A DNA stretch of 64,000 nucleotides from Burkholderia multivorans ATCC BAA-247 (lineage in GTDB: Bacteria > Pseudomonadota > Gammaproteobacteria > Burkholderiales > Burkholderiaceae). Location: the NCBI RefSeq assembly GCF_000959525.1, contig NZ_CP009832.1, forward strand, positions 1,860,001 to 1,924,000, in the 5' to 3' direction. The notes below the pieces were generated by a model. That model was not told where the DNA came from. It ran no database searches and saw nothing but the letters and a program-made list of their open reading frames with translations. The translations under genes and the position numbers were made by a program. This document shows, piece by piece, positions 1 through 64,000 of this stretch (position 1 is its first letter; every line of letters begins with the position of its first letter).

Positions 1-1
1 A

Positions 2-3000
2 GCGCGCGATGCGACGCTGGTGCCGCGCGTCGGCGGCGCCGGCATCGAGCGCGATCCGCAGGGCCCGCTCGGCAATCTGCTCGCGATCCACGCGTACCTC
101 GACGCGCAGCCGGACGGTGCGCGCACGCTGAAGCTGCATTGGGTCTATGGCGCACCGCAGTTCGAGCGCGCGACGATCGACGCGCTGGCCGAGCGCTTTG
201 CGGCCGCGCTGCGCGAGCTCGTCGACGCATGCGCAGCACGCCTCGCGCGGCGCGGCGGCGGTGCGACGCCGGGCGATTTTCCGCTTGCGCGCGCAGCCGG
301 CCTCACGCAGGCCGCGATCGAGCGCACGCCGCTCGACTGGCGCACGATCGACGACGTCTATCCGCTTTCGCCGATGCAGCAGGGCATCCTGTTTCATGCG
401 CTGTTCGCGCCCGGCCACGCGAGCTACGTGAACCAGCTCGTCGCGACGGCGACCGCGCTCGAGCCGGCGCGCCTCGTGCGCGCGTTCGCGGCGTCGATCG
501 CGCGGCACGACATCCTGCGCACGAGCGTGATGCCGGACGAAGCGGCGCCGCTGCAATGCGTCCATCGTCATGCGCAGATGCCGGTCGAACAGCTCGACTG
601 GCGCGCGCGTGGCGCGACGCTCGACGAGGATTTCGAAGCGTGGCTCGCGGCCGATCGCGCACGCGGCTTCGACTGGCGCGAGCCGCCGCTGATGCGCCTC
701 ACGCTGATTCGCGTGACGGACGACGCGTGGCGCATCGTATGGACGCGCCATCACGTGCTGCTCGACGGCTGGAGCACGGCGCGTCTGCTGGCGGACGTGC
801 TGCGCGACTATCGCGATCCCGATGCGGTGTCGCCGTTCGCGCCGCGTCCGGCGCTGCGCTATCGCGACTTCATCGCATGGCTTGGCACGCGCGATCGCGA
901 CGCCGACGAACGCTTCTGGACCGAACGGCTCGCGCGGCTCGATGCGCCGACGCTGATCGCCGAACGCACGGCCGACCGTGCGGACGGGCACGTCGTCACG
1001 TGGCGCGCGACGATCGACGCGCCGGCATTCGCGCGCGTCGCGCAGACGGCACGTGCACTGAAGCTGACGGTCAACACGCTGGTGCAGGGCGCATGGGCAC
1101 TCGCGCTGCAGCGCATGACGCATCAGCCGGCCGTCGCGTTCGGCGCGACGGTGGCCGGACGTCCGGACGCATTGCCGGACGTCGACGCCGTACTCGGTCT
1201 CTTCATCAACACGGTGCCCGTCATCACGACGCCGGCGCCGCAGCGGCGCGCGTCGGACTGGCTGCAGGCGCTGCAACGCGACAACGCGGCGGCCGCCGAG
1301 CATGCGCACACGCCGCTCGCCGACATTCAGCGCTGGGCGCGCGGCGCGGGCGGTGCATTGTTCGACACGCTCGTCGTCTTCGAAAACTACCCGGTCGACG
1401 AGCGCGCCGGCGATGCCGATCCGCGTGCGCTTGCGCTTGCGCTGACCGACGTGCGCAGCATCGAGGCGACCGATTTCGCGCTGACGCTCGTGATCGAAAC
1501 CGGTAGTGCGCTGACGATCGACTACGGCTACGACACCGCGCGTCTCGACGCATCGCAGGTCGAGACCTGGCATCGCGCCTTCGCGTGCGCGCTCGACGCG
1601 CTCGCACGCATGCCGGACGCGCCGCTCGGCATGCTGTCGATTGCGGACGAGGCCGTGCGCGACGCGCTGACGCGCATGCACGACACCGCGCGCATCTGGC
1701 CCGACGCGCAACGACAGCCGCTGCACCGGCAGTTCGCCGACGCCGCGCGCGCGATGCCCGATGCGGTCGCGCTCGAACTGGCGGACGCGCATGGCACGAT
1801 CCGGCAGATCGGCTATCGCGAACTCGATCGCCGCACGTCGCGCGTCGCGGCCGCGCTGCGCCGGCGCGGCGTGCGGCCCGATACGCCGGTCGCGCTGTGC
1901 CTCGAGCGTTCGTTCGACATGGTAATCGCGCTCGTCGGCGTGCTGAAGGCGGGCGCCGCCTATCTGCCGATCGACCCCGACTATCCGGCCGAGCGCATCG
2001 CGTATCTGCTGCACGATGCGCGGCCGGCCGTCGCGATCACGCAGCCGCATCTGCGCGCGCAGGTCGATGCCGCGCTCGGCGAGCGCGCCTCGACGCAGTG
2101 GCTGACGCTCGCCGATCTGCTGGACGACGACGTGGCCGCCGACGAACGGCCGGCCGACGTCGACGATGCGCAGCTCGCGTATCTGATCTATACGTCGGGC
2201 TCGACCGGCCGGCCGAAAGGCGCGGGCAACACGCATGGCGCGCTCGCGAACCGGATCGCGTGGATGCAGCACGCCTATGGGCTCACGCGCGACGACGTCG
2301 TGCTGCACAAGACGCCGTTCGGCTTCGACGTGTCGGTATGGGAGTTCGTGTGGCCGCTCGCGGCGGGCGCGAAGCTCGCGATCGCGGCGCCCGGCGAGCA
2401 TCGCGATCCGGCGCGGCTCTGTGCCGCGATCGCGGCGCATCGCGTGACGGTGCTGCATTTCGTGCCGTCGATGCTCGCCGCGTTCGCCGCGTATCTCGAC
2501 GATTTTTCGGCTGCCGCGCAGTGCGCGAGCGTGCGGCTGATCGTGGCGAGCGGCGAGGCACTCGCACCGGAGCTCGTCGCGCGCATGGCGCGGCTGCTGC
2601 CGAACGCGACGCTCGTGAACCTGTACGGGCCGACCGAAGCCGCGATCGACGTCTCGCATTGGACCTGCGGCGCGCACGACGCGCGCGCGGCCGCCGTCCC
2701 GATCGGGCATCCGATTGCGAACCTGCGGCTGCACGTGCTCGACGCCGCATGGCAGCCGGTGCCGCCCGGCGCGACCGGCGAGCTGTATCTGTCCGGCGCG
2801 GGGCTCGCGCGCGGCTATCTCGGCCGGCCGGCGCTGACCGCCGAGCGTTTCGTGCCCGATCCGTTCGCGCCGGGCGAGCGCATGTACCGCACCGGCGACC
2901 TCGCACGGCGCCGCGCGGACGGCGCGCTCGACTACCTGGGCCGGGTCGACACGCAGGTGAAGCTGCGCGGCCAGCGGATCGAGCCGGGCGAGATCGAGGC

Positions 3001-3550
3001 GCTGCTGCGCGCGGCGCCCGGCGTGCACGACGCGGTCGTGATCGTGCGCGACGAGCAGCTGATCGGCTACGTCGCACGCGGCGATGGTGCCGCGCTCGAT
3101 CGCGCGGCGCTGCTCGACACGCTGCGCGCGCAGTTGCCCGCCTACATGGTGCCCGCACAGCTGATCGAACTCGACGCGCTGCCGGTCACGCCGAACGGCA
3201 AGTGCGACCGCCACGCGTTGCCGGCGCCCGTGCGTGCGCCGGCCGTCGCGGCCGCGCTCGCGACCGATACCGAGCGCGCGCTCGCCGAGATCTGGCAGCG
3301 CGTGCTGCACGTGGACGCGATCGGTCGCGACGACGACTTCTTCCTGCTCGGCGGCCACTCGCTGCTCGCGACGCACGCGCATGCGCAGGCCAATCTGCAC
3401 TGGGGCATCGCGCTGCCGCTGCGCACGCTGTTCGACGCGCGCACGCTCGCGCGCTGCGCCGCGGCGATCGACGACGCCTGCGCAGCGCGCGGCGCGACCG
3501 ACGCGGCGAGCACGATCGACGCGCTGCTCGGCGAACTCGAAACCCAATAA
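2..3550 (+). CDS. orbI: Ornibactin NRPS OrbI, 3' part (5' end outside window)
   Basis: Non-ribosomal peptide synthetase, cut off at the left edge. What remains reads as the tail of an epimerization-like domain (to about nt 250), then a full C-A-PCP module. The condensation domain begins at YPLSPMQQG (near nt 359) and has an intact HHVLLDG motif near nt 750. The adenylation domain has YTSGSTGRPKG near nt 2186 and YGPTEAAID near nt 2627. The carrier site is LGGHSL near nt 3347. Reading the ten specificity positions by eye gives D-V-W-H-V-S-L-I-D-K, the serine type. In ornibactin, serine follows D-hydroxyaspartate, so an epimerization domain directly upstream fits OrbI modules 2 and 3. The next gene, orbJ, starts 9 bases after the stop. 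The assignment rests on domain order plus the orb gene order. Confidence 0.93.
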   Translation, partial: ARDATLVPRVGGAGIERDPQGPLGNLLAIHAYLDAQPDGARTLKLHWVYGAPQFERATIDALAERFAAALRELVDACAARLARRGGGATPGDFPLARAAGLTQAAIERTPLDWRTIDDVYPLSPMQQGILFHALFAPGHASYVNQLVATATALEPARLVRAFAASIARHDILRTSVMPDEAAPLQCVHRHAQMPVEQLDWRARGATLDEDFEAWLAADRARGFDWREPPLMRLTLIRVTDDAWRIVWTRHHVLLDGWSTARLLADVLRDYRDPDAVSPFAPRPALRYRDFIAWLGTRDRDADERFWTERLARLDAPTLIAERTADRADGHVVTWRATIDAPAFARVAQTARALKLTVNTLVQGAWALALQRMTHQPAVAFGATVAGRPDALPDVDAVLGLFINTVPVITTPAPQRRASDWLQALQRDNAAAAEHAHTPLADIQRWARGAGGALFDTLVVFENYPVDERAGDADPRALALALTDVRSIEATDFALTLVIETGSALTIDYGYDTARLDASQVETWHRAFACALDALARMPDAPLGMLSIADEAVRDALTRMHDTARIWPDAQRQPLHRQFADAARAMPDAVALELADAHGTIRQIGYRELDRRTSRVAAALRRRGVRPDTPVALCLERSFDMVIALVGVLKAGAAYLPIDPDYPAERIAYLLHDARPAVAITQPHLRAQVDAALGERASTQWLTLADLLDDDVAADERPADVDDAQLAYLIYTSGSTGRPKGAGNTHGALANRIAWMQHAYGLTRDDVVLHKTPFGFDVSVWEFVWPLAAGAKLAIAAPGEHRDPARLCAAIAAHRVTVLHFVPSMLAAFAAYLDDFSAAAQCASVRLIVASGEALAPELVARMARLLPNATLVNLYGPTEAAIDVSHWTCGAHDARAAAVPIGHPIANLRLHVLDAAWQPVPPGATGELYLSGAGLARGYLGRPALTAERFVPDPFAPGERMYRTGDLARRRADGALDYLGRVDTQVKLRGQRIEPGEIEALLRAAPGVHDAVVIVRDEQLIGYVARGDGAALDRAALLDTLRAQLPAYMVPAQLIELDALPVTPNGKCDRHALPAPVRAPAVAAALATDTERALAEIWQRVLHVDAIGRDDDFFLLGGHSLLATHAHAQANLHWGIALPLRTLFDARTLARCAAAIDDACAARGATDAASTIDALLGELETQ

Positions 3551-3559
3551 GGACGACGG

Positions 3560-6500
3560 ATGACGAAGGTTCAACCCGACTGGCTCGCGCTCGCGACGCG
3601 GTTCGCGCAATTGCCCGACGCGCAGCGCGCGGTGTTCATCGACAAGCTCGGCGCGGCCGGCATCGACTTTCGCGTGCTGCCGATTCCGCCGCGCACGCCG
3701 CGCAGCGACCGCGTGCCGGCGTCGTTCGCGCAGACGCGGTTGTGGCTGCACGCACGGCTGATCGATGCGCCGCAGGCGTATCACATCACCGAACGGCTCG
3801 CACTCACAGGGCCGCTCGATCGGCACGCGCTGCGTGCGGCATGCGATGCGCTGATCGCACGTCACGAGGCGCTGCGCACGACCTTCGACGAAACGGCGGA
3901 CGGCGTCGCGCAGACGATCCATCCGCCATTGCGCTGCCCGTGGCGCGAAACCGATCTCGAGGCGCTGCCGCCCGCGCAGCGCGACGCCCGTGCGCACGAC
4001 GTCGCGGCGGCCGACGAAGCCGAACCGTTCGATCTCGGCGCGGCACCGCTCGTACGCGCGCATCTGCTGCGGTTCGACGCGACGCGGCACTGGCTCGCGC
4101 TGACCGTGCATCACATCGTGTCCGACGGCTGGTCCTCGAGCGTGATGCTCGACGAACTCGCGGCGTTCTATCGCGCCTATGCGGACGACCGGCCGGTGTC
4201 GCTCGCGCCGCTGCCGATCCAGTATGCCGACTACGCGCTGTGGCAGCGCCGCTGGCTCGATGCCGGCGAGCGCGATCGTCAGCTCGCGTTCTGGCGCGAA
4301 CGGCTCGACGCGCAGCGCGGCGTGCTGGCGCTGCCCGGCGCGCGCGCGCGGCCGGCGCGGCGCAGCGCGCTCGGCGCGCGGCATGCGTTCTCGCTCGACG
4401 CGCAGATCGGCGCGCAGCTGCGTGCGTTCGCGGCCGCGTCGGGGGCGACGCCGTTCGCGGTGCTGCTCGCCGCACTCGACACGCTGCTCGCGCGCGCGAC
4501 CGGCGATGCGCGGATTTGCGTCGGCGTGCCGGCCGCGAATCGCGAACGGGCGGAGACGGCGGGGCTGATCGGCTTCTTCGTCAACACGCTGGCGATCGAC
4601 GTCGACGTGCCGGCCCATCGCGATTTCGCGTCGCTGGTCGCGCGCACGCAACGCGCGCTCGTCGACGCGCAAATGCATCAGGACGTCCCGTTCGAGCAGG
4701 TCGTCGACGCGCTCGGCGTGCCGCGCAGCGCGAGCCATCATCCGCTGTTCCAAGTGATGGCCGCGTACGGCGAGCGCCGCGCGCTGCCGGCCTTCGGCGC
4801 CGCGTCGGCCGCGCTGCTGCCGTCCGGCACGCCGTCGGCGAAATTCGACCTGACGCTCGCGATCGAAGCGACGCCCGACGGCTCGTTCGACGCGGCATTC
4901 GTCTATGCGCTCGACCTGTTCGAGGCCGATGCGATCGCGCGGCTCGCCGCCCGTTTCGTCACGCTGCTGCGCGATGCGCTCGCGCGACCCGACACGCCGG
5001 TCGGCGATCTGGACTGGCTGCCGGCCGACGAGCGCGCGCAGCTTGCCGCGTGGAATGCGCCGGCCGGTGCGGCCGAGGCCGAACCGTTCGTGCCCGTGCA
5101 CGCGCGCATCGCCGCCCATGCACGGGCGCGGCCGCACGCGCGCGGCGTCGCCGACATCGAGCGCGCGCTGACGCGCGGCGAAGTCGACGCACGCGCCGCA
5201 CGGCTCGCGCGCCACCTCGTCGCGGCCGGCGTGCGGCCTGAAATGCGTGTCGGCGTCGCGCTGCAGCGCTCGGTCGATCTGCTCGTCGCGCTGATCGCGG
5301 TGCTGAAGTCGGGCGCCGCGTTCGTGCCGCTCGATCCGGCGCATCCGCGCGAACGGCTGGCGCAGATCGTCGACGATGCACGCATCGCGCACGTGCTGAC
5401 CGACGCCGCGAGCGTCGCGTCGCTGCCCGAGGCGCCTGCGTTGCGCGTGTGGCGCGCGGATCGCATCGACGCGCTCGACGAAGCGGCCGACGTCGCGCTG
5501 CCCGACGTGCTGCCCGGCCACGCGGCGTACGCAATCTACACGTCGGGGTCGACCGGCAAGCCGAAGGGCGTGATCGTCGATCACGCGTCGTTCGCGCGCC
5601 ATTGCGCGGCGATCGCCGAGCGCTACGGCGCCGGCGAGGACGACGTGTTCCTGCTGTTCCAGTCGGTCAACTTCGACGGCGCGCATGAAGGCTGGTTTTC
5701 GCAGTACATGTCGGGCGCGGCGGTGTCGGTGACGGCCGACGTGCTGTGGCCGCCCGCGCAGACCTGCGCGATGATGAACCGCGACGGCGTGACGATGACC
5801 TACGTGCCGCCCGGCTGCGCGGCGCAGCTCGCCGAATGGGCGCTCGCACACGGCGCGCCGCCGACACTGCGTTCGCTGACGGTGGGCGGCGAGGCGACCT
5901 CGCGCGAAGCATTCGCGATGCTGCGCCGCGCGCTGCCGAACGTGCGCGTCGTGAACGGCTACGGGCCGACCGAGACGGTGATCACGCCGACGCTCTGGAT
6001 GTTCCGTCCCGGCGACGATCTCGCGAAGCTCGGCGACGCCGCCTATCTGCCGATCGGCACGCTGGTCGGCGCGCGCACCGCGCACGTGCTCGACGCGCGG
6101 TTGCATCCGCTGCCGGTCGGCGTGATCGGCGAGCTGTATCTCGGCGGCGAGGGAATCGGCGTCGCGCGCGGGTATCTCGACCGGCCCGCGCTGACCGCCG
6201 AACGCTTCGTGCCCGATCCGTACGGCGCGCCGGGCGCGCGGCTGTATCGCACGGGGGACCTCGTGCGGCGCCGTGCGGACGGCGTGTTCGACTTCATCGG
6301 CCGCGTCGACCATCAGGTGAAGCTGCGCGGGCTGCGGATCGAACTCGGCGAGATCGAAGCGCAGCTGGCCGCACACGACGCGGTCCGCGAAGCGTGCGCG
6401 GTCGTGCATGGGCAGGGCGCGCAGGCGCAGCTCGTCGCTTACGTCGAACTGACGGCCGAGGCGCGCGCGGGCGCGCAACCGGTCGACGCGGCGACGCTCG

Positions 6501-8536
6501 ACGCGCATCTGCGCCGCACGCTGCCCGACTACATGGTGCCCGCGCAGCTGATCGTGCTCGACGCACTGCCGCGTAACGCGAACAGCAAGGTCGACCGCGC
6601 GCGGCTGCCGGCGCCGGTGCGCATCGAGCGCGCGTACGAAGCGCCGCACGACGGCGACGAAGCCGCGCTTGCGGCGATCTGGCGCGACGTGTTGAACGTC
6701 GAACGCGTCGGTCGCGGCGATCACTTCTTCGAACTCGGCGGGCATTCGCTCGCGGCCGTGCGCGTTGCCACGCGCGTGGCCGAACGGCTCGGCCGCGACG
6801 TGCCGGTGCGCGCGCTGTTCGAGGCGCCGCTGCTCGCGCAATACGCACGGCAGGTCGCCGCCGCGCCGCGCGCCGCACACGCGGCTGCCGCGGCCCCGCG
6901 CGTCGCGGTGGCGCAAGCCGATGCGCACGGCGTATGGCCGCTGTCGCCCGCCCAGCTCGCGCTGTGGTTCCTCTGGCGCGCGCAGCCGGATAGCGCCGCG
7001 TACAACATTCCGGTCGCGCTGCGCGTGCGCGGCCCGCTCGACGTCGACGCGCTGCGCGCGGCGTTGTCCGACGCGGCAGCCGTTCATCCGGCGCTGCGTG
7101 TGCGCATCGTGCCGCGCGCGCACGGGCTGCCGGGGCAGCGGATCGTCGACGCGGCGCCGCTCGCGCTGCCGGTCGTCGATCTGTCCGGGCACGACGACGC
7201 ACGCGCACGCGCGGCCGCGCTGACCGACGACGATGCGCTCGCGCCGTTCGATCTCGCGGCCGATGCGCCGCTCTGGCGCGTGCGCCTGTTGCGGCTCGGT
7301 GCCGACGATCACGTGTTGTCGATCGCGATTCATCACATCGTGTCCGACGGCGAATCGATCGAGCTGTGGCTCGACGCGGTGCGCACGCGCTACGTCGCGC
7401 ACGTGCGCGGCAACGCTGTGCCGACCGGCAGGGCGGCGCCGTTCGTGTTGCCGGCCCCGGCTGCAGCGGGGCGCGTCGACGAGTGGCGCAGCGCGCTCGC
7501 CGGCCTGCCGGTGCGCATCCTGCCGCAGCGTGCGGACGCGCCGGCGGTCCCGCAATGGCGCGCCGCGCGCCTCGCATTCGAATTCGATGGCGCGCTGATC
7601 CGCGCGGCGCGCGAGGCGGCATCGGCCGCGCACGCGACGCTGCCGATGCTGCTGCACGCGGCGCTGAACGCCGCGCTGTTCCGCGTGACGGGCGCGGGCG
7701 ACCAGCCGGTGGGCGTGCTCGCGTCGACGCGCGAGCTGACCGGCGACGCGGCACGCGACGCGCTCGGCCTGTTCATCAATGCGGTGGTCGTGCGGACGCG
7801 GCTCGACGCGACCGCGCGTCGCGCGGACGTGCTCGCGCAGGTGCGCGACACGGCGCTGGCCGCCTATGCGCGTGCGGACGTGCCGTTTGCCGACGTGGTC
7901 GCCGCGCTGCGCGCACCGCGCGCGGCCGATGCGAATCCGCTGTTCCAGGTGATGTTCAACTATCTGCGCCCGACCGGTGCGGTCGCACGCGACTGGGCCG
8001 GGTTATCGGTCGCCGGGTTCGACGACGTGCGGCATCGCGTCGTGTTCACGCTCGAACTGGACGTCGTCGAGCATCCGGACGGGCGCGTCGGCGCGGCGTT
8101 CTCGTATGCGGACGAACTGCTCGACGGCCGCTTCGTCGAGGCGCTCGTCGCGCGCTATCACGACGAAGTCGCGCGCTTCGCGCATGCGGCCGACACGGTA
8201 CTCGGCGCGCCGGACGCGCACGTCGCTGCGGCACCCGCGCGCGGCGCGACCGACGACGAAGCCGATGCACCGGCGCGCGCGTCGCGCACGGCCGCCGCGC
8301 TCGCCGCGCTGTGGTCCGACACGTTCGCAACCGCCGCGCCTGCGCCCGACGCGGACCTGTTCGAGGCGGGCGCGACGTCGTTCGACGTCGTGCGCTTCGT
8401 CGACGCCGCGTGCCGCGCGGGCCACGCGCTGACGATCGACGACGTATTCGCCGTGCCGACGCTCGCGGCGCTCGCCGCGCGGCTCGACGCACGCGCGCAC
8501 ACCGACGCATATCGGGAGGCTCGCCATGCTGGCTGA
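3560..8536 (+). CDS. orbJ: Ornibactin NRPS OrbJ (C-A-PCP-C-PCP)
   Basis: Terminal NRPS of ornibactin assembly, 1658 aa. Domains by residue: condensation from about 50 with HHIVSDG near 184; adenylation about 500-1000 with YTSGSTGKPKG near 660; carrier with LGGHSL near 1058; a second condensation domain from about 1130 with HHIVSDG near 1258; and a degenerate-looking second carrier with GATSFD near 1605. The adenylation pocket read by eye (D-G-E-T-T-G-G-I-T-K) resembles codes for N5-hydroxylated or formylated ornithine, which matches the last amino acid of ornibactin. There is no thioesterase. The second condensation domain is the likely catalyst that couples putrescine and releases the product. 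The gene overlaps orbK by 11 bases. Confidence 0.94.
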   Translation: MTKVQPDWLALATRFAQLPDAQRAVFIDKLGAAGIDFRVLPIPPRTPRSDRVPASFAQTRLWLHARLIDAPQAYHITERLALTGPLDRHALRAACDALIARHEALRTTFDETADGVAQTIHPPLRCPWRETDLEALPPAQRDARAHDVAAADEAEPFDLGAAPLVRAHLLRFDATRHWLALTVHHIVSDGWSSSVMLDELAAFYRAYADDRPVSLAPLPIQYADYALWQRRWLDAGERDRQLAFWRERLDAQRGVLALPGARARPARRSALGARHAFSLDAQIGAQLRAFAAASGATPFAVLLAALDTLLARATGDARICVGVPAANRERAETAGLIGFFVNTLAIDVDVPAHRDFASLVARTQRALVDAQMHQDVPFEQVVDALGVPRSASHHPLFQVMAAYGERRALPAFGAASAALLPSGTPSAKFDLTLAIEATPDGSFDAAFVYALDLFEADAIARLAARFVTLLRDALARPDTPVGDLDWLPADERAQLAAWNAPAGAAEAEPFVPVHARIAAHARARPHARGVADIERALTRGEVDARAARLARHLVAAGVRPEMRVGVALQRSVDLLVALIAVLKSGAAFVPLDPAHPRERLAQIVDDARIAHVLTDAASVASLPEAPALRVWRADRIDALDEAADVALPDVLPGHAAYAIYTSGSTGKPKGVIVDHASFARHCAAIAERYGAGEDDVFLLFQSVNFDGAHEGWFSQYMSGAAVSVTADVLWPPAQTCAMMNRDGVTMTYVPPGCAAQLAEWALAHGAPPTLRSLTVGGEATSREAFAMLRRALPNVRVVNGYGPTETVITPTLWMFRPGDDLAKLGDAAYLPIGTLVGARTAHVLDARLHPLPVGVIGELYLGGEGIGVARGYLDRPALTAERFVPDPYGAPGARLYRTGDLVRRRADGVFDFIGRVDHQVKLRGLRIELGEIEAQLAAHDAVREACAVVHGQGAQAQLVAYVELTAEARAGAQPVDAATLDAHLRRTLPDYMVPAQLIVLDALPRNANSKVDRARLPAPVRIERAYEAPHDGDEAALAAIWRDVLNVERVGRGDHFFELGGHSLAAVRVATRVAERLGRDVPVRALFEAPLLAQYARQVAAAPRAAHAAAAAPRVAVAQADAHGVWPLSPAQLALWFLWRAQPDSAAYNIPVALRVRGPLDVDALRAALSDAAAVHPALRVRIVPRAHGLPGQRIVDAAPLALPVVDLSGHDDARARAAALTDDDALAPFDLAADAPLWRVRLLRLGADDHVLSIAIHHIVSDGESIELWLDAVRTRYVAHVRGNAVPTGRAAPFVLPAPAAAGRVDEWRSALAGLPVRILPQRADAPAVPQWRAARLAFEFDGALIRAAREAASAAHATLPMLLHAALNAALFRVTGAGDQPVGVLASTRELTGDAARDALGLFINAVVVRTRLDATARRADVLAQVRDTALAAYARADVPFADVVAALRAPRAADANPLFQVMFNYLRPTGAVARDWAGLSVAGFDDVRHRVVFTLELDVVEHPDGRVGAAFSYADELLDGRFVEALVARYHDEVARFAHAADTVLGAPDAHVAAAPARGATDDEADAPARASRTAAALAALWSDTFATAAPAPDADLFEAGATSFDVVRFVDAACRAGHALTIDDVFAVPTLAALAARLDARAHTDAYREARHAG

Positions 8537-9542
8537 AGTGCGCCCGGACGGATACACGGTGCCCGATAACTGCCGGCTGACGTTCGCGAACGAACTCTGC
8601 GCGGCACGCGACGGTGCCGAGATTCGCGTCTCGCACGGCGACGGCATCGGCGCGCAGCTGCTGCGCGCCCAGTTGACGGACGACGGCGCGCTGCGCCTCG
8701 TCGCATACAACCATCGCGCGGCGCCGGCCGAGCAGCGGCGGGCGGTGCTCGCCGCGCTCGCGGCGGCGTTCGCGGTCGACGTCGCGCGCACGTCGGTCCG
8801 TCTCGACGCGGCCGCATGGCCCGCGGTCGCGCTCGATGCGCTGCGCGCGAGCGGCGTGCTCGGCGACGGCGGCCAATGCATGCGCGAAGGGTGGGCGCAG
8901 CAGGCCGATCTCTGGCTCGTCGAGGCACGGCCGCCGTGCGCGACGCTGCCGACGCTGACCGACGGGCGGCGCCATCCGCGCCGTCCGCCCGCGCCGCGCA
9001 GCGAGGTCTATGCGCGCGACATGCCGGCGCTCGGCGTCCGTTTCACGCTGCGCGGTTGGCAGCCGGCCGACGATCCCGCGCGCATCGCGCGCTGGTTCGA
9101 CACGCCGCGCGTGCGCGACGGCTGGCCCGGCGCGCAGCCCGGCACGGCGGCCGACTTCGAGCCGCACGTGACGCCGCTCGTCGGCTGCTTCGACGGCGAG
9201 CCGTTCGCGTATTTCGAAGCGGTATGGCTGAAGGAGGATGCGCTCGCGCCGCACGTTGCCGCGCGCGACTACGACCGCGCGCTGCGGATGCTGGTCGGCG
9301 AGTCGCGCTGGCGCGGCGCGCCTTGCATCGCCGCGTGGCTGCCGAGCGTCGTCCATTACCTGTTTCTCGACGATCCGCGTACCGAAGCGATCGGCTGCGC
9401 CGTACCGGCCGGCCACGCGCGGATCGCCGACCTGCTCGCGCGGCACGGCTTCGCGCGGCGGCGCCGTCTCGCGCTCGCCGACGGACAGCCGCTGTGGATG
9501 TGCACGCGGCGCGACACGTTCTTCTCCGGCCGTCACGTCTGA
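8526..9542 (+). CDS. orbK: Ornibactin acyltransferase-like protein OrbK
   Basis: Protein of 338 aa whose C-terminal half (from about residue 155, VYARDMPALG onward) resembles the IucB/RhbD-type N-hydroxy-amine acyltransferase domain, with a FAYFEAVWLKED segment. The N-terminal 150 residues are a poorly conserved extension. The ATG lies inside the end of orbJ behind GGGAGG, so the two are translationally coupled. It is paralogous to OrbL, but its core motif reads IAAWLPSVVHYLF where OrbL has LHAWWSGVLHYMF, so substrate or activity may differ. Expected role: acylation of N5-hydroxyornithine, or another acyl transfer in ornibactin assembly. Which paralogue adds the 3-hydroxyacyl chain cannot be decided from sequence. 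Confidence 0.85.
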   Translation: MLAEVRPDGYTVPDNCRLTFANELCAARDGAEIRVSHGDGIGAQLLRAQLTDDGALRLVAYNHRAAPAEQRRAVLAALAAAFAVDVARTSVRLDAAAWPAVALDALRASGVLGDGGQCMREGWAQQADLWLVEARPPCATLPTLTDGRRHPRRPPAPRSEVYARDMPALGVRFTLRGWQPADDPARIARWFDTPRVRDGWPGAQPGTAADFEPHVTPLVGCFDGEPFAYFEAVWLKEDALAPHVAARDYDRALRMLVGESRWRGAPCIAAWLPSVVHYLFLDDPRTEAIGCAVPAGHARIADLLARHGFARRRRLALADGQPLWMCTRRDTFFSGRHV

Positions 9543-9573
9543 CGGGCCGGTTCATCGACAAGGGAGCTGAGAC

Positions 9574-10938
9574 ATGCAGAGAGAAACCGTATTCGACCTG
9601 ATCGGCGTCGGCTTCGGGCCGTCGAATCTGGCGCTGGCCGTGCGCCTCGCCGAGCGCGGCGGCCCGCGCGCGCTTGCGCATTGCTTCGTCGAGCGGCAGC
9701 CCGCGTTCGGCTGGCATCGCGGGATGCTGCTCGACGACTGCCGGATGCAGATCTCGTTTCTGAAGGATCTCGTCACGATGCGCGATCCGAAGAGCCGCTA
9801 CACGTTCATCAACTATCTGTTCGAACGCGGCCGGCTGAACGAATTCATCAACCTGAAGAACTTTTATCCGACGCGTGTCGAATTCCACGACTACCTGAGC
9901 TGGGTCGCCGACGCCTTCGACGATCGCGTGCACTACGGCGAAACGGTCACCTCGATCGAGCCCGTGCACGGCAGCGGTGCGCGCGTCGATGCGCTGCGCA
10001 TCGTGTCGCGCGACGCAGACGGACAGACGCATCGGCGCGTGACGCGCGCGCTGTCGGTCGGCATCGGCGGCGCGCCGGCGATTCCCGACGCGTTCGCGGC
10101 ACTCGGCAACGAGCGCGTGATCCATTCGTCGTCGTATCTGGCCGACATCGCGCGGCTCGTCGCCGCACCGGACGGCGAACGTCGCCGCGTCGCGGTGATC
10201 GGCGCCGGGCAGAGCGCGGCCGAAGTGTTCGTCGATCTCGCGCGGCGCTTCCCGCACGTCGACGCGAGCCTCGTGATGCGCGCCGGCGCGCTGAAGCCGG
10301 CCGACGACAGTCCGTTCGTCAACGAGATCTTCAGCCCGGCATTCACCGACGTCGTCTACGCGCAGCCGCACGACGCGCGACGCGCGCTGCTCGAGCGCTA
10401 TCGCGACACGAACTACGCGGTCGTCGATCGGCCGCTGATCGAACAGATCTACGAAATGCTGTACCTGCAGCGCATCGACGGCACGCCGCGCCACGCGCTC
10501 CTCGCGAACCGCGCGATCGAAGCCGCGTCGCGCACGGCGGACGGCCGCATCGAGCTCGCGACGCGCGACCGGATGAGCGGCGCGACGCAGGTCGAACGTT
10601 TCGATGCGCTCGTGCTCGCGACCGGCTACCGCCGCGACACGCATGCCGCGCTGCTCGCGGGCCTGGCGCCGGAGCTCGGCGACGCGCTGGCGCGCGGCGA
10701 CGTCGGGCGCGATTACCGGCTCGCGACGCCCGCGCACTTCGCACCGCGCATCTATCTGCAAGGCTGCTGCGAAGACAGCCACGGGCTGTCCGACACGCTG
10801 CTGTCGGTGCTGGCACGACGCGCGGACGAAATCTGCGCGTCGCTCGAAAGCGGCATGCCGGGCGCGCACGACGATGCCGCGGCCCGCGCACGACAAGAAA
10901 ACGGGGTGAGCGCGGGCCGCATGGCTTTCGCTCTTTGA
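9574..10938 (+). CDS. pvdA: L-ornithine N5-monooxygenase PvdA
   Basis: FAD- and NADPH-dependent hydroxylase, 454 aa, that converts L-ornithine to N5-hydroxyornithine, the hydroxamate precursor of ornibactin. It has the N-terminal FAD motif GVGFGPSNLA (residues about 11-20), the NADPH motif VIGAGQSAAE near residue 209, and LATGYRRD near 350. Length is typical for the SidA/IucD/PvdA family. AGGGAG precedes the start by a normal distance. It is the fourth gene shown here of the orb operon, 31 bases after orbK and 43 bases before the receptor gene. Confidence 0.96.
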   Translation: MQRETVFDLIGVGFGPSNLALAVRLAERGGPRALAHCFVERQPAFGWHRGMLLDDCRMQISFLKDLVTMRDPKSRYTFINYLFERGRLNEFINLKNFYPTRVEFHDYLSWVADAFDDRVHYGETVTSIEPVHGSGARVDALRIVSRDADGQTHRRVTRALSVGIGGAPAIPDAFAALGNERVIHSSSYLADIARLVAAPDGERRRVAVIGAGQSAAEVFVDLARRFPHVDASLVMRAGALKPADDSPFVNEIFSPAFTDVVYAQPHDARRALLERYRDTNYAVVDRPLIEQIYEMLYLQRIDGTPRHALLANRAIEAASRTADGRIELATRDRMSGATQVERFDALVLATGYRRDTHAALLAGLAPELGDALARGDVGRDYRLATPAHFAPRIYLQGCCEDSHGLSDTLLSVLARRADEICASLESGMPGAHDDAAARARQENGVSAGRMAFAL

Positions 10939-10981
10939 GAGGCGCGGTCGGGAGACCGCATGACAAGTGGAGTAAAAGAAG

Positions 10982-13183
10982 ATGGATTGGGCAACAGGCA
11001 CGCGGTTGCGTGCGATCGCGGCCGCGGCGAGCGTGGCATTCGGTGCGGCGGCCGGGCAGGCGTTCGCGCAGACCGCGCCGACGGCGAATGCGCAGGCCGC
11101 TGCACCGAACGCTGCGGCAGCCGGCACGCTGCCGGCGATCACCGTGAACGCGGCGTCGGAAGGCGACGGCACGGTGGGGCTCGTCGCGAAGCGCAGCCGG
11201 ACCGGCACGAAGACCGACACGCCGATCGAGGAGATCCCGCAGACGATCAACGTCGTGACCGCGCAGCAGATCGAGATGACGGGCGCGACCGACGTGAACA
11301 CCGCGCTGCGCTACGTGCCGGGCTTTTCGTCGTACGGCTCGGACAACCGCTCCGACTGGTACGCGGCGCTGCGCGGCTTCACGCCGACCGCGTACGTGAA
11401 CGGCCTGCAGGTGCCCAACACGTTGAACCTCGCGAGCTGGCGCGTCGATCCGTACATGATCGACAGCATCACCGTGCTGCGCGGCCCGACGTCGGTGCTG
11501 TACGGCGCGGGCGATCCGGGTGCGATCGTCGACGTGAAGACGAAGCTCGCCGACGGCGAGCGCGTGCGCGAAGCGGGCGTCGAGATCGGCAACTACGCAC
11601 GCAAGCAGTTCATGATCGACGTCGGCGACAAGCTCGATCCGGACGGCAAGTACGCGTACCGGTTCGTCGGCGTCGCGCGCGACGGCAACGCGGTGACCGG
11701 GCCGAACAACGATCAGCGCGTCGCGCTCGCACCGTCGTTCCGCTGGCGCCCGAACGCGGACACGTCGCTGACGCTGTCGGCCACGTATCTGCAGGACTGG
11801 GGCGACATCTCGTCGAACTTCCTGCCCGCGGCCGGCACGGTGCTGCCGAATCCGAACGGGCAGATCACGAAGGACATCTACGAAGGCGACGGCAACTTCA
11901 ACTACTACCGCAAGAAGCAGTGGTCGCTCGGCTATCAGTTCGAGCACAATCTGAACTCGATGTGGACGTTCCGGCAGAACACGCGGTGGATGCATCTGTC
12001 GCTCGACAACGGCTCGGTGTGGGGAGCGGGCTTCGCCGACGAAACGCTGACCGAAGTCAACCGCTGGGCCGGCGTGTTCCAGATGAACTACAGCCGCTTC
12101 GACATCGACAACAATCTCGAGGGCCGTTTTGCGACGGGTCCGCTCCAGCACACGCTGCTGCTCGGCTTCCAGTACAACCGCCAGACGGCGACCGATAGCG
12201 AATGGCTCGCCGCCGCGCCGACGCTGAACCTCTACAACCCGGTGTACACGCCGGTCACGACGGCCGTGTTTTCCAATCCGGACACCACGTACCGCACCAA
12301 CACGTACACGACGATGAACACGTTCGGCCTGTACGCGCAGGACCAGATCAAGTGGAACCGCTGGACGCTGACGCTCGGCGGCCGCGAGGACTGGGTCAAC
12401 ATGCGGATGGACGATCGCGCGGCCGGCACGCAGTCGAAGGCCGACGTGTCGGCGTTTACGGGCCGCGTCGGCCTCACGTATCAGGCCGGCTACGGGCTGT
12501 CGCCGTATATCAGCTATTCGACGTCGTTCAATCCGATCATCGGCGTGAGCCTGCTCGACGGCGGGGTGCCGAAACCGACGCGCGGCAGGCAGATCGAAGC
12601 GGGCCTGCGCTGGCAGCCGCCCGGCAAGAACCTGATGCTGAATGCCGCGATCTATCAGATCAACCAGACCAACGGCGTTACGCCGGCGCTGCCGACGCAG
12701 GATCCGAGCGGCACGAAATCCGTGCAGACCGGTGAAGTGCGCGCGCGCGGGATCGAGCTGAGCGCAACCGGCAAGGTCACGCCGAACCTGTCGCTGATCG
12801 CGTCGTACGCGTATCAGGACGTGAAGGTCGTGCAGGCCAACGACGCGACGCTGAACAACTGGCCGGTCGACATTCCGCGGCCGCGCCAGATGGCGTCGCT
12901 GTGGGCCGACTGGACGTGGCACACGGGGCCGCTCGCGGGCTTCGGGCTCGGCGGCGGCGTGCGCTACCAGAGCGCGTCCGCCGGCGCGGCCGACAACTCG
13001 CTGACGGTATCGAGCTACACGCTGATCGACGCGGCCGTGCATTACGACGTGCGCAACTGGCGCTTCGCGGTGAACGCGACGAACCTGTTCAACCGTCATT
13101 ACATCAGCGGTTGCCAGTCGACCTCGGTCTGCATGTTCGGCAACGACCGCACGGTGATCGCCACCGCGAAATACAACTGGTGA
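10982..13183 (+). CDS. orbA: TonB-dependent ferric-ornibactin receptor OrbA
   Basis: Outer-membrane siderophore receptor, 733 aa. A signal peptide of about 30 residues ends in AFA-QT. The plug domain follows (IPQTINVVTAQQIEM near 82, VLRGPTSVLYGAGDPGA near 163), then a beta-barrel ending in AKYNW with a C-terminal aromatic residue as expected for barrel insertion. Its place between pvdA and pvdF identifies it as the ornibactin receptor. It imports ferric ornibactin using TonB/ExbBD energy. No separate promoter was recognised in the 43-base gap to pvdA, so it probably shares the operon transcript. Confidence 0.94.
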   Translation: MDWATGTRLRAIAAAASVAFGAAAGQAFAQTAPTANAQAAAPNAAAAGTLPAITVNAASEGDGTVGLVAKRSRTGTKTDTPIEEIPQTINVVTAQQIEMTGATDVNTALRYVPGFSSYGSDNRSDWYAALRGFTPTAYVNGLQVPNTLNLASWRVDPYMIDSITVLRGPTSVLYGAGDPGAIVDVKTKLADGERVREAGVEIGNYARKQFMIDVGDKLDPDGKYAYRFVGVARDGNAVTGPNNDQRVALAPSFRWRPNADTSLTLSATYLQDWGDISSNFLPAAGTVLPNPNGQITKDIYEGDGNFNYYRKKQWSLGYQFEHNLNSMWTFRQNTRWMHLSLDNGSVWGAGFADETLTEVNRWAGVFQMNYSRFDIDNNLEGRFATGPLQHTLLLGFQYNRQTATDSEWLAAAPTLNLYNPVYTPVTTAVFSNPDTTYRTNTYTTMNTFGLYAQDQIKWNRWTLTLGGREDWVNMRMDDRAAGTQSKADVSAFTGRVGLTYQAGYGLSPYISYSTSFNPIIGVSLLDGGVPKPTRGRQIEAGLRWQPPGKNLMLNAAIYQINQTNGVTPALPTQDPSGTKSVQTGEVRARGIELSATGKVTPNLSLIASYAYQDVKVVQANDATLNNWPVDIPRPRQMASLWADWTWHTGPLAGFGLGGGVRYQSASAGAADNSLTVSSYTLIDAAVHYDVRNWRFAVNATNLFNRHYISGCQSTSVCMFGNDRTVIATAKYNW

Positions 13184-13241
13184 CGCCGCGCGCCGCGGGC
13201 CGCCGTCCGCGGCGCGGGCGTCCGTTCAACACGACGCATTC

Positions 13242-14081
13242 ATGCCGAAGAAAAATCTCGTCTATATCCAGTCGCTGCGCAACGGCGCGGCCGATCGCGC
13301 CGGTCAGCCGGTCGCCTACAAGGGCGGCACGCGCTACATGAAGGCGCCGCTCGAATTTCTCGTCGAGCGGCTGAACGACTCGCCGCTCGGCGAGCGCTAC
13401 ACGCTCGCGGGCGTGATCGTCGACGACGACGAAGACTCGGCCGCCGATCGCGCGAAGCTCGCCGACTACGGCTTCGCACGCACGCCGGGCCGTCCGTGGA
13501 TTCTGCCGGACGGGCTGACGGTGCAGGGCACGCCGGTCGACGCACTGTTCTGCTCGATTCCGTCGACGTACCGGCGGCTGCCGCGCGAGGCGCGCGAGCG
13601 CGTGGCGGGCAAGCAGGCGTTCGAGCGGCGGCTGCTCGAACGCCTGCTCGAGCTGAACGCCGACGTCGTCGTGCTCGACGGGCTGCTCGTCATCCTCGAC
13701 GAGCTGGTGCGGCCCGGCGCGCGCTTTCACCGGCGCATCGCGAATATCCATCCGGGCATCACGGCCGACGGTTCGCCGTACCAGCGGCGCGGCGCATGGG
13801 CGACGCTCGATGCGCTGCACGGCGCGCGCGGCGAGCGCGTCGATTGGGCGACCGGCACGACGACGCCCGTCGCGCCGGTAACGATGACGGGCGCCTCGTT
13901 CCACTACGTCGACAACGGCATCGATTCCGGCGAGGTGATCTGCGACGTGCTCGACACGCCGATCGCGCCGGACGACACGATCCTCGAACTGCGCTGGAAC
14001 AATTTCCAGCGCAGCCTGTTTCCGGCGCTCGAGCGCGGGCTGCATCTCCTCGCCGATCGCCACGACGCGGGAGCACTGTGA
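13242..14081 (+). CDS. pvdF: N5-hydroxyornithine formyltransferase PvdF
   Basis: Protein of 279 aa related to glycinamide-ribonucleotide and methionyl-tRNA formyltransferases. The folate-dependent catalytic triad is visible: Asn and His in RIANIHPGI (about residues 165-173), and an Asp in the loop FHYVDNGIDSGEVI (about 220-233). It formylates N5-hydroxyornithine to give the C-terminal hydroxamate ligand of ornibactin that OrbJ loads. It lies 58 bases after orbA, and its last base is the first base of the orbL start codon, so orbL translation is coupled. Confidence 0.93.
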   Translation: MPKKNLVYIQSLRNGAADRAGQPVAYKGGTRYMKAPLEFLVERLNDSPLGERYTLAGVIVDDDEDSAADRAKLADYGFARTPGRPWILPDGLTVQGTPVDALFCSIPSTYRRLPREARERVAGKQAFERRLLERLLELNADVVVLDGLLVILDELVRPGARFHRRIANIHPGITADGSPYQRRGAWATLDALHGARGERVDWATGTTTPVAPVTMTGASFHYVDNGIDSGEVICDVLDTPIAPDDTILELRWNNFQRSLFPALERGLHLLADRHDAGAL

Positions 14082-15094
14082 TGGCACCGACGCTGACGCA
14101 ACCCGAAGAAGCGGTGCTCAAGACGGCCGCCGGCGACGTCGCCGCCGTGCGCGATCACGGCGCCGATACGGCGCCCGCCGCCGATCGCGTGCTCGACGCA
14201 TGGCGGCCCGACGATCCGCCGGGCGCGCTGCTCGCCGAGCTCGTCGCGCTGTTCAATACCGACGCACGGCGCGATGCGGCGACGATCGCGCTGCCGATCG
14301 CAGGCACCGACCCGGACGCCATCGCGGCCTACATCACACGCGCGGTGCGCGAAGGCGTGATCGACGCGGCGCAACGCGCGGGCGACCGCCTTAACGTGAC
14401 CACGTCGCGCGCGACGTTCTGGCAGCATCCGCAGCCCTGGCTGAAGGCGCCCGCGTCGGGCGGGATGCCGCTGCGCTACACGATCACGAACGGCCACCGT
14501 CATCCGGTGCGGCCGCCGACGCCGGCCGGCGAGATCTATGCGCGCTATATGCCGCAGGTCGGGATGACGTTCAGCCTGCGCACCGTCGACGTCGACGCGC
14601 ATGCGGACCTGTTCAGCGGCTGGATGAATCTCGATCGCGTCGCGCATTTCTGGGATCAGCGCGGCACGCGCGACGAGCATGCGGCGTATCTCGCGGAGCG
14701 GCTCGCCGATCCGCACATGCATCCGATGATCGGCTATTTCGACGACACGCCGTTCGGCTATTTCGAGTTCTACTGGGCGAAGGAGGATCGGCTCGCGCCG
14801 TTCTACGACGCGCACGACTACGACCGCGGGCTGCATCTGCTGATCGGCGATTCGCGGTTCCAGAGCGCGGGCAAGCTGCATGCGTGGTGGAGCGGCGTGC
14901 TGCACTACATGTTCGTCGACGAACCGCGCACGCAGCGGCTCGTCGGCGAGCCGCGCGTCGATCACGTGCGGCACATCGCGTATATGCACCGGCTCGGTTT
15001 CTATACGCTCAAGGAGTTCGATTTCCCGCACAAGCGCGCGGCGCTGACCGTGATCGAACGCGATACGTTCTTCGATACGTTCCGGCTGCCGTGA
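14081..15094 (+). CDS. orbL: N5-hydroxyornithine acyltransferase OrbL
   Basis: Protein of 337 aa with a C-terminal GNAT/IucB-like acyltransferase domain from about residue 150 (EIYARYMPQVG). It includes PFGYFEFYWAKED near 226 and LHAWWSGVLHYMF near 266, motifs typical of siderophore hydroxylamine acyltransferases. Expected role: transfer of a 3-hydroxy fatty acyl group to N5-hydroxyornithine, giving the acyl variants of ornibactin. The ATG overlaps the pvdF stop (TGATG). This is the last gene of the orb operon in the window; the next gene converges on it. OrbK is a more divergent paralogue of the same size. Confidence 0.9.
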   Translation: MAPTLTQPEEAVLKTAAGDVAAVRDHGADTAPAADRVLDAWRPDDPPGALLAELVALFNTDARRDAATIALPIAGTDPDAIAAYITRAVREGVIDAAQRAGDRLNVTTSRATFWQHPQPWLKAPASGGMPLRYTITNGHRHPVRPPTPAGEIYARYMPQVGMTFSLRTVDVDAHADLFSGWMNLDRVAHFWDQRGTRDEHAAYLAERLADPHMHPMIGYFDDTPFGYFEFYWAKEDRLAPFYDAHDYDRGLHLLIGDSRFQSAGKLHAWWSGVLHYMFVDEPRTQRLVGEPRVDHVRHIAYMHRLGFYTLKEFDFPHKRAALTVIERDTFFDTFRLP

Positions 15095-15146
15095 TGCACG
15101 TGGGGCGCACGGCGGACATGCATGGACGCGGCGGCAGCCGCGGGCA

Positions 15147-16073
15147 CTACGTGCGCCGTGCGTGCGCGTCGGCGCTAGCGTCGGGCTCGTCCGCGAGAAA
15201 TGCGTCGCGGAATGCGTGCAGATAGCGTTCGGCGTCGTCGGTGAAGTCGCCGGGCTGCCAGGCGAAGGCGCGCGCGAGCAGATCCTGGCCGAGCGTCGCG
15301 TAGGTCGCGCGGTCGGACAGCAGTGCGCGCACCGCATCGCGCGTCGCCGGCGACGCGATCCGTTTCGCGTCGCGCGCGAGCAGCGCGGCGGCCGCTCGCG
15401 TCGGATCGAAGTCGTGCGCGGCGAGCAGGTCGGGCGCGACGTCCCAGAGGCGCGTGCGATCGCCTGCGTCGTGTGCATGCGTGAGCAGGAACAGCAGGTC
15501 GTACGCGTCGTTGTTCTGACGCGCGCGGCGATCCTTCCACGCGAGCAGCTTCAGCAGCGACAGCGCCGGCAAGCTCGCGACCGGCACGACCGTATACGCG
15601 TCGATGGCGACGGGCAGCGCATGGTCGACCGCTTCCTGAAAACCGAGCACGTTGAGCACGAACTCGCCGCCGGGCGGCCAGGCGATTTCACCGGGCGGCG
15701 CCTCGAGCTGACCGAACGGCACGAGATCGAGTTCGGTGCGCCAGCCGCCCGTGTCGGCGGCAAACAGCAGCTTCTGCTGATGCTTCGGCGCGCGCGCGAA
15801 TTGCCCGGTCGCGACGAGCGTGTCGACGAGCCGGTCGTGGAACGGCCAGCTGACCGCGCAGACGGCCACGTCGACGTCGCGCGTGGCGCGGATCGGCCGG
15901 ATCCCGTATACGTGCCACATCAGGATGTCGCGCGCGGTCGCGCCGGCGACGACGAACGCCGCGTCGACATGTGCGCACGCGTCGCGCACGGCGCGCAGCA
16001 GTGCGACGGTCGCAGGCTCGAGCGGACGCTCTGCGTCGACCTCAAGCGGGCGGATGGGCGAGGTATCGGTCAT
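15147..16073 (-). CDS. AbiEii-like nucleotidyltransferase (putative type IV toxin)
   Basis: Protein of 308 aa with a minimal nucleotidyltransferase signature: AGATARDILM near residue 41, the acidic pair in ATRDVDVAV near 61, and a third acid in TELDLVPF near 101. These match the DUF1814/AbiEii group of nucleotidyltransferase toxins. The start at 16073 (ATG) was preferred over an upstream TTG. It overlaps the 3' end of the AbiEi-like gene by 32 bases, the usual antitoxin-then-toxin order. The target is unknown. It converges with orbL. Could also be a non-toxic orphan nucleotidyltransferase. Confidence 0.75.
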   Translation of the reverse strand: MTDTSPIRPLEVDAERPLEPATVALLRAVRDACAHVDAAFVVAGATARDILMWHVYGIRPIRATRDVDVAVCAVSWPFHDRLVDTLVATGQFARAPKHQQKLLFAADTGGWRTELDLVPFGQLEAPPGEIAWPPGGEFVLNVLGFQEAVDHALPVAIDAYTVVPVASLPALSLLKLLAWKDRRARQNNDAYDLLFLLTHAHDAGDRTRLWDVAPDLLAAHDFDPTRAAAALLARDAKRIASPATRDAVRALLSDRATYATLGQDLLARAFAWQPGDFTDDAERYLHAFRDAFLADEPDASADAHARRT

Positions 16074-17112
16074 GGATCTGTTCGGCGGCGGCAAGATTGC
16101 GGCTGTCTCCGGTCGAGACGAGATCCGCGTAGATCAGCAGCGGCGGCACGAGCGGCAGCGGCGGATCGCGCCAGTCGAGCGCCGCGGACGGCGGCCAGAA
16201 TGCGTCGAGTATTTCGACGTCGCCGCGTTCGTCCGCGCGCAGCCGCGCGTCGAGCAGCAGGCGGTTCGACACGGGCCCGTGCGTGTAGACGGTGATCGCG
16301 GCCGGCTTCAGGTCGTGCGTCAGCAGATCGGCGGCCGGCTCGCCGCCGAGCCGCGCGTCGGCGGCCGCGAAATCGACCGCGCGCCACCAGTCGGGCGCAA
16401 GACCGGAAAACCGCCGCGCCGGCAGCTTCGCGCGCAGGCGGCTCGGGTAGAGCGCGACCCATTCCTGCACGAAGCGCGGCCAGTCGGGAAACACGCGCGT
16501 GCCGTCGCGGCGGCGGCCGAGCAGGCCGCGCGCGAGCAGATCGTCCATCACGAGGTTCACGGTGCCGAGCGCGACGCCCGAGGCGGCCGCGATCGCGCGA
16601 TACGGCGCCTGCACGAGGCCCGGCGTGGCCGCGAGCGCGAACATCACGGTCATGCCTTTCAGCGTGGTCGCGCGCGAGGTCGGCGCCTGCCGCGTGCGCG
16701 CGGGCTTCGGGCGCCCTGCGATCATCACGGTCGCTTCCGGTTCGGCCAGGAACGTATTGCCGGCCGTGTCGAGAAACGGGATGCCTGCGTCGACCAGCTG
16801 TGCCGCGAGTTCGTCCGGCACATGCGGTGCGACGAGCAGCAGCGGGCGCTCGCCGCGCGCGCGCGGCGCGCTGCGGCCGTGCAGCGCCGCATGCGCGGCC
16901 TGCAGCGAATCGGCGCGCACGCACACGGCAGTCGGCATCTCGAACGGCTGCGCGCCGACGTCGAAGCGGATCATCGCATCCGCGTGCGCGCGGTACGCGG
17001 CCGGCACGCGCACCGGCGTCGCGCGAAAGCGCCGCGTCGCGCGTGCGAACGCGGCGCAGGCGTCGGCCAGCAGTTGCTGCGCGGGGGCGGAAAGAGGCGC
17101 GGGGGTCGGCAT
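16042..17112 (-). CDS. AbiEi-family antitoxin-like winged-helix protein
   Basis: Protein of 356 aa. A central winged-helix segment (PYRAIAAASGVALGTVNLVM, around residue 180) is followed by a C-terminal half of the type seen in AbiEi antitoxins of type IV systems. The start at 17112 is preferred because an earlier ATG at 17163 lies inside the predicted promoter. It is the first gene of a two-gene (-) unit with the nucleotidyltransferase. In known AbiE systems the antitoxin represses its own promoter. A repeated 12-mer overlapping the -35 region here fits that, but autoregulation is inferred. Confidence 0.72.
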   Translation of the reverse strand: MPTPAPLSAPAQQLLADACAAFARATRRFRATPVRVPAAYRAHADAMIRFDVGAQPFEMPTAVCVRADSLQAAHAALHGRSAPRARGERPLLLVAPHVPDELAAQLVDAGIPFLDTAGNTFLAEPEATVMIAGRPKPARTRQAPTSRATTLKGMTVMFALAATPGLVQAPYRAIAAASGVALGTVNLVMDDLLARGLLGRRRDGTRVFPDWPRFVQEWVALYPSRLRAKLPARRFSGLAPDWWRAVDFAAADARLGGEPAADLLTHDLKPAAITVYTHGPVSNRLLLDARLRADERGDVEILDAFWPPSAALDWRDPPLPLVPPLLIYADLVSTGDSRNLAAAEQIHDRYLAHPPA

Positions 17113-17141
17113 GTCGGCACGCGGATGTTCACTTTTCGAAG

Positions 17142-17179
17142 AGCGTACACAAAAAATGTACATTCGTCAAAAAATGAAC
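17142..17179 (-). promoter_or_regulatory. Promoter with repeated operator-like 12-mer before the AbiE-like pair
   Basis: On the minus strand TTGACG (17170-17165) and TACGCT (17147-17142) are 17 bases apart, a good sigma-70 arrangement 30 bases before the AbiEi-like start. Two direct repeats on the plus strand, CAAAAAATGTAC (17150-17161) and CAAAAAATGAAC (17168-17179), are 18 bases apart; one overlaps the -35 box and the other fills the spacer. The inner repeat also forms a GTACA...TGTAC inverted repeat. The A/T-rich tract stands out from its GC-rich surroundings. Repressor binding is inferred. Confidence 0.55.
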
Positions 17180-17366
17180 GTGCGAACGCTATATCGTTGA
17201 CACGAAAGCGCTTTGTTCGGTCATGCCTTCGTCCTGACGGGCGCTCGCGCGCGCCCCTTGAGCCGGCAACCGATGGTTGCCGCCACGACGACTTTCCGGC
17301 TGCCGGGTTGCCGCCGAACGGACTATCCTTGCGTGCATCTTTCCCCGCCTACAAGGAGACGACACC

Positions 17367-18530
17367 GTGACGCACAGCGTGATTCCCGCCGGCCTTGCCG
17401 ACGAAATGATCGAGATTCGGCATCGCATCCACGCGCACCCCGAGCTGGGCTTCGAGGAATTCGCGACGAGCGATCTCGTCGCCGAGCAACTGCGCGCATG
17501 GGGCTACACCGTGCATCGCGGGCTCGGCGGCACGGGCGTCGTCGCGCAGCTGACGGTCGGCCAGGGCACGCGGCGTCTCGGGCTGCGCGCCGACATGGAC
17601 GCGCTGCCGATCCTCGAGGCGACGGGGCTGCCGTACCAGAGCACGATCGCGGGCAAGATGCACGCATGCGGGCACGACGGCCACACCGCGATGCTGCTCG
17701 CGGCCGCGAAGCATCTCGCGCGCGAGCGCTGCTTCTCCGGCACGCTGAACCTGATCTTCCAGCCGGCCGAGGAAGGGCTCGGCGGCGCGAAGAAAATGCT
17801 CGACGACGGGTTGTTCGAACTGTTCCCGTGCGATGCGATCTTCGCGATGCACAACATGCCGGGCTTTCCGACCGGACACTTCGGCTTCCTGCCGGGGCCG
17901 TTCATGGCGTCGTCGGACACGGTGATCGTCGACGTGCAGGGGCGCGGCGGCCACGGCGCGGTGCCGCATCGCGCGATCGATCCGGTCGTCGTGTGCGCGC
18001 AGATCGTGATCGCGCTGCAGACGATCGTGTCGCGCAACGTGCCGCCGCTCGACATGGCGATCGTCACGGTCGGCGCGATCCATGCGGGCGAAGCGCCGAA
18101 CGTCATTCCCGATCGCGCGCAGATGCGGCTGTCGGTGCGCGCGCTGAAGCCGGAGGTGCGCGATCTGCTCGAGACGCGGATCAAGGAAGTCGTGCACGCG
18201 CAGGCGGCGGTGTTCGGCGCAACCGCGACGATCGACTATCAGCGCCGCTATCCGGTGCTCGTCAACGATGCGGAGATGACCGCGTTCGCGCAAGACGTCG
18301 CGCGCGAGTGGGTCGGCGAAGCGAACCTGATCGACGCGATGGTGCCGCTCACCGGCAGCGAGGATTTCGCGTTCCTGCTCGAACGGCGTCCGGGCTGCTA
18401 TCTGATCATCGGCAACGGAGACGGCGAGGGCGGCTGCATGGTGCACAACCCGGGCTACGACTTCAACGACGCGGCGCTGCCGACCGGCGCGTCGTACTGG
18501 GTCAAGCTGACCGAGGCGTTTCTCGTCTGA
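17367..18530 (+). CDS. M20 family amidohydrolase (hippurate hydrolase-like)
   Basis: Metal-dependent amidohydrolase, 387 aa, of the M20D group (hippurate hydrolase, N-acyl-amino-acid deacylase). Metal-site motifs are present: MHACGHDGHTAML near residue 98, QPAEEG near 132, and LTGSEDFAF near 328. The start is a GTG at 17367 because AAGGAG lies 8 bases upstream; the frame is open further upstream without a ribosome site. The natural substrate cannot be named. The gene stands alone, with divergent AbiE-like genes before it and the convergent cbiA operon after it. Confidence 0.88.
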   Translation: MTHSVIPAGLADEMIEIRHRIHAHPELGFEEFATSDLVAEQLRAWGYTVHRGLGGTGVVAQLTVGQGTRRLGLRADMDALPILEATGLPYQSTIAGKMHACGHDGHTAMLLAAAKHLARERCFSGTLNLIFQPAEEGLGGAKKMLDDGLFELFPCDAIFAMHNMPGFPTGHFGFLPGPFMASSDTVIVDVQGRGGHGAVPHRAIDPVVVCAQIVIALQTIVSRNVPPLDMAIVTVGAIHAGEAPNVIPDRAQMRLSVRALKPEVRDLLETRIKEVVHAQAAVFGATATIDYQRRYPVLVNDAEMTAFAQDVAREWVGEANLIDAMVPLTGSEDFAFLLERRPGCYLIIGNGDGEGGCMVHNPGYDFNDAALPTGASYWVKLTEAFLV

Positions 18531-18579
18531 CGCGCCGGCGGGACCGCGCACCGGCGTCGCCACGCCGGCTCGCGCATCG

Positions 18580-19884
18580 TCAGAATGCGTCGCCGGTCAA
18601 CAGCGCGGCCGTCGCGTGCGGATTCGACGGCCAGTACAGGTGCATGTAGGTCGCGACGATCGCGCCGACGCGATAGACAGCTTCGCCGCTGCGCGCGTCG
18701 TCGTCCGGGCGCTGCGCGATCGCGGCCGGTGCCAGCGGCGTTGCGAGCCGCGAATAGTGGAACGTGTGGCCGCGCAGCGTGCCGGCCCGCGTGTCGAGCT
18801 GCTGCATGCCGAGCGCCGCGAAGCGGCGCTGCATCGTCGCATGGCCGGGCAGCAGCCCGAGCATCGGCGTCGTCGTGCCGTCGACGTCGGTCAGCGATTC
18901 GCATAGATAGAGCATTCCGCCGCATTCGGCGACGATCGGCCGCCCGGCCGCCGCATGGGCGCGGATCGTCGCCGCGCTCGTCCGATTCGCGGCGAGCGTA
19001 CGCGCATGCAATTCCGGATAGCCGCCCGGCAGGAACAGCGCGTCGCATCCATCGGGCACCGGCTCGTCGGCGAGCGGCGAAAAGTACCGCACGTGCGCCC
19101 CGAGCGCGTCGAGCAGCGCGAGATTGGCCGGGTAGATGAACGAGAACGCGGCATCGCGTGCGACCGCGACGCGCTTGCCGGCGAGCGTGCGCGGCAGCGG
19201 CGCCGCCACGGCGGGCGTCGCGAAGGCGATCGCGGGCGGCAGCGCGGCGAGCGCCGTGTGCGCGAGCGCATCGGCCGCGCGATCGAGCCGCGCATCGAGA
19301 TCGGCGATGTCGTCCGGCTGGTGCAGCCCGAGATGCCGTTCCGGCAAGGCCAGCGCCGCATCGGCCGGCAGATGCCCGAGCCAGCGCAGATCGTCGGGCA
19401 GCGCCTGCCTCAGCAGCGCCGCATGCCGGTCCGAGCCGACGCGGTTCGCGAACACGCCGTGAAACGGCAGGCCGGGGCGGAAGCGGGCGAGTCCGAACGC
19501 GATGGCCGCGAACGTCTGCGCGACCGATTTCGCGGAGATCACCGCGACGATCGGCACGCCGAACGCGGCCGCGAGATCGGCACTGCTCGGCGTGCCGTCG
19601 AACAGGCCCATCACGCCTTCGATCAGGATCAGGTCCGCGTCGCGCGCGGCGTCGGCGAGCAGCGCGCGACAGCCGGCCTCGCCGACCATGCCGAGATCGA
19701 GCGCATGCACGGGCGCGCCGCTCGCTCGCTCGAGCAGCATCGGATCGAGAAAATCCGGCCCCGTCTTGAACACGCGCACGCGGCGGCCGAGCCGCCGATG
19801 CAGCCGCGCGAGACCGGCCGTCACCGACGTCTTGCCCTGGCCGGACGCAGGTGCGCTGACGAACAGTGCGGGACAGGCCGGCAT
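18580..19884 (-). CDS. cbiA: Hydrogenobyrinic/cobyrinic acid a,c-diamide synthase
   Basis: Glutamine-dependent amidotransferase, 434 aa, that amidates side chains a and c of the corrin ring (CobB/CbiA family). The N-terminal ATP-binding part has ASGQGKTSVTAG near residue 11. The C-terminal glutaminase domain has LFLPGGYPELHA near 285 and a nucleophile region IVAECGGMLYL near 325. It is the last gene of the (-) operon cobA-cobE-cobO-cbiA and lies 3 bases after cobO. With a CobN chelatase nearby, the substrate is probably metal-free hydrogenobyrinic acid (the CobB role). Confidence 0.93.
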   Translation of the reverse strand: MPACPALFVSAPASGQGKTSVTAGLARLHRRLGRRVRVFKTGPDFLDPMLLERASGAPVHALDLGMVGEAGCRALLADAARDADLILIEGVMGLFDGTPSSADLAAAFGVPIVAVISAKSVAQTFAAIAFGLARFRPGLPFHGVFANRVGSDRHAALLRQALPDDLRWLGHLPADAALALPERHLGLHQPDDIADLDARLDRAADALAHTALAALPPAIAFATPAVAAPLPRTLAGKRVAVARDAAFSFIYPANLALLDALGAHVRYFSPLADEPVPDGCDALFLPGGYPELHARTLAANRTSAATIRAHAAAGRPIVAECGGMLYLCESLTDVDGTTTPMLGLLPGHATMQRRFAALGMQQLDTRAGTLRGHTFHYSRLATPLAPAAIAQRPDDDARSGEAVYRVGAIVATYMHLYWPSNPHATAALLTGDAF

Positions 19885-19887
19885 CGC

Positions 19888-20490
19888 TCAGAACTCCACG
19901 CCGCGCTGCGCCTTCACGCCTTGCTCCTTGTACGGATGCTTGACGAGCCGCATTTCGGTGACGAGGTCGGCCGCGTCGATCAGCGCGTCGGGCGCATGCC
20001 GGCCGGTCACGACGACGTGCAGGTCGGCGGGCCGCGCGGCCAGCGTCGCGAGCACTTCGTCGAGCGGCAGGTAGTCGTACTTCAGCACCGTGTTCAGCTC
20101 GTCGAGAATCACCATCCGGTACTCGCCGCTTTCGATCATCCGGCGCGCCTCGTTCCAGCCTTTGCGCGCGGTCGCGATGTCCGCGTCGCGGTTCTGCGTG
20201 TTCCAGGTATAGCCGTCGCCCATCGTCACGAAATCGCACTCGGCGACCGCGCCGAGGAAATCGCGCTCCGACGTATGCAGCGCGCCCTTGATGAACTGCA
20301 CGACACCGAGCCGCATGCCGTGGCCGAGCACGCGCACGGCCATGCCGAATGCGGCGGTGCTCTTGCCCTTGCCGTTGCCCGTATGGACGATCAGCAGGCC
20401 CTTTTCGTTGACGGCGGCGGCCTGCTTCTTCTCGTGGCCGGCGCGGCGGCGCTCGGCCATCCGCTGATGGGATTCGGGATCGGTCTTCAT
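19888..20490 (-). CDS. cobO: Cob(I)yrinic acid a,c-diamide adenosyltransferase CobO
   Basis: ATP:corrinoid adenosyltransferase of the CobA(Salmonella)/CobO/BtuR family, 200 aa, which transfers the 5'-deoxyadenosyl group to Co(I) corrinoid. A P-loop GNGKGKST lies near residue 37, and conserved segments RDFLGAVAECDFVTMGDGYTW-like and VILDELNTVLKY follow. The C-terminal KGVEF-like end typical of the family (QGVKAQRGVEF) is present. It sits between cobE and cbiA in one operon under the upstream cobalamin riboswitch. Confidence 0.95.
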   Translation of the reverse strand: MKTDPESHQRMAERRRAGHEKKQAAAVNEKGLLIVHTGNGKGKSTAAFGMAVRVLGHGMRLGVVQFIKGALHTSERDFLGAVAECDFVTMGDGYTWNTQNRDADIATARKGWNEARRMIESGEYRMVILDELNTVLKYDYLPLDEVLATLAARPADLHVVVTGRHAPDALIDAADLVTEMRLVKHPYKEQGVKAQRGVEF

Positions 20491-20517
20491 CGGAATCGTC
20501 CTGTCGATAGCAAAGGT

Positions 20518-20892
20518 TCAGAGCGGGCCGGCGAGCGCGACCGTCACGCCGTCCCGGATGGTTTTCGGTGCAAGCAGCCGGCCGTGCGGCGCGGCCAGTT
20601 GCGCGCACGGCTCGGCGACGCCCGCGACGCCGAAGCGCGCGAACGCGGCGGCCGACGGCGCGCTCGCCGCCCGCTGCGCACACGCGGCCAGTTGCGCGGG
20701 CTCGAACGCGACGAGCGGCCAGCCGCGTCGCGCGCAGAGCGTGCGCAGCGCGCGGGCGCGCGACTTCGCGGCGAGCGTCGCGACGACCGCCGGCTGCGCG
20801 CCGGGATGCGCCGCGAGCGCCACGCGCACGGCCGCGTCGAGCTGCGCGGCGCGCACGCCCGCACGAAAGCCGATGCCGAGCGCGACGCGCAT
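20518..20892 (-). CDS. cobE: CobE / CbiG C-terminal domain protein
   Basis: Small protein of 124 aa matching the stand-alone CbiG C-terminal domain found in aerobic cobalamin clusters as CobE: MRVALGIGFRAG at the start, CARRGWPLVAFEPAQL in the middle and a GVAGVAEPCAQLAAP segment. The start ATG overlaps the cobA stop (ATGA), giving coupled translation. A second, fused copy of this domain occurs in the CbiG-CobJ protein at 37855-39597, so the domain is duplicated in this genome. The biochemical role of CobE is not settled. Confidence 0.87.
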   Translation of the reverse strand: MRVALGIGFRAGVRAAQLDAAVRVALAAHPGAQPAVVATLAAKSRARALRTLCARRGWPLVAFEPAQLAACAQRAASAPSAAAFARFGVAGVAEPCAQLAAPHGRLLAPKTIRDGVTVALAGPL

Positions 20893-21656
20893 CACGCGCG
20901 CTCCGGGCGGCGGCCGCCGGCCAGTGCGGCCTGCACGGCCGGATCGGCGGCCAGCGCGGCGACGCGGCCGATCACGACGATCGCCGGCGAGCCGATGCCG
21001 GCCGCGCCCGTACGTTCGACGATCTGGTCGAGCGTCGCGAGCACGTGCCGTTGCGTGTCGCGCGTCGCGTTCGCGATCGCCGCGCACGGCGTGTCGCCGG
21101 GCAGGCCGCCGTCGCGCAGCGCCGCGGCGATCGCATCGAGCCGGCGCATCCCCATGTAGACGACGATCGTCATGCGCGTCGCGGCGAGCGCGCGCCAGTC
21201 CGGCTCTTCGGCACCCGCGCCGTGACCGGTGACGAAGATCACGCCCTGCGCGTCGCCGCGATGCGTGACCGGAATGCCGAGCGCGGCCGGTGCCGCGATG
21301 CCGGCCGTGATCCCGCTCACGACCTCGACCGCGAAGCCTGCCGCACCGAGCGCGATCAGCTCCTCGCCGCCGCGGCCGAACACGAACGGATCGCCGCCTT
21401 TCAGCCGCGCGACGCTGCGGCCCGCGCGCAGATGCGCGAGCATCGTCGCGACGATCTCGGCCTGCGGCGTCGACGCATGGCCGCCGCGCTTGCCGACGTG
21501 CTCGATCTGGGCGTCCGCGCGCGCATGGCGCAGCACGTCGGGGTTGACGAGATCGTCGACGAGCAGCACGTCGGCGGCCGCGATCGCGCGAACGGCCTTC
21601 AGCGTCAGCAGGTCGGCATCGCCGGGCCCGGCGCCGACGAGCCATGCGCGGCTCAT
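20892..21656 (-). CDS. cobA: Uroporphyrinogen-III C-methyltransferase (SUMT)
   Basis: SAM-dependent methyltransferase, 254 aa, that methylates uroporphyrinogen III at C2 and C7 to precorrin-2, the branch point to B12. Family motifs: WLVGAGPGDADLLTLKA at the N-terminus, LKGGDPFVFGRGGEE near residue 80, VEVVSGITAGIAAPA near 108 and VVYMGM near 160. The start MSRAWLVGAG was chosen because the open frame further upstream runs through the riboswitch leader. First gene of the (-) operon; leader of about 190 bases after the aptamer. Confidence 0.95.
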   Translation of the reverse strand: MSRAWLVGAGPGDADLLTLKAVRAIAAADVLLVDDLVNPDVLRHARADAQIEHVGKRGGHASTPQAEIVATMLAHLRAGRSVARLKGGDPFVFGRGGEELIALGAAGFAVEVVSGITAGIAAPAALGIPVTHRGDAQGVIFVTGHGAGAEEPDWRALAATRMTIVVYMGMRRLDAIAAALRDGGLPGDTPCAAIANATRDTQRHVLATLDQIVERTGAAGIGSPAIVVIGRVAALAADPAVQAALAGGRRPERA

Positions 21657-21842
21657 CGCGCGCAGCACGGCGCGCGCCGTGACGAGACGGGACAGGGCGA
21701 CGAAACGGCCGCGCGCGGACGGCCTGCGAAATGGCGTGACATGACGGAGCGAAACGAAGCGCCCGTAGCGGGCGGATGACAACGCGCACACTCTCCGTCC
21801 CCCGCGGATCGGGCGTTCGGCGAGCGTGGCGCTCGCCCCTTG

Positions 21843-22018
21843 CGTCGGCCGGTATCCGGGCTGGCCGCTTGCCAGGCCGCAGCCTTCCCGCCCGCTGAGG
21901 GGCAGTGGCATCGTGGGCGGCATGGGCGCGTGCGCAAGGCGCGTCGCGCGGGCGGCGTACCGTTGCGGGGACAGCACAGGCCGGGCGATGCTCCGCCTCC
22001 TGTTTCCCGTTTAACTGC
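21843..22018 (-). promoter_or_regulatory. Cobalamin riboswitch (leader of cobA operon)
   Basis: Read on the minus strand the element starts with GCAGTTAAACGGGAAACAGG, continues with CTGTCCCCGCAACGG, the B12 box GCCACTGCCCC, GGGAAGGC, and ends with AGCCCGGATACCGGCC at 21862-21847. These blocks in this order are diagnostic for the adenosylcobalamin aptamer. It precedes cobA by about 190 bases, so it should lower expression of cobA-cobE-cobO-cbiA when B12 is plentiful. It is a mirror image of the riboswitch at 22170. Confidence 0.95.
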
Positions 22019-22169
22019 ATGCGCGGATTGCGCATGCGAGCACCGAACGCGGCGCATACGATAGCACAGGCCTCGCGCGCGATCGCGGCCGCCGTTCGCC
22101 TTGACGCGGCCGGGCGCCGGAGCCTACACTCGCACGCGTTTCGGTGCTCGCGCGTGCGTTCCTGCACGC

Positions 22170-22370
22170 GCAGTTAAACGGGAAACAGGGAGTGCGGCTG
22201 CCCCGCAGTCGAGCCAACCTGTGCTGCCCCCGCAACGGTAAGCGAACGCATCGCTCCGCGATGCAGCGCCGCTTCGCCGCATGCCACGCGCGTGCGGACG
22301 ACGCCACTGGATGCCTCGCGCTTCCGGGAAGGCGAAGCGGCGTGTTCGTCAGCCCGGATACCGGCCGAGA
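22170..22370 (+). promoter_or_regulatory. Cobalamin riboswitch (leader of NiCoT-cobW-cobN operon)
   Basis: Plus-strand aptamer with GCAGTTAAACGGGAAACAGG at its 5' end (near 22170), then GCTGCCCCCGCAACGG, the B12 box GCCACTGGATGC, GGGAAGGCG and the closing AGCCCGGATACCGGCC at 22351-22366. It lies 190 bases upstream of the cobalt/nickel transporter gene, so cobalt uptake and insertion should be turned down by B12. The first 20 bases are identical to those of the divergent riboswitch. Confidence 0.95.
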
Positions 22371-22555
22371 CGAGGGGTACAGCGCCGCGGGGAGGCGGCG
22401 CATCGTCCACGGCCGCAGCGCGCCCGACGCCCGAGCGTTTCCGATTTCCCGTCGTCAGGCCGCACGCGCGGTGCGAACCGGCAGGCAAGCGGCGCCGGCA
22501 GGCACGGTGCGGACCGTGTTGGCATTCACATGTCGACCGTTCATCGCGGAGCACC

Positions 22556-23614
22556 ATGCTCGATTCTTTCTTACGTCTGTTCAACGACAGCCCGTCGGGG
22601 CTGCGCGGCAAGATTGTCGCCATCTATTCGCTGCTCGTCGCGTTCAACGTCGGCGCGTGGATCTGGGCGTTCATCGCGTTTCGCGGGCAGCCGGTGCTGC
22701 TCGGCACCGCGCTGCTCGCGTATGTCTTCGGGCTGCGTCACGCCGTCGACGCGGACCATATCGCCGCCATCGACAACGTCACGCGCAAGCTCATGCAGGA
22801 AGGGCGCAGCCCGCTCGGCGCGGGGCTGTTCTTCTCGCTCGGGCACTCGACGGTCGTGATCGTGATGTCGGTCGCGGTTGCGCTGACCGCCGCGTCGCTC
22901 GCGCGCTTCGAGAGCATGAAGACGTGGGGCGGCGTGATCAGCACGAGCGTGTCCGCGTTCTTCCTGCTCGTGCTCGCGGCCGCGAACCTGCTGATCCTGA
23001 TCTCCGTGTACCGGACGTTTCGCGCGGCACGGCGCGGCGACGCGATCGTCGACGCCGATCTCGACATGCTGCTGAACCAGCGCGGCGTGCTCGCGCGCCT
23101 GTTCCGGCCGCTGTTCCGGCTCGTATCGCGCAGCTGGCACCTGTACCCGGTCGGCTTCCTGTTCGGCTTCGGCTTCGATACCGCGACCGAGATCGCGCTG
23201 TTCGGCATCTCCGCGACGCAGGTGCAGGGCGGGCTGTCGTTCTGGTCGGTGATGGCGCTGCCGGTGTTGTTCACCGCCGGCATGACGCTCGTCGACACGA
23301 CCGACGGCATCCTCATGATGGGCGCGTATCGCTGGGCGTACGTGCGGCCGATCCGCAAGATCTACTACAACATGACGATCACGCTCGTGTCGGTGCTGGT
23401 CGCCGCGCTGATCGGCGGCATCGAGGTGCTCGCGCTGCTCGCGGACAAGCTGTCGCTGCAGGGGCCGGTCTGGGATTTCGCGACGATGGTCGCGTCGCAT
23501 TTCGGCATGCTCGGCTACGTCGTGATCGGCCTGTTCGTCGCGTGCTGGGCCGTGTCGGCCGCGATCTACCGCTTCAAACGCTACGACGAGATCGACGTGA
23601 CGATCTCCGCGTGA
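22556..23614 (+). CDS. NiCoT-family nickel/cobalt permease
   Basis: Inner-membrane transporter, 352 aa, of the HoxN/NixA/NhlF family. The family signature HAVDADHIAAIDN lies near residue 61, with GFGFDTATEIALF near 205 and TAGMTLVDTTDG near 240, plus about eight hydrophobic segments. The ATG at 22556 was chosen because the open frame upstream is riboswitch sequence. Placement directly behind a cobalamin riboswitch and ahead of cobW and cobN indicates cobalt uptake for B12 synthesis rather than nickel supply. Confidence 0.92.
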   Translation: MLDSFLRLFNDSPSGLRGKIVAIYSLLVAFNVGAWIWAFIAFRGQPVLLGTALLAYVFGLRHAVDADHIAAIDNVTRKLMQEGRSPLGAGLFFSLGHSTVVIVMSVAVALTAASLARFESMKTWGGVISTSVSAFFLLVLAAANLLILISVYRTFRAARRGDAIVDADLDMLLNQRGVLARLFRPLFRLVSRSWHLYPVGFLFGFGFDTATEIALFGISATQVQGGLSFWSVMALPVLFTAGMTLVDTTDGILMMGAYRWAYVRPIRKIYYNMTITLVSVLVAALIGGIEVLALLADKLSLQGPVWDFATMVASHFGMLGYVVIGLFVACWAVSAAIYRFKRYDEIDVTISA

Positions 23615-23639
23615 TGCCTTTTTCGACCGAGGACCTACC

Positions 23640-24749
23640 ATGACCCTACGCAAGCTGCCCGTCACGATCGTCACGGGCTTTCTCGGCAGCGGCAAGACCA
23701 CGCTGATGCGCCACATCCTGCAGCAGGCGAACGGCCGCCGCATCGCGGTCATCGTCAACGAGTTCGGCGAACTCGGCATCGACGGCGAAATCCTGAAGGG
23801 CTGCGGCATCGGTTGCGACGACGCGGCCGGCGAGACGTCCGGGCAGCTCTACGAGCTCGCGAACGGCTGCCTCTGCTGCACCGTGCAGGAGGAGTTCTAT
23901 CCGGTGATGGAAGCGCTCCTCGAACGGCGCGCGGACATCGATCACGTGCTGATCGAAACCTCGGGCCTCGCGCTGCCGAAACCGCTCGTGCAGGCGTTCA
24001 ACTGGCCGACGATTCGCCATGCGTTTACGGTCGATGCGGTCGTGACCGTCGTCGACGGGCCCGCGGCCGCGAGCGGCCAGTTCGCGGAAAACCCGCAGGC
24101 CGTCGACGCGCAGCGGCGCGCGGATCCGAACCTCGATCACGAATCGCCGTTGCACGAGCTGTTCGCCGATCAGCTGTCGGCGGCCGATCTCGTGATCGTG
24201 AACAAGGCCGAGCTCGTCGACGACGCGCAGTTCGCGCAAATCGAAGCCGCGATCCGCGACGAGATCCCGCCGCAGGTGAAGATCGTGCGCGCGACGCGCG
24301 GCGAGCTCGATCTCGCGATGCTGATCGGGCTCGAATCGGCGTCCGAAGACACGATCCATTTGCGTCACGACCATCACGGTGCGACCGGCGTAGGTGCGAC
24401 CGGCGTAGGCTCGGCCGACGACGAAGAGCACGACCATCATCACGACGATTTCGATTCGGTCGTCGTGAGCGGCGACGCGGGCACGCGCGAGGCGACGATC
24501 GCCGCGCTGCAGCGGCTCGTCGAAACGCACACGATCTATCGCGCAAAGGGATTCGCGGCGTTGCCCGACGCGCCGATGCGGCTCGTGATCCAGGGCGTCG
24601 GCCGCCGCTTCGACAGCTATTTCGACCGCCGCTGGCAGGCCGGCGAAGCGCGCGCGAGCCGCTTCGTGCTGATCGGCGAACGGCTCGACGCGGCCGCGCT
24701 GCAACGCGCGTTCGACGCCGCGTGCGCGGTCGAGCCGCAGCAGGCGTAA
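23640..24749 (+). CDS. cobW: CobW GTPase (cobalt delivery chaperone)
   Basis: G3E-family P-loop GTPase, 369 aa. Motifs: GFLGSGKTTLMRHI near residue 13, the metal-binding CXCC in NGCLCCTV near 79, ETSGLALPKP near 105, NKAEL near 188, and a His-rich loop with HDHHG and HDHHHDDF around 242-272. Family members are thought to hand Co(II) to the CobN chelatase. A 15-base unit is tandemly duplicated at 24378-24407, giving the repeated peptide GATGV inside the His loop. It is 25 bases after the permease gene and 6 before cobN. Confidence 0.94.
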   Translation: MTLRKLPVTIVTGFLGSGKTTLMRHILQQANGRRIAVIVNEFGELGIDGEILKGCGIGCDDAAGETSGQLYELANGCLCCTVQEEFYPVMEALLERRADIDHVLIETSGLALPKPLVQAFNWPTIRHAFTVDAVVTVVDGPAAASGQFAENPQAVDAQRRADPNLDHESPLHELFADQLSAADLVIVNKAELVDDAQFAQIEAAIRDEIPPQVKIVRATRGELDLAMLIGLESASEDTIHLRHDHHGATGVGATGVGSADDEEHDHHHDDFDSVVVSGDAGTREATIAALQRLVETHTIYRAKGFAALPDAPMRLVIQGVGRRFDSYFDRRWQAGEARASRFVLIGERLDAAALQRAFDAACAVEPQQA

Positions 24750-24755
24750 CGCGCG

Positions 24756-27700
24756 ATGCATCTGCTGCGCACCACGCCGGGCGGCTTCGTCGACGACACA
24801 CAGGGTGTCGTGCGCATCGACCAGCGCCCGGCCGACATCGTGATCCTGAGCTCGGCCGACACGACGCTGTCGCTGCTCGCGAGCGTCGTACCGCGGCTGC
24901 CGGCCGGCTTTCCGAGCGTGCGGCTCGCGAACGTCACGTTCCTGCGACAGCCGGCCTCGGTCGACTTCTACGTCGACGACGTGCTGCGCCATGCGAAGAC
25001 GGTCGTGATCGACCATCTCGGCGGCGAGGCGTACTGGCCGTACGGCATCGAGCAGGCCGTTTCGGTCGCGTCGAAGCACGGGCAGCAGCTCGCGATGTTC
25101 TCCGGCGATTTGCAGGAAGATCCGAACCTCGTCGCGAAGAGCACGGTCGCGCCCGCGCTGTGCCGGCTGTGGTGGCGCTATCTGCGCGAGGGCGGCGTGC
25201 ACAACGCCGAAGCGCTGCTGCGCAGCATCGCGTTTCACACGCTCGGCTTCGGCGACGAGCCGGCGCCGCCGCGTCCGCTGCCGGCCGCCGCGCTGTATCA
25301 CCCGGCGCGCGATCCGGCGAGCGTCGACGATTGGCGGCCGCGCTGGACGCCGGGCGCGCCGGTCGTCGCGATCGTGTTCTATCGCGCGCACTGGCAGGCC
25401 GCGAATACGGCCGTGTTCGACGCGCTCGCCGACGCGCTCGTCGACGAAGGACTGAACCCGCTGCCGATCGCCGTGACGTCGCTGAAGGATGCGGTGAGCC
25501 GCGAGGTGATCGCGCAGCTCTGCGAGACGCACGACGTCGCGCTCGTGCTGAACACGACCGCGTTCGCGGCCGGTGCGATCGACGCGCACGCGCCCGACGT
25601 GCTTGCCGGCGACGCGCCGGTGCTGCAGGTGATCTTGTCGGGCGGCAACCGCGATGCGTGGGTCGCGGACAACCAGGGGCTCCACGCGCGCGACATCGCG
25701 ATGCACGTCGCATTGCCCGAGGTCGACGGGCGCATCGTCACGCGTGCGGTCAGCTTCAAGGGACTCGCGTATCGCTGCCCGCACACCGAGGTCGACGTCG
25801 TTCGCTACCAGCCCGATGCGGAGCGGATCGCGTTCGTCGCGGCGCTCGCGCGCGGCTGGTGCCGGCTGCGCACGCTCGACAACGCGGACAAGCGCATCGC
25901 ACTGATCCTCGCGAACTACCCGCAAAGCGACGGGCGCATCGGCAACGGCGTCGGGCTCGATACGCCGGCGTCCGCGCTGCATGTGCTCGCCGCGCTGCGC
26001 GGCGCCGGCTACACGCTCGCCGAGCTGCCGGCCGACGGCGACGCGCTGATCGCGCGCCTGACCGAAGGCGTGACCAACGATGCGGCCATGCATGCGCTGC
26101 GGCCGGCGTTCCAGAGCTATGCGCTCGACGATTACCGCGCACGCTCCGCGCGGCTGCCCGCCGCGGTGCGCGACGCGCTGAACGCGCGCTGGGGGCCGCC
26201 CGAAGCCGATCCGACGCTGCGCTGCGGACGCTTCACGATCGCGGGCTGGCGCGCGGGGCACGTGTTCGTCGGCATCCAGCCGTCGCGCTCGCGCGACGAC
26301 AACGATTACGCGAGCTATCACGACGCGGAGCTCGTGCCGCCGCACGCGTATCTCGCCTTCTATTTCTGGCTGCGCGACGTGTTCCGCATCGACGCGGTGA
26401 TCCATCTCGGCAAGCACGGCAACCTCGAATGGCTGCCGGGCAAGAGCGTCGCGCTGTCCGACGCGTGCTGGCCCGATCTGACGCTCGGCCCGCTGCCGCA
26501 TCTGTATCCGTTCATCGTCAACGATCCCGGCGAAGGCAGTCAGGCGAAGCGGCGTGCGCAGGCCGTGATCGTCGATCATCTGATGCCGCCGCTCACGCGC
26601 GCCGAAAACTACGGCCCGATGCAGGACCTCGAGCGGCTGGTCGACGAATACTACGACGCACTGATGGTCGACGCGCGACGCGCGAAGCTGCTGCGCAAGA
26701 CGATCCTCGCGACGATTGCCGAGCACCGGCTGCACGACGAGCTGAGCGTATCGCCGCCGCGCGACGCGAACGACGAGGACGCGCTGCTCACGCGTGTCGA
26801 CGCATGGCTCTGCGAGCTGAAGGAAGCGCAGATCCGCGACGGGCTGCACGTGTTCGGCGTGTCGCCGGCCGAGCGGCAGCGGCGCGATACGCTGCTCGCG
26901 CTCGCGCGCTTTCCGGTCGGGGACGGCAAAGGCGCGAACGCCGGACTGATCGCGGCACTCGCACGCGATCTCGCGCTCGGCGACGATTTCGATCCACTCG
27001 CGGCCGACTGGGCCGCGCCGTGGACGGGCCCGCGGCCGGCCGTGCTGCAGGCGCTCGACGCGTCGCCGTGGCGGCATGCGGGCGACACGCGCGAGCGGCT
27101 CGAACGGCTCGCGCAGCACTGGCTGGACCGCATCTGCGACGTCGCGCCGGACGAGGGCGGCATCGCCATCCCGCCGCCCGGCGAATGGCCGCATACGCTC
27201 GCGGTGATCGGGCGTGTGCAAACGACGCTGCTGCCCGCACTCGACGCGTGCGGCCGCGACGAAATGCGTCAGCTGCTGCGCGGGCTCGACGGCCGCTTCG
27301 TGCCGCCGGGGCCGAGCGGCTCGCCGTCGCGCGGCCGGCCGGACGTGCTGCCGACCGGCCGCAACTTTTACTCGGTCGACACGCGCTCGGTGCCGACGCA
27401 GGCCGCGTGGTCGCTCGGGCTCAAATCGGCGCAGCAGCTGATCGAGCGCCATCTGCAGGAGCACGGCGACTATCCGCGCGCGATCGGCCTGTCGGTGTGG
27501 GGCACCGCGACGATGCGCACCGGCGGCGACGATATCGCGCAGGCGTTCGCGCTGCTCGGCGTGCGGCCGAAATGGGCGCACGGCAGCCATCGCGTGACCG
27601 ACTTCGAGATCCTGCCGATCGAGATCTTCGATCGCCCGCGCATCGACGTGACGCTGCGCGTGTCGGGCTTTTTCCGCGACGCGTTCCCGAACCTCATGCA

Positions 27701-28565
27701 TCTGTTCGACGCGGCCGTGCAGGCCGTCGCCGCGCTCGACGAACCGGAGGCGCTGAACCCGATCCGCGCGCGCATCGAGCGCGAACGCGCGCAGTGGATC
27801 GCGCAAGGCGTCGCGCCCGACGAAGCGCGGCGCCGGGCCGGCTGGCGCGTATTCGGCGCGCGGCCCGGCAGCTACGGCGCGGGGCTGCAGGATCTGATCG
27901 ACCGGCGCGGCTGGCAGACCGACGCCGATCTCGCCGACGCATACCGCCGGTGGGGCGGCTACGCGTACGCGCAGAACAGTGCGGGCGATGCCGCGCCCGA
28001 CGTGTTCGGCGAACGGCTCGCCGCGATCGACGTCGTCGTGCAGAACCAGGACAGCCGCGAACACGACATCCTCGATTCGAACGACTACTACCAGTTCCAG
28101 GGCGGGATGACGGCGGCCGTGCGCCATTTGTCGGGGCAGCAGCCGAGCGTCTATCACGGCGACCACGCGAACCCCGCCGCGCCGAAGATGCGCACGCTGC
28201 GCGAGGAGATCGCGCGCGTGATCCGCTCGCGCGTCGTGAATCCGAAATGGCTCGACGGCGTGAAGCGGCACGGCTACAAGGGCGCGGCCGAAATGGCGGC
28301 GACCGTCGACTATCTGTACGGATACGACGCGACCGCGCGCGTGCTGTCCGATCACCAGTACGCGCTCGTCGCCGACACGTACCTGTTCGACGACGCGACG
28401 CGCGCGTTCCTCGAACGTCACAATCCGCACGCGCTGCACGCGATCTGCGAGCGCTTCGTCGAGGCGATGCAGCGCGGGCTGTGGCAGCAGCCGGGCGACT
28501 ATCGCGAGCGCATCGAAGCGGTCTGGCTCGCGACCGAACAACTTCAGGAAGGAGCACGGCGATGA
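24756..28565 (+). CDS. cobN: Cobaltochelatase subunit CobN
   Basis: Large subunit, 1269 aa, of the ATP-dependent aerobic cobalt chelatase, homologous to the ChlH/BchH magnesium chelatase subunit. The conserved IHLGKHGNLEWLPGK lies near residue 550, TRAENYGPMQDLERLVDEYYDA near 610, and GTATMRTGGDDIAQAF near 915. It inserts Co(II) into hydrogenobyrinic acid a,c-diamide. No CobS or CobT gene is present; the following ChlI/ChlD-type genes probably supply the AAA+ and VWA partners. Its stop overlaps the chlI start (ATGA). Confidence 0.95.
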   Translation: MHLLRTTPGGFVDDTQGVVRIDQRPADIVILSSADTTLSLLASVVPRLPAGFPSVRLANVTFLRQPASVDFYVDDVLRHAKTVVIDHLGGEAYWPYGIEQAVSVASKHGQQLAMFSGDLQEDPNLVAKSTVAPALCRLWWRYLREGGVHNAEALLRSIAFHTLGFGDEPAPPRPLPAAALYHPARDPASVDDWRPRWTPGAPVVAIVFYRAHWQAANTAVFDALADALVDEGLNPLPIAVTSLKDAVSREVIAQLCETHDVALVLNTTAFAAGAIDAHAPDVLAGDAPVLQVILSGGNRDAWVADNQGLHARDIAMHVALPEVDGRIVTRAVSFKGLAYRCPHTEVDVVRYQPDAERIAFVAALARGWCRLRTLDNADKRIALILANYPQSDGRIGNGVGLDTPASALHVLAALRGAGYTLAELPADGDALIARLTEGVTNDAAMHALRPAFQSYALDDYRARSARLPAAVRDALNARWGPPEADPTLRCGRFTIAGWRAGHVFVGIQPSRSRDDNDYASYHDAELVPPHAYLAFYFWLRDVFRIDAVIHLGKHGNLEWLPGKSVALSDACWPDLTLGPLPHLYPFIVNDPGEGSQAKRRAQAVIVDHLMPPLTRAENYGPMQDLERLVDEYYDALMVDARRAKLLRKTILATIAEHRLHDELSVSPPRDANDEDALLTRVDAWLCELKEAQIRDGLHVFGVSPAERQRRDTLLALARFPVGDGKGANAGLIAALARDLALGDDFDPLAADWAAPWTGPRPAVLQALDASPWRHAGDTRERLERLAQHWLDRICDVAPDEGGIAIPPPGEWPHTLAVIGRVQTTLLPALDACGRDEMRQLLRGLDGRFVPPGPSGSPSRGRPDVLPTGRNFYSVDTRSVPTQAAWSLGLKSAQQLIERHLQEHGDYPRAIGLSVWGTATMRTGGDDIAQAFALLGVRPKWAHGSHRVTDFEILPIEIFDRPRIDVTLRVSGFFRDAFPNLMHLFDAAVQAVAALDEPEALNPIRARIERERAQWIAQGVAPDEARRRAGWRVFGARPGSYGAGLQDLIDRRGWQTDADLADAYRRWGGYAYAQNSAGDAAPDVFGERLAAIDVVVQNQDSREHDILDSNDYYQFQGGMTAAVRHLSGQQPSVYHGDHANPAAPKMRTLREEIARVIRSRVVNPKWLDGVKRHGYKGAAEMAATVDYLYGYDATARVLSDHQYALVADTYLFDDATRAFLERHNPHALHAICERFVEAMQRGLWQQPGDYRERIEAVWLATEQLQEGARR

Positions 28566-29644
28566 GCGATCCGACCACGCCGCGCGCACGCGCGGTTTTT
28601 CCGTTTACGGCGCTGGTCGCGCAGGACGCGCTGCAGCAGGCGCTGCTGCTCGCCGCGATCGATCCGTCGATCGGCGGCGTGCTCGTCAGCGGGCCGCGCG
28701 GCACTGCGAAATCCACCGCCGCGCGGGCGCTCGCCGAGCTGCTGCCGGAAGGCGCGTTCGTCACGTTGCCGCTGTCGGCCACCGACGAGCAGGTCACCGG
28801 CACGCTCGATCTCGCGCATGCGCTCGCGGAGAACGGCGTGCGCTTTCGCGGCGGTCTGCTTGCGCGCGCGCATCGCGGCGTGCTCTACGTCGACGAGGTG
28901 AACCTGCTCGCCGACGGCCTCGTCGATACGCTGCTCGACGTCGCGGCGAGCGGCGTCAACGTCGTCGAGCGCGATGGCGTGTCGCACGCGCATGATGCGC
29001 GCTTCGTGCTGGTCGGCACGATGAATCCGGAAGAGGGCGAGCTGCGTCCGCAGCTGCTCGACCGCTTCGGGCTGATGGTCGAGCTCGAGAACTGCTTCGA
29101 TGCCGCGCAGCGCGAACGGATCGTGAAGGCGCGCCTCGCGTTCGACCTCGATCCCGACGCGTTTCGCGCCCGGCACGCGGATGCGCAGCAAACGCTCGCC
29201 GAGCGGATCCGCGCGGCGCGTGCACGGCTACCGGCACTGCAATTCGACGACGCGGTGCATGCGCGCGTGAGCGCGCTCTGCATCGAGGCGGCCGTCGACG
29301 GATTGCGCGCCGATCTCGTGATGTTGCGCGCGGCGCGTGCGCTTGCCGCGCTGGAAGCGGCCGACGCTGTGACGGTCGCGCATGTGGACCGCGTCGCGGA
29401 AGCGGTGCTGCGGCATCGGCGCCGCGCGGATGCATCGCCGCCGCCGGCTGCGCGCGCGCCCGATTCGCGCACGGGGCACGACGATGCGACGCATCGCGAC
29501 ACGCGCGAGCGCCTGCCGCTCGACACGGCGCCGTCGCCCGACGACGCGCCCGCATCGCACGGCGACTGGGGCTACCTGCCGCCGGAGTCCGCGGGGCTGC
29601 GCGACGTGAAGGCCGTCGTGCCGCTGCCGCTAAAAAAACGCTGA
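28562..29644 (+). CDS. chlI: ChlI-like AAA+ chelatase subunit (0-frame product of chlI/chlD)
   Basis: AAA+ ATPase of the magnesium/cobalt chelatase small-subunit type, 360 aa. Walker A SGPRGTAKST lies near residue 43, Walker B GVLYVDEVNLL near 107, and GTMNPEEGELRPQLLDRFG near 150. A Pro/Asp-rich tail follows from about residue 295, which looks like the linker of a ChlD protein and not a normal ChlI end. The reading frame stops right after a run of seven A (29632-29638), just before a strong hairpin, and the VWA domain continues in the -1 frame. This protein is therefore probably the short product of a frameshifted gene. Confidence 0.9.
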   Translation: MSDPTTPRARAVFPFTALVAQDALQQALLLAAIDPSIGGVLVSGPRGTAKSTAARALAELLPEGAFVTLPLSATDEQVTGTLDLAHALAENGVRFRGGLLARAHRGVLYVDEVNLLADGLVDTLLDVAASGVNVVERDGVSHAHDARFVLVGTMNPEEGELRPQLLDRFGLMVELENCFDAAQRERIVKARLAFDLDPDAFRARHADAQQTLAERIRAARARLPALQFDDAVHARVSALCIEAAVDGLRADLVMLRAARALAALEAADAVTVAHVDRVAEAVLRHRRRADASPPPAARAPDSRTGHDDATHRDTRERLPLDTAPSPDDAPASHGDWGYLPPESAGLRDVKAVVPLPLKKR

Positions 29645-29692
29645 GCCATCGAGACGGCGCCGCCGCGAACGCCGTTCGCGGTCCTCGATGGC
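29632..29692 (+). promoter_or_regulatory. Programmed -1 frameshift signal (slippery A7 and hairpin)
   Basis: The 0-frame reads A AAA AAA C at 29632-29639, a perfect slippery heptamer, followed by the chlI stop TGA at 29642-29644. After a 6-base spacer an RNA hairpin starts: GCCATCGAG (29645-29653) pairs with CTCGATGGC (29684-29692), and inside it CCGCGAAC (29663-29670) pairs with GTTCGCGG (29674-29681). Slippage by -1 leads directly into the VWA frame. Frameshifting in chlD-type chelatase genes is, to my recollection, a reported phenomenon; its use here is inferred from these elements. Confidence 0.82.
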
Positions 29693-30321
29693 AGCAGGGT
29701 GCCGCCCGGCGCGTGCCGGGCCTCGCGCGCGCGGGCACGGCCGTCGCGTGGGCGGCCACGCTCGCCGCCAAGCGCGGGCAGCCGCTGCACGCCGCGCATC
29801 TGCGCTTTCGCCAACGCGCGGATGCGCCGCGCGCACTCCATTGCTTCGTGCTCGACTGCTCGGCGTCGATGCTGTCGCACGATCGGCTCGCGCTCGCGAA
29901 GGGGCTGATCGTCGCGTTTTTCGATCGCGCCGCGCGCGACCGGATGGAGACCGCGCTGATCTGTTTCGGCGGCAGCGGCGCCGCGCGGCGCTTCGGACCG
30001 GCCGTGCCGCGCTGGTGGAATGCGCGCTGGGTCGAGCCGGTCGATGGCGGCGGCGGAACGCCGCTCGCGGACGGCATCGCCGCCGCGGCGCAGCTGCTCG
30101 CGCGCGACGCGCGACGTCACGCGGACAAGCAGCGCTGGCTGTGGGTGCTGTCCGACGGACGCACGCGGGAGACACCGGCGAAGCCCGCCGCGGCCGATCA
30201 CGTCGTGTTCGTCGACTTCGACGATGCGCCGGTGCGGCTCGGACAGGGCGCACGGCTCGCGCGCGCGTGGGGCGCGCAGTGGGTGACGGCCGATGCGCTT
30301 TGCGCGGACGTGCGCGGCTGA
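29638..30321 (+). CDS. chlD: ChlD-like VWA domain (-1 frame continuation of chlI/chlD)
   Basis: Von Willebrand A domain segment of the chelatase medium subunit. It has the MIDAS motif DCSAS (nt 29860-29874), GGGGTPLADG near 30050 and a LSDGRTRE segment near 30149. The frame is open from 29638 and has no ATG with a ribosome site. The only in-frame candidate close by is a GTG at 29713, which would cut into the ARRVPGLARAG segment at the domain's N-terminus. Read as a -1 frameshift continuation it completes a fusion of about 586 aa (AAA+, linker, VWA), the standard ChlD layout. Independent initiation at 29713 would give 202 aa. Confidence 0.85.
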   Translation, partial: TLSHRDGAAANAVRGPRWQQGAARRVPGLARAGTAVAWAATLAAKRGQPLHAAHLRFRQRADAPRALHCFVLDCSASMLSHDRLALAKGLIVAFFDRAARDRMETALICFGGSGAARRFGPAVPRWWNARWVEPVDGGGGTPLADGIAAAAQLLARDARRHADKQRWLWVLSDGRTRETPAKPAAADHVVFVDFDDAPVRLGQGARLARAWGAQWVTADALCADVRG

Positions 30322-30420
30322 GCGCGGGCGAACGCGGTGGCGAACGGATCGGTTCGTGCGCGCGAGGCCGACGCACGGCGTGCGCTATGATCGTCACTCG
30401 TCTCCAATGGAAATTCCGCC

Positions 30421-30873
30421 ATGCAAGTGCTCGTCGATGCCGACGCGTGTCCCGCCGTCATCAAGGAGATGCTGTTTCGCGCCGCGCGGCGCACCGAGAT
30501 CTGCGTGACGCTGGTCGCGAACCAGTTTCTGCGTACGCCGCCGTCGCCGTTCATTCGCGCGCTGCAGGTGCCGGCCGGCTTCGACGCGGCGGACGCGCGG
30601 ATCGTCGAGCTGGCCGCGGCGGGCGACCTCGTGATCACGGCCGACATTCCGCTCGCGGCAGCCGTGCTCGACAAGGGCGCATTTGCGCTCGATCCGCGCG
30701 GAAACTGGTTCAGCCGCGACAACATCGAAGAACGTCTGTCGACGCGCGCGATGATGGATCAGCTGCGCAGCGCGGGCATCGATACCGGTGGCCCGGCGCC
30801 GTTCAGCGCACGCGACGGCAACGCGTTCGCGGCCCAGCTCGACCGGTTTCTCGCACGGCGCCGCGGGCCGTAA
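30421..30873 (+). CDS. yaiI: YaiI/YqxD family (UPF0178) protein
   Basis: Protein of 150 aa with the hallmark N-terminus of the family: [16 protein letters not shown], then VTLVANQF near residue 38 and [13 protein letters not shown] near 70, followed by a conserved [17 protein letters not shown] segment. The fold belongs to the PIN-like superfamily, but no function is established. It stands alone 100 bases after chlD; a possible -10 hexamer TATGAT lies at 30386-30391. Confidence 0.9.
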
Positions 30874-31025
30874 CGCGGCGGTGCCGGGCGCGCGCCGAGC
30901 GCCGTCGGCGTCGCTGTCGCCGTTGTGGCGCGATATTTTCTCGGGCTGCTGCCGGCACCGCGACGATGCGCCATCGCGTCGACGCTGCTATCGTGATGCG
31001 ATCGATCATCCATTGGAGGGCGCGC

Positions 31026-31598
31026 GTGTCACCGACTCAACTTCTCGTTCCGACCTTCAGCCAGCTGCTGCGCGCGCAATCCGCGTGGCTCGACAAGGCG
31101 GCCGGGCACTGGCGCGCCGCCGGCGACGATCCCGATGCGCTGATGACGCTGAAGCTCGCACCGGACATGTATCCGCTTGCCGCGCAGGTTCGGTTCTCGT
31201 GTTTTCAGGCGATGGAACCCGTGCACCGGCTGCGCGGCGAGCCGCTTCCGGAACCGCTGCTCGCATTGCGGCAGGCCGGCTGGCATGCCGATGCGCAGCC
31301 GGGCTCGCTCGGCGATGCGCAGGGGATCCTCGCGGGCACGCTCGCGTTTTTCGGCGAACTCGCGCCCGATGCGCTCGACGGCGGCGCCGCGTTGCCCATC
31401 GCGCTCGAACTGCCGAACGGCACTGCGTTCGACATGACGGGCGAGCAATACGCGCGCGACTGGGCGCTACCGCAGTTCTACTTCCACGCGATCACGGCTT
31501 ACGCGATCCTGCGCCATCATGGCGTCGATCTCGGCAAGGCCGATTACGTGCCGCACATGCTCGCCTATGTGCGGCCGGGCACGATTCCGCAGGGTTGA
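31026..31598 (+). CDS. DUF1993 family protein
   Basis: Protein of 190 aa of the DUF1993 family (predicted helical bundle, DinB-like fold). Visible conserved segments: FSQLLRAQSAWLDKA near residue 10, MYPLAAQVRFSCFQAME near 48, and the C-terminal LPQFYFHAITAYAILRHHGVDLGK. The start is taken as GTG 31026 because GGAGGG lies 9-10 bases upstream; the frame is open upstream without such a site. Function unknown. Confidence 0.82.
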   Translation: MSPTQLLVPTFSQLLRAQSAWLDKAAGHWRAAGDDPDALMTLKLAPDMYPLAAQVRFSCFQAMEPVHRLRGEPLPEPLLALRQAGWHADAQPGSLGDAQGILAGTLAFFGELAPDALDGGAALPIALELPNGTAFDMTGEQYARDWALPQFYFHAITAYAILRHHGVDLGKADYVPHMLAYVRPGTIPQG

Positions 31599-31791
31599 GG
31601 TGGGGCGGCGGGCGATGCAGCGGCGCTGACGCGGGGCGATGTGGCCGGGCGATACGCTGCATGCGCTCACCGCGTGAGCTTCGCTTGCCGCATGAGAACT
31701 CGATCGACAAGGGGATGTTCGCCGCGCTCAATCGCGAACGGCGGGCAGGAATCATTCGCCGTTTCGACTCATTGCCGACATTGGAGACGCG

Positions 31792-32127
31792 ATGTCGAAA
31801 GTGCAATTCTCCGGTTTCATTAAATTCACGCTTGCAGCCATCCTTTTAATTGTGCTGCTGGCTGCATTGCTGATAGGTGTAATGGCGTACATCCGAGACG
31901 ATGGGGGTGACGCAGCCTGCCCGAATCTCTCCACGTCGCAGATGCGTGGCTATCTGGAAAAATATGCCCGGCACAACAATTTTTCGAGTTTGACGTTCGA
32001 CGAGGCTGCCGAGTATCTGGCGGACCTTCAGCAATGGAAAATTCCTTACCGTGTCGACAATCATCGCTATATAGCAAAAATGACATGCAAAGGCTTCGTC
32101 GTCGACAACGTCGGTCCTTTCGATTGA
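31792..32127 (+). CDS. Small single-pass membrane protein, unknown
   Basis: Protein of 111 aa with one N-terminal membrane segment (residues about 10-33, FIKFTLAAILLIVLLAALLI) and a soluble part carrying two cysteines (CPNLS near 43 and CKGF near 99) that could form a disulphide outside the cytoplasm. A GGAGA ribosome site precedes the ATG. The local base composition and codon choice (tta, aat, att) are clearly more A/T-rich than the neighbours, suggesting foreign origin or recent gain. No family recognised. Confidence 0.65.
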   Translation: MSKVQFSGFIKFTLAAILLIVLLAALLIGVMAYIRDDGGDAACPNLSTSQMRGYLEKYARHNNFSSLTFDEAAEYLADLQQWKIPYRVDNHRYIAKMTCKGFVVDNVGPFD

Positions 32128-32172
32128 CCGCGCACGGCCCGTCGCGCCGCTGCGCCTACACGCTCCACCCGT

Positions 32173-32586
32173 CTAATCCTCCGGTAACCCGCTGAGCAGG
32201 TCGAGCCGCAGCAGCTCGACGATCTTGCGCGTCGGCACGCTCGTATGCAGCGTCTCGAGCCGCTCGATCGCAAACCACTTGCAGCGCACGATCTCGTTGC
32301 TCGCGCGCGGGACCAACCGCTTCGGCACGTCGGTGACGAACACGTGGTGCACTTTCCTCAGCCCGCCGAACTGCACCGCATAGTTCAGCGCGAGTCCTTC
32401 GAGCCGCGTTTCCTCCGCCAGTTCGCGCTGCGCGGCCTGCAGCGGCGTCTCGCCGCGGCGGATCGTGCCGCCCGGCAACGCCCACCGCGAGGCGGTGCGG
32501 GCGACCAGCAGCACGCTGCCGCGCTGGCGACAAACGATCGTGGCTCTTTCCTTGAAGGTGCCCGGCGCGGTGCTCATGTTCGGCAA
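32173..32586 (-). CDS. Nudix hydrolase
   Basis: Protein of 137 aa containing a complete Nudix box, GGTIRRGETPLQAAQRELAEE (GX5EX7REXXEE) around residues 39-59, in a typical Nudix fold. It hydrolyses a nucleoside diphosphate linked to some other group; the substrate cannot be told. The start may be the first ATG or the ATG three codons later. Stand-alone gene, convergent with the small membrane protein gene. Confidence 0.88.
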   Translation of the reverse strand: MPNMSTAPGTFKERATIVCRQRGSVLLVARTASRWALPGGTIRRGETPLQAAQRELAEETRLEGLALNYAVQFGGLRKVHHVFVTDVPKRLVPRASNEIVRCKWFAIERLETLHTSVPTRKIVELLRLDLLSGLPED

Positions 32587-32749
32587 GACAGGTGCTCAAG
32601 CGTGAAAAAAATGCGCATCGGCCGGACGTCGCCGAGCCGATGACCGACAGCCGATCGGCATAAGCGCCGACACTGCATGCAGGCCGCCGCGCCGATCTCA
32701 TCCCTCGTTTCATCGCGGTTCCGTGCGCGTGGCGAACCGCCGCGCGTCG

Positions 32750-32992
32750 TCACGATCGCGTGTACAGCCCGCCGCGCGTCGATTTCGCGTGCCGCGCATG
32801 GCGACGTTTGTGAACCGCATGCCTGCGATGTGGCGCAGGCGGCACCACATGGCGACGTGCAGGCGCGCGGCGAGCCGTCGTCGCGCCGGCCGGCGTGGCC
32901 TGTCCTTCGCCGAAGTGGAAAGTCCGGGTCTGTGCCTGTGCGACGCCCAGCGTCGAAGCCAGCATGACGGCGGCCAGCAGCATGCGTTTCAT
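32750..32992 (-). CDS. Small exported His/Arg-rich protein
   Basis: Protein of 80 aa: a clear signal peptide (MKRMLLAAVMLASTLGVAQA, cleavage before QT) and a mature part of about 60 residues rich in Arg and His (RRHVVPPAPHRRHAVHKRRH). GGAGA lies 5 bases before the ATG. No family recognised. The basic, histidine-rich tail could bind metal, nucleic acid or lipopolysaccharide, but nothing in the context supports a choice. Confidence 0.62.
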   Translation of the reverse strand: MKRMLLAAVMLASTLGVAQAQTRTFHFGEGQATPAGATTARRAPARRHVVPPAPHRRHAVHKRRHARHAKSTRGGLYTRS

Positions 32993-33131
32993 GAAATCTC
33001 CGCTTGTCTCGAGGGGAATGTTTGTTCGCCAGCTTAACGAACGGCGGGACGTCGCGGCAACCGGCACGTCACGGATGCGGGACGGTCGGCACCCGGCGCG
33101 ACGCGCGGTAGCGGGGCGGGCACCTCCGGGC

Positions 33132-33167
33132 TTGACAATAAAATTCTCGTGCATGAATATAAATTCA
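33132..33167 (+). promoter_or_regulatory. Promoter with palindromic operator for the CoA-transferase/CitMHS unit
   Basis: TTGACA at 33132-33137 is a consensus -35 box. A -10 candidate (GAATAT/AATATA) begins 17-18 bases later. The -10 region is overlapped by the palindrome TGAAT-ATAA-ATTCA (33154-33167), which resembles operators of IclR-type regulators, and an IclR gene closes this gene group. An outer imperfect repeat AATTCTCGTG (33142-33151)/CACGAATT (33172-33179) surrounds it. The tract is strikingly A/T-rich. Confidence 0.6.
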
Positions 33168-33264
33168 CATACACGAATTATTCGTCGAGACCGGAACGGC
33201 ATCCCGCAGCGCCGCCGCCCGGCATCACCGGCGATCCGATCCACCGGAAGCAGGAGCGAGACGC

Positions 33265-34416
33265 ATGACGGAACACGAACGGCCGGGCGCGCTGGCGGGA
33301 TTGCGCATCATCGATCTGTCGCGGGTGCTGGGCGGCCCGTACGCGACGCAGGTCCTTGCCGATCACGGCGCGGAGGTCATCAAGATCGAACCGCCGTCGG
33401 GCGACGAGACGCGCACCTGGGGGCCGCCGTTCGACGGCGACACCGCGTCGTACTTCCTCGGCGTGAACCGCAACAAGCTCGGCATCGTGCTCGACCTGAC
33501 GCAGCCCGGCGACCGCGAACGGCTGCTCGGGCTGCTCGACGAGGCGGACGCGCTCGTCGAGAACTTCCGGATCGGCACGATGGAACGCTGGGGGCTCGGC
33601 TTCGACGCGCTGCATGCGCGGTTCCCGCGGCTCGTCTATTGCCGCGTGTCGGGTTTCGGCGCGGACGGCCCGCTCGGCGGGCTGCCCGGCTACGACGCGG
33701 CCGTGCAGGCGATGACGGGGCTGATGAGCGTAAACGGCGAAGCGGGCGGTGCGCCGCTGCGCGTCGGCGTGCCGATCGTCGATCTCGTCACGGGGCTGAA
33801 CGCGGCGCTCGGCGTGCTGATGGCGCTGCGCGAACGCGACGCGAGCGGCCGCGGGCAGTTCGTCGAGACGACGCTGTTCGACTGCGCACTGTCGATCCTG
33901 CATCCGCACACGCCGAATTTCTTCCATTCGGGCCGCGCGCCGGTGCGCACCGGCAACGCGCATCCAAACATCACGCCGTACGACAGCTTTCCGACGGCGA
34001 CCGTCGATATCTTTCTGGCCGTCGGCAACAACGGCCAGTTCGCGGCGCTCTGCGACGTGCTGGGTACGCGCGACTGGCTCGACGATCCGCGTTTCGCGGA
34101 CAACCGCGCGCGCAGCGCGAACCGCACGGCGCTGCGCGCGCTGCTCGAAACGGCGCTCGCGGCCCACGACGGCGCGGCGCTCGCCGAGCGGCTGATGCGC
34201 AGCGGCGTGCCGTGCGCGCCGGTGCTCGCGCTCGATGCGGCGCTGGCGCATCCGCACGTCGCGCATCGCGCGATGAAAGTGGAGCTCGGCGCGCATCGCG
34301 GCATCGCATCGCCGATCAAGCTCGGCCGCACACCGGCCACCTATCGGCGCGCGCCGCCCGCGCTGAACGAGCATGCGGCACAGCTGTTCGGCGCCGCCGA
34401 CGACCGCACCGACTGA
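33265..34416 (+). CDS. CaiB/BaiF family (class III) CoA-transferase
   Basis: Class III acyl-CoA transferase, 383 aa, which moves CoA between carboxylic acids. Family signatures: LRIIDLSRVLGGPYATQVLADHGAEVIKIE at the N-terminus (split here over residues 13-42), DADALVENFRIG near 92, and the catalytic Asp region ending ...PGYDAAVQAMTG near 148. CAGGAGCGAG precedes the ATG. It heads a group with an organic-acid carrier, an acyl-CoA dehydrogenase and an IclR regulator, so it probably activates the imported acid. The exact acid is unknown. Confidence 0.88.
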   Translation: MTEHERPGALAGLRIIDLSRVLGGPYATQVLADHGAEVIKIEPPSGDETRTWGPPFDGDTASYFLGVNRNKLGIVLDLTQPGDRERLLGLLDEADALVENFRIGTMERWGLGFDALHARFPRLVYCRVSGFGADGPLGGLPGYDAAVQAMTGLMSVNGEAGGAPLRVGVPIVDLVTGLNAALGVLMALRERDASGRGQFVETTLFDCALSILHPHTPNFFHSGRAPVRTGNAHPNITPYDSFPTATVDIFLAVGNNGQFAALCDVLGTRDWLDDPRFADNRARSANRTALRALLETALAAHDGAALAERLMRSGVPCAPVLALDAALAHPHVAHRAMKVELGAHRGIASPIKLGRTPATYRRAPPALNEHAAQLFGAADDRTD

Positions 34417-34504
34417 CGCGCGCATCCCGCACGCGGCGCGGCCGCACACCGCATTCGACCAGAACGGCGCACCCGCGATGCGCCGCATCGACAGGAGACA
34501 CATC

Positions 34505-35806
34505 ATGCTCGCATGGATCGGCGCGATCGCCATCGTCGCGCTGTTCGGCCTGATCATCACGAAGCGGCTGTCGCCGCTCGTCGCGCTGATCGTCGTGCCG
34601 GTCGCCGCATCGCTTGCTGCCGGGTTCGGCTTGACGACCGGCAAGTTCATCGTGCACGGCGTGCAGAACATCGGGCCGATCGCCGGCATGTTCGTGTTCG
34701 CGATCCTCTTCTTCGGCGTGTTGACCGACGCCGGCATGCTCGATCCGATCATCGCCGGCGTGCTGCGCGTGATCGGCTGTCATCCGCCGCGCATCGTCGT
34801 CGGCTCCGCGCTGCTGGCGCTGCTGATTCATCTCGACGGATCGGGCGCGGTGACGTTTCTCGTCACGCTGCCCGCGATGATGCCGCTCTATACGCGGCTC
34901 GGCATGGATCGCCGGATTCTCGCGTGCGTCGCGTCGATGGCGGCCGGCGTGAACTTCCTGCCGTGGGTCGGCCCGATGTTGCGCGCTTCCGCCGCGCTGC
35001 ACATCCCCGGCACCGCGATCTTCATGCCGATGATTCCGGTACAGCTCGTCGGGCTCGCGTTCGTGTTCGGCACTGCCTGGGTGCTCGGCGTGCGCGAGGC
35101 GAAGCGGCTCGGGCTCGACCGCGCCGGCGCAGCGGCGATCGCCGTCGCGCCGCGCGAGCTGACCGACGCGGAGCGTGCGCTGCGCCGGCCCGACCGGTTC
35201 GCCGTCAATCTCGTGCTGACGCTCGTCGTGCTCGGCACGCTCGTGTCGGGTATCGTCGATCCGATGGTGATGTTCATGCTCGGCACCGTCGCGGCGCTCG
35301 TGATCAACTATCCGGACGTCCGCGCGCAGCGCGAGCGCATCGACGCGCATGCGAAGGCCGCGTTGATGATGGCCAGCGTGCTGCTCGCGGCGGGCGCGTT
35401 CACGGGGATCATGACCGGCACCGGAATGCTGAAGGCGATGGCGGAGGTGGTCGTCGCGCACGTGCCGGTCGAGCATGCGCGGCACATGCCGTTCGTGCTC
35501 GGACTGCTGTCGATGCCGCTCAGCCTGCTGTTCGATCCTGATTCGTTCTATTTCGGCGTGCTGCCCGTGCTCGCCGAAAGCGGCAAGCTGCTCGGCGTGC
35601 CGCCGATCCAGATGGCGCAGGCCGCGCTGCTCGGCCAGATGACGACCGGTTTCCCGGTCAGTCCGCTCACGCCCGCGACGTTCCTGATCGTCGGCCTGAC
35701 CGGCGTCGAGCTTGCCGAGCATCAGAAATTCACGATTCCGTTCCTGTTCGCCGCCACCGTGCTGATGGTGTTCGCCGCGGTCGCGACGGGCGTGTTTCCG
35801 TTATGA
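34505..35806 (+). CDS. CitMHS-family organic-acid:cation symporter
   Basis: Polytopic membrane carrier of 433 aa with about twelve hydrophobic segments, of the CitMHS (citrate-metal/proton symporter) type. Recognisable parts: the N-terminal LAWIGAIAIVALFGLII, HLDGSGAVTFLVTLPAMMPLY near residue 115, and LLFDPDSFYFGVLPVLAE near 341. The ATG at 34505 follows CAGGAGACACATC; the frame is open upstream but without a site. It lies 88 bases after the CoA-transferase gene and probably imports the substrate of the pathway. Confidence 0.87.
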   Translation: MLAWIGAIAIVALFGLIITKRLSPLVALIVVPVAASLAAGFGLTTGKFIVHGVQNIGPIAGMFVFAILFFGVLTDAGMLDPIIAGVLRVIGCHPPRIVVGSALLALLIHLDGSGAVTFLVTLPAMMPLYTRLGMDRRILACVASMAAGVNFLPWVGPMLRASAALHIPGTAIFMPMIPVQLVGLAFVFGTAWVLGVREAKRLGLDRAGAAAIAVAPRELTDAERALRRPDRFAVNLVLTLVVLGTLVSGIVDPMVMFMLGTVAALVINYPDVRAQRERIDAHAKAALMMASVLLAAGAFTGIMTGTGMLKAMAEVVVAHVPVEHARHMPFVLGLLSMPLSLLFDPDSFYFGVLPVLAESGKLLGVPPIQMAQAALLGQMTTGFPVSPLTPATFLIVGLTGVELAEHQKFTIPFLFAATVLMVFAAVATGVFPL

Positions 35807-35843
35807 GCGGCGCGGCCGTTCACGTTTTCCGGGAGAGCAGTCC

Positions 35844-37010
35844 ATGCAGTTCGACCTGACCGACGACCAGCGCGCGATCGAGAGCGCGATCGACAAAATC
35901 TGCGCGCGCTTCGGCGACGACTACTGGCTCGAACGCGATCGCGCCGGCGGCTTCCCGCACGATTTTCATGCGGCGCTCGCGGAGGCCGGCTGGCTCGGCA
36001 TCGCGATGGATCCGGCCTACGGCGGCGCCGGCCTCGGGATGACGGAAGCAGCGCTGATGATGCGCGCGATCAGCGCGTCGGGCGCGGGATTGTCGGGCGC
36101 GTCGGCCGTGCACATGAACATCTTCGGGCTCAATCCCGTGCAGGTGTTCGGCAGTGACGCGCAGAAGGCGCGCTTCCTGCCGCCGCTGATCGCGGGCCGC
36201 GACAAGGCCTGCTTCGCGGTGACCGAGCCCGACGCCGGGCTCGACACCACGCATCTGACCACGCACGCGCGTCGCGACGGCGATCATTACGTGCTGAGCG
36301 GCCGCAAGATCTGGATCTCGACCGCGCAAGTCGCGAACAAGATGCTGATCATCGCGCGCACGACGCCGCTCGAGCAGGTCGCGAAGCCGACCGACGGGCT
36401 CAGCCTGTTCTATACCGATCTCGACCGTTCGCGCGTCGAAGTGCGCGAGATCGACAAGATGGGCCGCAAGGCGGTCGACTCGAACATGCTGTTCATCGAC
36501 AACCTGCGCGTGCCGCACGACGACCTGATCGGCACCGAAGGCGAAGGCTTCCGCTATCTGCTGCACGGGCTCAATCCCGAGCGCATCCTGATCGCGGCGG
36601 AAGCGATCGGCCTCGGACAGGCGGCGCTGCGCCGCGCGACGCAGTATGCGAACGAACGCGTCGTGTTCGGCCGGCCGATCGGGCAGAACCAGGCGATCCA
36701 GCATCCGCTCGCGCTCGCGTGGATGCAGCTCGAGGCCGCGTGGCTGATGGTGATGAAGGCCGCGACGCGCTACGACGCGGGGCAGCCGTGCGGCGCGGAG
36801 GCCAACGCCGCGAAATATCTCGGCGCGGAAGCCGCGTTCCACGCATGCCAGACGGCGGTCGCGACGCATGGCGGGATGGGTTACGCGAAGGAGTACCACG
36901 TCGAGCGCTACCTGCGCGAGTGTATGATTCCGAGGCTCGCGCCCGTGAGTCCGCAACTGATCCTGTGCTACATCGCGGAGAAGGTGCTCGGGCTGCCGAA
37001 ATCGTACTGA
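35844..37010 (+). CDS. Acyl-CoA dehydrogenase
   Basis: FAD-dependent acyl-CoA dehydrogenase, 388 aa. Typical segments: CFAVTEPDAGLDTTHLTTHA near residue 126, GRKIWISTAQVANKMLII near 154, EGFRYLLHGLNPERILIAAEA near 235, and HGGMGYAKEYHVERYLRE near 349. GGGAGAGCAG precedes the ATG. Located between the carrier and the IclR gene, it probably oxidises the CoA ester made by the class III transferase. Chain length and branching preference are not readable. Confidence 0.9.
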   Translation: MQFDLTDDQRAIESAIDKICARFGDDYWLERDRAGGFPHDFHAALAEAGWLGIAMDPAYGGAGLGMTEAALMMRAISASGAGLSGASAVHMNIFGLNPVQVFGSDAQKARFLPPLIAGRDKACFAVTEPDAGLDTTHLTTHARRDGDHYVLSGRKIWISTAQVANKMLIIARTTPLEQVAKPTDGLSLFYTDLDRSRVEVREIDKMGRKAVDSNMLFIDNLRVPHDDLIGTEGEGFRYLLHGLNPERILIAAEAIGLGQAALRRATQYANERVVFGRPIGQNQAIQHPLALAWMQLEAAWLMVMKAATRYDAGQPCGAEANAAKYLGAEAAFHACQTAVATHGGMGYAKEYHVERYLRECMIPRLAPVSPQLILCYIAEKVLGLPKSY

Positions 37011-37062
37011 TGCGCGGCGGCCGTCCGGCGCGCGTTTTCCCGTTCCGTTTCAAGCGCTCGTC

Positions 37063-37806
37063 ATGGACGTCAAACTCGTTGCCCGCACGCTCGACCTGTT
37101 CGAACTGTTCGCCGCCGAACGGCGGCCGCTGCCGCTCACCGAACTCGCGCGCCTGCTGAACGTGCCGGCGTCGAGCTGTCTCGCGATGGCGCGCACGCTC
37201 GTGAGCCGCGGCTATCTGTACGAAGTGCGCAAGCGCGGCGGCTACTATCCGACGCGGCGTCTGCAGACGATCGCGGCCGCGATCGACGCGACCGATCCCG
37301 TCGTCGACATCGTCCATCCGTATCTCGTCGCACTGCGCGACGCGAGCCGCGAAACGGCCGTGCTCGGCAAGATCCAGCGCGCATCGATCGCCTATCTCGA
37401 CGTCGTCGAATCGGAGCAGGCGATCCGCTATACGAGCCAGCCCGGCGAGTTGCGTCCGCTGCATGCGAACTCGATCGGCAAGGCGATCTTCGCGGAACTT
37501 GCCGGCGATGCGCAGCAGGCGCTCGGCGAAGAGCTGACGTTCGAGCGCTTCACCGCGGCGACCGTCGCCGATCTGCCGGCGCTCGTCGCGCAGACGGCGC
37601 GCTTTCGCAAGCGCGGCTGGGCCGAAAACTTCGGCGAGAGCGCGCCGGAGCTGTCGGCGATCGCGGTCGCGCTACCGCTCGACGGCGACTGGTACGGGCT
37701 GTCGATCGTCGGGCCGACGGAACGGATTCGCCAGCATCGCGACGCGCACGCGGCGCTGCTCGTCGACGCGAAGGCGCGGCTGCTCGCCGATTACGCGCGC
37801 GCGTAA
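37063..37806 (+). CDS. IclR-family transcriptional regulator
   Basis: Regulator of 247 aa with an N-terminal winged helix (VARTLDLFELFAAERRPLPL through LNVPASSCLAMARTLVSRGY, residues 4-50) and a C-terminal effector-binding domain (LHANSIGKAIFAEL near 135, ELSAIAVALP near 197). It is the last gene of the group 33265-37806 on the same strand and is the obvious candidate to control the palindromic promoter at 33132-33167. That link is inferred. Confidence 0.9.
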   Translation: MDVKLVARTLDLFELFAAERRPLPLTELARLLNVPASSCLAMARTLVSRGYLYEVRKRGGYYPTRRLQTIAAAIDATDPVVDIVHPYLVALRDASRETAVLGKIQRASIAYLDVVESEQAIRYTSQPGELRPLHANSIGKAIFAELAGDAQQALGEELTFERFTAATVADLPALVAQTARFRKRGWAENFGESAPELSAIAVALPLDGDWYGLSIVGPTERIRQHRDAHAALLVDAKARLLADYARA

Positions 37807-37854
37807 CGCCCGAGCATGCCGCCGCCGCGCACGTCCAGGTGCGCGGCGCTTCGC

Positions 37855-39597
37855 TCATCGATACCAGCGCGGCGTATAGACCCACTCGCGTCCGGCGCCG
37901 ATCGTAAAGCGCCGCGTCGTCGACGAGCCGACGATGACCATCGTGCGCATGTCGACCTGATCGCTACGCAGCGCGCCGAGCGTCGTCGTCGCGAGCGTGG
38001 CGCCGGGACGGCCGATGTCGCGGCCGAGCACGACGACCGTATCGGCCGCGCGGTGCGCGCGCACGACGTCGAGCGCACGATCGAGCTGCCAAGGTCGCGC
38101 GCGCGAGATCGGGTTGTAGAACGCCATCACGAGATCGGCTTCGGCCGCATGCCGCAGACGCGTTTCGATCACATCCCACGGCTTCAGGTTGTCCGACAGC
38201 GAAATCGCGCAGAAGTCGTGGCCGAGCGGTGCGCCGGCCTGCGCGGCGGTCGCGAGCGACGCCGATACGCCGGGCTCGATCCGCAGGTCGACGGCCGCCC
38301 ACTGCGGATCGCGTGCGTCGTCGAGCGCTTCGAGCACGGCGGCGGCCATCGCGAACACGCCCGGATCGCCGGACGACACGACCGCCACACGCCGGCCGGC
38401 GGCCGCCAGCTCGAACGCATGGCGCGCGCGCTGCATTTCCTCGCGATTGTCGCTGCCGTGCACGCGCTGATCGGCGCGGAACGGGCCGGCCATGTTCACG
38501 TACGTCGTGTAGCCGAGAATGTCGGTCGCGTCGGCGAGCGCCGCGCGCGCCGCGGGCGTCAGCCACGCGGCACCGCCGGGCCCGAGCCCGAGCACGGTCA
38601 GGCGGCCGCGTGCGCGGCCGAGCGTCGCCGCATCGACAGGCTGCGTCGCGACCGTGCACGCGAGGCCGTCCGCGTTGCCGCACAAGGCGTGCGGCACGCG
38701 AAGTGCGCGCGCGAGCAGGGCCGCGGCGTCGATGCCGGCGTCGACACCGTCGTCCGCATCGACGAAACGCAGTGGTACGTCGAGCGCTTCGGCGGCGGCA
38801 TCGAGCGCCGGATCGCCGATGACCGACGCAGGCGCGACGATCGCCGCGAGCGCACGCCGCGCGAGCCCGCATGCGTCGAGCAGCGCGTCGATCCGCACCG
38901 CGAGCGGTTCGGCCGCGCGGCTCGCGTGCACGCCGTGCCCTGCGTGCGCGCCGATGCCGACCACGACGCTGCGCGGATGAATCACCAGCTCGTCGCGCGC
39001 GGCGCGCACCGCGTCGGGCGTCACGCGGATCGCATGGGCGGCCGCCGCGTCGCGCGGCAGCGCGACGTCGTCGAGCCACGGTGCCGTGCCCTCGATGCGC
39101 GTCGACGCACCGGCGAGCAAATCCGACACGAAGCGCTTGCCCTGCGCGAGATCGGCGAGCACATAGCCGTCGGGCGGATTCAGCACGCACGCGCCGAAGC
39201 GCAGTTCACCGCTCGTCGTGATCGCCGGCGCGATCCCGAGTTGCGCGGCGATCTCGCGCGCGATCGCGTTGACGCCCGTCAGCCCGCCGAGCAGCGGCAC
39301 GACCGCCGAGCCATCCTCGGCCACCGCGAGCACGGGCGGCTCGACGCCTTTGTCCGCGAGCGCGGGCGCGATGCAGCGGATCACGATGCCGGCCGCGCAC
39401 AGCGCGACGATCGGCAGCCCGCGTGCATACAGTTCGCGCAGATGCGCGCCGAGTTCGTCGAAGCGCACGTCCGCGTCGACGCGTGACGCGAGCCCGTGCA
39501 CCTGCGCGCCCGGATAGCGCGCCTGGATGCGTCGTGCGGTGTCGAGCGCACCGGCGCCGAGCACCACGATCGCCGGCGGCGTGGTTATCCTTGCCAT
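37855..39597 (-). CDS. cobJ: CbiG-CobJ fusion (precorrin-5A hydrolase / precorrin-3B C17-methyltransferase)
   Basis: Fused corrin enzyme, 580 aa. Residues about 1-325 carry the CbiG N-terminal domain ([18 protein letters not shown] near 67), its middle region, and the C-terminal CbiG domain ([13 protein letters not shown] near 209, [20 protein letters not shown] near 245). Residues about 335-580 are the CobJ methyltransferase ([10 protein letters not shown] near 335, [20 protein letters not shown] near 400, [18 protein letters not shown] near 482). CobJ methylates C17 and contracts the ring; CbiG opens the delta-lactone. Last gene of the cobG-cobH-cobI-cobJ operon, overlapping cobI by 13 bases. 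Confidence 0.93.
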
Positions 39598-40319
39598 TTT
39601 TCCCCCGGCACGACGAGCAGCGAGAAATACGGCGACGCCATCGGATCGACTTCGTCGAGCGGCACGATGCGCTGGCTCGCCATCGTCGCGCGCTCCACAT
39701 AGCGCGCGCGCTGCGCGAGCCCGAGCTCGTCGAGCACGCGGCGCACCTTGGCGAAATTGCGGCCGAGCTTCATTACGACGGCCGCGTCAGCCTGCGCGAG
39801 ACGCGTGCGCAGCTCGTGCTCGGGCAGCACGCCGGATAGCACCGACAGGCTCTGGTTGCGATACACGAGCGGCTGACCGAGCACGGCCGTGCCGCCGAGC
39901 ATCGCGCACACGCCCGGCACGACCTCGGTGTCGTAGCGCGGCGCGAGGCGATCGTGCAGATACATGTACGACCCGTAGAAGAACGGATCGCCCTCGCAGA
40001 TCACCGCGACGTCGCGGCCCGCGTCGAGATGCGATGCGACGATGTGGGCAGCGGTGTCGTAGAAGTCGGCGATCACGGTTTCGTAGCAGAGCGGCGGCGG
40101 CAGCACCTCCGTCGTCACGGGATAGACGAGCGGCAGCTGCAGCTGCGTGTCGCGCAGGTGCGCTTCGACGATGCCGTACGCGTTGCCCTTCTTGCCTTTC
40201 GCGACGAAATACGCGACCACCGGCGCGGCCTGCAGCAGACGCAGCGCCTTCAGCGTCATCAGCTCGGGGTCGCCGGGGCCGACGCCGATCCCGAACAGGC
40301 GTCCGCGCGCGGCCGTCAT
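39585..40319 (-). CDS. cobI: Precorrin-2 C20-methyltransferase CobI
   Basis: SAM-dependent tetrapyrrole methylase of 244 aa. It begins [20 protein letters not shown] (residues 7-26), with [20 protein letters not shown] near 106, [12 protein letters not shown] near 131 and [16 protein letters not shown] near 178, all typical of CobI/CbiL. It converts precorrin-2 to precorrin-3A. The start overlaps the cobH stop (ATGA) and its end overlaps the cbiG-cobJ start, so the operon is translationally coupled. Confidence 0.94.
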
Positions 40320-40942
40320 TCGGCCTCCGACGCGAGTGCGTTCACTGCGGCGGCCGCCATCGCGCTGCCGCCGCGCCGGCCGAGCAGTGCGACGTACGGC
40401 ACGCCGCGACTATCGTCGGCGAGCAGCGCCTTCGACTCGGCCGCGCCGATGAAACCGACCGGAAAGCCGAGAATCAGCGCGGGGCGCGGCGCGCCGGCGT
40501 CGATCATGTCGAGCAGATGAAACAGTGCGGTCGGCGCGTTGCCGATCGCGACGATGCTGCCGGCCAGGTGCGGGCGCCACAGTTCGAGCGCGGCCGCCGA
40601 GCGCGTGTTGCCGAGCTGGCGCGCGAGGTCGGGCACCTCCGGCGCGTTCAGCGTGCAGAGCACGCGATTGCCGGCGGGCAGCCGCGCGCGCGTGATCCCT
40701 TCGGCGACCATCCGCGCATCGCAGAGGATCGGCGCGCCGGCCGCGAGCGCCGCACGGCCGGCTGCGCCGGCGCCCTCGGAAAACCGCAGATCGTAGACGA
40801 CGTCGACCATCCCGCACGCGTGGATCACGCGTACCGCGAGCTTCTCGAGGTCGGGCGGAATCCGTGACAAGTCGGCTTCGGCGCGAATCGTCGCGAACGA
40901 CTGGCGGTAGATCTCTTGCCCGTCGCGTAGATAGTCAATCAT
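40316..40942 (-). CDS. cobH: Precorrin-8X methylmutase CobH
   Basis: Protein of 208 aa of the CobH/CbiC family that moves the methyl group from C11 to C12 to give hydrogenobyrinic acid. The family pattern is clear: [20 protein letters not shown] at the start, the catalytic His in [14 protein letters not shown] near residue 40, [17 protein letters not shown] near 70, and [14 protein letters not shown] near 160. The ATG at 40942 was chosen to match that N-terminus; it overlaps the end of cobG by 8 bases. Confidence 0.95.
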
Positions 40943-42425
40943 CGGTGGTGTCCTGGCTGGAGTCGTGGCCGTGCCGCGTGCGCGCAATCAGCGCCGCGGC
41001 GCGGTCGATCGTCAGATGGTGGGCGAGCGCGATGCCCGGCGAGGCCGCCGCGACATCGCGCCGATACAGGTCGTAGCGCGCCGGCGCGACCGCGACGAGC
41101 GTATGCGCAGCCGTGCGCGGCAGTGCGCAATGCCGCTCGCAGCCGCTCAGATGCACGTCGACCGGCCGGCCGACATGCGCGGCGAGTGCGAGCGCGTCGC
41201 GTTTCGTGTCGGCGCGCGCTTTCGCGCAGCCCGTGCTGCCCGCGCACGCGACGAGCATCGCGCGCGGATCGGACGGCGCGCAGACGAGACCGAGCGCCGC
41301 CAGCGCCTCGAGCACGGCCGGCGCCTGCGCGTGCGCGACGCCGTGCACGAACACGCCTTGCCACGGCGTCATCGTCAGCGTGCCGTCGCCGTATGCATCG
41401 GCCAGTGCCGCGAGCCGGTCCAGTTGCGCGGCATCGAGCCGTCCGAGCGCGAACTGCGCGCCGACGCTGCAGCGCGACGCGTCGACCGACGCGCGCGCAC
41501 CGAAGCGCCACGCGGGATCGGACGGCGCACGCCGCCAGCGGGCCAGCGCGGGATCGGCAGTCAGCGCGAAGGGCAGGTCGTGCTGCGCGCGCGTCAGCAG
41601 CGCAGGTTCGCCGCGCGCGGCGAGCAGCGTACGCATCCGCGTGACGTCGGCCGGTGCAAGATCGAGAAACGCATGCAGCAGCGCGCGAACGAATGCGACC
41701 GTATGCTCGGGCGCCACGTCGACTGCCGCGGGGGCGTCGTCGCGCGAAGTCGGCGGACAGCCGGCGAGGCCGGCCGCGATGCGCGTCGCGCCGTCGTCGC
41801 GGCGCCACGCGGCGAGCCAGATGTCGTGCGGATGATCGAGCGCGGCGACCGATTCGCCGCCATCGAACTGGATCGAGAATTTCGGCGACAGCTCGCCGCG
41901 GCGCGGGTCCGTCGCGAGCAGATCGAGCAGCGGCGCGGCGAACGCGCGGCTGTCGACGAGCGCCGCGCGATCGTGACCGGCGAGCGGGCTCAGCATCAGG
42001 TTGCGTGCATCGTCGCTCGCGGCCAGCGCGGCTGCCTCGTCGAGCCCGCGCGGCTCGGCCGCGTGCGGGCCGAGCCGCGCATCGAGCAAGGCGCGCACGA
42101 GCGCGTCGGCCGCGCCGTCGCGGATCCCGCGTAACTGAAGGTTCGCGCGATTGGTCGCGTCGATCGCGCCGGAACCGTACCTGCGCGCGGCGGCGGCGAT
42201 CGCGCGTGCCTGGCTCGCGTCGAGCCGGCCGCCCGGCAGCTTGATCCGGCACAGTCCGCCGTCGGCGGCCGCCACGATGCGCACGAGCCCCGGACACGCC
42301 GACGGGCGCGCGACAGGCGACGCGGTAAACGGAACGGAGAAGGCGGGACTCAACGGGGCACCGGGACAGTGTCGCGCCGCGGCCAACGCATCGGTACACC
42401 CCGCCCGACGCCGGCTGGCACGCAC
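40935..42425 (-). CDS. cobG: Precorrin-3B synthase CobG
   Basis: Nitrite/sulfite-reductase-like oxygen-dependent monooxygenase, up to 496 aa, that forms the C20 hydroxyl and gamma-lactone of precorrin-3B. Substrate-side motif CPGLVRIVAAADGGLCRIKLPGGR-like near residue 44, and Fe-S ligands in CAGSTGCAKAR near 395 and GCERHCALP near 429. The start is uncertain: the listed GTG lies only 8 bases from the end of the riboswitch aptamer, and in-frame TTG codons at residues 14 and 25 are alternatives. First gene of the (-) operon. Its presence marks the aerobic route. Confidence 0.88.
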   Translation of the reverse strand: MRASRRRAGCTDALAAARHCPGAPLSPAFSVPFTASPVARPSACPGLVRIVAAADGGLCRIKLPGGRLDASQARAIAAAARRYGSGAIDATNRANLQLRGIRDGAADALVRALLDARLGPHAAEPRGLDEAAALAASDDARNLMLSPLAGHDRAALVDSRAFAAPLLDLLATDPRRGELSPKFSIQFDGGESVAALDHPHDIWLAAWRRDDGATRIAAGLAGCPPTSRDDAPAAVDVAPEHTVAFVRALLHAFLDLAPADVTRMRTLLAARGEPALLTRAQHDLPFALTADPALARWRRAPSDPAWRFGARASVDASRCSVGAQFALGRLDAAQLDRLAALADAYGDGTLTMTPWQGVFVHGVAHAQAPAVLEALAALGLVCAPSDPRAMLVACAGSTGCAKARADTKRDALALAAHVGRPVDVHLSGCERHCALPRTAAHTLVAVAPARYDLYRRDVAAASPGIALAHHLTIDRAAALIARTRHGHDSSQDTTDD

Positions 42426-42432
42426 GCACTTT

Positions 42433-42600
42433 CAGGCCGGCAGGTCTCCTGGCTGACAGGTCGGCGCCTGCTCCCGGCCTTCCCGGTGAAACCAGTGGCA
42501 TGAGGGGGAGATCGGCTCGCTGTCTACAGTTGCGGGGGCAGCCACAGCGGCGCGATGCGCCCTGTGTTCCCTCTTCGGCCCCGAAGGGCACCGGCGAACG
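42433..42600 (-). promoter_or_regulatory. Cobalamin riboswitch (leader of cobG operon)
   Basis: Minus-strand aptamer with GGTGCCC, GAGGGAACACAGGG, CTGCCCCCGCAACTGT, the B12 box TGCCACTGG, CCGGGAAGGCC, and the closing AGCCAGGAGACCTGCC at 42449-42434. The aptamer ends almost on the first possible cobG start codon, which points to control at translation initiation or to a later start. It is a different sequence variant from the two riboswitches near 22 kb. Confidence 0.94.
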
Positions 42601-42907
42601 AACGCGCGTAGGATACCCGATTTCGCGGGCGGGCCACGACCCGAAAACCGTGCGGCGGCACGTGGACGGCAGCGCCGCCGTGCCGAAGCCGTTCTTCCGT
42701 CGCCGGACGGCGAACGCCGTGCGCTCGTCGCGGATATTTCATCGGCTCAATCTTCATCGGCCGAATCGGCCGCGCGCCGAATCGCCGGCATGCGCGAAGC
42801 GCCGTCCGGGCTGCCGATGAAACGCGGAGTCGAACACGGTACTATCCCGTCTTTGGCGATGCAGACCGGTACGCGGCGGCAACAGGACGAACGATGGGGA
42901 AGGGTGC

Positions 42908-44146
42908 ATGACGGCATGGCTGACGGTGGTGGGCATCGGCGACGACGGCTTCGCGGGGCTCGGCCGCGCCGCACGCCGCGCGCTGCTCGATGCGACGCTC
43001 GTCGTCGGCGCGAAGCGGCATCTCGACATGCTGCCCTCGCGACTGCCGGCCGCACGCGAAGCGTGGCCGTCGCCGTTCGACCTGTCTGGCGTGCTCGCGC
43101 GGCGCGGCTCGCCGGTCTGCGTGCTCGCGAGCGGCGACCCGATGCTGTTCGGCGTCGGGGCGACGCTGGCGCGCCGGCTCAGCGCCGACGAATGGCGCGT
43201 GCTGCCGGCGCCGTCGTCGCTGTCGCTCGCGGCCGCGCGACTCGGCTGGCCGCTGCAGGACGTCGGCGCCGTGTCGCTGGTCGGCCGTCCGCTCGCGACG
43301 CTCGCGCGCCATCTGCTGCCGGGTCGACGCCTGTTCGTGCTGAGCGCGGACGGCCGCACACCGGCCGCCGTCGCGGCCGAGCTCGTCGCGCGCGGCTTCG
43401 GCCCGACGCGCATCAGCGTGTTCGAACACCTCGGCGGGCCGCTCGAGCGGCGCATCGACGGTCTCGCGCAAGACTGGAACGTCGAAGAGACGGCCGCACT
43501 CAATCTCGTCGCGCTCGAGTGCGAAGCCGGCCCCGACGCACCGCGCCGCGCACTGACGCCCGGGCTGCCCGACGACGCGTATCGCCACGACGGCCAGCTG
43601 ACGAAGCGCGACATGCGCGCGCTGACGCTCGCGCGCCTCGCGCCGGCGCCCGGCGAACTGCTGTGGGACGTCGGTGCGGGCAGCGGCTCGATCGGCATCG
43701 AATGGATGCGCGCGCATCCGTCGTGTCAGGCGATCGCGATCGAGTCGCATGCGGAGCGGCAGCGCTTCATCGAACACAACCGGGACGCGCTCGGCGTGCC
43801 GGGCCTGCAGCTCGTCGCCGGCCGCGCGCCCGACGCGCTGGCCGGACTGGCCGCGCCCGACGCGATCTTCATCGGCGGCGGCGCGACGACGCCCGGCGTG
43901 CTGAACGCATGCTGGGCCGCGCTGAAGCCGGGCGGCCGGCTCGTCGCGAACGCGGTCACGCTGCAGGGCGACGTCGCGCTCGCCGGATGGCGCGACGCGC
44001 ACGGCGGCACGCTCACGCGCGTGTCGATCGCGCATGCGGAACCGCTCGGCCGCTTCGACACCTGGCGACAGGCGCTGCCCGTCACGCTGTACGACGTGCG
44101 CAAGCCCGACACGGCCGCCGCGCCGTGCGCCGCGGAGTGCCGCTGA
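42908..44146 (+). CDS. cobL: Precorrin-6B C5,15-methyltransferase (decarboxylating) CobL
   Basis: Bifunctional enzyme, 412 aa: a CbiE-like N-terminal methylase ([14 protein letters not shown] at the start, [18 protein letters not shown] near 74) fused to a CbiT-like C-terminal SAM methyltransferase ([20 protein letters not shown] near 250, [21 protein letters not shown] near 318). It methylates C5 and C15 and removes the C12 acetate carboxyl group. GAAGGG precedes the ATG. First gene of the (+) operon cobL-cbiD-cobK-cobM; its stop overlaps the cbiD start (TGATG). A possible -10 TACTAT is near 42839. Confidence 0.94.
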
Positions 44147-45234
44147 TGCGCGACGAGACGCCCGAACGGTCCGCGCCGCTGCGCTTCGGCTATACGACCG
44201 GCAGTTGCGCGACCGCGACGTCGCTCGCGGCGGCGCGCCTGCTGCTTGCGGGCCGCGCGGACGACGCGGTCGAAATCGTCTTGCCGAAAGGGCAGCGCGT
44301 GGTGATGCGCCTCGAATTCTGCCGCGCGACGGCCGACGGCGCGGAAGCCGGCACGATCAAGGACGCCGGCGACGATCCCGACGTCACGCACGGCGCGCTG
44401 ATCTTCGCGCGCGTCGCGCTCGGCGGCGCACGCGGCGTGCGTTTTCATGCGGGGCCGGGCGTCGGCACGGTCACGCGCGCGGGCCTCGCGCTGCCGATCG
44501 GCGAACCGGCGATCAATCCGGTGCCGCGCCGGATGATGACGACGCATCTCGACGCGCTCGCGGCCGAACAGGGCTACACGGGCGGCTTCGACGTGACGAT
44601 CGGCGTCGAAGGCGGCGAGGCGCTCGCGCTGAAGACGATGAATCCGCGTCTCGGAATCGTCGGCGGGTTGTCGATTCTCGGTACGACCGGCATCGTGCGG
44701 CCGTTCTCGTGTTCCGCGTACATCGCGTCGATCCATCAGGGTATCGACGTCGCGCGCGCCAACGGCGTCGCGCATATCGCCGCGTGCACCGGCAACGCGA
44801 GCGAGGACGCCATGCGCGCGCACTACGGGCTGCCCGACATCGCGCTGATCGAGATGGGCGATTTCGCCGGAGCGGTGCTCAAGCATCTGCGGCGCGCGCC
44901 CGTCGCGCGGCTCTCGATGTGCGGGGGCTTCGGCAAGCTGAGCAAGCTCGCGGCCGGCCATCTCGATCTGCATAGCCGCCATTCGAGCATCGACTTGCCG
45001 CTGCTCGCGCAGTGGGCGCGCGATGCAGGCGCGAGCGACGCGCTGCAGGCCGCGATCCGCGCGGCCAATACGAGCGTCGAAGCGCTGGCGCTCGCGGGCG
45101 CGGACGGCGTGCCGCTCGGCGATATCGTCTGTACGCATGCGCTGCGCGTCGCGCGCGACATCGTGCCCGCGTCGGTCGCCGTCGAAATGTTCGCGATCGA
45201 CCGGCAGGGCCGTTTCGTCGGGAGCGCACGATGA
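44146..45234 (+). CDS. cbiD: (Cobalt-)precorrin C1-methyltransferase CbiD
   Basis: Protein of 362 aa of the CbiD family: [20 protein letters not shown] near residue 10, [14 protein letters not shown] near 74, [10 protein letters not shown] near 124 and a [12 protein letters not shown] segment near 262. CbiD methylates C1 in the anaerobic pathway, the job CobF does in the aerobic route. No cobF-like gene is in the window, so CbiD is its functional stand-in here. The stop overlaps the cobK start (ATGA). Confidence 0.94.
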
Positions 45235-45962
45235 GCGCGCGCATCCTGCTGCTCGGCGGCACCGGCGACGCACTGACGATCGCGCGCGCGCTCGGCCCGC
45301 AGCACGTGTACAGCCTCGCGGGGCTCGGCAAGGTGCCGGACGATCTGCGCTGTGCCGTACGCGTCGGCGGCTTCGGCGGTGCGGCGGCGCTCGCCGCCTA
45401 TCTGCGCGCCGAGCGGATCGGTCTCGTGATCGATGCGACGCATCCGTATGCCGCGCGGATCAGCGCGAACGCGGCCGCCGCCGCGCGCGACGCCGGCGTG
45501 CCGCTGTGGGCACTGCGCCGCGCACCGTGGACGCCGCAACCCGGCGACGACTGGCGCATGGTCGACGACTGGGCCGGCATCGAGGCCGCGATCGCGCCGT
45601 TCCGCCGGCCGCTGTTCACGCTCGGTCGCGAACCGCTCGCGCATCTCGACGCGATCCCGCCGCACCAGTTCTGGCTCGTGCGCTGCCTCGATCCGCATCC
45701 GGGCAACGCGCGCGCACAGGTCGTCGCCGCGCGCGGGCCGTTCACGCTCGACGGCGAACGCGCGCTGTTCGCGCTCGCGGGGATCGATGTCGTCGTCAGC
45801 AAGAACAGCGGCGGCAGCGCGACCGAAGCGAAGCTCGAGGTCGCGCGCGAGCGCAGGCTGCCGGTCGTGATGCTGCGCCGACCGACACTGCCCGATGCCG
45901 ATCGCACGTTCGAGTCGGCCGCCGCGCTGCTCGCTGCACTCGATCCCGCCGCGCGCGCGTGA
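45231..45962 (+). CDS. cobK: Precorrin-6A reductase CobK
   Basis: NADPH-dependent reductase of 243 aa, CobK/CbiJ family. Starts with a nucleotide-binding [20 protein letters not shown], then [20 protein letters not shown] near residue 66 and the C-terminal [20 protein letters not shown] near 187. It reduces precorrin-6A to precorrin-6B, the substrate of CobL encoded two genes upstream. ATGA overlap with cbiD; cobM starts 40 bases after its stop. Confidence 0.94.
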
Positions 45963-46002
45963 GACGCGGCGCATCGCCCCATCCACTGACGGAGTTTTTT
46001 CG

Positions 46003-46731
46003 ATGACGGTGTATTTCATCGGCGCGGGTCCCGGCGACCCGGAGCTGATCACGGTGAAGGGCCAGCGCCTCGTACGCACGTGCCCGGTGATTCTGTATGC
46101 GGGCTCGCTCGTGCCGGCGGCCGTGCTCGACGGCCATCGCGCGGAGCAGGTCGTCAATACCGCCGAGCTCGATCTCGACGCGATCGTCGCGCTGCTCGCC
46201 GACGCACATGCGAAAGGGCAGGACGTCGCGCGCGTGCATTCCGGCGATCCGTCGCTCTACGGCGCGATCGGCGAGCAGATCCGTCGGCTGAAGGCGCTCG
46301 GGATTCCGTACGAGATCGTGCCGGGCGTGACGGCCACGGCCGCATGCGCCGCGACGCTCGGCGTCGAGCTGACGCTGCCGGGCGTCGCGCAGACGGTGAT
46401 CCTCACGCGCTTCGCCGGCAAGACGACGATGCCCGAAGGCGAGACGCTCGGTTCGCTCGCCGCGCATCGCGCGACGCTCGCGATCCATCTCGGCGTGCGT
46501 CATCTCGCAAAAATCGTCGACGAAGTGCTGCCGCATTACGGGCCCGACTGCCCGGTCGCGGTCGTGTATCGCGCGAGCTGGCCCGATGAGGAACGCGTCG
46601 TCGGCACGCTGGCCGATATCGTCGCCAAGGTGCGGCACACGTCGATCGAACGCACCGCGCTGATCCTGGTCGGACGCGTGCTCGACGCGCAGGGGTTTGC
46701 GGATTCGACGTTGTATGCCAGTGCGGGGTAA
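46003..46731 (+). CDS. cobM: Precorrin-4 C11-methyltransferase CobM
   Basis: SAM-dependent methylase, 242 aa, family CobM/CbiF. MTVYFIGAGPGDPELITVKG at the start, VARVHSGDPSLYGAIGEQIR near residue 76, YEIVPGVTATAACAATLG near 103, and VAVVYRASWPDEERVVGTL near 185. It methylates C11 of precorrin-4. The ATG at 46003 follows ACGGAG. Last gene of the (+) operon. Together with the cobG operon all corrin-ring methylations are covered. Confidence 0.95.
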   Translation: MTVYFIGAGPGDPELITVKGQRLVRTCPVILYAGSLVPAAVLDGHRAEQVVNTAELDLDAIVALLADAHAKGQDVARVHSGDPSLYGAIGEQIRRLKALGIPYEIVPGVTATAACAATLGVELTLPGVAQTVILTRFAGKTTMPEGETLGSLAAHRATLAIHLGVRHLAKIVDEVLPHYGPDCPVAVVYRASWPDEERVVGTLADIVAKVRHTSIERTALILVGRVLDAQGFADSTLYASAG

Positions 46732-46762
46732 TCAGGCGCGGGCCGGCGCCTGATCGCAGCGC

Positions 46763-46990
46763 TTACGCCCGCACGACGCGCCGCGTCATGCCCGGCGCGA
46801 AGCCGGCCGCGAGCACGAACAGCACGACGCACAGACAAGCCGTCGCGACCCACGCAGGCGTCAAATCCGCGAGATGCTCGCGCACGATGCCCGCCGCGAA
46901 CGGAAACAGTCCCGCGATTAGATAGCCGACGCCCTGCACGAAGCCCGTCAGCGATGCCGCATCGGCCGGCGTCGCCGCATGGTCGACCGT
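46763..46990 (-). pseudogene. MFS transporter C-terminal remnant (CynX-like)
   Basis: Only the last quarter of a CynX-type major-facilitator protein remains: ADAASLTGFVQGVGYLIAGL, FPFAAGIVREHL and the final helix CVVLFVLAAGF, ending in a normal TAA. Upstream (to the right) the homology stops abruptly and runs into a fragment of a MarR regulator on the other strand. No start codon belongs to it. Judged non-functional. Confidence 0.7.
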
Positions 46991-47007
46991 GACGATGGCC
47001 GACGGGC

Positions 47008-47193
47008 GTGGCACGCTGGTCGCGCGCTCGTGCGCTGATCGACGAAGCGGTGGTCGCGCACGTCGACGACCAGCGCGCGATGCTGGCCGCGTTGTCGGCC
47101 GCAGAGCAGGCGCAGCTCGCGCGGCTGCTCGACCAGCTGCTGGCCGGGCTGGAGCGCACGGTCGACGGCAACGATGGCAACGATGGCGACTAG
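47008..47193 (+). pseudogene. MarR-family regulator C-terminal remnant
   Basis: A 55-60 residue stretch (ARALIDEAVVAHVDDQRAML ... EQAQLARLLDQLLAGLE) matches the dimerisation helices at the C-terminus of MarR regulators; the winged-helix DNA-binding part is missing. It abuts the MFS remnant at about 47000. A 9-base unit GGCAACGAT is duplicated near its end (47167-47184). Probably a dead end of a formerly divergent MFS/MarR pair. Confidence 0.62.
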
Positions 47194-47220
47194 CGACGCG
47201 CGCGTCGCGCAAGCGTCGAC

Positions 47221-47258
47221 ACAAAAAGAGACGCCCGCTGCGCGATGCAGCGGGCGTC
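47221..47258 (-). terminator. Rho-independent terminator of the GST gene
   Basis: A perfect 12-bp stem: GACGCCCGCTGC (47230-47241) pairs with GCAGCGGGCGTC (47247-47258) around a 5-base loop. On the minus strand it is followed by TCTCTTTTTG. It lies about 40 bases after the stop of the glutathione S-transferase gene. Confidence 0.88.
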
Positions 47259-47296
47259 GATCGAAGCAGGCGGCCCGCACCGGGTGCGGGCGCGAC

Positions 47297-48001
47297 TCAG
47301 TCGCGCGCCGGGATGTTCAGCCCGCGCACGACGGCCGGCCGCGCGACGAACGCCTCGAGCGCGCGCGCGACGTGGCGGAACTCGCCGAAGCCGACCAGAT
47401 CGCCCGCTTCGTAGAAGCCGACGAGGTTGCGCACCCACGGGAAGATCGCGATGTCGGCGATCGTATAGGTATCGCCCATCATCCACTGCCGGTTCGACAG
47501 ATGCGCATCGAGCACGCCGAGCAGGCGCTTCGACTCGGCGACGTAGCGGTCGCGCGGACGCTTGTCCTCGTACTCGCGGCCTGCGAACTTGTGGAAGAAG
47601 CCGAGCTGGCCGAACATCGGCCCGATCCCGCCCATCTGGAACATCACCCACTGGATCGTCTCGTAGCGGCCGGCCGGATCCTTCGGAATCAGCTGGCCGG
47701 TCTTGTCGGCGAGATAGATCAGGATCGCGCCCGATTCGAACAGCGGCAGCGGCTTGCCCTCCGGACCGTTCGGGTCGAGGATCGCGGGAATCTTGTTGTT
47801 CGGGTTCAGCGACAGGAACGCCGGCGAGAACTGGTCGTTGGTGTCGAAGCGCACGAGATGCGGCTCGTACGGCAGTCCCGTTTCCTCGAGCATGATCGAC
47901 ACCTTGACGCCGTTCGGCGTCGGCAGCGAGTAGAGCTGGAGACGGTCGGGATGCTGGGCCGGCCACTTCTGCGTGATCGGAAAGGCGGACAGATCGGACA
48001 T
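47297..48001 (-). CDS. Glutathione S-transferase (Nu-class/YfcG-YghU-like)
   Basis: Protein of 234 aa with thioredoxin-like N-terminal and helical C-terminal GST domains. LYSLPTPNGVKVSIMLEE (about residue 23) and FLSLNPNNKIPAILDPNGP (near 62), then LPLFESGAILIYLADKTG near 84, match the Nu-class disulphide-bond reductases YfcG and YghU. No strong ribosome site precedes the ATG. Single gene with its own terminator. Role: glutathione-dependent reduction or detoxification; substrate unknown. Confidence 0.88.
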   Translation of the reverse strand: MSDLSAFPITQKWPAQHPDRLQLYSLPTPNGVKVSIMLEETGLPYEPHLVRFDTNDQFSPAFLSLNPNNKIPAILDPNGPEGKPLPLFESGAILIYLADKTGQLIPKDPAGRYETIQWVMFQMGGIGPMFGQLGFFHKFAGREYEDKRPRDRYVAESKRLLGVLDAHLSNRQWMMGDTYTIADIAIFPWVRNLVGFYEAGDLVGFGEFRHVARALEAFVARPAVVRGLNIPARD

Positions 48002-48390
48002 GGGGATACGTTCGTCGAGTTGAAGGATCCGCGCCCGGGCGCCGCCGCAGCGTGCGCCGCGAGGGCGGTGCGATCGTGGCGGCGGCGCGAGCGGGCGCGC
48101 CGAAAACGCCCACTGTAGCCGATTCGGGAAACGGGTGCAGGACACCGCGCGGCGCATGCGCGGTCCGGCGCGGCACCGCGAACCGTCAGACGAACGCGGC
48201 GCGACGTTATATGACGTCTTAACACGCGGGACGCACCGAGCCGATTCCTCGGCCGGACGCCGTTTCATTAAAGCTTTTTGTTAGGGAAATTCCCGTCCCC
48301 GTTGTCACGGTTTTTTGTTGACCGACATCGTATAACGCCGTCATGATTTCGCGAAAGAAAGGTCCCATCCACTGACCGCAGAGAGGAGAC
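48002..48390. other. Intergenic region between divergent GST and ABC-transporter genes
   Basis: About 390 bases without a gene. The right third (48240-48340) is unusually A/T-rich for this genome. It has a possible -10 TATAAC at 48331-48336, but no -35 box at good spacing was found. A strong ribosome site GAGAGGAGAC precedes the binding-protein gene. No riboswitch was recognised. Confidence 0.4.
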
Positions 48391-49548
48391 ATGAACACAA
48401 CCAGGATCGTTCGCCGGATCGCCGTCGCGCTGGGTTTCACGTTGTCGGCTGCGGCGGCCGTCGCCGCGCCCGTGTCGCTGAATGTCGTCGACGTCGCGGG
48501 CAACCTGCAGCTCACGCAGAAGGCCATCGAGGCGTTCAGGGAAAAGAATCCGAATCTCGTCTCGAACGTCACGTTCACGAACGCGCCGGCGCCGCAGCTG
48601 CCGGGCAAGATCAAGGCGATGCAGGCGGCCGGGCGGGCGGACATCGACCTCGTGCTGACCGGCACCGACGCGCTCGCGGCCGGCATCGAGCAGAACCTCT
48701 GGCTCAAGCTGCTGCCCGACCATGCGGCCGCGCTTCCCGGCGTGCTCGACAAATACGCGCCGGGCCCGCGCAAGATGCAGGATCTCGCGCAGGGTTTCGG
48801 GCTCGAGGTCACCTACATGCCGGCCGGCCCGCTGCTCGAATACAACCCGGCGAAGGTCGGCGAGCCGCCGAAGACGCCCGAGCAGCTGCTCGCCTGGTGC
48901 AAGGCGCATCCGAACAAGCTGATCTACGCGCGGCCCGCGAACTCGGGGCCGGGCCGCACGTTCCTGATGGGGCTGCCGTACGTGCTCGGCGACAAGAATC
49001 CGCAGGACCCGATCAACGGCTGGGACAAGACCTGGGCCTTCCTCAAGCAGCTCAACGACTGCATTCCGTACTACCCGGGCGGTACGTCGGCCGTGATGAA
49101 GGAGCTCGGCGAAGGTACGCGCGACATGACGGTGACCGTCACCGGCTGGGACATCAACCCGCGCGCGCTCGGCATCGTGCCGGCCGACTTCCGGATCCAG
49201 GCGTTCGACAACATGACGTGGGTGAACGACGCGCACTACATGGTGATTCCGAAGGGCGTGCCGAAGGACAAGCTCGACGTGCTGTTCAAGCTGATGACCT
49301 TCCTGCTCGAACCGGCTCAGCAGGCGATGACCTACGACGACGGCTACTTCTATCCGGGCCCGGCCGTGAAGGGCGTGACGCTCGAGATGGCGCCCGCGCA
49401 CAGCCAGGACGTGATCCGCAAGTTCGGCCGCCCCGAATACGCGAAGCTGCTGGCCGAGCGTCCGCACGTGCAGCCGCTCAGTGCGCAGGCGATGGTCGCC
49501 GCGTTCCAGAAGTGGGACCGCGAGATCGGCTCGCAGAAGTCGAAGTGA
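48391..49548 (+). CDS. ABC transporter periplasmic binding protein
   Basis: Exported solute-binding protein, 385 aa, with a signal peptide ending near AAAAVAA-PVSLN (about residue 28). The fold is of the iron/spermidine/2-aminoethylphosphonate cluster (DIDLVLTGTDALAAGIEQNLW near 88, VTYMPAGPLLEYNPAKVG near 145). It is the first gene of a four-gene importer operon with ATPase and two permeases. The substrate cannot be read from sequence; polyamines, phosphonates, iron or another small solute are possible. Confidence 0.85.
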   Translation: MNTTRIVRRIAVALGFTLSAAAAVAAPVSLNVVDVAGNLQLTQKAIEAFREKNPNLVSNVTFTNAPAPQLPGKIKAMQAAGRADIDLVLTGTDALAAGIEQNLWLKLLPDHAAALPGVLDKYAPGPRKMQDLAQGFGLEVTYMPAGPLLEYNPAKVGEPPKTPEQLLAWCKAHPNKLIYARPANSGPGRTFLMGLPYVLGDKNPQDPINGWDKTWAFLKQLNDCIPYYPGGTSAVMKELGEGTRDMTVTVTGWDINPRALGIVPADFRIQAFDNMTWVNDAHYMVIPKGVPKDKLDVLFKLMTFLLEPAQQAMTYDDGYFYPGPAVKGVTLEMAPAHSQDVIRKFGRPEYAKLLAERPHVQPLSAQAMVAAFQKWDREIGSQKSK

Positions 49549-49597
49549 CGGTCGAACCCGCGGGCGCCGGTGCGCCCGCGTCATCGGAGTGTGGGGC

Positions 49598-50677
49598 ATG
49601 AAGCACAGTTTCGAACGGTTGCGGCTCGATGGCGTCTGTCGCAGCTTCACCAACGCGGAAGGCGCGCAGGTGGCCGCGCTGAACGGGCTCGACCTCGACA
49701 TCCGGCGCGGCGAGTTCATTGCGCTGCTCGGCCCGTCGGGCTGCGGCAAGTCGACCGCGCTGAACTGCATTGCCGGGCTGCAGCCGCTCACGCGCGGCGG
49801 CATCTGGCTCGACGACACGCGCATCGACGTGCTGCCGCCCGAGCGTCGCGGGTTCGGGATGGTGTTCCAGAACTACGCGCTGTTTCCGCACATGACCGTG
49901 CTCGACAATGTCGGCTTCGGGCTGAAGATGCGCGGCGTGCCGAAGCACGAAGCGCGCAGTCGCGCGCAGCAGGCGCTCGAACTCGTGCAGCTCGTCGGCC
50001 ACGAAGGCAAGCTGCCGGGCCAGCTGTCGGGCGGCCAGCAGCAGCGCGTCGCGATCGCGCGCGCGATCGTCATCGAGCCGCCGCTCGTGCTGATGGACGA
50101 GCCGCTGTCGAACCTCGATACGAAGCTGCGCATCGAGATGCGCGCGGAGATCCGCCGCATCCACACGCAGCTCGAGCGCGCGACGATCTACGTGACGCAC
50201 GACCAGGACGAGGCGCTGTCGATGGCAGACCGGATCGTCGTGATGAAGGAGGGCGTCGTGCAGCAGGTCGCGTCGCCGAAGGAGGTCTATACGCGCCCGC
50301 ACAACCTGCACGTCGCGCGCTTCATGGGCTATCGCAACGTGCTGCCGTTCACGCTCGAAGGGATGGCCGGCGACTACGTGACGGTCGCGGCCGCCGGCGT
50401 GCGTCTCGCGGGCGTGCCGATGGCGGGCTTCGACGGCAAGGCGGTCGCGGTCGCGCTGCGGCCCGACGATATCGAGCGCGCGGATGCCGCCGCCGACAAC
50501 ACGTTCGAGGCGACGGTCGAGACGGTCGAATACGGCGGCCGCGATTCGCTGATTCGCGCGCTCGCGCCGTTCGGCGCGATCTGGGCGCGCGTGGCGGGCG
50601 AGTTCGCGCCCGGCGAACGGCTGACGCTGCGCGTCGCGCCGTCGCGCACGCTCGTCTATCCGGGAGACGCGCCATGA
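49598..50677 (+). CDS. ABC transporter ATP-binding protein (PotA-like)
   Basis: ATPase of 359 aa. Walker A LLGPSGCGKST near residue 38, signature LSGGQQQRVAIARAI near 138, Walker B LVLMDEPLSNLD near 158, switch His in IYVTHDQDEALS near 192, and a C-terminal regulatory TOBE-type domain of about 110 residues. This is the layout of PotA/FbpC-type importer ATPases. It lies 49 bases after the binding-protein gene and is the energy-coupling subunit of that importer. Confidence 0.92.
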   Translation: MKHSFERLRLDGVCRSFTNAEGAQVAALNGLDLDIRRGEFIALLGPSGCGKSTALNCIAGLQPLTRGGIWLDDTRIDVLPPERRGFGMVFQNYALFPHMTVLDNVGFGLKMRGVPKHEARSRAQQALELVQLVGHEGKLPGQLSGGQQQRVAIARAIVIEPPLVLMDEPLSNLDTKLRIEMRAEIRRIHTQLERATIYVTHDQDEALSMADRIVVMKEGVVQQVASPKEVYTRPHNLHVARFMGYRNVLPFTLEGMAGDYVTVAAAGVRLAGVPMAGFDGKAVAVALRPDDIERADAAADNTFEATVETVEYGGRDSLIRALAPFGAIWARVAGEFAPGERLTLRVAPSRTLVYPGDAP

Positions 50678-50738
50678 CCGCGTGCCGCCCGCTCGTCCGC
50701 ATGCCGCGCACGGCACGGGCCGCCGGCCGGGAGGCCGC

Positions 50739-51611
50739 ATGAGCACGCTCCTGTCCGGCAGCGCGCCTCGCGACGCGAAGGCGTGGCTCGTCACGCCCGC
50801 GCTCGCGTTCATCGCCGCGCTGTTCATCTACCCGTTCGCCTACGGCCTCGTGCTGTCGTTCGAGCCGATGAACGGCGGCGGAATGCTCGCGAACTACGTG
50901 CAGTTCTTCACCGATACCGCGCTGTGGCCGACCGTGCTCGTCACGCTGAAGCTCGCGGTGCCGGCGACGCTGATCAACGTCGGCGTGTCGGTGCCCGTCG
51001 CGTTCGCGCTGCGCCGCAATTCGCCGTACCAGAAGTTCGTGACGACGCTGCTCGTGATCCCGGTCACGCTCGGCACCGTGCTCGTCGCGGACGGGATGCT
51101 CACGTACTTCGGGCCGAACGGCTGGTTTCCGCAGGCGCTGCACGGGCTGCATCTGTACGCGGACGAAGTGCGCCTCACGCACAACTACTGGGGCGTGCTG
51201 CTGTCGCTGATCGTGTCGGGCTTTCCGTTCGCGTTCCTGCTGATGCTCTCGTATATCAGCGGCATCGACCCGACGCTCGCGCGCGCGGCCGCGACGCTCG
51301 GCGCGAATCCGTGGCAGCAGTTCCGCCAGATCTATCTGCCGCTGCTCGTGCCGGGGCTCACGATGGCCGCGTGCCTGTCGTTCGTGCAGGCGTTCTCGGT
51401 GTTTCCGTCGGCCGTGCTGCTCGGTGCGCCGGCCGGCCCGACGCGCGTGATCTCGATCGCGGCGGCCGAAGCCGCGTTCGAAAACTACGACTACTCGCTC
51501 GCGTCGGCGATCGCGATCGTGATGGGCTTCGTGCAGCTGCTGGTGGTCGCGTCGATGCTCGGCGCGCGCCGTTTCTTCTACTCGGGTCCGGTGACGGGAG
51601 GCAAGGGCTGA
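50739..51611 (+). CDS. ABC transporter permease 1
   Basis: Inner-membrane permease, 290 aa, with about six membrane helices (first: ALAFIAALFIYPFAYGLVLS). The cytoplasmic coupling loop ARAAATLGANPWQQFRQIYLP near residue 185 contains the EAA-type motif. The ATG follows GGGAGGCCGC. Its stop overlaps the start of the second permease (TGATG). Partner of the ATPase and binding protein encoded upstream. Confidence 0.9.
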   Translation: MSTLLSGSAPRDAKAWLVTPALAFIAALFIYPFAYGLVLSFEPMNGGGMLANYVQFFTDTALWPTVLVTLKLAVPATLINVGVSVPVAFALRRNSPYQKFVTTLLVIPVTLGTVLVADGMLTYFGPNGWFPQALHGLHLYADEVRLTHNYWGVLLSLIVSGFPFAFLLMLSYISGIDPTLARAAATLGANPWQQFRQIYLPLLVPGLTMAACLSFVQAFSVFPSAVLLGAPAGPTRVISIAAAEAAFENYDYSLASAIAIVMGFVQLLVVASMLGARRFFYSGPVTGGKG

Positions 51612-52534
51612 TGGCGACCGACAATCATGCGGCACCGGCCTGGCCGCCGAAGCAGGAGCCGCAGGACGCGCGACCGGCCGATACGCCGAAGCCGCGTGCG
51701 TTGCGCGGCGGCCTGACGGGCCGCGCATGGCATGCGCTCGTCTGGGCCGTGATGGCGTTCTTTCTGCTGAACGTGCTGCTGCTGATCGCGACCGTCGCCG
51801 TGAATTCGGTCGCGACGCGCTGGTTCGGCACGCCGCTGCCGCAGGGCTTCACGCTGCACTGGTACGCGAAGGCGTGGGAGGACTTCCAGCTCGCGAGCGT
51901 GTTGTGGGTGACGGTCGAGGTCGTCGGCGCGGTCGTGCTGCTGTCGATCGCGCTCGGCGTGCCGGCCGCCTATGCGCTCGCGCGCGTGCAGTTCCGCGGC
52001 AAGCGTTTCGCGCTGCTCGTGTTCCTGCTGCCGCTGATGGTGCCGCCCGTCACGTACGGGATTCCGATGGCGACCGCGATGTACAAGATCGGGCTCGCCG
52101 GCACGCTATCCGGCGTGATTCTCGCGAACCTCGTGCCGGCGCTGCCGTTCGTGATTCTCGTGATGACGCCGTTCATCGAGCAGATCGACCCGAACCTCGA
52201 AGCCGCCGCGCGGATCTTCGGCGCGAATACGTGGCGCTATTTCCGCTACGTGCTGCTGCCGCTGCTCGTGCCGGGCATGCTCGCGGCCGGGCTGCTCGTG
52301 CTCGTGCGCACGATCGGGATGTTCGAACTGACCTTCTTCACCGCCGGGCCGAGCACGCAGACGCTCGTCGTCGCGCTGTACTACGCGGTGTTTTCGACGG
52401 GCGTGCGCGCGCCGCAGTCGATCGACGCGATGGCGATGATTTACATGGCGATCACGCTCGTGTGGGTCGTGATCGCGCTGCAGTTCGTGAGCCCGACGCA
52501 GCTCGTGAGCCGCGTGAAGCAGGAGCGTCAGTAG
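51611..52534 (+). CDS. ABC transporter permease 2
   Basis: Second permease, 307 aa, with a hydrophilic N-terminal 35 residues followed by about six helices and the EAA-type loop LEAAARIFGANTWRYFRYVLLP near residue 197. Overlaps permease 1 by one base, and is the last gene of the importer operon. Two different permease subunits are the rule in PotBC- or PhnUV-type systems. Confidence 0.9.
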   Translation: MATDNHAAPAWPPKQEPQDARPADTPKPRALRGGLTGRAWHALVWAVMAFFLLNVLLLIATVAVNSVATRWFGTPLPQGFTLHWYAKAWEDFQLASVLWVTVEVVGAVVLLSIALGVPAAYALARVQFRGKRFALLVFLLPLMVPPVTYGIPMATAMYKIGLAGTLSGVILANLVPALPFVILVMTPFIEQIDPNLEAAARIFGANTWRYFRYVLLPLLVPGMLAAGLLVLVRTIGMFELTFFTAGPSTQTLVVALYYAVFSTGVRAPQSIDAMAMIYMAITLVWVVIALQFVSPTQLVSRVKQERQ

Positions 52535-52685
52535 CGTCGCGGGCGCGTGCCGCCCGCACGATCGGTTACAAATGGATACCGCGCGCGTCGCGCGGACGTT
52601 GCAGACTACGCGGCGTACCGGCCCCGCGGCGCGCGCATGCGCGGCGTCGCAGGCCGCCCGCTATCGACCGATCGACGAATACTCC

Positions 52686-53126
52686 ATGAAGTTTCACTCG
52701 CTGCTGATCCTCGGCTGCGCCTCGACGCTGCTGGCCGCCTGCAACCTGATCCACGACGGCCCCGGATCGTCGGACGTCGATGCCGCGGTGCGCCGCGCGC
52801 TCGAAGCCGAGAACCACGGCGGCCTGAACGCGCTATTCGGCCAGCCGCTGCCGGTGTCGGCCGACGTCGTGTCGGCGCGGCCCGACGGCGACTGCAGGAA
52901 GGCCGGCGAACGGACCTATACGTGCGACGTCGTCGTCACGTGGCGCAATGCCGATTACGCGCCGTCGCGCGCGAACCTGACGTTTGTGCAGGCCGCCGAC
53001 GGCACGTGGCAGACCTCGGGCGTCGACGCCGCGATCGCGACCGGCGCCGCCAAATCGCTGATCGACAAGATCGGCCGCGCGTGGCCCGGCAACGGGGCGA
53101 GCGGCACGTCGGCCGCCGCGCGGTGA
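52686..53126 (+). CDS. Lipoprotein, unknown function
   Basis: Protein of 146 aa with a lipoprotein signal peptide (lipobox LLAAC, Cys at residue 19) and a mature domain with two further cysteines (GDCRKAGERTYTCDVVVTWR) probably disulphide-bonded. The ATG at 52686 is preferred over an upstream in-frame ATG because it gives an exact signal peptide. It lies 150 bases after the importer operon and may or may not be cotranscribed. No family recognised. Confidence 0.78.
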   Translation: MKFHSLLILGCASTLLAACNLIHDGPGSSDVDAAVRRALEAENHGGLNALFGQPLPVSADVVSARPDGDCRKAGERTYTCDVVVTWRNADYAPSRANLTFVQAADGTWQTSGVDAAIATGAAKSLIDKIGRAWPGNGASGTSAAAR

Positions 53127-53299
53127 TAGAGCGTTCGGCGTATCACGCTGGCGGCGACAGCGGGAGCGGCAGCGACAGCGGCATGGCGCGGCGTGCGCCA
53201 ATGCGAATCCGCTGGACATGATTCGACGCGATTCGCCCGGCGGCATCGACGTGCAGACGCAGGCTGCGACGGCGCGATAGCGCTCGACACGTCTGGCTC

Positions 53300-53529
53300 C
53301 CGCGCCAACGGCCGTGGCCTCAGCGACGCGCACCTCGCCGGCCTGAATGTCGTCCGGACACGCGCTCTTGAACGGCTTGTAGCCGGCGAGTTCGAGTCGA
53401 CTCAGCTGCGCAACCACTTCGGCACGCGTCACGGGCCCGTTGGCCGGCTGCGCGAACGACCCGAACGAACGCGAGCGGTGCCGCGATCGCAGCGGCAGCG
53501 ACGAGCAGGGAAAGGGCGGCTTTCCTCAT
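53300..53529 (-). pseudogene. DUF4148-family gene, frameshifted
   Basis: Reads as an exported DUF4148-type protein: a signal peptide MRKAALSLLVAAAAIAAPLAF in one frame, then GSFAQPANGPVTRAEVVAQL and LELAGYKPF, CPDDIQAGEVRVAEA in another. The frames are separated by a tandem duplication of the four bases GAAC (53463-53470 reads GAACGAAC); removing one copy restores AFGSFAQPANG. The C-terminal part is also unrecognisable. Intact relatives lie at 62945-64000. Confidence 0.72.
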
Positions 53530-53744
53530 CTTCCGGCTTTGCGTCAAGACGCGAGGCCGACGCAGCCCGATTGCCGCACTGGTCCCATCATCGCTTTCGA
53601 CAGGCGCTTGACGGCGGCTTAACGGCGAAAAAGGGCGCGAACATCGCGCCCGGCCGCCTCCCGCGCATCTTCGGTATGACGAATTCGATATAGGGAAAAC
53701 CCTTATCTTGCGTTACAATGTCGGCCTTGCTGAAAGGTCGAACC

Positions 53745-53957
53745 ATGCCTGAACGTTTCCAAACCCTCGAAAAATTCATGTTCTCGCTCGTCGTGATGTC
53801 CGCGGTCGTGTGCTCGGCATTTCTCGCGTACGAACGCCATCCGGAAATCAAGATCGCGCTGCAGCAAGGCGAAGCGCTGATGCGCGAAAGCGCGAAGTAC
53901 TCGACGATCTGCTCGCCGTCGAAGGTCGATCCTTGCGTCGAGATGTCCGCTTACTGA
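53745..53957 (+). CDS. Small membrane-anchored protein, unknown
   Basis: Protein of 70 aa: short N-terminus, one membrane helix (KFMFSLVVMSAVVCSAFLAY) and a C-terminal tail with two cysteines (ICSPSKVDPCVEM). AAAGG precedes the ATG at 53745; an ATG nine codons earlier has no site. Just upstream lies the near-palindrome TAGGGAAAACCCTTA (53690-53704), a possible operator. No family recognised. Confidence 0.6.
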   Translation: MPERFQTLEKFMFSLVVMSAVVCSAFLAYERHPEIKIALQQGEALMRESAKYSTICSPSKVDPCVEMSAY

Positions 53958-54211
53958 GCGGCGTCGCAACTGAACCCGCGTTTTGCCGACTTCCGCCGTC
54001 GCGTGACGATGCTCGCGCGACCGGCGGCGCTGCTGTAAACCGACTCGCCAACAGGCCGTCGATAGGCTCGCCGACCGGCTTGCCATCCGACTCGCCAACC
54101 GCTCCCCGGCGGGCCTGACCGCGGCTGCCTGAGCCGCCGTCCCCTCGTCGTACATCACCGCCCCGCATCCACGCGGCGCCGGTCCATTCCCACGTCATCG
54201 TCGCTTCTGCG

Positions 54212-54228
54212 CTTTCCGCCCCGGAAAG
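54212..54228. promoter_or_regulatory. Palindrome CTTTCCG-CCC-CGGAAAG (operator copy 1)
   Basis: Perfect 7-bp inverted repeat with a 3-base centre, 150-166 bases before the CoA-transferase start. It fits the symmetric T-N11-A pattern of LysR-type regulators. An identical palindrome lies 63 bases downstream, that is six helical turns. Confidence 0.62.
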
Positions 54229-54274
54229 TACGCGCCTCTCCGCTGCCAATGCACCGTCGATCGCCCGCCGACGC

Positions 54275-54291
54275 CTTTCCGAAACGGAAAG
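54275..54291. promoter_or_regulatory. Palindrome CTTTCCG-AAA-CGGAAAG (operator copy 2)
   Basis: Same arms as copy 1, with an AAA centre; one extra pair on each side makes 8-bp arms. It ends 86 bases before the CoA-transferase start. Likely bound by the same dimeric regulator as copy 1; the LysR protein encoded at 57163 is a candidate. Confidence 0.62.
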
Positions 54292-54377
54292 GGCGCTTGA
54301 GCATCGATCGATTTTCGCGCCGCGCAAACGCGGTCATGATCGCCGCCATGGACCTCATCATCTGATCGGAGACAGTC

Positions 54378-55568
54378 ATGACAACACCGCTCGACGGCAT
54401 TCGCGTCCTCGAACTCGGGCAACTGATCGCCGGGCCGTTTGCCGGCCGGATGCTCGCCGAATTCGGCGCGGACGTGATCAAGATCGAGCCGCCCGGCGTC
54501 GGCGACCCGCTGCGCAAATGGCGGCTGCTGCACGACGGCACGTCGGTATGGTGGGCCGTGCAGTCGCGCAACAAGTCGTCGGTGACGCTCGATCTGCGCA
54601 CACCCGAAGGACAGGACGTCGTGCGCCGCCTCGTCGCCGAAGCCGACGTGCTGATCGAGAATTTCCGCCCCGGCACGCTTGAAGGGTGGGGGCTCGGCTG
54701 GGACACGCTGTCGGCGATCAACCCGCGGCTCGTAATGCTGCGCGTGTCGGGCTACGGCCAGAGCGGCCCATACCGCGACCGGCCGGGCTTCGGTGCGATC
54801 GCCGAAGCGATGGGCGGGCTGCGGCATCTGACCGGCGAGCCGGGCCGGACGCCGGTGCGCGTCGGCATCTCGCTCGGCGATTCGCTGTCCGCGCTGCACG
54901 GCGTGATCGGCGTGCTGCTCGCGCTGAGGCATCGCGATCGTCCGGGCGGCACCGGGCAGGTCGTCGACGTCGCGCTGTACGAGTCGGTCTTCAACATGAT
55001 GGAAAGCCTGCTGCCCGAATACGCTGTGTTCGGCACGGTACGTCAGCCGTCCGGCAGCAGCCTGCCCGGCATCGCGCCGACCAACGCGTATCGCTGCCGC
55101 GACGGCAAGTACGCATTGATCGCCGGCAACGGCGACAGCATTTTCCGGCGGCTGATGGACCTGATCGGCCGGGCCGACCTCGGCCAGGATCCGGCGCTCG
55201 CGCACAACGACGGCCGCGTCGCGCAGGTCGAGCGCCTCGATGCGGCGATCGGCGCCTGGACCGCGCAGCACGATCTCGACGACGTGCTCGCCGCGCTCCA
55301 TGAAGCGCGCATTCCGTCGGGCCGCATCTACGACGTCGCGGACATCGCGTCCGATCCGCACTACCGTGCGCGCGACATGATCGTCGAAGATGCGCTGCCG
55401 GACGGCACGCCGGTGCTCGTGCCGGGCATCGTGCCGAAGCTCGCCGCGACGCCGGGACGCATCGCACGGCCCGCGCCCGCGCTCGGCGCGGATACCGACA
55501 CGGTGCTCGAATCGCTCGGCGTCGATGCGGCGACGCGCGACGACTGGCGCGCTCGCGGCGTGATCTGA
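54378..55568 (+). CDS. CaiB/BaiF family (class III) CoA-transferase
   Basis: Class III CoA-transferase, 396 aa: IRVLELGQLIAGPFAGRMLA at residues 7-26, FGADVIKIEPPGVGDPLR near 30, ADVLIENFRPGTLEGWGLG near 91, and the catalytic-Asp region RDRPGFGAIAEAMGG near 134. It is the first gene of an operon with an HMG-CoA-lyase-type enzyme (12 bases downstream) and a VOC protein. Together these suggest activation and cleavage of a hydroxy-dicarboxylic acid such as 3-hydroxy-3-methylglutarate or citramalate; the true substrate is not readable. Confidence 0.9.
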   Translation: MTTPLDGIRVLELGQLIAGPFAGRMLAEFGADVIKIEPPGVGDPLRKWRLLHDGTSVWWAVQSRNKSSVTLDLRTPEGQDVVRRLVAEADVLIENFRPGTLEGWGLGWDTLSAINPRLVMLRVSGYGQSGPYRDRPGFGAIAEAMGGLRHLTGEPGRTPVRVGISLGDSLSALHGVIGVLLALRHRDRPGGTGQVVDVALYESVFNMMESLLPEYAVFGTVRQPSGSSLPGIAPTNAYRCRDGKYALIAGNGDSIFRRLMDLIGRADLGQDPALAHNDGRVAQVERLDAAIGAWTAQHDLDDVLAALHEARIPSGRIYDVADIASDPHYRARDMIVEDALPDGTPVLVPGIVPKLAATPGRIARPAPALGADTDTVLESLGVDAATRDDWRARGVI

Positions 55569-55580
55569 CGGAGGCTCGAC

Positions 55581-56558
55581 ATGAACGCTCGACACAAACG
55601 GGACAAACGGCTCCATCTGCACGAAGTCGCGCCGCGCGACGGTCTCCAGAACGAAGCGGCATTCGTCGACACCGACGCCAAGATCGCGCTGATCGACGCG
55701 CTGAGCGCGTGCGGCTACGCGAAGATCGAAGTCACGTCGTTCACGTCGCCGAAGGCGATCCCCGCGCTGCGCGACGCGGAGGCCGTGATGCACGGCATCG
55801 CGCGTGCGCCGGGCGTCGTCTACACCGCGCTCGTGCCGAACGTGCGCGGCGCGGAGCGCGCGCTGTCGTGCGGCGTCGACGAGGTGAACCTCGTGATGTC
55901 GGCGAGCGACAGCCACAACCGCGCGAACCTGCGGATGACGCGCGAGCAGTCGTTCGCGCAGCTGCGCGAGGTGATCGACGCGGTGCGCGGCACGGGCATC
56001 GCGATCAACGTGTCGCTGTCCACCGCGATGGGATGCCCGATGGAAGGCGACGTACCCGCCGAAACGGTGCTCGCATGGATGCAGCGGTTCGCCGATCTCG
56101 GCGTGCACGGCTTCACGCTCTGCGACACGACCGGCATGGCGTTTCCGTCGCAGGTGCGCGACCTCTGCGAACGCGCACGCGCGCGCTTCGGTGCGCTGCC
56201 GCTGACGCTGCACTTTCACAATACGCGCGGAATGGCGCTCGCGAACACGCTCGCGGCGCTCGACGCCGGCATCGACCGCTTCGACGCGTCGCTCGGCGGC
56301 CTCGGCGGCTGCCCGTACGCACCGGGTGCGACCGGCAACGCGTGCACCGAGGAGCTCGTGCACATGCTCGAGCTCGACGGCTACGACACCGGCGTCGATC
56401 TCGCGGCCGTGCTCGCCGCGGCCGCACGATTGCCCGCGCTGATCGGTCACGACGTGCCGAGCCAGTTGCTGAAAGCCGGGCGCCGCTCGGACCTGCATCG
56501 TCCGTCGGCCGAAGCGATCGCAGCGCCGCGCGTTGTCCTCGATGGAGCACGCACATGA
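55581..56558 (+). CDS. Hydroxymethylglutaryl-CoA lyase-type enzyme
   Basis: TIM-barrel lyase of the HMGL-like family, 325 aa. LHEVAPRDGLQNEA near residue 13 (metal and catalytic Arg/Asp), EVTSFTSPKAIPAL near 49, LHFHNTRGMALANTLAALDAG near 210 (His-X-His metal ligands) and the catalytic-Cys loop GGLGGCPYAPGATGN near 240. It splits a hydroxyacyl-CoA into a ketone/acid and acetyl-CoA. GGAGG lies upstream; the stop overlaps the VOC start (ATGA). Confidence 0.92.
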   Translation: MNARHKRDKRLHLHEVAPRDGLQNEAAFVDTDAKIALIDALSACGYAKIEVTSFTSPKAIPALRDAEAVMHGIARAPGVVYTALVPNVRGAERALSCGVDEVNLVMSASDSHNRANLRMTREQSFAQLREVIDAVRGTGIAINVSLSTAMGCPMEGDVPAETVLAWMQRFADLGVHGFTLCDTTGMAFPSQVRDLCERARARFGALPLTLHFHNTRGMALANTLAALDAGIDRFDASLGGLGGCPYAPGATGNACTEELVHMLELDGYDTGVDLAAVLAAAARLPALIGHDVPSQLLKAGRRSDLHRPSAEAIAAPRVVLDGART

Positions 56559-56938
56559 CACTGATCGATCGCATCGACCATCTCGTGCTGACCTGCGTCG
56601 ATCCCGAGCGCACGCGGCAGTTCTATGTCGACGTGCTGCAGATGCGGCTCGAAACGTTCGGCGCGGGCCGCATCGCGTTCCGCTTCGGCAACCAGAAGAT
56701 CAACCTCCACGTGCGTGGCGCGGAGTTCGAGCCGAAGGCGCACCTGCCGGTGCCGGGCGCGCTCGATCTGTGTCTGATCGCAGCCGTGCCGCTCGACGAC
56801 GTGATCGCGCACCTCGCACGCGTCGGCTGGCCCATCGTCGAAGGGCCCGTCGAGCGCACGGGCGCGACGCAGCGGATCCGTTCCGTCTACGTGCGCGATC
56901 CCGATCTGAACCTGATCGAGATCGCCGAGCCGATCTGA
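56555..56938 (+). CDS. VOC (glyoxalase/bleomycin-resistance) family protein
   Basis: Small protein of 127 aa with a duplicated beta-alpha-beta-beta-beta fold: IDHLVLTCVDPERTRQFYVD near residue 7, KINLHVRG near 48 and a final YVRDPDLNLIEIAEP near 112. His7, His/Glu ligands typical of VOC metal sites are present (HLVL, NLHV, LIEI). Translationally coupled to the lyase gene. Reaction unknown; probably an isomerase, lyase or dioxygenase in the same pathway. Confidence 0.87.
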   Translation: MTLIDRIDHLVLTCVDPERTRQFYVDVLQMRLETFGAGRIAFRFGNQKINLHVRGAEFEPKAHLPVPGALDLCLIAAVPLDDVIAHLARVGWPIVEGPVERTGATQRIRSVYVRDPDLNLIEIAEPI

Positions 56939-57162
56939 ACGAACCGATCTTGCCGAGCCAACCGGCGCGGCAGCGCCGTCTCGCACGTGCGGCGCGCCGG
57001 CTCGCGCACGGCCGCGCCGACTGTCAGCCTGCCGATCCCGCCCGCCGCGCGCGGCCCGCCGACGCATGCGTGCGCGTATGATCGGCGTCAGGCCGATGCG
57101 TGCCCGCGCATACCGTAGCGGCACGGTCGCGGCTTTCTCCTCAGGCTTTCCAGGACCTGCCC

Positions 57163-58056
57163 ATGGTGAACCCGCTTCATTTCGATCTGCAGTCGTTGCG
57201 CGTATTCGCGCTCGTCGCCGAGCACGGCAGTCTCACCAAGGCTGCCGAGCACGGGCAGCTCACGCTGTCGGCCGTCAGCAAACGCATCGCGGAACTCGAG
57301 AGCGTGACGGGCAGCGCGCTGTTCGTCCGGCATGCGCGCGGCGTCGAGCTGACGCCCGCGGGCCGTGCGCTGCTCGATCATGCGGCGAAGATTCTCGAAC
57401 AGGTGAACCGGATGGCGCACGAGATGAGCGACTACGCCGCCGGCGTGCGCGGACACATCCATGTGTGGACGAACACGTCGGCGATCGTCCAGTTCCTGCC
57501 CGCCGATCTCGCCGCGTTTCTGACCGACAACCCCGGCATCCGGATCAGCCTCGCGGAGCGGCTCAGCCACGAAATCGTCGATGCGCTCGCGGCCGGGCAG
57601 GCCGACCTCGGCGTGTTCGCGGACAACGTGCCGGCGCCCGGCATCGAGCGCCGCGTGTATCGGCGCGACGAACTCGTGCTGCTGGTGCCGCGCGGCCATC
57701 GCTTCGCGACGCGCGAGCGGATCCGCTTCGCCGAGACGCTCGACGAGGATTACGTCGGGCTCAGCGACGGCAGCTCGCTGCTCGCGCGAATGACCGATGC
57801 GGCGTTCGCGGCCGAGCGGTCGCTGAAGCTGCGGATCCAGGTATCGAATTTCGACGGTGTGAGCCGGATGATCGAGGCCGGGCTCGGGATCGGCGTGCTG
57901 CCGCGCGACGCCGTGACGGGCGAGCGCGCGGCGCGGCTCGGCGTCGTGACGCTCGAGGATGCGTGGGCCACGCGCACGCTGTGGGTCGGCGTGAAGGCCG
58001 GTGCGGCGCTGACCTCGGACATCGCGAAGCTGTTCGACTTCATGTCGGCACGCTGA
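57163..58056 (+). CDS. LysR-family transcriptional regulator
   Basis: Regulator of 297 aa: an N-terminal helix-turn-helix (LRVFALVAEHGSLTKAAEHG, LTLSAVSKRIAELES, about residues 12-48) and a C-terminal periplasmic-binding-like effector domain. The ATG at 57163 was chosen because it gives the standard LysR N-terminus and CAGGA lies upstream. Located after the CoA-transferase/lyase/VOC genes on the same strand and convergent with the MFS gene. It may recognise the T-N11-A palindromes at 54212 and 54275; that is inferred. Confidence 0.9.
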   Translation: MVNPLHFDLQSLRVFALVAEHGSLTKAAEHGQLTLSAVSKRIAELESVTGSALFVRHARGVELTPAGRALLDHAAKILEQVNRMAHEMSDYAAGVRGHIHVWTNTSAIVQFLPADLAAFLTDNPGIRISLAERLSHEIVDALAAGQADLGVFADNVPAPGIERRVYRRDELVLLVPRGHRFATRERIRFAETLDEDYVGLSDGSSLLARMTDAAFAAERSLKLRIQVSNFDGVSRMIEAGLGIGVLPRDAVTGERAARLGVVTLEDAWATRTLWVGVKAGAALTSDIAKLFDFMSAR

Positions 58057-58110
58057 GGCGCCGACACGCAAACGGCCGGGCGGCGCGCGACGCGCGACGC
58101 GTCCGATTCG

Positions 58111-59568
58111 TCACACCGGATTGATCTCGTCCTGGCTGCGCCGCGTGGTCAGCGGCCCGAGCAGGCGCAGCGTGATCGCAACGATCGCGAGCGCCACCGA
58201 GATCGTGCCGAACATCGCGCCTGCGCCGCCGCGCACGAGCACCGGCAGCAGCACGAACGGCAGCGCGCCGCTGACGATGCGCGACAGCGCGTACGTGCTG
58301 CCGATCGCGGTCGAACGCACGCGCGCCGGAAAGATCTCGGCCTGATAGACGTGATACGCGTTGCTGAACACGTTCGACGCGCAGGTCGTCAACACGCCGA
58401 AACAGACGATCAGCACCGTATGGTTCGAATACGCGAAACAGAGCCCGAACGCGGCGATCGACAGGATCGACGCGATCACGAGCGTGCGGCGCTCGATGCG
58501 ATGGAGCAACGGAATCGACAGCAGCGAGCCGAGCGGATAGCCGAGAAACGACAGCGCAAGGAACAGCGTGCTGTCCGTCACGTCGAAGCCGCGGCTTTTG
58601 ACGACGACGCCCGCAAGCGTGCCGAAACCGTAGTAGCCGAAGCCCTGGAATAGATGAAAGATCACGAGCATCGCGTAGCGCGCGCCGTACGGCCGGCGGC
58701 GCAGCAACGCGAGGCGCTCGCCGAGCGCGAGCGGGCGCTGCGGTTCGACGGGTGGCGCGAAACGTTCGGGCATCCGTACGCCGGCGCTGTCCGCGAAGCG
58801 CCGTAGCGTCGCATATGCTTCGTCGTCGCGCCCCTGCGCGAGCAGCCAGCGCGGGCTTTCCGGCAACCGGTGCCGCACGAACAGCACGTACACCGCACCG
58901 AGGCTGCCGATCGCCAGAATGATTCGCCAGCCGGCCACGCTGCCGACATGCAACGGGTTGAGCCACAGCGCGAGAAAGCCGACGAGCGGCACTGCAACGT
59001 ACGACGTCGTGTACGCCCACGCCGCGAGCCGTCCGCGCTTGTCCTTCGGCAGGATCTCGGACAGGTAGCTGTCCGCGACCGGATAGATCGCGCCGACGCC
59101 GATGCCGGTCAGGAACCGGCACGCGACGAGCATGTCGGCGTTCACGGAGAACGCCCCGATCAGCGAGAACGCGCTGTACCAGACGAGCGTCAGCAGGAAC
59201 GCGCGACGACGCCCGATGCGGTCCGCGACACTGCCGAGACATAGCGCGCCGACGAACATCCCGATGAACGCGGACGCGAGCAGAAGCTTGAAGTCGGCGC
59301 TCTCGCGGTTCAGCCCGAATTCGCTTTGCAGCGCGGAGCCGATCGTGCTGACGAGAAAGATCTCGTACATGTCGAAGAACAGGCCGATTCCGATCACCCA
59401 GACGACGAACCGGTGCAGCGCGCCGACCGGCAGGTCGTCCATGAAAGCGCCGAGCGTGACGTCGCGTGCGGAAACGGGCGCCGGCTCGGCGGCGGAGCGG
59501 GCGGCAGGCGGCGAGGCAGGTGCGGGCGGCGCCGCGCGGCCGCCGAGATCGAGGGAAGGGATGGTCAT
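58111..59568 (-). CDS. MFS transporter (sugar/aromatic-acid porter-like)
   Basis: Major-facilitator permease, 485 aa, with a hydrophilic N-terminus of about 45 residues and twelve predicted helices. Signatures: GSVADRIGRRRAFLLTLVW near residue 98, LPESPRWLLAQGR near 234 and the second-half RIERRT loop near 357. CGGAGA precedes the ATG at 59568; the upstream in-frame ATG lacks a site. The single MFS gene probably imports an organic acid for the neighbouring catabolic operon. A degenerate copy of the operator palindrome lies about 190 bases upstream. Confidence 0.88.
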   Translation of the reverse strand: MTIPSLDLGGRAAPPAPASPPAARSAAEPAPVSARDVTLGAFMDDLPVGALHRFVVWVIGIGLFFDMYEIFLVSTIGSALQSEFGLNRESADFKLLLASAFIGMFVGALCLGSVADRIGRRRAFLLTLVWYSAFSLIGAFSVNADMLVACRFLTGIGVGAIYPVADSYLSEILPKDKRGRLAAWAYTTSYVAVPLVGFLALWLNPLHVGSVAGWRIILAIGSLGAVYVLFVRHRLPESPRWLLAQGRDDEAYATLRRFADSAGVRMPERFAPPVEPQRPLALGERLALLRRRPYGARYAMLVIFHLFQGFGYYGFGTLAGVVVKSRGFDVTDSTLFLALSFLGYPLGSLLSIPLLHRIERRTLVIASILSIAAFGLCFAYSNHTVLIVCFGVLTTCASNVFSNAYHVYQAEIFPARVRSTAIGSTYALSRIVSGALPFVLLPVLVRGGAGAMFGTISVALAIVAITLRLLGPLTTRRSQDEINPV

Positions 59569-59760
59569 CGTGTCTCCGATTGTTGAAACCGCCGGGCATC
59601 GCGCCCGGGCGGCGACGGCGCGGCACAACGGCGCGCCGGCCATGCGAATCGCGTCAGTCCCGCGTGGCGCCGCGAGGGCCGGATGCGCGGGCTGCGCCGA
59701 TCGTCCGACACATGCTCCGCGAATTTGCGGCTGCCGATAATTGAGGATGTCTCAAGCGTC

Positions 59761-59777
59761 CTTTCCCGTGCAGAAAG
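59761..59777. promoter_or_regulatory. Degenerate copy of the CTTTCC-N5-GGAAAG-type palindrome
   Basis: CTTTCCCGTGCAGAAAG is 17 bases long and matches 12 of the 14 arm positions of the perfect palindromes at 54212 and 54275. It sits between the divergent MFS gene and the decayed LysR gene, where an operator is expected. Confidence 0.4.
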
Positions 59778-59878
59778 GGTGCGCTGCGCGGGCGCGCACG
59801 GGGCTACGGTATAGACAGCCTGCATGCCCGTTTCTCGCCGCGCGCGATCTTCCGAGTGCCATAAACCGGATCGATGCG

Positions 59879-60190
59879 ATGGAGGTGTTCGTCGTCACGC
59901 TCGCCGAGCGCAGCCTCGCGGGCGCCGGACGGCGGCTCGGCCGTTCGCCGGCCGCGTGCCGCCGCGCGATCGCGTTTCTCGGGGCCCACACCGGCACCGC
60001 GCGGCTCTACCGGACGACGTGCACCATCCCGCTCGATGAAGCTGGCGAGCGCCACGCGGCCGCGTGCCGTCGCTTCCTTGCGGATTTCGAGGAAGCCGAC
60101 ATGCCGGTGGCCGGCGAACGCGCTGCGCCGCGCGGGATGCTGACGGTCACCGCGCCGGTCGCCGCCGATAGCGCGCTCGCCTGCCCGTGA
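59879..60190 (+). pseudogene. Truncated LysR-family regulator
   Basis: About 100 residues matching only the DNA-binding half of a LysR protein (RIDAMEVFVVTLAERSLAGA, LADFEEADM, APRGMLTVTAPVA). The frame then hits a stop, and no effector domain follows before the nitronate monooxygenase gene. The expected start position reads ATA instead of ATG (ATAAACCGGATCGATGCG), and the recognition helix reads SPAACRRAIAFL where relatives have an AVSRAIAFLE-like sequence. Divergent to the MFS gene, so probably its former regulator. Confidence 0.72.
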
Positions 60191-60277
60191 CGTAGGATGG
60201 CGCAGCGACGCGGCGCGCGTGCCCGCACCGGCGCCCGATTCGACCGACCTTTCGATCGCGATACAGGAGGCAACGAC

Positions 60278-61378
60278 ATGAACGCATCGACCGATAACCG
60301 CGCGCTGCTGCGCCAGCTCGGCATCCGCGTGCCGATCATCCAGGCGCCGATGGCCGGCGTCAGCACGTCGGCGCTCGCAGCCGCGGTGTCGAACGCGGGC
60401 GGGCTCGGCTCGCTCGGCGTCGGCGCGACGAATGCGGACGGCGCGCGCAAGATGATCCGCGACACGCGCGCGCTCACCGACCGGCCGTTCAATATCAACG
60501 TGTTCTGTCACCAGCCCGCGCGCGCCGATGCGGCGATCGAACGCGCGTGGCTCGACTGGCTCGCGCCAACGTTTCGCCAATACGGCGCGACGCCGCCGGC
60601 GTCGCTGTCGGAGATCTATACGAGCTTCATCGCCGATCCCGCGATGCAGGCGATGCTCCTCGAAGAAAAGCCGGCCGTCGTCAGCTTCCATTTCGGGCTG
60701 CCGTCCGCCGACGTGATCGCGGCGCTCAAGCGCGCCGGCGTCACGCTGTTCGCGTCCGCGACGAATCTCGACGAAGCGCGGCAGATCGCCGACGGCGGCA
60801 TCGACGCGATCGTCGCGCAGGGCGTCGAGGCCGGCGGCCATCGCGGCGTGTTCGATCCAGCTGCGCGCGACGACCGGCTCGGCACGTTCGCGCTCACGCG
60901 ACTGCTCGTGCGCGAATGCGCGCTGCCCGTGATCGCGGCGGGCGGCATCATGGACGGCGAGGGGATCGCCGCGGCGCTCGCGCTCGGCGCACAGGCCGCA
61001 CAGCTCGGCACCGCGTTCGTCGCGTGCCCCGAAACCTCGATCGACGACGGCTATCGCCGCGCGATCCTCAGCGACGCGACGCGGCACACGACGTTCACCG
61101 CGGCCATTTCGGGTCGCGTCGCGCGCGGCATTGCGAACCGGTTCACCGCGCTCGGCGACGATCCGCGCGCGCCGGTCACGCCCGCCTATCCGATTGCCTA
61201 CGACGCCGGTAAAGCGCTGCACGCGGCAGCGAAGGCGAAGGGCGAATTCGGCTACGGCGCGCAGTGGGCCGGGCAGGCCGCACCGCTCGTCCGCTCGCTG
61301 CCCGCCGCCGAGCTGTTCGCGACGCTCGAGCGCGAGACGCGCGCCGCGATCGCGCGACTGCAGCACGCGCTGGACTGA
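60278..61378 (+). CDS. Nitronate monooxygenase
   Basis: FMN-dependent TIM-barrel enzyme, 366 aa, of the 2-nitropropane dioxygenase/nitronate monooxygenase family. [20 protein letters not shown] near residue 19, [19 protein letters not shown] near 43, a catalytic-His-type segment [11 protein letters not shown] near 183 and [20 protein letters not shown] near 222. It oxidises toxic nitronates such as propionate 3-nitronate to aldehyde or ketone. ACAGGAGG precedes the ATG. Single gene. Confidence 0.92.
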
Positions 61379-61506
61379 GCGCATCTACGCGGCGGCGGCC
61401 GCGGGATTGCAACGTCATGTATCCGCGCGCAACGCGGATACAGTGCGATACGCAGCCGTTGCGCGCGTTCGCTATAACGCAGATATCGCCTTTTCCGGAG
61501 CACGCG

Positions 61507-61878
61507 ATGTCTGCCACCTGGTTCAGCGGATCCTGCCATTGCGGGGCCGTTCGCTTCGAAGTGAAAGCTGCCCTCACACCGGCGGTGCGCTGCAATTGCA
61601 GCCTGTGCCGCCGGCGCGGCGCGCTGATGAGCCCGATGTTCGACGGGCGCGACCTGAAGATCGTCGAGGGCGAGCGCATGCTGAGCACGTATCGCTTCAA
61701 CACCGGCACGGCGCGTCACTATTTCTGCAGCCGCTGCGGCGTCTATCCATTCCACCAGACGCGCATGGATCCCGCGTGCTGGCGCGTCAATCTCGGCTGC
61801 ATCGACGGCATCGATCCGTATGCGCTCGACGCCACGATCGCCAACGGTGCGAGCCTGTCCGTCGTGGAGGACGCATGA
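61507..61878 (+). CDS. GFA (glutathione-dependent formaldehyde-activating) family protein
   Basis: Zinc-binding protein of 123 aa. Cysteine motifs GSCHCGAVRF near residue 8, CNCSLCRRRG near 29 and FCSRCGVYPFH near 73 give the CXC/CXXC pattern of the GFA/CENP-V fold. Members related to Gfa bind glutathione, but most are uncharacterised. The stop overlaps the start of a 48-codon frame (ATGA). Confidence 0.88.
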   Translation: MSATWFSGSCHCGAVRFEVKAALTPAVRCNCSLCRRRGALMSPMFDGRDLKIVEGERMLSTYRFNTGTARHYFCSRCGVYPFHQTRMDPACWRVNLGCIDGIDPYALDATIANGASLSVVEDA

Positions 61879-62021
61879 AACGCTGGCTGACGATCCTGCT
61901 GTTCGCCGCGGGCGGGCTCGCGACCGAAATCGCGCATCCGGTGCAATGCTCGCTGCTGTCCGTCGGGCGACTGTCGTCGGTCGGCGACCGCCGGCGCCGG
62001 GACGACGCAACGCGCATCTGA
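61875..62021 (+). CDS. Possible small peptide gene coupled to the GFA gene
   Basis: A 48-codon frame that begins inside the GFA stop (ATGA). The product starts with KRWLTILLFAAGGLATEIAH, which looks like a signal peptide or membrane segment, then a basic tail. No homology recognised and no own ribosome site. It may be a real micro-protein or the remnant of a longer exported protein. Confidence 0.3.
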   Translation: MKRWLTILLFAAGGLATEIAHPVQCSLLSVGRLSSVGDRRRRDDATRI

Positions 62022-62024
62022 GCT

Positions 62025-62080
62025 CGCGCGCCGCTTCGCCGCGCGGGCCGCGCGCCGCTTCGCCGCGCGGGCCGCGCGCC
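62025..62080. repeat. 24-bp tandem repeat, 2.3 copies
   Basis: CGCGCGCCGCTTCGCCGCGC plus GGGC forms a 24-base unit at 62025-62048, repeated exactly at 62049-62072, with 8 more bases at 62073-62080. It lies between the GFA-linked frame and the ohrR promoter. Not coding as far as can be seen. Confidence 0.85.
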
Positions 62081-62117
62081 ATCGTCGATCGCGAACGATT
62101 CTCCTGCTTCCGATTCG

Positions 62118-62136
62118 ATCGCATGCGATATATAAT
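62118..62136 (+). promoter_or_regulatory. ohrR promoter with adjoining palindrome
   Basis: A perfect -10 hexamer TATAAT at 62131-62136 lies 41 bases before the OhrR-type start. Directly in front is the 12-bp palindrome ATCGCATGCGAT (62118-62129), a likely binding site for the MarR-family product itself. The -35 box is weak (TTCCGA, 62108-62113), which suits a repressible promoter. Confidence 0.6.
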
Positions 62137-62177
62137 GCGCGTATCTGCGACCGTTTCCGCGTCGAAGGAGAACGCCG

Positions 62178-62633
62178 ATGAAACCGAACGATGCACAAGC
62201 GCCGGCCACGCCGAAGCTGTCCGAATTCCTCTGTTTTGCGATCTATTCGACGAACCTCGCGTTCGGCAAGGCGTACAAGCCGATCCTCGAGGAGCTCGGT
62301 CTCACTTATACGCAATACATCACGATCATCGCGTTGTGGGAGGAGGGCAGCCTGACGGTCGGCCAGCTCGGCGAGAAGCTGTTCCTCGAATCGAACACGC
62401 TGACGCCGATCCTGAAGAAGCTCGAGGCGATGGGTTATCTGGAACGCCACCGCGATCCGTCGGACGAGCGCCAGGTGCGCGTGAGCCTCACCAAGAGCGG
62501 CCGCCGCGTGCGCGAAAAGGGGCTCGGCATGAACCTCGTCGAGGCAACCGGCTTGAAGCCCGATGAATTCGCGAAAATGCAAAAGGCAATCGTCACGTTG
62601 CGCGGCAATCTGATCGATTCGATCGAAGACTAG
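62178..62633 (+). CDS. ohrR: OhrR-type MarR-family regulator
   Basis: Regulator of 151 aa with a winged helix (TYTQYITIIALWEEGSLTVG, LESNTLTPILKKLEAMGYLE, RDPSDERQVRVSLT; residues 46-107). It has a single cysteine near the N-terminus in SEFLCFAIYSTN, at the place of the reactive peroxide-sensing Cys of OhrR. This supports an organic-hydroperoxide-responsive repressor. AAGGAG precedes the ATG. No ohr gene is next to it in this window, which is unusual. Symbol assigned by family features. Confidence 0.82.
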   Translation: MKPNDAQAPATPKLSEFLCFAIYSTNLAFGKAYKPILEELGLTYTQYITIIALWEEGSLTVGQLGEKLFLESNTLTPILKKLEAMGYLERHRDPSDERQVRVSLTKSGRRVREKGLGMNLVEATGLKPDEFAKMQKAIVTLRGNLIDSIED

Positions 62634-62641
62634 CCGACGTC

Positions 62642-62680
62642 GGGCCGGCGAAGCGAATGCGAGCCGGCCCGTTTCTTACT
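62642..62680 (+). terminator. Rho-independent terminator of ohrR
   Basis: GGGCCGGC (62642-62649) pairs with GCCGGCCC (62663-62670), followed by GTTTCTTACTT. It lies 9 bases after the ohrR stop. Confidence 0.7.
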
Positions 62681-62869
62681 TCCCCCGCGTTTCTTGCTTT
62701 ACCCGTTCATGCGCGCTTAGCCGACGCGTCGCGGCGCGCCATTCCGTCGAGTGCGCGAAGCATTCGCAGGCTTATCCGTCTTGAATCTCGGCGATGTGCA
62801 TCGCCTGCAAACGCCGACAACGCCGTCGGCACAGTCACGTTCGCACTCGCTTGCCGTCATGTGTCGCCT

Positions 62870-62908
62870 CCAAAGAAAAAGCGCACGCGATTACATCGCA
62901 TGCGCTTT
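62870..62908 (-). terminator. Rho-independent terminator of the DUF4148 array
   Basis: AAAGCGCACGCGAT (62878-62891) and ATCGCATGCGCTTT (62895-62908) form a 14-bp stem with one mismatch and a 3-base loop. On the minus strand it runs into TTTTTCTTT. It lies about 40 bases after the stop of the last DUF4148 gene. Confidence 0.8.
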
Positions 62909-62944
62909 ATATGTCGGCGGACGGCGGCGGTTTTGCCCCGCCGC

Positions 62945-63277
62945 TCAATGCCCGAAGTAGATCGAGCGCTCGACCGTACGAACGGCGCGGCGGCTGCCGG
63001 ACTGCGTCGCGGCGTCGGCCTCGCGGCCGTAGCCGGACGTCTGCGTGTCCGCGACGGCGATGCCGCTGTCGTGAACGCGCTTCAGCGCGGCCTGCAGATT
63101 GTCCGGATAGTTCGGATCGTTCGGCCGGTTCGGCTGGTAGCCGGCTTGCTGGAGCGCGGCCAGTTCGGCACGCAGTTGTGCGCGCGTGACGGCAGCGCCA
63201 TCGGAGGCAAACGCCGGTGCGGCGAGCGCGGCGGACACGGCAGCGAGAAGAGCGGCAAGCAGTGGGGTTTTCATCAT
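62945..63277 (-). CDS. DUF4148 exported protein, copy A
   Basis: Small secreted protein of 110 aa: signal peptide (MMKTPLLAALLAAVSAALAA, cleaved after AFA) and a DUF4148 domain (VTRAQLRAELAALQQAGYQP, then NYPDNLQAALKRVHD), ending in ERSIYFGH. The family is frequent in Burkholderia and has no known function. A GAGGTCG site precedes the ATG. Third of three tandem genes on this strand, followed by a terminator. Confidence 0.85.
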   Translation of the reverse strand: MMKTPLLAALLAAVSAALAAPAFASDGAAVTRAQLRAELAALQQAGYQPNRPNDPNYPDNLQAALKRVHDSGIAVADTQTSGYGREADAATQSGSRRAVRTVERSIYFGH

Positions 63278-63348
63278 CGACCTCGACAAAAAAGGATGGG
63301 TAAGGTGTGCGTCGTGCGCCGATCGTCGGCGCCCGCGCGCGGGTTCGT

Positions 63349-63678
63349 TCAATGTCCGAAGTAGATCGAGCGGTCGGCGACGCGCGTTGCGAGCCGGCTG
63401 CCCGATTGCGCGACCGGTGCCGCATCGCTGCCGTATGCGGACGCCGACGCAGACACCGACGCCGGAGCATTCGTGTGAATCCGCGACAGCGCGGCTTCCA
63501 GGTCGGCCGGATAGTGCGGATCGTTCGCACGGCCTGGCGCGTAGCCGGCCGCTTCGAGCTGGACGAGCTCCGTGCGCACTTGCGCACGCGTCAGCGCGGA
63601 TTCATTGGCGAATGCCGGCGCCGCAACGGCGGCGGACACGGCAACGAGAAGAGCGGCGATCAACTGTGTTTTCATCAT
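63349..63678 (-). CDS. DUF4148 exported protein, copy B
   Basis: Paralogue of copy A, 109 aa, with a signal peptide (MMKTQLIAALLVAVSAAVAA, AFA), LTRAQVRTELVQLEAAGYAP, HYPADLEAALSRIH, and the same C-terminal RSIYFGH. The start region and the bases just before it (GAGGTCGATG) are almost identical to copy A, showing recent duplication. It lies 71 bases upstream of copy A and probably shares its transcript. Confidence 0.86.
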   Translation of the reverse strand: MMKTQLIAALLVAVSAAVAAPAFANESALTRAQVRTELVQLEAAGYAPGRANDPHYPADLEAALSRIHTNAPASVSASASAYGSDAAPVAQSGSRLATRVADRSIYFGH

Positions 63679-63738
63679 CGACCTCGATAGAAAGAGAAAG
63701 GATTCAAGACTTCTTCAGGTATGGCGGCGAAGCGGCGC

Positions 63739-64000
63739 TCAATGACCGAAATAGACGGAGCGCTCGGCGACACGGACCGCCGCACGGCGGCCGGACTGCG
63801 TCGCGGCGTTGCCGTCGCTGCCGTACGCGGTGCGCGACGCGGCGCCGGCGATCGCATCGTCCGCATGAAGCTGCGAAAGTGCCGCCTGGACCGTGCCCGG
63901 ATAAGTCGCGTCGCTGGCACGGTTGACCGCGTAGCCGGTCTTTTCGAGTTGTGCGAGTTCGGCACGTACCTGCGCACGCGTGACGGTGGAGGGATTCGCA
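63739..64000 (-). CDS. DUF4148 exported protein, copy C (N-terminus outside window)
   Basis: The visible C-terminal 86 residues contain VTRAQVRAELAQLEKTGYAV, a TYPGTVQAALSQLH segment and the common end ERSVYFGH, so this is a third paralogue. Its signal peptide lies beyond the right edge. Distance to copy B is 60 bases. Confidence 0.83.
   Translation of the reverse strand, partial: ANPSTVTRAQVRAELAQLEKTGYAVNRASDATYPGTVQAALSQLHADDAIAGAASRTAYGSDGNAATQSGRRAAVRVAERSVYFGH

What the first reader, a model, noticed from the sequence alone, without database searches (positions are those of the whole stretch)
29632..29692. Complete -1 frameshift signal joins the ChlI-like ATPase to the ChlD-like VWA domain
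The 0-frame runs A AAA AAA (29632-29638), stops three bases later, and after a 6-base spacer a two-tiered hairpin begins (9-bp outer stem 29645-29653/29684-29692, 8-bp inner stem 29663-29670/29674-29681). The -1 frame is open from the slippery site to 30321 and contains the VWA domain, which has no good start of its own. The short product has a ChlD-like acidic linker tail. One gene could thus supply both the small (ChlI) and medium (ChlD) partners of CobN; no separate cobS/cobT is in the window. Such frameshifting in chlD genes has been described, as far as I recall, so the novelty lies in this complete signal. Slippage by RNA polymerase on the A7 run is an alternative.
Basis: partly seen in the sequence, partly recalled or inferred. 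Interest (0 to 1): 0.85.

Follow-up and report, generated by a model that had tools for sequence, protein, structure and literature searches.

The report
Ribosomal frameshift in a cobalt-chelatase gene
A vitamin-B12 gene in a Burkholderia bacterium carries a strongly conserved signal that very probably makes some ribosomes slip back one base, so that one gene yields a short and a long protein; this trick is already published for this gene family.

Summary
It is conserved far beyond chance: in 115 of 115 unique split junctions the heptamer A_AAA_AAR has the same codon phase and lies one codon before the stop (eight loci left out, see Tried and rejected), and the stem covaries. A -1 ribosomal frameshift is by far the best explanation; polymerase slippage, internal initiation and sequencing error are disfavoured. 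It is not new: a 2013 study placed Burkholderia in this very -1 magnesium-chelatase cluster and measured 63, 40 and 10% shifting in E. coli for three cassettes. Two corrections. The genome, unlike the window, has a CobS/CobT-like pair; over 120 family genomes CobS-like presence does not follow CobN, while the ChlI-like gene does. And uninterrupted fusions exist; the 12 examined showed no separate ChlI gene, so two products are not obligatory for the family. What the ratio is for stays open.

The parts
22125..22383 (+). cobalamin riboswitch upstream of the nickel/cobalt transporter - cobW - cobN - chlI/D gene row
   Evidence: Rfam RF00174, 63.1 bits; that it governs the row is inference from order and strand
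22292..23614 (+). HoxN/HupN/NixA family nickel/cobalt transporter ORF as listed; the domain starts about 140 residues in, so the true start is probably later
   Evidence: TIGR00802, 400.5 bits
23640..24749 (+). cobW metallochaperone GTPase
   Evidence: TIGR02475 478.7 bits, cut-off 332.1
24756..28565 (+). cobN, large cobaltochelatase subunit; the only CobN/ChlH family match in the genome; its TGA overlaps the next ATG (ATGA)
   Evidence: TIGR02257 1590.9 bits
28562..29644 (+). 0-frame ORF, ChlI-like AAA+ ATPase with linker, 360 aa: the short product
   Evidence: TIGR02442 378 bits; TIGR02030 335.6 bits
29632..29638 (+). slippery heptamer A_AAA_AAA
   Evidence: A_AAA_AAR in 115 of 115 unique split junctions, window included
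29642..29644 (+). 0-frame stop TGA, one codon after the heptamer
   Evidence: TGA (89) or TAG (26) with the heptamer at the same distance in 115 of 115
29645..29692 (+). two-tier stimulatory hairpin: outer 29645-29653/29684-29692, inner 29663-29670/29674-29681
   Evidence: covariation
29632..30321 (+). -1 frame, 229 codons from the heptamer: linker plus VWA (ChlD-type) domain, reached by the frameshift

Best explanation
This is a programmed -1 ribosomal frameshift site of the known fs-chlD type. Most ribosomes end at TGA 29642 and release a 360-aa ChlI-like ATPase. A fraction pauses on the hairpin, both tRNA-Lys slip back one base on A_AAA_AAA, and reading goes on in the -1 frame through the VWA domain, giving a ChlD-like long form of 586 aa (arithmetic only; the frames were not joined). 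Short and long forms then serve as the motor and adaptor partners of the neighbouring CobN in late cobalt insertion. Shown here: anatomy, conservation, covariation, gene neighbourhood. Inferred from published assays on relatives: that slippage happens, and its rate. Inferred only: that both forms assemble with CobN.
For: Heptamer phase and one-codon distance to the stop invariant in 115 of 115 unique split junctions. First Lys codon AAA in 115 of 115 while AAG prevails upstream in the same genes (299 AAG, 111 AAA); the preceding codon encodes seven different residues but ends in A in 115 of 115, against 1018 of 15533 codons of six fourfold boxes upstream. Stem, 41 distinct rows: 98.1% of outer-helix cells paired, 8 of 17 pairs with changes on both sides (shuffled mean 5.4), covariation score 0.324 against 0.145 shuffled and at most 0.133 when slid. 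In L019 the -1 frame opens only 16 nt before the end of the 0-frame stop, a stretch that holds the heptamer. Cassettes of this family shift 63, 40 and 10% in E. coli, the last with A7. The ChlI-like part is found in 56 of 57 CobN genomes and in none without CobN, of 120.
Against: No assay on this sequence. Fold energy alone is modest (z -2.3). In one search one of five measures, further standard pair types, does not exceed the shuffles (24 against 22.6; 142 of 500 as high), and the inner helix is less conserved (84.8% paired; its two top pairs fail in 19 and 27 of 41 rows). The genome holds another CobS/CobT-like pair. Uninterrupted relatives seem to do without a second product, so the need for both subunits is not proven.
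Confidence: 0.92

Rival explanations
1. RNA polymerase slips on the A-run and makes mRNAs with an extra A, which put the VWA in frame.
Against: Slippage by polymerase does not depend on codon phase, yet phase is invariant in 115 of 115; 36 of 115 have A6G, only 2 of them among the 73 Burkholderiaceae-range rows: a shorter run but still a ribosomal slippery site; a covarying hairpin sits 6 nt downstream. That A7 is short for efficient polymerase slippage is recalled, not tested.
Confidence: 0.04
2. The VWA protein is started separately (GTG 29713 or another start) by coupling to the upstream stop; no fusion is made.
For: GTG at codon 27 of the -1 frame exists here and in several Burkholderia rows; 62 of 113 rows have at least one ATG, GTG or TTG before the conserved motif.
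Against: In 51 of 113 rows where the conserved W..TL motif before the VWA was found (115 examined) there is no ATG, GTG or TTG between heptamer and motif, 28 of them in the Burkholderiaceae range; it does not explain the heptamer.
Confidence: 0.03
3. Sequencing error or a decayed gene.
For: None found for this gene. One relative, L026, has a VWA frame broken further on.
Against: The same split is seen in 49 of the 55 family loci read and in 74 of the 80 loci; in 72 of these 74 the heptamer stands at the exact distance from the stop, L036 and L039 were read by eye. Both frames are conserved at protein level.
Confidence: 0.01
4. The real CobN partners are the CobS/CobT-like pair on contig C2, and the split gene has another role.
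For: CobS-like 534.9 bits against a cut-off of 558.55; CobT-like next to it.
Against: CobS-like gene in 36 of 120 family genomes, 20 with CobN and 16 without (Fisher p 0.32); only 3 of 11 same-genus genomes have it though all 11 have CobN. Of the eight other ORFs scanned beside it none matched a cobalamin family; two matched nothing, the rest include a molybdopterin oxidoreductase, an Fe-S protein, a GABA permease and an IclR-type regulator.
Confidence: 0.08

Closest known systems
fs-chlD / magnesium-chelatase cluster of frameshifted genes (Antonov 2013, PMC3711429; Kuznetsov 2022, PMC9227772; Antonov 2020, msaa081, not held)
   Same: -1 direction and A-run slippery site, ChlI-like part then VWA part, Burkholderia named as a member genus; downstream structure and role as source of both CobN partners; A_AAA_AAR.
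   Different: Nothing essential. The Burkholderiaceae stem is two-tier and covaries; the 2016 review says the structure's sequence is not strongly conserved and suggests a triplex from the purine/pyrimidine bias of a Pseudomonas stem, whereas the 5' arm here is mixed (0.44 pyrimidine).
E. coli dnaX frameshift
   Same: A_AAA_AAG tandem-slippage site; hairpin a few bases downstream (recalled).
   Different: In dnaX the 0-frame gives the long product and the shift the short one (recalled); here the reverse. No Shine-Dalgarno-like stimulator was established here.
CobS/CobT of the classical aerobic cobaltochelatase
   Same: Same two roles, AAA+ motor and VWA adaptor (roles as in passages).
   Different: Separate genes of different subfamilies; the split gene matches the ChlI/ChlD-type models TIGR02442, TIGR02030 and TIGR02031, all below their whole-protein cut-offs, each half being scanned alone.

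Membership tests
fs-chlD (programmed -1 frameshift) | A_AAA_AAR heptamer in the 0-frame phase close to the 0-frame stop | tested here: met
fs-chlD (programmed -1 frameshift) | downstream stimulatory RNA structure conserved by covariation | tested here: met
   42 of 73 Burkholderiaceae-range rows aligned, 41 distinct; all 115 rows: outer 8 pairs complete in 102, 7 of 8 in 13; base-shuffled sequence reaches 8 in 4.6% and 7 in 30.5%
fs-chlD (programmed -1 frameshift) | ChlI-like AAA+ part in one frame and VWA part in the -1 frame | tested here: met
fs-chlD (programmed -1 frameshift) | CobN present and no separate ChlI-type small subunit gene | tested here: met
   (TIGR02030 at E 1e-15: only the split gene); but a CobS-like gene exists elsewhere in the genome
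fs-chlD (programmed -1 frameshift) | both products made, with measurable shift efficiency | not testable with these tools
   only published cassettes of the cluster; which species gave the A7 cassette was not seen
Aerobic (late cobalt insertion) B12 pathway | late-insertion genes and other corrin-ring genes near by | tested here: met
   cobW, cobN; precorrin-3B C17-methyltransferase domain, precorrin-2 C20-methyltransferase, precorrin-8X methylmutase, CbiE and CbiT domains, all over a cut-off; three cobalamin riboswitches in 20000-50000. cobG and the rest of the pathway were not searched
Classical CobS/CobT | match to the CobS (TIGR01650) or CobT (TIGR01651) model | tested here: not met
   neither model is among the matches of the split gene's two halves at E 0.001

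The most novel reading that the evidence does not exclude
The fixed short/long ratio, not the mere supply of two subunits, is what the signal is kept for, and it may be tuned (for instance by cobalt or translation state). Uninterrupted relatives with no separate ChlI would then work with one chain in both roles, or make the short form after translation. The conserved phase, spacing and covarying stem suggest that efficiency itself is under selection.
Probability: 0.2. Interest if true: 0.6.

Novelty: already known. Interest (0 to 1): 0.27.

Why it matters
A gene caller that does not know the shift would cut this cobaltochelatase gene in two and miss the medium subunit. The work gives base-level conservation and covariation for Burkholderiaceae. 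The contrast of split and uninterrupted relatives, none with a separate ChlI among those checked, makes the question why a frameshift is kept directly testable.

Tried and rejected
Polymerase slippage, internal initiation, sequencing error and the C2 CobS/CobT pair as true CobN partner were tested and set aside (see rivals). I looked for a slippery site in the 12 uninterrupted relatives that might yield a short form as in dnaX: none is conserved; heptamers of the kinds searched (X_XXY_YYZ with Y = A or T) are scattered in nine of the 12 and absent from three (L060, L145, L146). A Shine-Dalgarno-like element before the heptamer was considered from the listing (AGG CCG CTN in many non-Burkholderia rows) but not tested; it looks like a coded R-P-L motif. 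The window's junction has no megablast match in the plasmid collection (records of the own genome may be left out there). The promoter and terminator scan of 28400-30500 found one terminator-like site, at 28579-28596, none at the junction. The species was not identified beyond the genus, which rests on nearest relatives.

Limits and rows dropped before counts: one search kept the best 80 of 489 confirmed loci, so more distant relatives are not represented; saw 120 genomes drawn evenly from a larger family group. Of window plus 80 loci, eight were left out of the junction table: the six uninterrupted L041, L042, L049, L060, L062, L066; L036, whose 0-frame is interrupted upstream though heptamer and stop are visible; and L039, where A_AAA_AAA stands two codons before the stop. 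Adding 49 family loci gave 122 rows, 115 after identical 130-nt junctions were removed; near-copies remain, so counts are not independent events. The covariation alignment used 42 of 73 Burkholderiaceae-range rows; 31 with other loop lengths or hairpin layouts were left out, and that range includes at least one non-member (L031, Comamonadaceae). Completeness of the six marine genomes (G120-G125) was not told.

Full report
What is there. In the window the row riboswitch (22125-22383) - nickel/cobalt transporter - cobW - cobN - split chlI/chlD gene lies on the + strand. cobN ends in an ATGA overlap with the ATG of the split gene at 28562, with AAGGAG just upstream. The first frame encodes a 360-aa ChlI-like AAA+ protein and stops at 29642; the -1 frame carries the VWA domain to 30321.

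Is it more than chance? The hairpin's energy alone is moderate (z -2.3, 5 of 200 shuffles as good). Conservation is decisive. The 80 loci (the best 80 of 489) were chosen by the first-frame protein, not by the junction. In 74 of 80 the VWA part lies in the -1 frame; six marine gammaproteobacterial genes are uninterrupted. In 72 of those 74 the heptamer is A_AAA_AAR one codon before the stop; L039 has A_AAA_AAA two codons before the stop, and L036 shows heptamer and stop but an interrupted upstream frame. In 120 genomes of the family, 56 have the first-frame part. Of these, the window and 49 others are split with A_AAA_AAR (the 49: 47 A7, 2 A6G), and six are not split, namely long fusions of another branch; in three of these six (L145, L147, L149) the VWA half gave no tblastn match and was recognised by eye in the uninterrupted translation.

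Signature of selection on the heptamer. Among 115 unique junctions the codon before the two lysines is Ala, Pro, Leu, Ser, Val, Thr or Glu, yet always ends in A; the first Lys codon is always AAA, the second AAA (79) or AAG (36). Upstream in the same genes only 1018 of 15533 codons of six fourfold boxes end in A, and AAG outnumbers AAA 299 to 111. In ten ORFs of the window CCA is 3 of 263 Pro codons and CTA 3 of 459 CTN Leu codons.

Signature of selection on the stem. Without alignment, eight bases that begin at the first or second base after the stop find a complete partner arm in 102 of 115 rows and 7 of 8 pairs in the other 13; base-shuffled downstream sequence reaches 8 in 4.6% and 7 in 30.5%. 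On an alignment of 42 Burkholderiaceae-range rows (41 distinct), 91.8% of cells pair (82.5% shuffled), 83 cells have changes on both sides (25.7 shuffled, 0 of 500 as high), and slid registers pair 23 to 49%; the count of further pair types is not above the shuffles (24 against 22.6). The outer helix is the firm part (98.1%); the tip of the inner helix is not conserved.

Mechanism. Invariant codon phase argues for tandem tRNA slippage and against polymerase slippage, for which phase is irrelevant. Start codons between heptamer and VWA are absent in 51 of 113 rows with a recognisable W..TL motif (115 examined), which argues against separate initiation as the general route; in the window a GTG at 29713 exists. 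In L019 the -1 frame opens only 16 nt before the end of the 0-frame stop, so there the shift must fall in a short stretch that holds the heptamer. Published cassettes of this cluster shifted 63% (11 A), 40% (9 A) and 10% (7 A) in E. coli (PMC3711429, section read), so about 10% is a reasonable guess here; the source species of the A7 cassette was not seen.

Function. The only CobN/ChlH family match in the genome is the neighbour, and the first-frame family and CobN co-occur almost perfectly (56 of 57 CobN genomes; none without CobN). No second ChlI gene was found (TIGR02030, E 1e-15) in this genome or in the other split-gene genomes checked: seven of seven, namely G000, G011, G096, G126-G129, where second matches fall in the same gene. 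Against the simplest story, the genome carries a CobS/CobT-like pair on contig C2. The CobS-like gene is absent from 8 of 11 same-genus genomes, its presence is independent of CobN over 120 genomes (20 with, 16 without; Fisher p 0.32), and none of eight other ORFs scanned beside the pair matched a cobalamin family; an IclR-type regulator lies beside it in four of eleven relative genomes looked at (L118 and L153, L119-L121, L123, L117 and L152, L122 and L154, L124, L151; match in L118/L153, L122/L154, L124, and in the own genome). I think the pair serves another client, but this is inference. Also against the simplest story, 12 of 12 uninterrupted relatives lie in genomes where the ChlI model finds no second gene, and 11 of 12 lack a CobS-like match (at E 1e-40, at E 1e-15; G123 has one); for six of these genomes completeness was not told. 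So a single chain appears sufficient in those branches, and the frameshift may be about ratio. On a tree of 47 first-frame domains the split and uninterrupted states need two changes; the marine uninterrupted clade groups beside Pseudomonas split genes with moderate support (89/86), which would fit a loss of the frameshift there, but the root is not established.

Comparison with what is known. The family was reported in 2013 with Burkholderia named among six genera (PMC3711429: passages, one section), reviewed in 2016 (PMC5009743: passages, one section) and developed into fs-chlD as source of both CobN partners in 2020 (not held; cited, content otherwise recalled) and 2022 (PMC9227772: parts 1-3 of 4 read; the word Burkholderia does not occur in it by the listing). 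PMC7689651 and PMC7242693 were seen as passages only. The listings showed me no paper on stem covariation in Burkholderiaceae or on the coexisting CobS/CobT-like pair, but those searches were not aimed at covariation and the library is limited. The triplex idea of the 2016 review does not extend to the window's stem, whose 5' arm is mixed.

Verdict. A well-built frameshift site of an already known kind, in a genus already listed; the added value is base-level conservation, covariation, and the two corrections to the simple one-gene-two-subunits story.

Noticed in passing
G000:C2:1019488-1022117 (L086:9177-12184): CobS/CobT-like gene pair, below the curated cut-offs, next to an IclR-type regulator and near a molybdopterin oxidoreductase; CobS-like patchy in the family (36 of 120 genomes) and independent of CobN. 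Client unknown.
   Followed up: partly
window 21830-22063 (-), 22125-22383 (+), 42422-42610 (-): Three cobalamin riboswitches (RF00174) in the 20000-50000 stretch scanned, two of them back to back.
   Followed up: no
L041, L042, L049, L060, L062, L066 and L145-L150: Uninterrupted ChlI-VWA fusions with no separate ChlI found in their genomes and no conserved slippery site.
   Followed up: partly
G002, G084, G065, G102, G043 (genus g3 of the family): Further CobN-like large subunits of about 915-985 bits besides or instead of the CobN of about 1330-1350 bits; G043 has only such a one plus a CobS-like gene and no ChlI-like match.
   Followed up: no
L026 (Cupriavidus basilensis OR16): Intact heptamer and stem, but the VWA frame is broken further downstream: assembly error or decay.
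   Followed up: no
window 23813-29644 (+): The ChlI frame is open for 1943 codons, back across cobN, probably because of high GC content; not a gene upstream of 28562.
   Followed up: no
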